Shown: positions 1 through 23,752 of the stretch, piece by piece | Layout: each line of letters opens with the position of its first letter | How positions within the stretch are numbered: position 1 is the stretch's first letter | DNA from: a virus | Strand: one strand, 5' to 3' | IMG/VR virus record: IMGVR_UViG_3300013101_000098 | Span: 1 to 23,752 of that record | Length of the DNA stretch: 23,752 nucleotides | Made by a program: the position numbers and the translations under genes | Notes under the pieces: generated by a model | What the model was told of the DNA's origin: nothing | The model's input: the letters and a program-made list of their open reading frames with translations, nothing else | Database searches by the model: none

Positions 1-176
1 ACACCCACTAAATTATAGTAGCGTACATCAACAGTTCCGCCTGCTGTACCGGGGCCGACTGTTACTGTGCCATTACTTACTGTGTAAGCAAATGCTCCAG
101 ACATTTTAAAATATTTTAGGCTACCAGATAGCATTTGATCTGCTATAATACCGCCATTAACTCTTGGTGTTGCCAT
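1..176 (-). CDS. Putative virion structural protein (3' end cut by window edge)
   Basis: The reading frame is open from an ATG at 176 to the window edge, giving 58 residues beginning MATPRVNGGIIADQML. The composition is rich in Gly, Val and Thr, with an expected beta-type pattern, as in small marine myovirus surface proteins. The N-terminal V-N-G...L-S-G-S pattern weakly matches the N-termini of the two next genes upstream (945-1409 and 268-837), so it may be a third member of that family. It has its own late-type promoter about 30 nt upstream. Function is inferred from context only; no enzyme motif is visible in the part seen. Confidence 0.6.
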   Translation of the reverse strand, partial: MATPRVNGGIIADQMLSGSLKYFKMSGAFAYTVSNGTVTVGPGTAGGTVDVRYYNLVG

Positions 177-205
177 GTTGTGTTCTCCAAATAAAAACGT
201 TTCTA

Positions 206-214
206 GTATTTATC
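206..214 (-). promoter_or_regulatory. T4-late-like promoter element GATAAATAC
   Basis: The minus strand reads GATAAATACTAG about 30 nt before the ATG at 176, between a terminator and a structural gene. T4 late promoters have the core TATAAATA with no -35. The same element sits at 881-887 and 9497-9503 with similar spacing to the next start codon. Confidence 0.6.
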
Positions 215-226
215 ATTTGTTCAGTC

Positions 227-251
227 AAAAAAAAGCACCCCGGAGGGTGCT
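227..251 (-). terminator. Intrinsic terminator after the 268-837 gene
   Basis: On the minus strand a perfect 7-bp GC-rich stem (AGCACCC / GGGTGCT) with a TCCG tetraloop is followed directly by a run of seven or more T. It lies just 3' of the stop codon at 268. Confidence 0.93.
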
Positions 252-267
252 CTTTAATTCGTAACTA

Positions 268-837
268 TTAAACTGGTACTGTTGCTGGTGGATTAGGAAC
301 AATATCACGAACTGTGAATTCACACACTTCTACTGTAATTGTACCATCTGGTTGTCCATCTGCTGCTTCTTCCATTGCTGTCTCTATCTCATCAATTAGA
401 TTTCCTGGAGCAGAAACAAGTGCTGCGCCGCTTGCATCACGGAATGCGCCAGATGAAGTGCCTAACATAACACTAATATAGTCGCTGCTTACATGTGATG
501 GAGTTGGAGCAGTTCCTGCTAGGGTAACTGGGAGCAAACCCGTACCATCTACTAGTGTGCTATCAGCACCTCCGCCCAATTCAAATCCAATAATAGTGCC
601 ACGGGTTTGCATAACCTCTAATATTTTCCCGGTCCAGCCGGTGACTTCAAAGATAAATTTACCATTGCCTGATCCGGTTGTATCCTCTGGATACGGCTTA
701 TCTTTCTTACGGAAAGCAGTACCCGAACCACCGACTACACCAATTCTAATAAATTCTATATCACGTTCTACCCAAGTACCATCGACTACGCCACCGTTGT
801 AGCGTACACCAAATTCATTTCCTTCGCCTAATGCCAT
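268..837 (-). CDS. Putative virion surface/decoration protein, paralogue of the 945-1409 gene
   Basis: A 189-aa protein that starts MALGEGNEFG. It shares a pattern with the upstream 154-aa protein: a W-x-E-R-D motif near residue 22, a following Gly-Gly segment, a V-(M/I)-x-x-x-Q-T-R-(G/A)-T-(I/V)-I-G block in the middle, an acidic helix-like stretch near the C-terminus, and a Pro-rich tail. The arrangement (own late promoter about 44 nt upstream, own strong terminator) suits an abundantly made virion component. No signal peptide or membrane segment is visible. A structural role is inferred; head decoration, neck and fibre proteins are all possible. Confidence 0.7.
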   Translation of the reverse strand: MALGEGNEFGVRYNGGVVDGTWVERDIEFIRIGVVGGSGTAFRKKDKPYPEDTTGSGNGKFIFEVTGWTGKILEVMQTRGTIIGFELGGGADSTLVDGTGLLPVTLAGTAPTPSHVSSDYISVMLGTSSGAFRDASGAALVSAPGNLIDEIETAMEEAADGQPDGTITVEVCEFTVRDIVPNPPATVPV

Positions 838-877
838 TGTATTTCTCCTAAATATGTTAGCTATTTGCTTTATTAAT

Positions 878-887
878 AGTATTTATC
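878..887 (-). promoter_or_regulatory. T4-late-like promoter element GATAAATACT
   Basis: Minus-strand GATAAATACT lies 41-50 nt upstream of the ATG at 837 and immediately downstream of the terminator of the preceding gene. It is the same core as at 206-214. Confidence 0.6.
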
Positions 888-898
888 AAATTGTGGTC

Positions 899-923
899 AA
901 AAAAAAGCAGCCCTGGGGCCGCT
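899..923 (-). terminator. Intrinsic terminator after the 945-1409 gene
   Basis: Minus-strand stem AGCGGCC / GGCTGCT (7 bp, one G-T pair) with a four-base loop, followed by a run of seven T. It sits about 20 nt after the stop at 945. Confidence 0.9.
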
Positions 924-944
924 TTAATTATAATAGGGTTACTA

Positions 945-1409
945 TTAAGGTGTAAAAGGTGGATCAGGCTGTACTGTAGTTTCTGCTAGAGGTGCTGCGC
1001 CAGTGAACCCAGTAAACACTTCGATAGTGTAAGTAGGAACGCCTAAGGAGTCAAGCAGTGCTTCGAGCTCTGTAATAACATCGGGCTGCACACCAGTCGG
1101 TGGTGCTGCTGGATCAGGTCCAACTAAAGTTCCGTTTAGAGGAACTGTAAGTTCTCCCCAAGAACCAGCGGCGTGGCCGCACATGAAATTTGCTATAGTA
1201 TCTGACTCTATGCTGTAACCAATTACAGTGGCACGAGTCTGAATTACATTCATTACTCGCTCACTTGTACCAGAACCCAGATCATCTGCTTCTCGTACAG
1301 TAATTGGCATTGAGAATGGTACTCCGCCTGCTGCTGTAACTCGTAAAATTGAAGTATCGCGTTCGAACCACGATCCTTGTAAATTGTGTCCATTAACTTT
1401 TTGTGTCAT
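945..1409 (-). CDS. Putative virion surface/decoration protein, paralogue of the 268-837 gene
   Basis: A 154-aa protein starting MTQKVNGHNLQGSW. It carries the same landmarks as its neighbour at 268-837: W-F-E-R-D near residue 14, a Gly-Gly turn, N-V-I-Q-T-R-A-T-V-I-G-Y in the middle, D-V-I-T-E-L-E-A-L-L in an acidic helix-like stretch, and a Pro-rich C-terminus. The two therefore look like a tandem duplication that has diverged in length. A late-type element overlaps the end of the preceding gene about 55 nt upstream, and an intrinsic terminator follows. The structural role is inferred from composition, transcription layout and the phage context. Confidence 0.7.
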   Translation of the reverse strand: MTQKVNGHNLQGSWFERDTSILRVTAAGGVPFSMPITVREADDLGSGTSERVMNVIQTRATVIGYSIESDTIANFMCGHAAGSWGELTVPLNGTLVGPDPAAPPTGVQPDVITELEALLDSLGVPTYTIEVFTGFTGAAPLAETTVQPDPPFTP

Positions 1410-1462
1410 TTTTCTAATCTCCTAAAATTTGTGTAACAAACATATATTGTTCGTTGTTACTT

Positions 1463-1750
1463 TTATTTATCACTTTGAGTCACTTTTATTTCCAAATCAT
1501 ACACAAAACCGTCATCTAATTCAACCTTAGCCACATATCCCTGGCCTGTTGCATTCAAAGTGTGGAAATCTACAAAATGTGGGTTCTTACGCATTGCACT
1601 GAAAAACTTAAAGGCACTCGTACCACTATCGGGTTCTTCGTTGTATATGCCGCGTTTTTTCGTATCGCCGAGTGTTGCTGGGGCCACTGCAATGCTTCCT
1701 GCACTAGTGCCGCCTGCACTTGCTGTTTCTTTTATATCAGTTAGTCGCAT
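1463..1750 (-). CDS. Small protein with capsid-targeting-like N-terminus
   Basis: A 95-aa protein starting MRLTDIKETASAGG. The first eight residues fit the shape of a T4 internal-protein capsid-targeting sequence (Met-basic-hydrophobic ... I-x-E, then a small residue). Next comes a low-complexity segment (G-G-T-S-A-G-S-I-A) and a C-terminal domain with an F-V-Y-D-L-E-I-K-V strand-like end. The ATG overlaps the end of the preceding gene by 14 nt, so it is translationally coupled and is the last gene of the late operon. The stop codon lies inside a late-promoter element. I do not recognise the family. Confidence 0.72.
   Translation of the reverse strand: MRLTDIKETASAGGTSAGSIAVAPATLGDTKKRGIYNEEPDSGTSAFKFFSAMRKNPHFVDFHTLNATGQGYVAKVELDDGFVYDLEIKVTQSDK
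1465..1471 (-). promoter_or_regulatory. T4-late-like promoter element GATAAAT
   Basis: Minus-strand GTGATAAATAAAAG overlaps the last codons of the 1463-1750 gene and lies 56 nt upstream of the ATG at 1409. Confidence 0.45.
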
Positions 1751-2042
1751 GTTTTCGTTTTCTCCAAATGTCTGATAATTCTTTCATCTCTGCTCTTAGT
1801 ATATTTTCGTACAGGGTCAGCAATTGTTTTGCTGCTGCACTATTTGTTCGGGAGAAGGGTGCGTGTGTAGACTTTAATAAACGCAAGGATGACTGGGCGT
1901 CTTTTAAGTTTTGTATTCGGCCCTTTGCTACCTTCTCTAGTGTCTCCAGGTCCACACTGGCGTACATATCTTCCAATTCGGCACGGGCTACATCGCCATC
2001 GTAGCTAATACCCATGTCTCGTTTCATTTCACTAAGGCGCAT
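1737..2042 (-). CDS. Hypothetical helical protein, MRL-type N-terminus
   Basis: A 101-aa, mostly alpha-helical and charged protein beginning MRLSEMKRDMG. It shares the M-R-L-x-(E/D) start of its neighbours but lacks a clear I-x-E cleavage-like site. The ATG directly follows the TAA of the 2043-2432 gene (TAAATG), and its end overlaps the next start by 14 nt, so it belongs to the same translationally coupled operon. No family or motif recognised. Confidence 0.7.
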   Translation of the reverse strand: MRLSEMKRDMGISYDGDVARAELEDMYASVDLETLEKVAKGRIQNLKDAQSSLRLLKSTHAPFSRTNSAAAKQLLTLYENILRAEMKELSDIWRKRKHATN

Positions 2043-2432
2043 TTAGCCTCCTACTAACTTACCATGCTTCAAGTAACTATCGGGCTTGTCCTTCATTGTT
2101 GCTTGGATGCCCTGTGCACCAACAGCATTGCCGCCTTCGTGCATTCCGTTTACTTCATCGGTAATCTGTTCGGCATCACTCTGATTTAACCACGTTGCCA
2201 CCTGTTCTCCGTTGTCTGCAAATACTGCATATATGCCCATCTTATCGACGCGGCGAGATGTCCACGGTGCAGGATAGCTCTCGTTAGGGCCAAATGCCTT
2301 AGCTATTACCCTGTCTCCGACTCCGCGAAAGCCTTTTGCTTTATATTCTCTGTCTGTCTCTTCGCCTGCTTGGTGTTTTGCCTGGAGGGTCGGTGACGAC
2401 ACATTCTCCACTATAATATCATTTATTTTCAT
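2043..2432 (-). CDS. Hypothetical protein with capsid-targeting-like N-terminus
   Basis: A 129-aa protein starting MKINDIIVENVSSP. The I-V-E followed by Asn at residues 7-10 matches the shape of T4 gp21 prohead-protease sites (hydrophobic-x-Glu, then a small or polar residue). The mature part would begin at about residue 10. It contains an R-V-I-A-K-A-F-G segment and a likely strand G-I-Y-A-V-F-A-D-N-G-E-Q-V-A, then a Gly-rich end. The ATG overlaps the preceding nucleotidyltransferase gene by 14 nt. Function unknown. Confidence 0.72.
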   Translation of the reverse strand: MKINDIIVENVSSPTLQAKHQAGEETDREYKAKGFRGVGDRVIAKAFGPNESYPAPWTSRRVDKMGIYAVFADNGEQVATWLNQSDAEQITDEVNGMHEGGNAVGAQGIQATMKDKPDSYLKHGKLVGG

Positions 2433-3276
2433 GTTTGTCCTCTATATACTGTTGTATCTCTTGGGGATAATTCCACTCTACCTTGCCAATGTCGTGGTGT
2501 GCCAAGAAATTACGGGCCATTTGTTTAAATATGTCTTCCTGGATCTCAACATCATAAATCTGTGTGATCATCTTAATAATAGACTCTGCACTATTCAGAT
2601 CATCTGCTGTTCCTTGTCCTTTGAATAAGATTTCTGCAATCTCATCTGCATCCTGCACAGCATCTGATAAAATCTCTTCATCCTGTTTTTTAATACATGT
2701 ATCTGTGCGTGTATTCCATCTGCTTGTCCTGAATACCCTTACCAGTCCGTCCCTTGGAGACCACTTGTATCGTTTTAGCTGTACCGGGCGTTCATAATCA
2801 TCTAATATATTAGATGCTTGTCTATTGGTAAATCCTGCAAGTGTTGCAATGGCAATATTACGATGAGTTCCTTTTAGGGCAGACTCTTCTTCGGCAGGCG
2901 AATGAAAATACAACTTGTACCAGTCTTTGTTGCCGAACATGTAATCAACTTGCACCCATCCTGTGCGGGGTTGCCTTGCATCACTATGTTCTTCGTACTT
3001 CTGAATGGGAACCTTTGTTGTTATCAGTGCTCCAATCTTTCGTACACCGGTCTCACCAAATGCTGTTTTTAATTTATTTACAAACGCAACCATTTCCTCA
3101 GGAGAACGTGGCTCAACGACTAAATCTATGTCGCCACTGTATTCCTTCTTGCCAACAGATCCAAGGGCACGGCCGTGAATATCTGTCAACTGCGTTTTAA
3201 GCGCAATATAATCCAGTGTTGGGGAAATTTCATCTTTATGAATTGTTCCAACATCTGTAAATGCATTACCACCCAT
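2419..3276 (-). CDS. Pol-beta-superfamily nucleotidyltransferase
   Basis: A 285-aa protein. Residues 39-52 read G-S-V-G-K-K-E-Y-S-G-D-I-D-L: the Gly-Ser followed by Asp-x-Asp is the metal- and nucleotide-binding signature of pol-beta-type nucleotidyltransferases, a superfamily that includes CCA-adding enzymes, aminoglycoside nucleotidyltransferases and MNT toxins/antitoxins. A further acidic position, in W-V-Q-V-D-Y-M near residue 120, could be the third carboxylate. The C-terminal half is helical. The ATG at 3276 has GAGG about 9 nt upstream and lies 11 nt after the preceding stop. It shares an operon with a ligase-fold protein, which suggests nucleic-acid end processing, but the substrate cannot be told from sequence. 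Confidence 0.78.
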   Translation of the reverse strand: MGGNAFTDVGTIHKDEISPTLDYIALKTQLTDIHGRALGSVGKKEYSGDIDLVVEPRSPEEMVAFVNKLKTAFGETGVRKIGALITTKVPIQKYEEHSDARQPRTGWVQVDYMFGNKDWYKLYFHSPAEEESALKGTHRNIAIATLAGFTNRQASNILDDYERPVQLKRYKWSPRDGLVRVFRTSRWNTRTDTCIKKQDEEILSDAVQDADEIAEILFKGQGTADDLNSAESIIKMITQIYDVEIQEDIFKQMARNFLAHHDIGKVEWNYPQEIQQYIEDKHENK

Positions 3277-3286
3277 TACACTAACC

Positions 3287-3499
3287 TCATATAATATTTA
3301 CTTTAAGATCCTTAATGATGCTTTTATAATTTCCAACTAACCGATCACCTTTGTCCCACATCGACATAATCTGATCCTTAGCAGATCGTGCATTCTTGTT
3401 ACCAACGCCATCAACTTTAAGATCATGTATCAGTTTATTATATTGCTTAGATGATAGATCTAAATCCTCAATTGTTTCTTCTAATTCGTGTAGTCTCAT
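3287..3499 (-). CDS. Small protein with capsid-targeting-like N-terminus
   Basis: A 70-aa protein starting MRLHELEETIEDL. L-E-E followed by Thr fits the prohead-protease-like pattern seen in three neighbouring proteins. The rest is helical and lysine-rich, which would suit a DNA-associated internal head protein. The ATG overlaps the TGA of the ligase gene (ATGA), so translation is coupled. No family recognised. Confidence 0.68.
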   Translation of the reverse strand: MRLHELEETIEDLDLSSKQYNKLIHDLKVDGVGNKNARSAKDQIMSMWDKGDRLVGNYKSIIKDLKVNII

Positions 3500-4956
3500 A
3501 GTGTACTCAACTGTCTCCCGGCTAACAATTTCACAAGGTCGTCGTGATCCTCGGCTTTATTGGTGCCCTTCTTAAAATTTTCTAATTGATTAAATAGCAT
3601 CGTAAATACCTGTAACGTTCTTGCATCAATCTCTTCATCGTACTTAAATGTACGAGTATGATTGCCAAGTTTAACATGTAATACCTTTGATCCTTTTTCA
3701 TCGTTGTATTTGTCTAACTCTCCCATCAACTGTTCTTCTTTGGAATTTATGTATTCCATCCAGTACTGTTTCACTTCATGAAAATTTGATGTGTGATCTA
3801 GCTTTGCTAAAATATCCACAGGTGTATCACCGTGCTTCTTTAAATATCGTTTTGCTTGTGTGGTGCCGAGCTCTGGGTGTCCTATGGCACTTGCTAAACC
3901 ATGTAACACTTTTCCTATAAACGATTCTATCTTGTGCACCGAAGTTGGCTTCTCTGATAAGTCTTTTCTTACTTGCCACATAAAATCCTTTGCAAGGGTA
4001 AACATATCTTTATCAATAATTTTAAACATCGAGCCAGTATCTTTGTGCTTAAATACAACACCCTCTATCCAGCCGCCATCTTCAATCTCTGGTCCAAACG
4101 CACTTTGTATCTGTCTCACAAGATGATTAAGCAGGGTCTCCTTTATCCCGGACACAAACCCTGGGCGACTCTCTGCGCCCCTTGCATATATGTGTGACTT
4201 AATCTCATCTCGCACAGCCTTAACCTTTTGTTTTATATGTTTCCAATCTTCAACATCAAGTTCTGGTGGGCGGCGGTTTAGTGGTATCGCTAGTGCTTCT
4301 GCATTAGAGAACTTCCATACACCAGATGGTTCAGCTAAGTATTTTTCCAACTGATCCAACTCGTCGTTTACTCTTTCAAGAATATCGCCGTCTATGATAT
4401 CATTTGCATCATAGGTTGGAGTCTTAGCAAACGTCCATATGTGCTCTTCAGGTATAATTCTAACAGATTTACCGTCTAATGTATACGGTGCTTCTAAATT
4501 AATTGTAATGGTTTCACCATCCAGTGATTCTTTAAGCTGATCTAATTCAACTTCACCGGTTATTACTCTTAGAAAGATAATTTGATTTGTTTCGCCGGAG
4601 TATGGCACGGCGTTTGGTAATTTTCCAAACAACACTTCTGCCTCGACTTGGTCTCCCGTGCTAAGACCATATTTTTCCATAATTGGTAATACTGCCTCTA
4701 ACGCAAGGTGGGCCGAACGCTGAAAGGTTGTAGAAAACTGTACGGCATATTCTTCAACATCATGCACACGCTCTCCGCCCTTTGTTTCTCGTGTTGTGTA
4801 GAAGCCATGGTTATCTATGCCAAACCTAATATTACTTCCGTCGACCTTTTCCGATATTTCATATTGGTCAAAATTACGAAGGGCATCAATAAAATCGTGG
4901 ACAGCCAAATCTTCCACGTGGGTTATTCCCTCAGATATAACTTGTTCAAATCTCAT
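3496..4956 (-). CDS. ATP-dependent-ligase-fold protein (DNA/RNA ligase family) with capsid-targeting-like N-terminus
   Basis: A 486-aa protein with the motifs of the covalent nucleotidyltransferase ligase family: motif I K-V-D-G-S-N with the candidate AMP-accepting Lys37, a motif III-like D-Q-V-E-A-E-V-L-F-G near residue 103, motif IV E-G-V-V-F-K-H near residue 300, and motif V F-K-I-I-D-K just after. The C-terminal third is extra and helical. The start, MRFEQVISEG followed by I-T-H-V-E-D-L, recalls a group of uncharacterised ligase-like proteins in marine T4-like phages that open with a short tag and a T-H-x-E-D segment. The tag has I-S-E before Gly, like a T4 prohead-protease site. It lies directly upstream of a nucleotidyltransferase gene. 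DNA versus RNA substrate is undecided. Confidence 0.78.
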   Translation of the reverse strand: MRFEQVISEGITHVEDLAVHDFIDALRNFDQYEISEKVDGSNIRFGIDNHGFYTTRETKGGERVHDVEEYAVQFSTTFQRSAHLALEAVLPIMEKYGLSTGDQVEAEVLFGKLPNAVPYSGETNQIIFLRVITGEVELDQLKESLDGETITINLEAPYTLDGKSVRIIPEEHIWTFAKTPTYDANDIIDGDILERVNDELDQLEKYLAEPSGVWKFSNAEALAIPLNRRPPELDVEDWKHIKQKVKAVRDEIKSHIYARGAESRPGFVSGIKETLLNHLVRQIQSAFGPEIEDGGWIEGVVFKHKDTGSMFKIIDKDMFTLAKDFMWQVRKDLSEKPTSVHKIESFIGKVLHGLASAIGHPELGTTQAKRYLKKHGDTPVDILAKLDHTSNFHEVKQYWMEYINSKEEQLMGELDKYNDEKGSKVLHVKLGNHTRTFKYDEEIDARTLQVFTMLFNQLENFKKGTNKAEDHDDLVKLLAGRQLSTL

Positions 4957-5507
4957 AGCTTACGGCGCCTTCCTAATCGCGGAGATAATATGCTATTAAA
5001 GAATTCATACAAAGAATTCTTACTACGAAAATCAATACTATTTCTTACATCCATTCTCTGGCCAGTTGCTTTTGATAATTCATGTCCGGCAGCGGCAAGT
5101 GGTGGTTCCGGATTATCGCCCGGGTGTCCGAAACGTGTATCATCGATATCTGTGTCAACATCATCAACAGGAACTCCAGTGTTCTCTGGTGCCAACTTAT
5201 CGACCATTATCTGAAATATATCTTTAATTTGTCTATTTGTCAATGTTTTTTCGAGAAGAACAGATTCAGTTAAGTTCTCATTCATCCACTGGAGGATCTC
5301 ATCCTCATATCCGTTCTTAACAATCATGCCTGCTAACTTTGATACATTGCCCGATGGTTTTGCTGCTGGTTTTTCTTCAGGCTGGGGCATCTCTTCTGCG
5401 CTGGGTTCTTCTTTGCGACTGTTGTATGCATTTTTGGCGCGACCCATTAAATTCTTAGCAAGCCAGCGAGACGGTAGTTCGTTTAATTGTTGTTTATCCT
5501 GCGGCAC
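4953..5507 (-). CDS. Hypothetical protein, GTG start
   Basis: A 184-aa protein. The likely start is GTG at 5507, with GGAG 8 nt upstream and a 14-nt overlap with the preceding gene. The N-terminal third is basic, followed by a Pro/Glu/Ala-rich linker (about residues 34-52), a helical segment, and an acidic D-D-V-D-T-D-I-D-D stretch near residue 120. The C-terminus ends in a basic L-G-R-R-R-K-L. The mix of charged disordered segments resembles internal or scaffold-type proteins, but no family is recognised. A strong sigma70-like promoter sequence lies inside it. Confidence 0.68.
   Translation of the reverse strand: MPQDKQQLNELPSRWLAKNLMGRAKNAYNSRKEEPSAEEMPQPEEKPAAKPSGNVSKLAGMIVKNGYEDEILQWMNENLTESVLLEKTLTNRQIKDIFQIMVDKLAPENTGVPVDDVDTDIDDTRFGHPGDNPEPPLAAAGHELSKATGQRMDVRNSIDFRSKNSLYEFFNSILSPRLGRRRKL
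5215..5243 (-). promoter_or_regulatory. Sigma70-like promoter inside the 4953-5507 gene
   Basis: Minus-strand TTGACA (5238-5243), exactly 17 bp, then TATATT (5215-5220). It would start transcription about 250 nt upstream of the ligase gene. The spacing and -35 equal those of the three intergenic promoters of this class, but a coding-region location makes chance possible. Confidence 0.4.
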
Positions 5508-5820
5508 GTTCTAACTCCGATTTCAGTTGTTGCTGTTGTTCGGGTGTCAGTTTATCCTTTATCATTGTTTTCAGTCTACCAACCTGTTCCCTGCTTTTGT
5601 CTGTTAGTGGACTAGTTGAGCGTGATACAATGCTGTTTATCTCTGACATTAATTCTTGGTCTATGGTAACATCGGTGGTGTTTCTTACGTACCCGAGTAT
5701 GAAATCCAACACATGACGATCCTCTGGTGTGTTGCCATCATTAGATGGAGTTGCTAGTCCCTTCGTCTTGGCATAAGTCAACCAAGCATCTACCATGTCT
5801 AATATTGCATCATCTGCCAT
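5494..5820 (-). CDS. Hypothetical helical protein
   Basis: A 108-aa protein, MADDAILDMV onward, predicted mostly helical with a Gln-rich C-terminus (K-L-T-P-E-Q-Q-Q-Q-Q-L). The ATG at 5820 overlaps the end of the 5810-6070 gene by 11 nt, and its own end overlaps the next gene by 14 nt. It is part of the coupled operon that begins at 6070. No motif or family recognised. Confidence 0.68.
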   Translation of the reverse strand: MADDAILDMVDAWLTYAKTKGLATPSNDGNTPEDRHVLDFILGYVRNTTDVTIDQELMSEINSIVSRSTSPLTDKSREQVGRLKTMIKDKLTPEQQQQLKSELERAAG

Positions 5821-6070
5821 GTTTGCTCTCTTTTACTTTCCGTATGGATCGTTTAAATCGTTCGGGATCCTGACCCTTTATGCTACTCAGCAATCGTCGT
5901 TTTAGTTGTTCTGCATCTTCTTGACTATAGCACTCTTCTATTGTTTCCATTAAAAATATAACAGAGGAAATAACGTGATGCGCCCGCATCTCTATTAAAT
6001 CTTCTTTATTCTTCTGGGGAACATAGTTGCTAATTTCGTGCAGAATACCGGTTGTTTTATTATCACTCAA
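5810..6070 (-). CDS. Small conserved marine T4-like phage protein, TTG start
   Basis: An 86-aa helical protein with the pattern R-A-H-H-V-I-S-S-V-I-F-L then Y-S-Q-E-D-A-E-Q-L-K-R-R-L-L-S-S-I and a basic C-terminus. It resembles a small protein conserved in marine T4-like phages whose role is not known. The start is TTG at 6070, with GAGG 8 nt upstream; no ATG is available before residue 41. It is the first gene of the operon running to 1463 and lies 22 nt downstream of a late-type element. Confidence 0.68.
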   Translation of the reverse strand: MSDNKTTGILHEISNYVPQKNKEDLIEMRAHHVISSVIFLMETIEECYSQEDAEQLKRRLLSSIKGQDPERFKRSIRKVKESKHGR

Positions 6071-6091
6071 GTCAGCGTCCTCGTTTCTATT

Positions 6092-6098
6092 ATTTATC
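6092..6098 (-). promoter_or_regulatory. T4-late-like promoter element GATAAAT
   Basis: Minus-strand AAGATAAATAATAG lies just after the gp41 stop codon and 22 nt upstream of the TTG at 6070. It is in the right place to drive the operon from 6070 down to 1463. Confidence 0.5.
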
Positions 6099-7496
6099 TT
6101 AATCCATGCTCTTTAAGAGAGACCGCAATGCCGTTGCCTTATTGGCTGTGTCCGACGGAGCGTTGTTAGTGGGTGGTGCTGATGTTACTACACTCTTCTT
6201 CTTTAAGTTATCCATAATGTTCTTAGTCTGGGCTTCAACTGCGCCATCTGCATCTTCGTCTAAATCGCTAATTCTTAGTGTCTTTGGACTAAATGCCAGA
6301 TCTACCTTGGAACCCACACCTGCACTAGAACGTGTCTTCATAAACTGTATCTGGTATCTGCCTGCTTCTTTCATGGACATTGTTGTAAAAATACCAATAA
6401 CATTATCTGCTGTGTTTACTTTGGATATACCCCCTGCAATGTGACTTGGGTCAAATTCAATCTCTTCGTATGATCCTCTGTTAAGCTGTGATGCCGATAC
6501 CATTAGTGCATTAAGCTCAACTGCAACATTCCTCAGTTCCTCAGAGACATATTTGTCCTTAACAAACTGATCAGTTGGAGAAATACGTGTGTTCAGTGGC
6601 ATCATTAAATCTAAGTAGTCAACTAATATACCATCTACCTTTATACCACTTTGTATTTCATATTCTCTTACATATGCTCTAATATCGTTTGCTGTGCAGC
6701 CACTTGGCATCTGCTTTAAGCGAAGATTTCCTTTGTGCTTCTTCTTGTACGATACCACCTTCATTGCTACATCTTCGATGTTGCGCATCACCGATGTTGT
6801 GTCATATCCCGTGACCATAGCGTCTATTCTCATGCCCGTTAACTTCTCACTGAGCTCTAGGGTTATGTACACTATGTTCAGTCCAGCAGTTGCCCAGTTT
6901 ACGGCTAAATTCTGAAGGAATAAGCTCTTTCCTGCGCCACTCTGTCCAGCAAATATTGTTATCTCACCACGGTTGAAACCACCATACAATTTATGGTCAA
7001 CATCACGCCAGCCAGTTGATATCATGCCACTGTTATCACGAATGGCCTCGAGTCTTGTCAGTGGATCATGGAAATAATCTGTTCCTAGATCCTTAACCAA
7101 TCCGATCTGAACAGCTTCTTTAATCTTCTCTTCTACTTCACCGTAATTACCCTCTTCGAGTAAATCAGGAGAGCTAAGTATGGCTCGCTCAAGTGCACGG
7201 TGACGTGAGAATGTTTCAAATTCGTCAAGGAACCAGTTCTCGTGTTTTGCAACTTCCGCTGGCTCAATTAATTCTAACCGTTTCTTTGTCTCGATGTAAA
7301 TTTGATCAAGTGTTGGTAACACAGAATACTTAGCGGTGTATTCATTTATGTATCTTACTACATTACTATTCTGTGCGTTGTGAAATAGCTGGTGATCTAA
7401 TATCGATATGCACCTAACTAATAAATCTGTATCACTAACTAAAAACCTTATATAATATTCTTCTTTGTCATCGTCGTATGTTACTGTATCTGCCAT
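6099..7496 (-). CDS. 41: Replicative DNA helicase (T4 gp41-like, DnaB family)
   Basis: A 465-aa protein of the hexameric DnaB/gp41 family, which unwinds DNA 5' to 3' ahead of the replisome and works with primase. Walker A is G-Q-S-G-A-G-K-S at residues 184-191, followed by a Walker B-type I-L-V-D-Y-L-D-L-M and the S-A-S-Q-L-N-R motif of the RecA-like ATPase core. The N-terminal 150 residues form the helical domain expected in this family. Length matches T4 gp41 (475 aa). It lies just after primase gp61 (9 nt gap), as helicase and primase often do. An AAGGAG is present about 13 nt before the ATG. Confidence 0.95.
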   Translation of the reverse strand: MADTVTYDDDKEEYYIRFLVSDTDLLVRCISILDHQLFHNAQNSNVVRYINEYTAKYSVLPTLDQIYIETKKRLELIEPAEVAKHENWFLDEFETFSRHRALERAILSSPDLLEEGNYGEVEEKIKEAVQIGLVKDLGTDYFHDPLTRLEAIRDNSGMISTGWRDVDHKLYGGFNRGEITIFAGQSGAGKSLFLQNLAVNWATAGLNIVYITLELSEKLTGMRIDAMVTGYDTTSVMRNIEDVAMKVVSYKKKHKGNLRLKQMPSGCTANDIRAYVREYEIQSGIKVDGILVDYLDLMMPLNTRISPTDQFVKDKYVSEELRNVAVELNALMVSASQLNRGSYEEIEFDPSHIAGGISKVNTADNVIGIFTTMSMKEAGRYQIQFMKTRSSAGVGSKVDLAFSPKTLRISDLDEDADGAVEAQTKNIMDNLKKKSVVTSAPPTNNAPSDTANKATALRSLLKSMD

Positions 7497-7505
7497 CCGT
7501 GGTGT

Positions 7506-8537
7506 TTACTCCTTGTAATGTTTACTCATCTTCCATTTGAGTTCTATTGCTACTGGATTTTGTTCGTCTGATTCAATTATAGAATGCAAGGTTAACAATC
7601 GTCCGTATTTTTCTACTGCTTTGGCAGCGTCCTTTGTATCATCTCCCCATTTAGGAAAACATACGTGCCATCCTTCTTTCAGTGCTACATTAACTAACGG
7701 GGTTCCGTTTTTGTCTTTGTCAGGACAAACAATTACCGTCTTTCCTAGACTATTAATTATTTGTATCTGTTCTGCGTTTAGTGTGTTGCCACAAGTACTT
7801 ATACCGTCTATGAAGTATGCATCAAATATTCCTTCATTTAGTATAACATATTTACGGTCGAAATCGTACTGAGCATCTAAGTTGTAAATATAGTCCGAAG
7901 GCATGTAATTTAAATACTTAGGAACTTCCTTAGAAGGCGGGTCACCATAATATCGACCAGTATATCCTACTATTTTATTCTTGTAATAAAACGGAAGAAT
8001 TAATCGCTTATTAAATGTTCCTGCTTTCCCGGGTGTCCAGTACAAATTCTCAAAATCTGTAAATTTCCTTGCCGCTGCATACTCTACTACTTTAGCAAAC
8101 TCTACATCGCTGCACTCATTGTCAATCCACTCGGTGATCGGTAATGCACCATCGGGCAATGCCATGGGTTTCCAACTTCGTGTGACAATTCCCCTTATTT
8201 TTATCTCAGGGGATGCTTCTACTTTGTTCTGAACCTTAAATAATTCAAAGTTTATCTTTTTGATATCGTGCTGAGTAACACCAATCTCTCTAAGGAACGA
8301 TTCGAACTTTTTACTGAAGGTAGAACCCACAACAAACTTAGCATCAAATCCACAATTGAAACAATTAAGTGCAATGTTGCCTTCGGGTGTAAATAACACA
8401 CCGAATCGTTTGCGGCGATCAGCAGATTCACCACGAGTATGACACATCATGCAATCGCGGCGCATCCAACCTTTTGGTGATTTTTTAAGAGGTCCTAAGT
8501 TCTGAAGGATCAGGTCTTTGACAATATCTTCTATCAT
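7506..8537 (-). CDS. 61: DNA primase (T4 gp61-like)
   Basis: A 343-aa protein matching T4 gp61 in length (342 aa). The N-terminal zinc-binding region has C29-x2-C32 and C59-x2-C62. A TOPRIM-type core follows, with V-I-L-N-E-G-I-F-D-A (catalytic Glu) and V-I-V-C-P-D-K-D-K (Asp-x-Asp). Primase makes RNA primers for lagging-strand synthesis with helicase gp41, encoded next. The ATG at 8537 is preceded by a strong sigma70-like promoter so close that the expected transcript start lies only about 6 nt upstream. Confidence 0.94.
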   Translation of the reverse strand: MIEDIVKDLILQNLGPLKKSPKGWMRRDCMMCHTRGESADRRKRFGVLFTPEGNIALNCFNCGFDAKFVVGSTFSKKFESFLREIGVTQHDIKKINFELFKVQNKVEASPEIKIRGIVTRSWKPMALPDGALPITEWIDNECSDVEFAKVVEYAAARKFTDFENLYWTPGKAGTFNKRLILPFYYKNKIVGYTGRYYGDPPSKEVPKYLNYMPSDYIYNLDAQYDFDRKYVILNEGIFDAYFIDGISTCGNTLNAEQIQIINSLGKTVIVCPDKDKNGTPLVNVALKEGWHVCFPKWGDDTKDAAKAVEKYGRLLTLHSIIESDEQNPVAIELKWKMSKHYKE

Positions 8538-8549
8538 AATTATACCTCA

Positions 8550-8578
8550 AGTATAACATAATAGACATTTACTGTCAA
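8550..8578 (-). promoter_or_regulatory. Sigma70-like promoter for primase/helicase
   Basis: Minus-strand TTGACA (8573-8578), 17 bp, TATACT (8550-8555). The -35 contains the TGA stop of the upstream structural gene. Predicted start of transcription is near 8543, leaving a leader of about 6 nt before the ATG at 8537. Confidence 0.75.
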
Positions 8579-9465
8579 GATCGAACGAGTATCTTTTCTA
8601 TCTTGCCTGGCTCGGTAACGAGGTGACTTGGAGTGTATCTAAACTTAATAAACATAATATTAGCAGCAAAGGTAAATGCTTCCGTGCCGTAGAAGTCCAC
8701 AAACTCTAATACATCTGTTCCAGGGGCCACTTGTATGCGGAACCAACCATGGTCGTTCGGATATGGTTCGGGTGACACATCCAGGGTACCTAAAACTTCC
8801 AATGTTCCTGTGAACTTGTCGTCCTCTAATGCCATTACTGAAAAACTGTGAGTACTGTTTGTGTGATTCTGTACTCTGGCTCCGGGGATTGCCGAACTAT
8901 ATAACTGATCAATAACAGGACCATTGCCTTGCCATAGTAACTTAGTAAATGTCCAGTCGTCTGCTGTTATCTCATATGTAGGCTTCGGTACACGCTCTGC
9001 CTGTGGTGTAATTTCCAACGAAGCAACAATGTTACTTGCATAATCAGTAAAAAACGGAGTAGTCACGGACTCGCCGACTGTCTGGTTATGTATAAACGGA
9101 CGTTGTCCTACTATAACCAAATCGTATAATCCGTGTGCAAGGTTAGTAATGTCGCCTTCGTTTAAATCCAACGACACCATGCCCTTCGCACCACTTGTAG
9201 TACATAGTTTTTCTAGGACAAGTTCACGGTTTTCTACATTAAAGATTCTTGCATACAAATTATAGGTGCACACATTAACGGGAGTACGGTCTGGATCAAA
9301 TACACGAAATTTAATGGAGTTATCGACCCCTTTATGAATTAGTATGTTGCGTTTATTCATTGGCGAATTGTCCGTATCAAAACACGTTATCGTGTTGTCG
9401 TTAATCAGTAACCGTCTAACATCATCATATAGAAACAGTTCGTGTAATGAGTTATAAGTATGCAT
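8575..9465 (-). CDS. Putative virion structural protein
   Basis: A 296-aa protein with beta-rich composition. A segment N-S-I-K-F-R-V-F-D-P-D-R-T-P-V-N near residue 50 and a L-N-E-G-D-I-T-N-L-A-H-G-L-Y-D-L-V-I-V block near residue 105 resemble structural proteins of marine T4-like phages with an Ig-like or baseplate/tail-type fold. The C-terminal part has alternating strand-like stretches. It is preceded by a late-type element 32 nt before the ATG and sits alone among replication genes, consistent with separate late expression. The exact place in the virion is unknown. Confidence 0.7.
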   Translation of the reverse strand: MHTYNSLHELFLYDDVRRLLINDNTITCFDTDNSPMNKRNILIHKGVDNSIKFRVFDPDRTPVNVCTYNLYARIFNVENRELVLEKLCTTSGAKGMVSLDLNEGDITNLAHGLYDLVIVGQRPFIHNQTVGESVTTPFFTDYASNIVASLEITPQAERVPKPTYEITADDWTFTKLLWQGNGPVIDQLYSSAIPGARVQNHTNSTHSFSVMALEDDKFTGTLEVLGTLDVSPEPYPNDHGWFRIQVAPGTDVLEFVDFYGTEAFTFAANIMFIKFRYTPSHLVTEPGKIEKILVRS

Positions 9466-9496
9466 TATTTATCATTATTCCTGTTGATTTTTAAGT

Positions 9497-9503
9497 ATTT
9501 ATC
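9497..9503 (-). promoter_or_regulatory. T4-late-like promoter element GATAAATACTT
   Basis: Minus-strand GAATTGATAAATACTT lies 32 nt before the ATG at 9465. A second copy of the core (GATAAAT, 9467-9473) runs into that ATG and is too close to be its promoter under T4 rules. Confidence 0.6.
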
Positions 9504-9532
9504 AATTCTTTTCCATTCAATCATTTATATTA

Positions 9533-9541
9533 TATAAATAC
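9533..9541 (+). promoter_or_regulatory. Consensus T4 late promoter TATAAATAC on the plus strand
   Basis: This site carries the exact T4 late core TATAAATA (9533-9540), followed by C and then the ATG at 9548. T4 late transcripts begin a few bases past the core, so the mRNA would start at or next to the start codon. Confidence 0.65.
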
Positions 9542-9547
9542 ATTATA

Positions 9548-9916
9548 ATGGAATTAAATGACATACAAGAAAATTTTCCTTTTTTAAGTTGTGTTCGTTG
9601 TCAGGATAACGAATACATCGGAATCATTCAGAACCACGATGACAAGATCATGAGCTTTTATGATTTCGATGTAATTAACTCAAGTAAGGAAAAACAGCAA
9701 TTCTTAAAGTATGGTGATACGTGGTGGTGGGAAAGTAACAGATTATTACCCATTAATGTATTTTTAACAGGAAAGATGAGACCATACCGGTATTGTCTAA
9801 AAACAGTTGCAATGAAAGATGTCACTGTTGAGTTTGGGCCTATTACAAGTTTGAATAACCTGATAAAGAAGCGCATTAAAAAACGACAAATACAACTTAT
9901 TAAGAAAGTTACTTAG
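9548..9916 (+). CDS. Conserved-type hypothetical protein, the only plus-strand gene
   Basis: A 122-aa protein, MELNDIQENF onward. A central G-D-T-W-W-W-E-S-N-R followed by L-P-I-N-V-F-L is distinctive and recalls a small protein seen in other marine T4-like phages. The C-terminus is strongly basic (K-K-R-I-K-K-R). It is transcribed against all neighbours: it diverges from the structural gene at 8575-9465 and converges on the DnaE-like gene, whose stop it overlaps by 8 nt. No ribosome-binding site is seen before the ATG; the late promoter core ends 7 nt upstream. The stop codon is TAG. Function unknown. Confidence 0.75.
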   Translation: MELNDIQENFPFLSCVRCQDNEYIGIIQNHDDKIMSFYDFDVINSSKEKQQFLKYGDTWWWESNRLLPINVFLTGKMRPYRYCLKTVAMKDVTVEFGPITSLNNLIKKRIKKRQIQLIKKVT

Positions 9917-10487
9917 ACGCTTGTTCAGTTAATAAGTTTAATTGTACCACAATTGCCATCGCATATGAAATTGCGTGACCACGTTTAAATACGTATGAGC
10001 CGTCTCCGGCTTTTAACCACACTTCTCTCTTTATTTTATCCCACGGTTCGTCCCATAGATACTTCTTCGATGGACGGATCAGGGCCAATACCATAGCTAA
10101 TTCTTCAACTGACTTGGGTCGTAACTTATTCACCAAATTAAAGTACGAATTAATATGAAACAATTCCTCAACAATACCACGAGATTCCAATAACGTCCAA
10201 TCGGGTTCTTTCATTAAATGTACAAGGTGTGCTTCATCTTGGACTTCTTCGTATAGGCTCACATTAAGCATGTCGACTTTGAAATATCCGATATCCTGTG
10301 CTGTCTTATAATCAATGTTGGCCTGGTTGGTAAATGGATCTTTGGGGATATCTTGAAAATACACGCCGGTGTTATGTTTCTCAGTTTTATGTATACGAGC
10401 TATTGTGCCGGCTGCATGTTGCAATCCGCTTAGAACAAGATCTCTGTCGGCGAAGTCGATGTCTACGTCAAAGTCAATTTTACTCAT
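9909..10487 (-). CDS. Mini-DnaE: collapsed bacterial DNA polymerase III alpha-like core
   Basis: At 192 aa it is about one sixth of E. coli DnaE (1160 aa), yet it keeps DnaE landmarks in order: D-V-D-I-D-F at residues 7-12 (compare P-D-F-D-V-D-F, which holds catalytic Asp401 and Asp403), K-H-N-T-G-V at 37-42 (compare K-H-A-G-G-V), F-K-V-D-M-L at 69-74 (compare V-K-F-D-F-L with Asp555), F-H-I-N-S at 110-114 with P124 and A-L-I-R-P at 135-139 (compare F-Q-L-E-S ... A-L-F-R-P), and F-K-R-G-H-A-I-S-Y-A at 167-176 (compare F-N-K-S-H-S-A-A-Y-A). The PHP, thumb, OB and tau-binding regions are absent. Similar short proteins appear to occur in other marine T4-like phages as hypotheticals. Whether it is catalytic is open. 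It overlaps the zinc-finger gene upstream (ATGA). Confidence 0.72.
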   Translation of the reverse strand: MSKIDFDVDIDFADRDLVLSGLQHAAGTIARIHKTEKHNTGVYFQDIPKDPFTNQANIDYKTAQDIGYFKVDMLNVSLYEEVQDEAHLVHLMKEPDWTLLESRGIVEELFHINSYFNLVNKLRPKSVEELAMVLALIRPSKKYLWDEPWDKIKREVWLKAGDGSYVFKRGHAISYAMAIVVQLNLLTEQASK

Positions 10488-11155
10488 AATCCTGCTGCCT
10501 CTAATGCACCTGCTATAAACTCCTTATCTTCGGCATTTTTCATTATACGGGCTTTCCATACACCAGGATTAATTATTGTTTCTATCATTGCATATTGTTC
10601 GTCATTGAACTTATCCCACATCGTGTCTGCGCTTGCTGACAAATACAAGACCCATGGACTTACCTTCCCCGTCTTTATGAAATATGCTGCTTCCGATGGT
10701 GTTGCTAATCTAAAGAAATCACTATATGCACAATCATTGTCTGTGCCCCATTTATTTAAAAATATAATGGTGCGCTCCAGTGCTCTGTCGGGCGGCTCTC
10801 TACGCATATAATCTTCAAGGTATGTTTCATATACATAATCCTTCGACCAGTCATTTAACTTAACACCATTCTTTATCACAAAATCAACAAAGTCATTGCA
10901 ATTAATCGGATCTAATTCTACTAGGTGTCTTCCGAATTTTACAAATGCAATGTAGTATTTGCTATCTATAAAATCATCAAATGTTTTTACTTTTTTAGAA
11001 TTTGTAGTGAGTTCGTAAAAGCGTTGGAACACACGAAACCCCATCCTGGAACCAACAGAATCTTTATCTGTCACTCGCCTCTTTTTCGGACACATGTGAC
11101 TAGACAAGGTAGATTCTTTTCTGAAATCTTTACTACAATATTTACAAACCGGCAT
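10484..11155 (-). CDS. C2HC zinc-finger protein of marine T4-like phages
   Basis: A 223-aa protein that opens with C4-x2-C7-x12-H20-x-C22 followed by K-K-R-R, a compact zinc-finger and basic patch suited to nucleic-acid binding. The remaining 195 residues are mostly helical and contain a Y-Y-I-A-F-V-K-F-G-R segment. The family appears conserved among marine T4-like phages near replication genes, with no assigned function. It lies between gp62 (6-nt gap) and the DnaE-like gene (ATGA overlap), so a replication role is likely by context. Confidence 0.78.
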   Translation of the reverse strand: MPVCKYCSKDFRKESTLSSHMCPKKRRVTDKDSVGSRMGFRVFQRFYELTTNSKKVKTFDDFIDSKYYIAFVKFGRHLVELDPINCNDFVDFVIKNGVKLNDWSKDYVYETYLEDYMRREPPDRALERTIIFLNKWGTDNDCAYSDFFRLATPSEAAYFIKTGKVSPWVLYLSASADTMWDKFNDEQYAMIETIINPGVWKARIMKNAEDKEFIAGALEAAGL

Positions 11156-11161
11156 GTTACG

Positions 11162-11620
11162 TCACTTAGTAATGTCTTTTATTTCTTTGTTGGTATATCC
11201 TGCATCTCTAAAAAGATCTTTAATTTCATCCTTTGTGTGAATTGACTCCAACAGCTCTAATTCATCATGCTTCATGGCCGGATACAATTTACTAAACTCT
11301 TCCTGTATTTTATTCTTGCCTTTTTTCTTGCCGGGCCTTATCCACGGATGAAACTGCTTGGAGCCTGCTCCTATTACAGCAAGTATTTTCCATTGCAACT
11401 CGGGATGATTATATAATGCACTAAAATCTACATTCACGAAACCATTGACCATCAACAAATAATGCTCTGCCATTCTGCCATTTGCAGAACTCGCATATCT
11501 CATTGCCAACCAAGGGCTAAACACCTTTTGTTGTTCTGCATCGAGGTTACTATAGAAGTTCAGGTCATTACAATCAATTGCTGCCAGCATTTCCTTTAAA
11601 GGAACCGTTGCTTTCTTCAT
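11162..11620 (-). CDS. 62: Sliding-clamp loader small subunit (T4 gp62-like)
   Basis: A 152-aa protein that fits the gp62 family of marine T4-like phages: F-Y-S-N-L near residue 22, F-S-P-W-L-A-M-R-Y-A-S-S around residues 34-45, H-Y-L-L-M-V-N, H-P-E-L-Q-W, a basic K-K-K-G-K-N-K linker, and L-Y-P-A-M-K-H-D-E-L-E-L-L near the end. In T4, gp62 joins gp44 to load the gp45 clamp. The gp44 and gp45 genes are not in the window. The ATG overlaps the preceding stop (ATGA). Confidence 0.85.
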   Translation of the reverse strand: MKKATVPLKEMLAAIDCNDLNFYSNLDAEQQKVFSPWLAMRYASSANGRMAEHYLLMVNGFVNVDFSALYNHPELQWKILAVIGAGSKQFHPWIRPGKKKGKNKIQEEFSKLYPAMKHDELELLESIHTKDEIKDLFRDAGYTNKEIKDITK

Positions 11621-12111
11621 CCTAGTAAATCTTCGAGGCCCAGGTTATCTGGAATTTTGTTTTTCTCTTTTACAAACAGTGCACATGGTGGTGATTCCGA
11701 ATTATCTAAGGGAACAACTAACAATGTTCCGTGTCGTAGCTTGGGGAAAAACCACTTTACATCTGCATACACATTAACTATGTTAACTTCGTGTGGTTGT
11801 GGTACCATGTGGTTCAGAGGGTTATATACCATTGTACTAAATCCCCTATCATTTAAACTAGTAAGGGGCATTGTTTCCAACGCTGTATAATCTTCGTCAC
11901 ACACAACAATAGACCAGTCTAATGGCATTTGTACTGTATACTCTCCTAACTGAATTACTATCGCAGGAGCATAAAATGATTCTAAAAAGATTAAGGGTAT
12001 AAAGAAATAATCCATGTATGTAGGATCGGTTGTATCGAACACACAGTATCGCACATCCTCTACTTCGTCTGGAATACGGTCAAGATTGTATGCCCGGTTT
12101 TCATTTGTCAA
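11617..12111 (-). CDS. Conserved marine T4-like phage protein of unknown function
   Basis: A protein of about 164 aa if it starts at the TTG at 12111 (L-T-N-E-N-R-A-Y-N). No in-frame ATG exists between the upstream stop and this point; an ORF extended to 12240 would cover its own promoter. TTGGAG lies about 14 nt upstream of this TTG, so an ATC start nearer the site (12120) is a rival. Strongly patterned segments include R-Y-C-V-F-D-T-T-D-P, F-F-I-P-L-I-F-L-E-S-F-Y-A-P, M-P-L-D-W-S-I-V-V-C-D and L-T-S-L-N-D-R-G-F. It resembles a protein common in marine T4-like phages with no assigned role. It has its own strong promoter and overlaps gp62 by ATGA, so the two are probably co-expressed. Confidence 0.75.
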   Translation of the reverse strand: MTNENRAYNLDRIPDEVEDVRYCVFDTTDPTYMDYFFIPLIFLESFYAPAIVIQLGEYTVQMPLDWSIVVCDEDYTALETMPLTSLNDRGFSTMVYNPLNHMVPQPHEVNIVNVYADVKWFFPKLRHGTLLVVPLDNSESPPCALFVKEKNKIPDNLGLEDLLG

Positions 12112-12136
12112 GATTAAGATGATGTATCTCCAATTA

Positions 12137-12478
12137 TTATAATATTTCGTCAGTATAACACGTTTGTGACAACATGTCAAGTGATGGATTGTGTTCGTAC
12201 CCGAAGAACCTGTTTTGAACATTATAATTAATGTGATCAAGTAATGTCTTTCCGGTTGTTATCTTAACAAAGGACTCTGCTTCACCATACACAAAATCCA
12301 TAACAACTCTCACGTTAGTAGTGTGATACATATCGTTTGTATCATAGCAGTTAAGGTAAAAATCTACCCTGGGCAGTAGATACATCAGGAAAGCCTCAAC
12401 ATTACCGATATCATGTGGCATTACTGATGTTAACAGCACCTTAGGTGTCTCTATGTCTTCCTCTTTGTCTATTCTCAT
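12137..12478 (-). CDS. Hypothetical protein downstream of uvsW
   Basis: A 113-aa protein, MRIDKEEDIE onward, with alternating strand- and helix-like segments (V-D-F-Y-L-N-C-Y-D-T, R-V-V-M-D-F-V-Y-G). The ATG overlaps the uvsW stop (ATGA), so translation is coupled to the helicase. Its 3' end carries the promoter of the next gene. No motif or family recognised. Confidence 0.72.
   Translation of the reverse strand: MRIDKEEDIETPKVLLTSVMPHDIGNVEAFLMYLLPRVDFYLNCYDTNDMYHTTNVRVVMDFVYGEAESFVKITTGKTLLDHINYNVQNRFFGYEHNPSLDMLSQTCYTDEIL
12152..12180 (-). promoter_or_regulatory. Sigma70-like promoter for the 11617-12111 gene and gp62
   Basis: Minus-strand TTGACA (12175-12180), 17 bp, TATACT (12152-12157). 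The -35 overlaps a 5-bp inverted repeat (TGACA-TGT-TGTCA). Predicted transcript start is near 12145, about 34 nt before the TTG start. It lies in the 3' end of the 12137-12478 gene. Confidence 0.75.
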
Positions 12479-13911
12479 ATATAATCCATTTTTGTAATGT
12501 TAAATTTATATCCAACTTCTCTATAAAATTTCTTGCGCTTAGTCAGGTGCCGTTTGGAATATTTGCAGGTGGATGTGATGTCAAACACATTTACAAAATC
12601 CTTATCCTCGGCAACCCTTAGTCCACGGCCAATCGACTGTATCACTCTCACAAAACTCTTGCCGGGTTCGAACAAGGCCAGGTTAAAAATTCGAGGAATA
12701 TTAATTCCAGTTGATGCAACACCATATGTTGCAATAACTAATTTATTGTCCTCTGTCTGAATTGATTTATACTCGGTTTTACGTTCGGTTGCCTTTACTC
12801 TTCCTGAGATAAACGTGCCGCCTGTTATTGCAGCGAGCATTTCTCCTGTCTGCACACGATCAACGAGTATAAGTGTGTTACCATCGGCAACCATATCACC
12901 TAACAACGAAGCAATAAATTCCACGCGCTCTTTGTTTGTTGTAAGCCATTTTAATTCTGATTGATAACTGTCAAATCCCCCAGGATCCTTTAACTGATAC
13001 ACACTAACATGACAATTGGATAGGTGCCCGGCTTCTTGTAAATCTACAGCCCTAATCTCTCCTGTGGTAGGACCAATACATGCCGTTACACTTACTCGCT
13101 CGTGTTCTTCTTCCGGTAATGTTCCTGTCAGTCCCCATCGTAATGCACAACTAGCAAACGGACCTGACAATAGTTTACGAAGAACATCTGCTTTTGCTTT
13201 GTGTACTTCATCTACTATCACACAGACAACACCATCAAGAAATCTCTCAATGGTTCCGTCTTTCATCTTGTTCATAACCTCAAGACTTTGCCATGTACAA
13301 ATGGTGTGCATCTTGCCTATCTCTTTTTTGTCACCATAATAAACACCTACATCTAAATTGAAGTTAATGTAGTCTTCTTCGGTCTGGGTAACAAGGTCTT
13401 TTGTCGGAACAATCACTATTGTACGACCGTATGGTTCAACACGGTGTGATAATATAGCTGTTACAATTGTCTTGCCGCCTGCGGTGGGACAAATACTAAG
13501 AGATTGTGGGTTGGAAAAATAACTATTGACAAGTTCTACCTGATAGTCTCGTAACTCGATTGATTCTCCGGCTTTGGTGTGGCCTTCGGGCCATTTCAGG
13601 TGCGAATAGCTATCTTTATTCACTTCTTCAAATTCATAGACGTGCTGTATTCGTTTGTCGTCTAACGAAATACTGTATCCAGCATCTGTGATAATAGGAA
13701 GGAGTTTATCAAGAAGATTGATATAGGTGCGACCACCTATATCACAGAAATTCATCATTCCGTTCCATCTTCCCAATTTAAATGCAGGAGTGTGTCTTGC
13801 ATAAGGCAAGAAATATTCTAATTCCTTTACTAACTTTCTACGGATCATCGGATCTAGTCCATTTATCCGTACGTTCACTTCATCTTTTATGTCAATTACA
13901 CACTCTTTCAT
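12475..13911 (-). CDS. uvsW: UvsW-like superfamily 2 helicase
   Basis: A 478-aa SF2 helicase close in length to T4 UvsW (about 500 aa). Motifs in order: the Q-like L-R-D-Y-Q before motif I, motif I P-T-A-G-G-K-T near residue 141, motif II D-E-V-H, motif III G-L-T-G-T-L, and a motif VI region Q-S-I-G-R-G-L-R. An N-terminal region of about 110 residues precedes the helicase core, as in UvsW. UvsW unwinds R-loops and recombination intermediates and helps switch T4 from origin- to recombination-dependent replication. AAAGG lies 6 nt before the ATG. It is separated from the gene upstream by 79 nt containing a hairpin and an AT-rich stretch. Confidence 0.93.
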   Translation of the reverse strand: MKECVIDIKDEVNVRINGLDPMIRRKLVKELEYFLPYARHTPAFKLGRWNGMMNFCDIGGRTYINLLDKLLPIITDAGYSISLDDKRIQHVYEFEEVNKDSYSHLKWPEGHTKAGESIELRDYQVELVNSYFSNPQSLSICPTAGGKTIVTAILSHRVEPYGRTIVIVPTKDLVTQTEEDYINFNLDVGVYYGDKKEIGKMHTICTWQSLEVMNKMKDGTIERFLDGVVCVIVDEVHKAKADVLRKLLSGPFASCALRWGLTGTLPEEEHERVSVTACIGPTTGEIRAVDLQEAGHLSNCHVSVYQLKDPGGFDSYQSELKWLTTNKERVEFIASLLGDMVADGNTLILVDRVQTGEMLAAITGGTFISGRVKATERKTEYKSIQTEDNKLVIATYGVASTGINIPRIFNLALFEPGKSFVRVIQSIGRGLRVAEDKDFVNVFDITSTCKYSKRHLTKRKKFYREVGYKFNITKMDYI

Positions 13912-13938
13912 TTGTAACCTTTATTATTATATTATATC

Positions 13939-13973
13939 AAGATAAATCTCCTCTATGTGACGAGAATTATCTT
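13939..13973 (-). repeat. Inverted repeat in the uvsW leader
   Basis: AAGATAA (minus strand from 13973) pairs with TTATCTT (to 13939) across a 21-nt spacer that can form a further TCTC/GAGA or CTC/GAG pairing. An AT-rich TATAATATAATAATAA follows, just before the uvsW ribosome-binding site. It could be an mRNA leader hairpin or processing site; it is not a clear terminator. Confidence 0.35.
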
Positions 13974-13990
13974 CGGTCATCGAGGTGCAA

Positions 13991-14413
13991 TTATTCATCT
14001 GCAAACCTCCATTCTTCTGACAACTTTAATGCTGTTGCAAGCATATCGGACGTAACCAATCCACCGAAGGGCAACAATAACCGGGACATCGCTTTACCGT
14101 TGCCGTGATTTACGAGCATATTTACTGCAAAGACAATTTGTCCTCTGGCTCGACGATATGCACCATACGGTTCTTGTCCGTGACCACGGCGATTAGGTGT
14201 AAAGGATTTTGTAATGTCCCTACCCCTTAATAGTGCATATATTAAGTGGTGTTCACAGGTTAGATCACTTTTACGATGTATACCACCGTAGTAATCTTTG
14301 TGTTCTTTTTTCTTTTGTTTATCGTCTTTGTAAAAAGTTTTCCACGCTTGGCGGAAATGTAGATATTCTTCCTTTGATTCAAAAAAGGTATGTGGTGCTT
14401 GTTCAATTTTCAT
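13991..14413 (-). CDS. Conserved-type hypothetical protein, Arg/Lys-rich
   Basis: A 140-aa protein starting at the ATG at 14413, chosen over an in-frame TTG at 14425 because GGAG lies 6 nt upstream of the ATG. Features: F-F-E-S-K-E-E-Y-L-H-F-R-Q-A-W near the start, a K-Q-K-K-K-E-H-K basic run, then L-T-C-E-H-H-L-I-Y-A-L-L-R-G-R-D and S-F-T-P-N-R-R-G-H-G. It is basic overall, which is compatible with nucleic-acid binding. It lies between the tRNA and uvsW. I do not recognise a named family. Confidence 0.72.
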   Translation of the reverse strand: MKIEQAPHTFFESKEEYLHFRQAWKTFYKDDKQKKKEHKDYYGGIHRKSDLTCEHHLIYALLRGRDITKSFTPNRRGHGQEPYGAYRRARGQIVFAVNMLVNHGNGKAMSRLLLPFGGLVTSDMLATALKLSEEWRFADE

Positions 14414-14456
14414 AGTGTTCTCCAAATATTTTTGATTGTATTAGTTAGATGTTACT

Positions 14457-14501
14457 TCAATACAATCTATTTGGTGAACCACGTATCTAGTTCCAAGACA
14501 T
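14457..14501 (-). other. Possible amber-interrupted mini-ORF
   Basis: AAGGAG (14509-14514) is followed after 7 nt by ATG TCT TGG AAC TAG; past the TAG the frame continues ten codons to a TGA at 14457. The ATG sits in the loop of a small hairpin (AAGAC-TAAT-GTCTT). It begins 23 nt downstream of a tRNA with a CUA anticodon. It is real as a sequence pattern; translation is speculative. Confidence 0.25.
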
Positions 14502-14524
14502 TAGTCTTCTCCTTTTAATTTGTT

Positions 14525-14600
14525 TGGTGTCCCTGGCAGGACTTGAACCCGCGCTCCAAGGATTTAGAATCCCCGGCTCTACCAACTGAGCTACAGGGAC
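14525..14600 (-). tRNA. tRNA with CUA anticodon (putative amber suppressor)
   Basis: A complete 76-nt cloverleaf with encoded CCA: acceptor GTCCCTG/CAGGGAC, a 4-bp D stem (GCTC/GAGC) with an 8-nt loop holding GG, anticodon stem GGGGA/TCCTT (two G-U pairs at the base), loop TTCTAAA, 5-nt variable loop, T stem GCGGG/CCTGC with TTCAAGT, discriminator A73. Standard numbering places the anticodon at 14565-14567 as CTA, which would read UAG. Reading the loop one base earlier gives TCT (Arg), but this loses base 26 and leaves mismatches at both ends of the anticodon stem. Its 5' end contains the stop codon of the NADAR gene. The amino acid it carries cannot be told from sequence. Confidence 0.88.
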
Positions 14601-15022
14601 GTTATCTCTTCTCTAATCTTCATTAATAACTGTCCTAAATGATTGGAACCCTTGCCTCTGCAAACGCCCCAATACGTATCGCCCCAATGATTGCCTTCGA
14701 CAATATTAAAGCCCTTAGTTAATAATAACTTCTCTTTCAATAAAGGTCTACCGAATTTTATTCTAAGAATATCCTCCATTACACCCAATTTTACATCGTC
14801 CCAGTCTGGGCGCATCTTAATATGTCGACCACGTTGCTTGGCCTGTGCCGGACTACCTGCATATTTAACCGACATCCGGTCTTCGTTTATCGTCGATTTT
14901 GCTGCTTGATATGCATGTTCTGACGATGGATACAGAATTCCTTCATATGTTACCTTACAATAATAGAAATTCGATAGAAAGTGAAATTCATCTTCAAAAT
15001 TATCAATTAAGTTGGGCATCAT
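14591..15022 (-). CDS. NADAR (YbiA/DUF1768) domain protein
   Basis: A 143-aa single-domain protein of the NADAR family: F-L-S-N-F-Y near residue 14, Y-P-S-S-E-H-A-Y-Q-A-A-K around residue 31, a central K-x-R-G-R segment, and the C-terminal G-D-T-Y-W-G-V ... G-x-N-x-L-G-x-L-L-M-x-I-R signature. Family members act on ADP-ribose-linked or riboflavin-pathway N-glycosides, and some reverse guanine ADP-ribosylation of DNA by DarT1-type toxins. In a phage a role against NAD- or ADP-ribose-based host defence is plausible but inferred. It overlaps the UvsY-like gene by 20 nt, and its TAG stop lies within the tRNA gene. Confidence 0.88.
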   Translation of the reverse strand: MMPNLIDNFEDEFHFLSNFYYCKVTYEGILYPSSEHAYQAAKSTINEDRMSVKYAGSPAQAKQRGRHIKMRPDWDDVKLGVMEDILRIKFGRPLLKEKLLLTKGFNIVEGNHWGDTYWGVCRGKGSNHLGQLLMKIREEITSL

Positions 15023-15467
15023 CTAACCCTGCACACCTCAACCTTGTTATATGGCCGGCCATATATGACTTTTGATCAAGACCTTTGCTAATACTCAAGA
15101 ATTTATTCCTCACTAATGCAAATTCATTTACTAGCAAAGCCATGTTTATAACATCCGTTTCGCCATCTAAATATTTATCAGCATCTCTAGACGATAACAC
15201 TTTGTTATAATGTTCTAAAAACCTTTTAAATTTAGCAGTCCTCACTTTTTTAAGTTCTATATTAAGGAACTCTAGTATAGCTTCTACTTCTTGCAATTGT
15301 GTAAATCTATACTCGACTATACCGGGCAACATTGCAATGTGTGTTTCTAAGCGTTCGCCTTTTAACGACAATTCCTTTCTTGCATCTTCATATTCGGTCT
15401 CGAAATGAATTATGCAATCGGGTATTTTTGTCATATCAGAGGCAACTGCTCTATACCAATCACTCAT
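15003..15467 (-). CDS. uvsY: UvsY-like recombination mediator
   Basis: A 154-aa, highly charged helical protein, near the length of T4 UvsY (137 aa). The central L-N-I-E-L-K-K-V-R and C-terminal I-N-M-A-L-L-V-N-E-F-A-L-V-R-N-K-F-L-S-I pattern resembles the end of UvsY, where a hydrophobic helix drives oligomerisation. UvsY helps UvsX displace gp32 from ssDNA; the uvsX and gp32 genes lie just upstream in the same operon. Identification rests on size, pattern and context, without one decisive motif. Confidence 0.6.
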   Translation of the reverse strand: MSDWYRAVASDMTKIPDCIIHFETEYEDARKELSLKGERLETHIAMLPGIVEYRFTQLQEVEAILEFLNIELKKVRTAKFKRFLEHYNKVLSSRDADKYLDGETDVINMALLVNEFALVRNKFLSISKGLDQKSYMAGHITRLRCAGLDDAQLN

Positions 15468-15759
15468 TAACTACTCGTCGTACTCCGTTGATGATACCCT
15501 CAACAAACAACAAGGCTCTGCGCTGGCGATGTGGCACTCTGTTCTTAACAAGCATCGATGCTGCTGGAACATCTAAATTATCAACTAACATCTCGTGTAT
15601 GTGTTTAATATTTGCTGGCTCAGTTATCCACTTTACCGCCACAGGATCTGTTTTTATTATTTCCTTTAATTCTAAAACTAAAGCAAGCGTCTTTAATCGA
15701 TCATGCTCGTGCACTGCATCTTCAAGTAGATCCATAAGTGTTTCAATACTGACTTTCAT
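15460..15759 (-). CDS. Hypothetical helical protein between uvsX and uvsY
   Basis: About 99 aa starting MKVSIETLMD at the ATG at 15759; an in-frame ATG at 15768 is equally near a GA-rich stretch. Longer versions would run back through the acidic tail of the upstream gene. Predicted all-helical, with a basic R-V-P-H-R-Q-R-R-A-L segment near the C-terminus. It overlaps both neighbours (17 nt and 8 nt), so it is translationally coupled to the recombination genes. No family recognised. Confidence 0.68.
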   Translation of the reverse strand: MKVSIETLMDLLEDAVHEHDRLKTLALVLELKEIIKTDPVAVKWITEPANIKHIHEMLVDNLDVPAASMLVKNRVPHRQRRALLFVEGIINGVRRVVNE

Positions 15760-15985
15760 ATTCGTCATCTTCTTCTTCCTCTTCGATATCCATTCCGTAT
15801 CGACTCTTAATAGCTGCACCTAAGTGTGCATCGACAAGAGGGGCCATATCTTCGATCCCCTCGGCCATGTTAAATTCATCTAACACTGCTATTATGTGAT
15901 CTGCTGCATCGAGACGATCTTTCTGGGCCACGAACGGTTTTATACCAGCCCATAGCTCCATTACCATTTCTAAATCTTGTTGCAT
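15743..15985 (-). CDS. Small conserved protein after uvsX
   Basis: An 80-aa protein with the pattern L-W-A-G-I-K-P-F-V-A-Q-K-D-R-L-D-A-A-D and a very acidic tail (E-E-E-E-E-D-D). A similar small L-W-x-x-I-K-P-(Y/F)-x-x-x-K-D-R protein appears conserved next to replication genes in marine T4-like phages. Its role is unknown. The ATG overlaps the uvsX stop as TAATG. Confidence 0.75.
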   Translation of the reverse strand: MQQDLEMVMELWAGIKPFVAQKDRLDAADHIIAVLDEFNMAEGIEDMAPLVDAHLGAAIKSRYGMDIEEEEEDDEYESQY

Positions 15986-17055
15986 TACGTTACCTCTTCG
16001 GTCTCTTCACTGTCGACTCTTACCTCGAAATCTTTATCAGTAAATTCTGACATCACAGTATCATAAAAATCACTTGTCATGTGTTTTCTAAACTGTGTAA
16101 TTTCTTCGCCGGTACTTTTAGATATGTATTTATACCTATTACCAACCTTGGTAAATATTCCAGTTTTTGCAAAGAGATCAAATAGTCCCGAGTAAGGATC
16201 CATACCAGTATCATACGGAATAAACACATCTACTTGTTCGAATGGTTTTGCATAACGCGATTTTACAACCTTACACACTGCTTTAATTCCTAGTACATCT
16301 GTAACTTTGGCGCCTGATGCATCTTGTTTTAATTTCTTCTTACGCATAGCTATTACAATAGACGATGCATATATAAAACCTTCGCCACCTGATATTTTAT
16401 CATCAGGACTAAACATGTCTTGAGATGCATATGTGTGGTTTGTAACAATTAATCCAATGTTAAATGGTGCAATCATGTTTACTGTGTTGCTTACTAATGC
16501 TTTTAATTGCTTCGCTTTAATACCCATGTCACCTTTCATATTACCTGCCTGGAACTGATCTGTGCTTGTTGGTGTTTGTAACATGCCTAATGAATCTACA
16601 ACAAATAATACCTTAGGGCATTCTTCGTCTGGTAATCCATCGTATTCTGCTTTGTAGTCTTTTACAAATTCGAACATTGTTTTTGCAACATCATTTACCA
16701 TCGATACACCGATACGTAATAATTTGTCTTCGCTTGTATCTACACCTAAGTCCTGTAACCAGCTTTCGTCCAGGGCATTTTCAGAATCCATAAGAATAAC
16801 AAATATTCCTTGATCCTGGGCGTTTTTAACAAGATTTCCTGAACAGATATAGCTCTTGCCGGACCCGGATTCGCCAGCAAAGCAAGTAACCTTACTAAGT
16901 GGAACGCCATGATCAAATTGACCCGATATAAGATAATTAAGACAGTAGTTTCCTGTGCTAATCCAAGTGCGCGGATCGTTAAATCCTGTAGATATTCCTG
17001 TTATTGATTTTGTGATTCCTTTTCGGAACCGTGATATGTCATACGGTTTAGTCAT
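15985..17055 (-). CDS. uvsX: UvsX recombinase (RecA family)
   Basis: A 356-aa protein of the T4 UvsX/RecA family, which forms filaments on ssDNA and drives strand exchange for recombination-dependent replication and repair. Walker A is G-E-S-G-S-G-K-S at residues 61-68; the Walker B region is V-L-F-V-V-D-S-L-G-M; a V-T-N-H-T-Y segment matches the RecA-type motif after loop 1. The C-terminus is acidic, as in UvsX. No intein interrupts it. CGGAG lies 7 nt before the ATG and can be masked by a hairpin described separately. It lies just downstream of gp32, its functional partner. Confidence 0.96.
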   Translation of the reverse strand: MTKPYDISRFRKGITKSITGISTGFNDPRTWISTGNYCLNYLISGQFDHGVPLSKVTCFAGESGSGKSYICSGNLVKNAQDQGIFVILMDSENALDESWLQDLGVDTSEDKLLRIGVSMVNDVAKTMFEFVKDYKAEYDGLPDEECPKVLFVVDSLGMLQTPTSTDQFQAGNMKGDMGIKAKQLKALVSNTVNMIAPFNIGLIVTNHTYASQDMFSPDDKISGGEGFIYASSIVIAMRKKKLKQDASGAKVTDVLGIKAVCKVVKSRYAKPFEQVDVFIPYDTGMDPYSGLFDLFAKTGIFTKVGNRYKYISKSTGEEITQFRKHMTSDFYDTVMSEFTDKDFEVRVDSEETEEVT

Positions 17056-17062
17056 AGAGATA

Positions 17063-17096
17063 CTCCGTTATAAAGCGGAGGGGTTTTACCCCCTCC
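17063..17096 (-). promoter_or_regulatory. Two mutually exclusive hairpins between gp32 and uvsX
   Basis: In the mRNA, GGAGGGG (from 17096) pairs with CCCCTCC (to 17077). The last bases of that second arm also belong to CTCCG (17080-17076), which pairs with CGGAG (17067-17063), the uvsX ribosome-binding site. Only one hairpin can form at a time. The first has no T run after it, so it is not a good intrinsic terminator. Confidence 0.6.
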
Positions 17097-17110
17097 TTGT
17101 TATTTTTATT

Positions 17111-18106
17111 CTAGTTATTACGGTTACGAATCATTGCAAGAATGTCTTCTGCAGATTTAGTCGGCTCAGCATCGGATGTTGCTGACTCTGCTACTACAGG
17201 TTCTTTCTTCTCTGGAACGTCAAACGGAATGTCGTCTGTCTCAACTGCTGTTTCTGTTGTTACAGTTACAGCTGGTGTAGATGTAGGAGCAGGAGTAGTA
17301 GTGGATGCACTTTCTTCCCATTCCAGACCAAACGGCTTGTAATACTGTGCCCAACGCTTAGGTTCGTACAGTCCGCCTTCGACGGATGCCTCGAACATTT
17401 CAAAAATCGCATTAAGGTGCGCTGGAGTCGGCTTAGCAGGAAGGTAATCATTAAGATTTTTTGTTCCATGCGTCTCAATTGCATCTAATTGTTCTTGTGT
17501 TAATGCAGATTCTTTGCGGGCCCACTTAGATGTGGTGTAATCTGCCCAATCACCTTTTTGGGTTTTGGTGATAATAAAGTCCGTGCCGTTGATATAATCT
17601 GTTGGGATATTATCAAAATCAGGGTCTAACAAAGATGCTTTAATAAGTTTAAAAATCTGTGCACCAATTGTAAAGCGTCTGATAGGACTCTCTGGTTGTT
17701 CGTCTGCTGCCATTGGATCTTCTTGTACGAAACCTTGGAAGATATAGTTACGTTTCTTCCAATATTTACGTGCAAGCTCCTTAAGGCTGTCATCATTCCA
17801 CCAAGGACGGGTTTCTGTGAGGATAGGGCAAGTCTCGCCATACATTTCCATGCATGGTACGTTAATTGCTACTTCTTTCTTTTCATCGTCGCCCTTTATT
17901 CCAGGGAAAGTCAAACGAATCATATTCTTCTCTACCCAAAAGAATGTGTTATCGGGGTCGGCGTCTGGGAGAAAACGTACACGGGCTGGCACATCATTAG
18001 GGATGTTCCAAAACGGATAGTTGTCACTTGGGCCTGAGTTAAAGTTGCCTGAACGGCGTGTGTCTTGATCTTGAAGTTTCTTTCTGAGTTCTGCTAATGT
18101 TGGCAT
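17111..18106 (-). CDS. 32: Single-stranded DNA-binding protein (T4 gp32-like)
   Basis: A 331-aa gp32-type protein. The N-terminus (L-A-E-L-R-K-K-L) is a basic cooperativity-type segment. The core has N-V-P-C-M-E-M-Y-G-E-T-C-P-I (C85, C93), R-K-Y-W-K-K-R-N-Y-I-F-Q-G-F-V and G-A-Q-I-F-K-L-I. Only two cysteines stand where T4 has a His-Cys3 zinc site, so zinc binding is doubtful, as in marine relatives. An acidic, low-complexity Thr/Ala/Pro linker leads to a short C-terminal A-E-D-I-L-A-M-I-R. It coats ssDNA and coordinates UvsX, UvsY and the replisome. The stop is TAG. A strong promoter, an inverted repeat and an A-rich leader upstream suggest tight control. Confidence 0.93.
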   Translation of the reverse strand: MPTLAELRKKLQDQDTRRSGNFNSGPSDNYPFWNIPNDVPARVRFLPDADPDNTFFWVEKNMIRLTFPGIKGDDEKKEVAINVPCMEMYGETCPILTETRPWWNDDSLKELARKYWKKRNYIFQGFVQEDPMAADEQPESPIRRFTIGAQIFKLIKASLLDPDFDNIPTDYINGTDFIITKTQKGDWADYTTSKWARKESALTQEQLDAIETHGTKNLNDYLPAKPTPAHLNAIFEMFEASVEGGLYEPKRWAQYYKPFGLEWEESASTTTPAPTSTPAVTVTTETAVETDDIPFDVPEKKEPVVAESATSDAEPTKSAEDILAMIRNRNN

Positions 18107-18218
18107 TTTATTTAATTCCTTTTAAATTCCAAAACGCTGTTTTTTATTGTAGGTTTACTAATGATCGCGTTATTTCACGTTCTACCTTATGTGTTATGTG
18201 TTAGGTGTGGTAGTGTGA
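18107..18218 (-). promoter_or_regulatory. Unstructured A-rich gp32 leader, possible autogenous operator
   Basis: From the expected transcript start to the ATG is about 112 nt with no gene. It contains repeated AACACAT-like units and ends in GAATTTAAAAGGAATTAAAT, an A/U-rich tract holding the AAGGA ribosome-binding site. In T4, gp32 represses its own translation by binding an A/U-rich unstructured tract at this position. Confidence 0.4.
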
Positions 18219-18254
18219 TTTGTGTATGTTACACTACCTTTGCTTATTTGTCAA
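18209..18254 (-). promoter_or_regulatory. gp32 promoter with operator-like inverted repeat
   Basis: Minus-strand TTGACA (18249-18254), 17 bp, TAACAT (18226-18231). A perfect 8-bp inverted repeat (GGTAGTGT / ACACTACC, arms 18209-18216 and 18231-18238, 14-nt spacer) is centred between the -10 and the expected start near 18219. The left arm lies downstream of that start, so it fits a DNA operator better than an RNA hairpin. Confidence 0.75.
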
Positions 18255-18278
18255 GCACTTTTCTTAGAAAGTGTTTGC

Positions 18279-19685
18279 TTATACAAATAAGTATGTATAT
18301 TTATCATAAAACTGTTCGTACTGTTGTGATTCTTGAATCTCTGCCGGGGATTCTGTGATCACTTGTGGGCATAAATTTTCCAATACACTCGATACTACAT
18401 TACGTTCAAATACCGATAGTTCTCCTCCTCTGGATAATTTTCTTCCTGCGCTGTTTACGTATGATGCTAATTCTGTATTTTCAAGTATGCGAGATGATAT
18501 CTCAGATAAGTTGTGTCCGAATCTTGCTTGCTCATTTGCAAACTCTAGAATGGAATCAATTGAAAATGTACGTGGTGAAACATATACACTAGATCCAGAT
18601 GATTCTTCGATCCTACGTAGGAACTGATCTTTTTCTTGCACTAGCCTATTAACAACAGGCAACACGCCATCGAACTTCTCATCGAACTTCTTAACAGTAA
18701 ACATATCACGCAACGAATCGATATCTGATTCTTGTAAGGTAAATTCTTCTTGTTCCTCGATACGTGATTTAATTGACTCATATGTTTTTATTCCAGCAAG
18801 TCTATTCAGTTCGTGCTTGACACCGATAACATTGTCTCTAACCGTTTCTATGATATCGTTTGTATCTTCATTTACTAACCTGTTTGATTTAGCATATCGT
18901 AAAAATTCAGAAAGTTGTAACAATGACGATACACTTTCGATAATATATCCGCCGACTTTATCTTGCATATTGCCGCCCATGGACATATGGCGTGCCATGG
19001 CTCTTGCTCCACCTAGGTGATTGTGGGGGAACCTAAAACGTTCTCCGTTTTGCTCAAGAAACACAGAGTGGATATTACGGCTCCTGGAACCACGAACTTC
19101 TTCATCCACTGCTGTTTTATGTTTAACAAGGATCCTAACATTCTCTAATGTTTGGTGGCTTGTTTTCTTAGAGCCTGTAAGTTTAGATATTCCTTCCGCT
19201 ACATTTTTCATTTTTTGTCCCTTGGCCTGGTTTGCCGCTTTTTTACCTTTTGATTTTTTTGGTTTATGTTGGTAATCAACATCTTGCAATGCCTTTTTAA
19301 TCTTGTCGCCGATTTCGCCTTCTTCTACGCTACTCTCTGCCATTGCATTCCTTTTTATTTTTGCCTTAAACGAAAAATCACGTGGTTGTATACTCTTTCC
19401 GTAACTACGCACAGTGTAATTCATTAAAAATTCGTTTGCTAACTTCTTCATGTTTTGTTGAAGCTTCTTAGTAGCATCAAGTGGCTCATCGTTGCTCTTA
19501 CTAAGTTGTACTTCGTTGCCATCTTCGTCGATGGTGACCATTAGTCCCGATTCAGATGAAAAGAATCGACGGGCATCTGCTGGATTTACTGTTTCTGTAC
19601 CCTCGTCCGTGAAGAGTTTGATCTGGTGTCCGAATCCCTTCATAATTCCAAATATCTTTTCTGCTAACTGGTCTATATTAATCAT
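18279..19685 (-). CDS. Putative virion/internal head protein
   Basis: A 468-aa protein starting at the ATG at 19685 (M-I-N-I-D-Q-L-A-E-K-I-F). It has a basic low-complexity K-P-K-K-S-K-G-K-K segment near residue 145, a distinctive F-R-F-P-H-N-H-L-G-G-A-R-A-M-A-R near residue 218, and a helical C-terminal half. No catalytic motif is seen. The position after gp17, the late promoter element just upstream and the size point to a structural or internal head protein; similar large uncharacterised virion proteins occur in marine myoviruses. There is no ribosome-binding site before the ATG. A late-type GATAAAT at 18299-18305 lies in its 3' end. Confidence 0.65.
   Translation of the reverse strand: MINIDQLAEKIFGIMKGFGHQIKLFTDEGTETVNPADARRFFSSESGLMVTIDEDGNEVQLSKSNDEPLDATKKLQQNMKKLANEFLMNYTVRSYGKSIQPRDFSFKAKIKRNAMAESSVEEGEIGDKIKKALQDVDYQHKPKKSKGKKAANQAKGQKMKNVAEGISKLTGSKKTSHQTLENVRILVKHKTAVDEEVRGSRSRNIHSVFLEQNGERFRFPHNHLGGARAMARHMSMGGNMQDKVGGYIIESVSSLLQLSEFLRYAKSNRLVNEDTNDIIETVRDNVIGVKHELNRLAGIKTYESIKSRIEEQEEFTLQESDIDSLRDMFTVKKFDEKFDGVLPVVNRLVQEKDQFLRRIEESSGSSVYVSPRTFSIDSILEFANEQARFGHNLSEISSRILENTELASYVNSAGRKLSRGGELSVFERNVVSSVLENLCPQVITESPAEIQESQQYEQFYDKYTYLFV
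18299..18305 (-). promoter_or_regulatory. Possible late promoter element upstream of gp32
   Basis: Minus-strand TATGATAAATATAC lies in the 3' end of the 18279-19685 gene, about 190 nt before gp32. It may give gp32 a second, late promoter, or be coincidental coding sequence. Confidence 0.3.
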
Positions 19686-19691
19686 ATATGT

Positions 19692-19698
19692 ATTTATC
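19692..19698 (-). promoter_or_regulatory. T4-late-like promoter element GATAAATAC next to a start codon
   Basis: Minus-strand GAGATAAATACATATATG: the core ends 6 nt before the ATG at 19685. With T4-like spacing the transcript would begin at or near the A of the ATG. Confidence 0.55.
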
Positions 19699-19703
19699 TC
19701 ATT

Positions 19704-21281
<1,578 letters not shown>

Positions 21282-21283
21282 TG

Positions 21284-21730
21284 TTACTTAGATATAAAGT
21301 CTCTATACTCGTAAACCAATTCTTCGTGAATTTCTTTACTTTCGGTAATCTCATCTTTAAGATTATTTTTATCAGCTTTTTGCAATGGGTTATCGCCTTG
21401 CTTACCAGAAGCAGGTCCTGCATAATTCACTACGTTAGAGTCTGCGCCGTTTGGAAAATAATCACTGTGGTTAGTGGTCGTTTTACTTTGACGATCATAT
21501 CCATTTTGTAAATCACCAACAACATGTTCGGTTAAAGTCTCTGGTTTTCCTTCTATTTTGTCGCCGCCTTCTTCTTCGTCTAGTACAATCTTCATCCAAC
21601 GATCAAGATCAGTTTGTTCTCTGTGCTGTACTGTAGCTGGTATTGGTGCAAAGCCACCCACCATCCCTTCGTCTAATTTAACCGGCGCCACAATGCCAGC
21701 TAACTCTTTTAATTTATCTAAATCATTCAT
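21284..21730 (-). CDS. Hypothetical acidic protein between gp16 and gp17
   Basis: A 148-aa, acidic protein. It opens with an amphipathic L-D-K-L-K-E-L-A-G-I segment and continues with likely disordered Asp/Glu/Asn-rich sequence (E-E-E-G-G-D-K-I, T-T-T-N-H-S-D-Y). The N-terminal motif resembles the start of several head-associated proteins of marine myoviruses. The ATG follows the previous gene's TAG by 8 nt, with AGGA as ribosome-binding site. A head-assembly role is inferred from position only. Confidence 0.68.
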   Translation of the reverse strand: MNDLDKLKELAGIVAPVKLDEGMVGGFAPIPATVQHREQTDLDRWMKIVLDEEEGGDKIEGKPETLTEHVVGDLQNGYDRQSKTTTNHSDYFPNGADSNVVNYAGPASGKQGDNPLQKADKNNLKDEITESKEIHEELVYEYRDFISK

Positions 21731-21738
21731 AATAATTC

Positions 21739-22404
21739 CTATGCCTTATTAATTAATTCTGTTTTTGCCGGTGCTCTTCCGAATATACCAAGTGCAGCAT
21801 CATCTTTTTGATCATTAAATGTATCATAATCTGCTGCGACTGGATCAGTTGTTTCCAATTGACTCAGTGGTGTCTCTACGATGTCTACAGTCCGTGTATT
21901 CCGGACCTCTTCTAACTCTTTAAGGAAAGCTGTATTGTGTCCATCACCGTACAAATTAGCTGCCTGTTCATTAGATAAATCATCCTTGTACACTTCTTCA
22001 CCCATCACTGGCTCATAGTTTTCCTTATATGCAGGATCATTTACCATTAAGTGGTGCTCGGTTTCATATGCTCTAGGATCATTCTCTGAATATACAACAA
22101 CCTTTTGCTCGGACACTGCAATAGCTTTAGAAATATAAGTTTCTAAGAAATCACGGCTTGCAGGATATGTTGTTACTATCTCGGATATGAACACCGGCGA
22201 AAATTGTACATTGGGAAAATCTAATGGACTTTCCTGAATGGGGGTTTTCTTAAATGCAGTGGCAGTTTTAATGTCGTATCGTCCCAAACATGCTTCTAAC
22301 ATGTCAAGCATACGATCACTAACTTCGTCAATTGCTAATTTAAGAGTAAATTTATATTCCTTTTCTGATGCAGAAAGGTATTCTTTAAAAACTTTGTCAG
22401 ACAT
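21739..22404 (-). CDS. Putative structural or assembly protein in the packaging cluster
   Basis: A 221-aa acidic protein with a helical N-terminal part (F-T-L-K-L-A-I-D-E-V-S-D-R-M-L-D-M-L), a middle L-D-F-P-N-V-Q-F-S-P region, and a low-complexity acidic C-terminus. No catalytic motif. It lies between gp16 and gp17, behind a late-type element 32 nt upstream. The stop is TAG, and the next ribosome-binding site (AGGA) overlaps it. Function unknown. Confidence 0.68.
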   Translation of the reverse strand: MSDKVFKEYLSASEKEYKFTLKLAIDEVSDRMLDMLEACLGRYDIKTATAFKKTPIQESPLDFPNVQFSPVFISEIVTTYPASRDFLETYISKAIAVSEQKVVVYSENDPRAYETEHHLMVNDPAYKENYEPVMGEEVYKDDLSNEQAANLYGDGHNTAFLKELEEVRNTRTVDIVETPLSQLETTDPVAADYDTFNDQKDDAALGIFGRAPAKTELINKA

Positions 22405-22433
22405 GTCTGTTATACTCCAGTTATTCGTTTCTA

Positions 22434-22940
22434 CTATTTATCAGAGTTTTCTGATTTTTGTGCGTCTACAATGTGTCTCAGCAATTCGTTTCTATCAAAC
22501 TCATTACCTGTTGCTTCTTGCTCAGTTGGATTATCATCAAGATCGATTTTCATCTTCTTAAGTTGTAAATCTATCATTTTTAATTTTTTTGTAACCTTGG
22601 CGTCTTTTGCCTCCATTGCTGTTTTAAGCATCTGGGCAGCCACTTCGTATATTTTACCGGTATGGCTAACAGGTACATTTTCTCCTATTAAACATAAATC
22701 CGAATATGAATCTATTGCCTTTTGTGCAATATCATCCATTTCGTTATCGTGTTCTAGTAACCCTGTTACTGTTGTCAGTGCCACATCGATTCTATCGGAG
22801 TTCGACAAAGCAACCATTACTTCTTTGGCCTCGGCCATAGCTTCATCTTTGGTTACAGGAAACATCTCTTCTTCTGGTTCGTCGAATGTCTCTTCTGTCA
22901 TCGGCGGGAGACCGAGAACTTCTTCTAAACGTTTTGTCAT
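22434..22940 (-). CDS. 16: Terminase small subunit (T4 gp16-like)
   Basis: A 168-aa protein starting at the ATG at 22940 (M-T-K-R-L-E-E-V-L-G-L-P-P), with AGG 9 nt upstream; a longer ORF to 23039 is an artefact running into gp4. It shows the gp16 layout: an opening L-E-x-x-L-G-L-P-P, an acidic linker, helix pairs, and the H-T-G-K-I-Y-E-V-A-A-Q-M-L-K-T signature followed by a coiled-coil-like K-K-L-K-M-I-D-L-Q-L-K-K-M. It recognises and holds DNA for gp17. It ends in two consecutive TAG codons, and the end of the gene contains the next late promoter. Confidence 0.85.
   Translation of the reverse strand: MTKRLEEVLGLPPMTEETFDEPEEEMFPVTKDEAMAEAKEVMVALSNSDRIDVALTTVTGLLEHDNEMDDIAQKAIDSYSDLCLIGENVPVSHTGKIYEVAAQMLKTAMEAKDAKVTKKLKMIDLQLKKMKIDLDDNPTEQEATGNEFDRNELLRHIVDAQKSENSDK
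22436..22442 (-). promoter_or_regulatory. T4-late-like promoter element GATAAATAG
   Basis: Minus-strand GATAAATAG overlaps the last codons and TAG stop of gp16 and lies 32 nt before the ATG at 22404, the same distance as at 206-214 and 9497-9503. Confidence 0.55.
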
Positions 22941-22954
22941 ATCAATACCTATGT

Positions 22955-23380
22955 TTATATGTTGCGGAAAATGTCGTTCTCGTTGATAACACGGAAAACT
23001 GCGCCGTGCTCCTTTGCCCATTGTTGAGCAGCGGCCCATTTAACTGCGTTCACTGCTAATGCAGCCTTGTCTCTTGGTTGTTTTGCTTCAGAGACGAACG
23101 TTTGTTTCCTGGGTTTAATTTCCCACAATTCTAATTTTTGATGTCCTTGTTTATCTTCTAATAAAACTAAGAAATCAGGAACATACACAGTGTATTTACC
23201 TGTGAGTGGATTCCGATATGGAATTTTAATGGATTCTGAGCCCCATTGGATGATGTTATCGTGGTTGTCGCACATTCTACAGACGGCCAACTCCCAACTA
23301 CTACGGTATATTGGCAACGAATCACCTACATATTTGTCCGGATTTTGCACTTTATACGTGCCTTTTAAGAATTTACCCAT
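22955..23380 (-). CDS. 4: Head completion protein (T4 gp4-like)
   Basis: A 141-aa protein matching T4 gp4 (also gp50) in length and pattern: K-G-T-Y-K-V-Q-N-P-D-K-Y-V-G-D near the start, I-Y-R-S-S-W-E-L, I-Q-W-G-S-E-S-I-K-I-P-Y-R-N-P, Y-V-P-D-F-L-V, and L-W-E-I-K-P-R-K-Q. The E-L, P-D-F and E-I-K residues form a restriction-enzyme-like nuclease signature (E ... D ... E-x-K). In T4, gp4 finishes packaged heads before tail joining. The ATG overlaps the preceding stop (TAATG). Confidence 0.9.
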   Translation of the reverse strand: MGKFLKGTYKVQNPDKYVGDSLPIYRSSWELAVCRMCDNHDNIIQWGSESIKIPYRNPLTGKYTVYVPDFLVLLEDKQGHQKLELWEIKPRKQTFVSEAKQPRDKAALAVNAVKWAAAQQWAKEHGAVFRVINENDIFRNI

Positions 23381-23752
23381 TATGCCCTTATTGAGCTTGC
23401 CTTAATACTTTTTCTATTGTTTATAGTAGAAACACTCTCATGTTGATCCGAGACAGAACGCAATGCATTTAAACTACTGTGGGCCGCTAACTGAACTGAG
23501 GTTTGGCCACTTGGTAACAACTCTAATAAGGAAATCGGAGATGCATCTATCATCTCCGCGGTGTCCATTAGTAGTGCTGCCATTGTTTCGGCATTTGATA
23601 CTGATGCGCCACGACTTTGAAAATATCCCATTACCGCAGTAAACGTATTTTCCGACAAAGAACCCGATGTTAATGATTTATCGTCTAATACTATTGTGTC
23701 GGGTGCAGGAAATGCTTCGTTGCCACGAGTATATATGTAATTAGTGGAGTAT
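23380..23752 (-). CDS. Putative virion assembly protein (5' end cut by window edge)
   Basis: The frame is open from the window edge to a TAA at 23380, at least 123 residues. The TTG at 23658 that could serve as a start is internal: codons continue upstream without a stop (Y-T-R-G-N-E-A-F-P-A-P-D-T-I-V-L-D-D). The visible part is helical and Ala/Ser-rich (L-M-D-T-A-E-M-I-D-A-S-P). It is translationally coupled to gp4, so a structural or assembly role is likely. No family recognised. Confidence 0.65.
   Translation of the reverse strand, partial: YSTNYIYTRGNEAFPAPDTIVLDDKSLTSGSLSENTFTAVMGYFQSRGASVSNAETMAALLMDTAEMIDASPISLLELLPSGQTSVQLAAHSSLNALRSVSDQHESVSTINNRKSIKASSIRA

Follow-up and report, generated by a model that had tools for sequence, protein, structure and literature searches.

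Short N-terminal tags in a viral late operon: probable capsid-targeting propeptides on proposed head cargo that includes a ligase-like protein

Four proteins encoded in one minus-strand operon of the window (the whole stretch of viral DNA analysed, 23,752 nt) start with short tags of 8–9 residues, which we read, with a probability of about 0.8, as capsid-targeting propeptides in the manner of T4, carried by the products of an operon for virion cargo. The tags, their modularity, their enrichment at gene starts, the sites at which they end, the promoter and virion annotations of some homologues were observed directly; from these we infer packaging in this virus, cleavage, injection and enzymatic activity.

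The operon, its promoter and the tagged starts

The cargo operon comprises the genes at 1463–6070 on the minus strand, where neighbouring ORFs adjoin or share a few bases. The late-type promoter that a previous sequence-only reading had placed at its head was borne out as an exact GATAAATA at 6091–6098 (minus strand). A second exact copy at 1464–1471 (minus strand) heads the MTQKVNG-family genes, including the ORF at 945–1409 (minus strand) downstream of the cargo genes; the PA5oct proteins in the matching position, gp250 and gp251, start with MTQKIHG and MVQKVHG and are annotated as structural by mass spectrometry (MS). Upstream of genes GATAAATA was enriched 30-fold (G001), 37-fold (G002) and 53-fold (PA5oct) over the inside of genes, and MS-annotated PA5oct genes with the element upstream amounted to 17/27 against 75/338. 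GATAAATA is the late promoter of this clade and is of the T4 type.

The operon opens with a gene at 5810–6070 (minus strand) whose 86-aa product is assigned to virion proteins by a match to phrog_11854 ('virion structural protein', E 2.6e-23). It is followed by ORFs for a 108-aa protein (5494–5820, minus strand), with homologues in L296, L297/L256 and G001, and for a 184-aa protein (4953–5507, minus strand), with homologues in G001, L297/L256 and, weakly, L257. Assignment of the latter to Mu Gam-like end protection (phrog_2205, E 0.0029), which would have produced an end-joining trio, was dropped, the match being absent from the G001 and L296 homologues.

The ORFs and starts of all four tagged proteins were confirmed as previously described (a slash marks the predicted cut; all on the minus strand). 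The tag of the 486-aa ligase-like protein (3496–4956) is MRFEQVISE/G, a predicted propeptide at 4930–4956 with the site I-S-E/G. The 70-aa protein at 3287–3499 carries MRLHELEE/T (3476–3499, site L-E-E/T); it aligns to its homologue PA5oct gp254, annotated as structural by MS, and its homologues begin with MRLSEIKKPVDE/N and MRIDEVTEQAVDE/G. In the 129-aa protein at 2043–2432 the predicted propeptide is MKINDIIVE/N (2406–2432, site I-V-E/N), and the L296 homologue has MKINDILNE/G. The 95-aa protein at 1463–1750 starts with MRLTDIKE/T (1727–1750, site I-K-E/T), with a TASAGGTSAGSIA stretch following the predicted cut; it corresponds to phrog_17311 at residues 1–22, and its L296 homologue starts with MRIKDIKE/SASMG. 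All four thus fit a short N-terminal leader ending in L/I-x-E.

A fifth protein (101 aa, 1737–2042, minus strand; MRLSEMKRD) had been regarded as sharing the start alone, but it proved to be no outlier: it contains the tag core with Asp in place of the cleavage Glu, and the single homologue found (L296) begins with MKLDEVTKRD, again with the core kept and Asp at the cut. The start MELNDIQEN of the ORF at 9548–9916 (plus strand) was rejected as a chance look-alike, since its PA5oct homologue continues through this stretch as body.

The ligase-like protein and the adjacent nucleotidyltransferase

The protein at 3496–4956, a predicted ATP-dependent ligase, matched Pfam RNA_ligase (PF09414) with E 2.1e-4 and 21.9 bits, under the cut-off of 27, and matches at E up to 0.01 were obtained for 19/20 members of its family. 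Motif I (KxDG) and the residues K37, D39, G40, E107, E298 and K312 were invariant in the alignment, and the best fold match of the model was the Naegleria RNA ligase (Z 9.8, rmsd 3.5, 189 residues), with DNA ligases following at Z 7.9 and below. Motif I, the catalytic residues and the modelled fold together assign it as a predicted member of the covalent nucleotidyltransferase (ligase) superfamily. The leader is variable or absent in relatives: Glu directly precedes the ligase body in only 10/31 distinct contexts, and one ligase branch has the leader MIINEIS[KR]/G without Glu, the nucleotidyltransferase of the same branch mostly lacking Glu as well.

The DNA polymerase beta-like nucleotidyltransferase at 2419–3276 (minus strand) is untagged, starting with M/GGNAF. 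Its model matched Pol lambda (Z 9.0, rmsd 3.7, 181 residues), indicating a Pol lambda/beta fold, and D49, D51 and D111 were invariant across 21 sequences. The Asp triad and the palm fold place it, by analogy, in the DNA polymerase X family, with template-directed DNA synthesis as a putative activity. None of the 21 family members matched the RlaP model (E up to 0.01) that Pfam, as we assume, contains. Searches of PDB sequences revealed no relatives of either enzyme, the three ligase matches (E 0.033–0.72) being unrelated proteins; single-query searches of viral_contigs gave no close relatives of either, which were found with alignment queries.

Among 50 distinct start contexts of the nucleotidyltransferase the leader ranged from 4 to hundreds of residues; 49/50 had Glu at P1, and 49/50 had Leu/Ile at P3. 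Leaders that vary in length yet keep the Leu/Ile-x-Glu ending suggest that the tag is a removable leader. Ligase-nucleotidyltransferase polyproteins were present in L271, L273 and L276, with E/G before each body, and L293 encodes a 2012-aa protein containing both enzymes.

Tag enrichment, cleavage-type sites and alternative readings

The motif first proposed for a genome-wide search, M-(K/R)-x5-7-(I/L)-x-E, did not hold up, being significantly enriched at gene starts in 0/5 genomes, and the looser M[KR]x3-7[ILVMF]xE gave a weak excess only. The corrected motif was M-[KR]-hydrophobic-x-[DEQN]-hydrophobic-x(1-2)-E. When every candidate start in the 140 window ORFs of at least 40 aa was considered, it picked exactly the four tags (rough Poisson expectation 0.036, P ~7e-8); it was drawn after seeing these four, so the evidential weight lies with the other genomes. 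There, comparison of start codons with internal M[KR] sites gave 20/151 vs 0/295 in Atu_ph07, 11/90 vs 2/204 in G002, 5/16 vs 1/44 in G001 and 3/64 vs 0/129 in PA5oct. With the motif frozen, a new genome, G014, gave 8/79 vs 0/207, a result reached by 0/500 shuffles, and the first 400 of the 469 kb of Phosso gave a weak 3/62 vs 1/222. The frozen motif was absent from the starts of two phages that gave no PF03420 match and so have no gp21-type protease, phiKZ (0/33) and SPO1 (0/17); RaK2 was not enriched (2/137 vs 1/232) despite a gp21-type protease, and the corrected motif does not describe the internal proteins of T4. As had been stated for the window, unrelated bodies stand behind a common tag: counted against tags, the families of tagged proteins numbered 11/11 in G002, 8/8 in G014, 5/5 in G001 and 8/20 in Atu_ph07, and up to 8/9 adjacent genes were tagged in relatives.

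The residue following the tag Glu, which lies outside the motif, was small in 36/50 tags compared to 74/285 internal sites, and in 27/38 when a single Atu_ph07 paralogue was retained. A gp21-type protease gene was not found in the 23.7-kb fragment; such a protease is encoded by PA5oct, Phosso, Atu_ph07, G002 and G014, and the larger records of the clade carry one. The sequence comparisons thus give good support to reading the tags as N-terminal propeptides that are removable and have a gp21-type site at their end (hydrophobic-x-Glu, then a small residue). From the original proposal of a T4-like cleavable tag, the removable layout, the gp21-type site, the unrelated bodies and the late promoter stood; in residues the tags do not match MKTYQEFIAE.

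Virion evidence for the PA5oct homologues consists of record annotations of MS detection. All three strict-tag genes of PA5oct have such annotation, against 89/362 other genes; the set also includes ribonucleotide reductase and thymidylate synthase and so contains some cell proteins. The nucleotidyltransferase homologue gp253 is annotated as structural though untagged, as is the window enzyme untagged, which means that the tag is not the sole way in. The ligase homologue gp256, with a leader without Glu, has no MS annotation.

That K/R-rich starts and common hydrophobic-acidic patterns merely yield look-alike N-termini would agree with the failure of the literal motif in five genomes, but is very improbable given the frozen-motif result in G014 and the excess in Atu_ph07, G002 and G001. 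Somewhat less improbable, albeit still unlikely, is an N-terminal helix or docking motif (e.g., for tail or replication assembly), in which Glu belongs to the motif and no cut occurs. The ligase branch that keeps its leader without Glu would suit such a motif, and so would a T4 protein at 114914–115327, which we take to be UvsY and which fits probably by chance as one of two T4 matches. A docking motif is, however, difficult to reconcile with leaders of none to several hundred residues before a constant Leu/Ile-x-Glu/Gly-Gly junction and with the predominance of small residues directly after Glu. Furthermore, the ligase tag does not seem to be part of a conserved folded domain, a possibility raised at the outset against the propeptide reading: the model of this protein shows it as disordered, with pLDDT <50 at residues 1–8.

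The most serious competitor, which we nevertheless consider unlikely, accepts cleavable tags but lets the ligase and the nucleotidyltransferase work in the head or during assembly (e.g., healing nicks or ends in packaging) without being injected. The operon evidence, all of which points to head and late expression, is compatible with this. A match to ART-PolyVal among the tagged Atu_ph07 proteins speaks against it, at E 3.8e-4, below the cut-off, as was every Pfam name on these proteins; 'ART' for the Atu_ph07 YRGM paralogues thus denotes a resemblance only. Injection is also favored by T4, whose proteins with such tags (Alt and the internal proteins) are injected according to PMC9026906 and PMC12373910.

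Proposed cargo function and known systems

Under the propeptide reading, the genes at 1463–6070 would form a late operon producing cargo for the phage head. The tags on 3496–4956, 3287–3499, 2043–2432 and 1463–1750 would dock these proteins on the prohead core, and a gp21-type prohead protease would then cut after hydrophobic-x-Glu, leaving bodies that begin with G, T, N and T, respectively; the 1737–2042 protein, with Asp at the cut, may be targeted but uncut. We regard the ligase and its polymerase-beta-like neighbour, the nucleotidyltransferase, as a probable pair of end-repair enzymes entering the cell with the DNA. The term 'end-joining enzyme' used previously is too specific, since the closest folds are RNA ligases and the neighbour is Pol beta/lambda-like; judging from the models, either RNA or DNA ends are possible substrates.

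More tentatively, and with slightly less than even odds, T4-like marine and jumbo viruses may preload their heads with an end-healing kit that combines a ligase with a polymerase-beta-like nucleotidyltransferase. The two would be produced as separate tagged proteins or as a polyprotein cut by the prohead protease at hydrophobic-x-Glu/Gly, and would act from time zero, either on host tRNA that has been cut or on the entering genome with its ends and gaps; the cut-site rule would then make the injected proteome readable from sequence alone. Proteins injected with the DNA by large phages are mostly unmapped and hard to measure, and a sequence-readable tag with a cut-site rule would provide candidate injected effectors, including a repair pair, for uncultured T4-like viruses.

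The closest parallel are IPI–IPIII and Alt of T4, cut by gp21, in which, according to PMC9026906, the capsid-targeting leader ends in L/I-x-E. Common to both are a short leader on unrelated bodies with an L/I-x-E site, a gp21-type protease in the clade, a T4-type late promoter and virion annotation of some homologues. In contrast to MKTYQEFIAE, the clade tag has 8–9 residues with an M[KR]-hydrophobic-x-[DEQN]-hydrophobic core, so that only the general layout is common; moreover, the cargo here includes a ligase and adjoins a polymerase-beta-like enzyme, and relatives have runs of tagged genes and polyproteins. The inner-body and ejection proteins of phiKZ and SPN3US are likewise head cargo, cut after Glu by a diverged gp21 relative, but these propeptides are mostly long, exceeding 100 residues in several SPN3US proteins, and phiKZ shows no such tags (0/33). 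The L293 protein resembles the polyvalent proteins of phages and plasmids, which are delivered multi-domain proteins likened to viral polyproteins in the accessible part of PMC5512222; the proteins found here differ in having prohead-protease-type junctions between the domains, of which that part of the paper shows none. Finally, the RNA ligase and RlaP repair pairs of jumbo phages, as outlined in PMC7824862, also combine an RNA-ligase-like enzyme with a neighbour of the polymerase-beta superfamily, although the nucleotidyltransferase here matches no RlaP Pfam model and has a Pol beta/lambda-like fold.

Tags and their motif

The window, an IMG/VR record of 23,752 bases, encodes what the translations suggest are T4-type primase, helicase, UvsX, UvsW, gp32 and terminase, and a minus-strand gene run adjoins the helicase gene. 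The four N-terminal tags claimed for this operon were present as stated in the translations of 3496-4956 (the ligase), 3287-3499, 2043-2432 and 1463-1750, and the fifth protein (1737-2042), claimed to start similarly, had the tag core in common, with Asp instead of Glu. We assign a probability of about 0.8 to the reading of these tags as capsid-targeting propeptides. Directly before the start of the untagged nucleotidyltransferase (2419-3276, minus strand) stands ATG AGG TTA GTG TAA (MRLV*; 3276-3290, minus strand), which may be the remains of a tag since lost.

The literal motif of the sequence-only reading showed no enrichment at starts in phages T4, PA5oct and Atu_ph07 or in the related records G002 and G001. 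A corrected motif, M[KR][ILVFWYMAT]x[DEQN][ILVMF]x(1-2)E, drawn after inspecting these same five genomes, matched 20/151 start codons versus 0/295 internal M[KR] sites in Atu_ph07, 11/90 versus 2/204 in G002, 5/16 versus 1/44 in G001, 3/64 versus 0/129 in PA5oct and 2/60 versus 0/129 in T4. Frozen and then applied to new genomes, it was enriched in the related record G014 (8/79 versus 0/207) and, weakly, in phage Phosso (3/62 versus 1/222), with neither count reached in 500 shuffles. No enrichment was seen in RaK2 (2/137 starts versus 1/232 internal; 68/500 shuffles reached the count), which has a match to the gp21-type protease family PF03420, while phiKZ (0/33 starts) and SPO1 (0/17) had neither motif nor PF03420 matches. 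Called starts agreed with annotation in 26/26 cases checked in PA5oct and 17/21 in Atu_ph07.

The tagged bodies belonged to distinct families in G002 (11/11), G014 (8/8) and G001 (5/5), and the 20 tags of Atu_ph07 fell into 8 families, one of 13 members. The residue after the tag Glu, a feature outside the motif, also fits a protease site: one of G, A, S, N and T stands there in 36/50 tags (27/38 with one Atu_ph07 paralogue kept) versus 74/285 same-motif sites inside proteins.

Removable leaders of the two enzymes

Among the best 80 of 298 nucleotidyltransferase relatives, the GG start was readable in 77, giving 50 distinct contexts: Glu preceded GG in 49, Leu/Ile stood two residues earlier in 49, and Gly followed the cut in all 50. 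Leaders can be as short as 4-6 residues (MLTE, MTILSE), include intermediates such as MNLFELTQSKAAQSEVISE, and at 13 loci are open frames 141-973 residues long. Four homologues, those of the window, PA5oct, Phosso and Atu_ph07, have no leader, their bodies beginning right at M|GG or M|SG, so Leu-x-Glu lies outside the fold. The nucleotidyltransferase is the clearest case of a removable leader.

The ligase body start was visible at 43/45 loci, with Glu ahead of it in 10/31 distinct contexts. Glu is missing from the ligase leader of a large branch, MIINEIS[KR]|G, whose nucleotidyltransferases mostly lack it too. Read by eye, the nucleotidyltransferase-start Glu was present at 7/9 loci (window included) where the ligase has Glu versus 4/17 where it does not, a tally that excludes near-identical loci, those where no nucleotidyltransferase could be read, and locus L254, whose frame was unreadable. 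At three loci (L271, L273, L276) both enzymes form a single protein in which each body is preceded by E|G. In the predicted ligase structure, residues 1-8 had pLDDT below 50 and the rest was well predicted (mean 89.4).

The ligase has KxDG, conserved residues and weak Pfam RNA_ligase matches, and its modelled fold comes nearest to that of RNA ligases, with Z up to 9.8 (rmsd 3.5, 189 residues), ahead of DNA ligases at Z 7.9 and below. In the nucleotidyltransferase an Asp triad is invariant, and the predicted fold matches Pol lambda and Pol beta (Z 9.0). Within the fetched flanks, a nucleotidyltransferase relative accompanied 30/45 ligase loci and a ligase 4/80 nucleotidyltransferase loci (best 80 of 298); the nucleotidyltransferase is therefore common without this ligase, and only part of the family shows the pairing. 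As a pair, the enzymes would be suited to healing ends, whether of RNA or DNA.

Other loci, in relatives, carry fused or clustered genes. L293 (6660-12698) has a 2012-aa open frame joining nucleotidyltransferase and ligase and, by eye, lytic transglycosylase, kinase-like and HIGH-type nucleotidyltransferase parts. In the closest syntenic relative, L296 (5663-11109), the tag or its core starts 8/9 adjacent genes, the ninth being endolysin-like (phrog_315, 1.4e-34). Long proteins of L361 (6003-8798), L312 (5730-8789) and L368 (6276-8795), starting MRITEVD, MRIFEVD or MRINEVD, combine an 'EFTRHFL' domain (in L361, phrog_23027) with repeats and, after TLNE|GG or VLNE|GG, a C-terminal nucleotidyltransferase; a separate tagged gene of L296 encodes their first domain. 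G014 (28988-38998) encodes in succession large proteins of 434-782 aa with unrelated bodies, starting MRYQDFLAE, MRYSELIEN, MRYNEIIES and MRYNELIEN; the two tested had no clear Pfam match.

Protease, late expression and virion proteins

The prohead protease implied by the sequence-only reading was found as PF03420 in PA5oct, Phosso, Atu_ph07, G002, G014 and two further related records (G009, G013), and neither in the window fragment nor in five further records of 49 to 130 kb. In PA5oct (annotated structural by MS), G002 and Atu_ph07, the portal-like and protease genes flank a small tagged gene, at the place of T4 gene 67. At the position matching the T4 gp23 cut, FLTE|A, the capsid proteins have FLVE|N in PA5oct and MLRE|S in G002.

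The late-type promoter claimed ahead of the operon was located as GATAAATA at 6091-6098. Relative to gene interiors, sequence upstream of genes was enriched in this element 30-fold in G001, 37-fold in G002 and 53-fold in PA5oct, compared with 30-fold for TATAAATA in T4. With a slightly looser tag motif, tagged genes lay downstream of GATAAATA in the same run in 17/17 cases in G002 (239/469 other genes), 7/9 in PA5oct (108/356) and 7/9 in G001 (33/72). Of the PA5oct genes with GATAAATA, 17/27 were MS-annotated, versus 75/338 others.

The PA5oct MS data are record annotations, with 93 CDS flagged ESI-MS/MS; since ribonucleotide reductase and thymidylate synthase are among them, the set is not pure. 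Strict-tag genes were flagged in 3/3 cases versus 89/362 others, and in 6/9 when Glu was permitted up to 8 residues later. At the locus matching the operon, gp258, gp257, gp254, gp253, gp252, gp251 and gp250 were flagged; the ligase gp256 and gp255 carry no flag in the record. According to the Atu_ph07 paper, 29 of 131 virion proteins come from cluster CDS 31-76, where 12/20 tags fall in 47 called genes (8 in 768 outside), a cluster-level comparison in which 11 of the 12 are paralogues. A tagged Atu_ph07 protein (290373-290885), MKWQDLSE|GIKVYHGS, has a sub-threshold ART-PolyVal match and is a possible Alt-like injected enzyme.

Strength of the readings and comparison with T4

That the window virus packages its ligase in the head is probable, though rated below the tag reading. 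The nearest relatives are metagenome records, the MS evidence consists of annotations, and the closest ligase homologue from a cultured phage speaks against packaging in that phage. A literature search, mostly outside subscription papers, found no report of such tags in the clade, nor of any ligase bearing one or of ligase-nucleotidyltransferase polyproteins; leader-based search for internal protein (IP) genes is itself an old idea, according to PMC12373910, which also describes injected T4 IPs as blocking restriction enzymes.

T4 gene 61.1 (NC_000866, 18966-19130; 54 aa), adjoining primase gene 61, starts MKTFKEFIKE|D, resembling a capsid-targeting sequence, and shares the primase neighbourhood with the window operon, which lies beside the primase-helicase pair. 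As given in PMC9026906, leaders of the same kind target T4 IPs and Alt and are cut after L/I-x-E; targeting depends on residues 4 and 7, cutting on 8 and 10, and Asp at 10 blocks cutting and keeps targeting. By analogy, the Asp of window protein 1737-2042 would fit targeting without cutting.

Follow-up and report, generated by a model that had tools for sequence, protein, structure and literature searches.

A 192-residue phage relative of DnaE, putatively the metal-binding half of a minimal DNA polymerase III alpha split in two

Introduction

What use could a phage make of a 192-residue protein that carries the active-site motifs of a bacterial replicase of about 1160 residues? The question is raised by an uncultured virus, IMG/VR record IMGVR_UViG_3300013101_000098, of which we analysed a fragment of 23,752 nt (positions 1–23,752 of the record, hereafter the window). 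The coding sequence of the protein lies on the minus strand at 9909–10487, gives 192 residues when counted from the ATG and belongs to PHROG_11778. To our knowledge, C-family polymerases are otherwise very large single chains. A sequence-only reading had linked the protein to DnaE and offered several roles for it, from a decoy of the host polymerase to a minimal polymerase.

Part of the answer is in the literature. Iyer et al. (2021) described 'group 2.2' jumbo phages that carry a minimal Pol III alpha in two proteins encoded apart, an N-terminal NTP-binding half and a C-terminal Mg2+/template-binding half, with a family B polymerase alongside, and proposed that it synthesizes one strand or acts in repair (PMC7824862). 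One half had been noticed earlier as a 'truncated' Pol III alpha in genome papers (PMC5259590, PMC6102473). We refer to the two halves as the N-unit and the C-unit. The split family is thus already known, and the window protein is an added member of its C-terminal, Mg2+/template-binding unit; the large relatives examined here have, like the published phages, two distant genes and a family B polymerase and lack further Pol III domains. What differs is that the sequence in the window is new and comes from an uncultured virus. New in the present work are the residue-level split point, the near-fixed gene neighbourhoods and the abundance of the family. Our literature search found no report of a biochemical study or test of the split enzyme.

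The C-unit is related to the palm and fingers of DnaE

Residues 3–189 of the window C-unit align to positions 4–194 of the 197-position profile PHROG_11778, annotated as 'DNA polymerase', with E = 3.3e-66, and the 1190-position PHROG 'DNA polymerase' profile phrog_405 is matched as well (E = 6e-6). As a single sequence, the protein gave nothing meaningful in a phmmer search against the PDB, and in Pfam only PF17657 at E = 0.022, below the cut-off. A family profile built from 42 relatives and searched against all PDB sequences returned DnaE only at E ≤ 0.001 (best 3.5e-4), and DnaE made up nine of its ten matches.

An AlphaFold model computed from 39 sequences (mean pLDDT 93.5) contains the Pol-beta-type palm with PDxDxDF and a third-Asp strand that characterizes the C family. 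The first 11 Foldseek matches of this model were all DnaE or PolC, as were the first 16 rows from VIA-align, with Z scores of 5.8–9.4 against 3.6 for the next, unrelated row. The palm superposition that the sequence-only reading had proposed as a check extends over the entire C-unit, which fits the palm and fingers of DnaE from E. coli (398–781) and M. tuberculosis (416–808) and of PolC (967–1296). From the PHROG, PDB-profile, Foldseek and VIA-align results we therefore conclude that the C-unit is a true DnaE-type homologue, as had been supposed from the letters.

With bacterial DnaE (Z about 9) the C-unit shares the palm and the front of the fingers, including PDIDxDF, the third Asp, HxxG, RPxx and FxxxH, whereas the PHP domain, GS motif, thumb, C-terminal fingers, OB domain and the clamp- and tau-binding regions are all missing. 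PolC of G. kaustophilus (3f2b and 3f2c) has the palm fold in common with it (Z 8.5–8.8), but at 11–13% identity, lower than for DnaE, and is one long chain with an exonuclease of its own. Among named phages PA5oct/PAC2 comes closest, with 56% identity. Purifying selection on the gene is strong, the median dN/dS being 0.045 over 228 close pairs. In GenBank the C-unit of RaK2-like phages is often labelled 'hypothetical protein' or 'putative membrane protein'.

The catalytic residues are invariant

The DnaE motifs quoted in the sequence-only reading are present in the window protein, and all three catalytic aspartates are retained. In the window, D7-V-D9-I-D11-F12 (10452–10469, minus strand, as for the segments that follow) corresponds to PDIDxDF of DnaE, H38-N-T-G41 (10365–10376) to the K-H-x-x-G-V segment, and R138-P-S-K141 (10065–10076) to the finger segment F-R-P-G-P. 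F167-K-R-G-H171-A-I-S-Y175 (9963–9989) is equated, by alignment and conservation, with Y-G-F-N-K-S-H-x-x-x-Y, while K70-V-D72 (10272–10280) brings the third aspartate. D7, D9, D11 and D72 are invariant in 143/143 full-length distinct relatives, and so are H38, G41, K70, R138, P139, K141, F167, H171 and N184.

In the profile alignment, Taq D463 and D465 stand opposite the first two aspartates of D-x-D-x-D, and Taq D618 opposite that of YFKxD. We take these to be the catalytic residues of Taq DnaE, equivalent to D401, D403 and D555 in E. coli. The catalytic trio of the C-unit is thus D7, D9 and D72, and not D9, D11 and D72 as first assigned; on the alignment, D11 is a further invariant aspartate outside the catalytic pair. 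Judging from the superposition, D7, D9 and D72 should lie clustered in the C-unit model.

The thumb segment of DnaE (about 100 residues between the DxD and HxxG motifs) is absent, and about 26 residues stand in its place. As the chain begins at the DxDxD motif, the C-unit is also without the GRGS-bearing front half of the palm. GRGS, the GS motif, occurs nowhere in the 192 residues, which makes the C-unit a subunit related to the C family rather than a complete member of it.

A separately encoded N-unit completes the DnaE core

The GS motif is carried by a separate protein, the N-unit, found in phage CBB and then in many relatives. GRGS is present in all 83 distinct N-units, and in 82 of them the stop codon follows after 33–35 residues, typically with an end of the form EFLK or EFLR. 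The chain stops just ahead of the point where DnaE runs on as FERFLNPERxSMPDIDxDF. PF07733 is matched by 52/52 aligned N-units; in those of the 12 large genomes described below, the match above the cut-off extends only up to about 101 of the 260 positions.

In the N-unit model (pLDDT 87.7), residues 82–176 superpose on DnaE 279–393 of E. coli and 306–413 of M. tuberculosis with Z scores of 10–12. Since this match abuts that of the C-unit in E. coli numbering (about 279–393 and 398–781, only a few residues apart), the two halves tile the DnaE core. Residues 1–81 of the N-unit (for example in that at 4959–5486 of locus L093) lie outside nearly all structural matches listed and form a putative phage-specific domain. 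In Vibrio phage 2.275.O the annotated start of the N-unit appears to be too late.

Both halves occur in the same large genomes, and each at hundreds of viral loci

Co-occurrence was assessed in 12 large records, namely eight named phages and four IMG/VR contigs of 259–462 kb. All 12 hold exactly one C-unit and one N-unit, far apart, a pattern that partly reflects inherited common descent, and all 12 encode a family B polymerase (PF00136). PHP (PF02811) and HHH_6 (PF14579) were found nowhere in these genomes, with positive controls. On the window, a 23.7-kb fragment showing only part of its genome, neither an N-unit nor a family B polymerase is present.

Organism counts for N-unit and C-unit matches agree across the phage collection; one C-bearing Klebsiella record of only 109 kb apparently has no N-unit. 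IMG/VR holds at least 567 C-unit loci and at least 581 N-unit loci, and among 257 loci there was no fused N+C protein and no pair of units side by side. Alishewanella phage Slicko01 (L092), at 141 kb below the 200-kb jumbo limit, has both halves, so the split system extends beyond jumbo genomes; the C-unit of this phage lies near an RFC-like clamp loader gene. When 84,980 species genomes were scanned for the C-unit, five contigs came up; all are from metagenome-assembled genomes and are probably phage contigs binned with bacteria. The labels on these contigs (L253–L257) are Cloacimonadota, Neomarinimicrobiota, Gammaproteobacteria and Methylophilaceae.

Gene neighbourhoods are nearly fixed

Neighbours of the C-unit were counted at 80 loci flanked on each side by 5.5 kb or more, and lie at near-constant distances. 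Adjoining the C-unit at 79/80 loci is a gene for a C2H2 zinc-finger protein of 223 residues (PHROG_11058; 10484–11155, minus strand). In the window its stop codon overlaps the C-unit start as ATGA, so the two genes may be translationally coupled, and the zinc-finger protein is a candidate third subunit. Also on the minus strand are genes for a conserved 152-residue protein (PHROG_11758; 11162–11620; 77/80 loci) and a further conserved protein (PHROG_11279; 11617–12240; 75/80). Upstream again is a UvsW-like helicase (12475–13911, minus; 73/80). At the other end, a plus-strand gene for a 122-residue protein (PHROG_11637; 9548–9916; 79/80) overlaps the 3' end of the C-unit with its own 3' end and is convergent with it wherever found. 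Beyond it, on the minus strand, are genes for a DnaG-type, gp61-like primase (7506–8537; 77/80) and a DnaB-type, gp41-like replicative helicase (6099–7496; PF03796, E = 1e-20; 74/80). The sequence-only reading had placed the C-unit in a gp62 neighbourhood. The 152-residue protein was considered as a candidate gp62, but even a 21-sequence profile gave no convincing Pfam or PDB match to confirm it.

The N-unit has a conserved setting of its own. At 50 well-flanked loci it is always accompanied by a GroES-like gene and by a small conserved gene (50/50), and in 45/50 by a gp44-like clamp loader. In most genomes the GroES-like co-chaperonin gene follows two genes downstream of the N-unit (for example 6671–6997 in L086, 5017–5367 in L087 and 2841–3182 in L091).

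A proposed two-chain enzyme beside a family B replicase

We propose that these phages possess a phage-specific DNA polymerase III alpha of the C family of which just the catalytic core is left, divided between two chains with separate genes. The C-unit would provide the front part of the fingers and, as metal ligands, D7, D9 and D72, while the phosphates of the dNTP would be held by the GRGS loop of the N-unit; together they would rebuild a Pol-beta-type site at which a 3' end could be extended by two-metal catalysis. Our computations show the homology and the fold, the intactness of the active site, the partner and the way the two tile DnaE, their co-occurrence and the selection on the gene. 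The C-unit is most likely the metal-binding subunit of an active two-chain nucleotidyl-transfer enzyme, whose assembly, catalysis and biological role we infer.

Other readings were weighed against this one. That the gene is a decaying relic of a captured host dnaE, or its motifs a chance match, might be suggested by its small size, overall sequence divergence and score below the Pfam cut-off; it is already contradicted by the fold match, the occurrence at no fewer than 567 viral loci, the invariant active site and the dN/dS of 0.045, and we give it practically no weight. The last two observations also bear out the earlier remark that intact aspartates would be odd for a relic. A complete single-chain polymerase made of the C-unit alone is very improbable. 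The C-unit does carry all three catalytic aspartates and folds confidently by itself, but the GS motif and its palm segment reside on a second conserved protein in 12/12 large records. The earlier suggestion of a minimal polymerase therefore holds for the two-protein set, in which the N-unit brings the GS motif for the dNTP triphosphate, and fails for the C-unit alone.

The two halves could also assemble into something DnaE-like that is not a polymerase, namely a scaffold or decoy that binds the clamp loader, tau or exonuclease of host or phage. Most parts of DnaE for processive synthesis are indeed missing, a family B replicase is already there, and the N-unit gene is close to that of the clamp loader. 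The parts of DnaE that bind the clamp and tau are known, and they are the very parts that are missing; the C-unit moreover occurs in phages of very different hosts. A decoy would have no need of the invariant triad, K70, HxxG, RPxK and FKxxH in more than 140 sequences, nor of GRGS in 83 partners, so the decoy of the host polymerase first suggested leaves the strict conservation of active site and partner unexplained, and we consider this whole non-polymerase reading improbable. Somewhat less so, if still unlikely, is an active nucleotidyltransferase that works on another substrate or needs no template, such as a terminal transferase-like, DNA-end-processing or small-molecule enzyme. The nucleotidyltransferase core of DnaE is of the Pol-beta type, a superfamily with many template-independent members, and the thumb is gone; yet the finger segments R138-P-x-K and F-K-x-x-H are kept, and the C-unit gene sits in a replication operon.

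As a split polymerase, the pair would act alongside the gp43-like family B replicase of the phage. Because the C-unit operon contains the primase, helicase and UvsW genes and the N-unit lies near the clamp loader, the likeliest job of the enzyme would be a short-range accessory one at the fork, such as the extension of RNA primers or the filling of gaps, after which the family B polymerase would take over. This assignment, drawn from gene order, is tentative. A precedent is B. subtilis DnaE, which works beside PolC in brief lagging-strand primer extension and then hands over to the main replicase; the analogy is functional only, as that DnaE is a full-length single-chain cellular enzyme and the role of the phage pair comes from gene order (PMC5627055). 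In its full form the proposal is of an active C-family heterodimer of about 190 + 175 residues, the smallest polymerase of that kind, which a whole class of giant phages would dedicate to extending primers or filling gaps before family B takes over; this is possible and is offered with more reserve than confidence. Such a heterodimer would be without thumb, PHP, OB and clamp-binding region; the loss of these and of the C-terminal fingers makes DNA grip and processivity hard to account for, which counts against the polymerase reading.

If the proposal is true, a two-part enzyme of about 370 residues, kept intact by hundreds of phage lineages beside a family B replicase, would define how small the catalytic core of a bacterial replicase can be, and these phages would run bacterial-type and T4-type polymerases together. 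The published suggestion that the split enzyme models an ancestral one would become directly testable.

In RaK2 and CBB the C-unit block also includes, immediately upstream of UvsW, a gene for a DnaQ/epsilon-like exonuclease (625–1446 in L083 and 3818–4663 in L085), which is rare at that position in other C-unit loci. Elsewhere in the window, the minus-strand gene at 14591–15022 encodes a 143-residue protein that matches PHROG_1017 ('unknown function') and by eye has the look of a NADAR (YbiA-like) protein.
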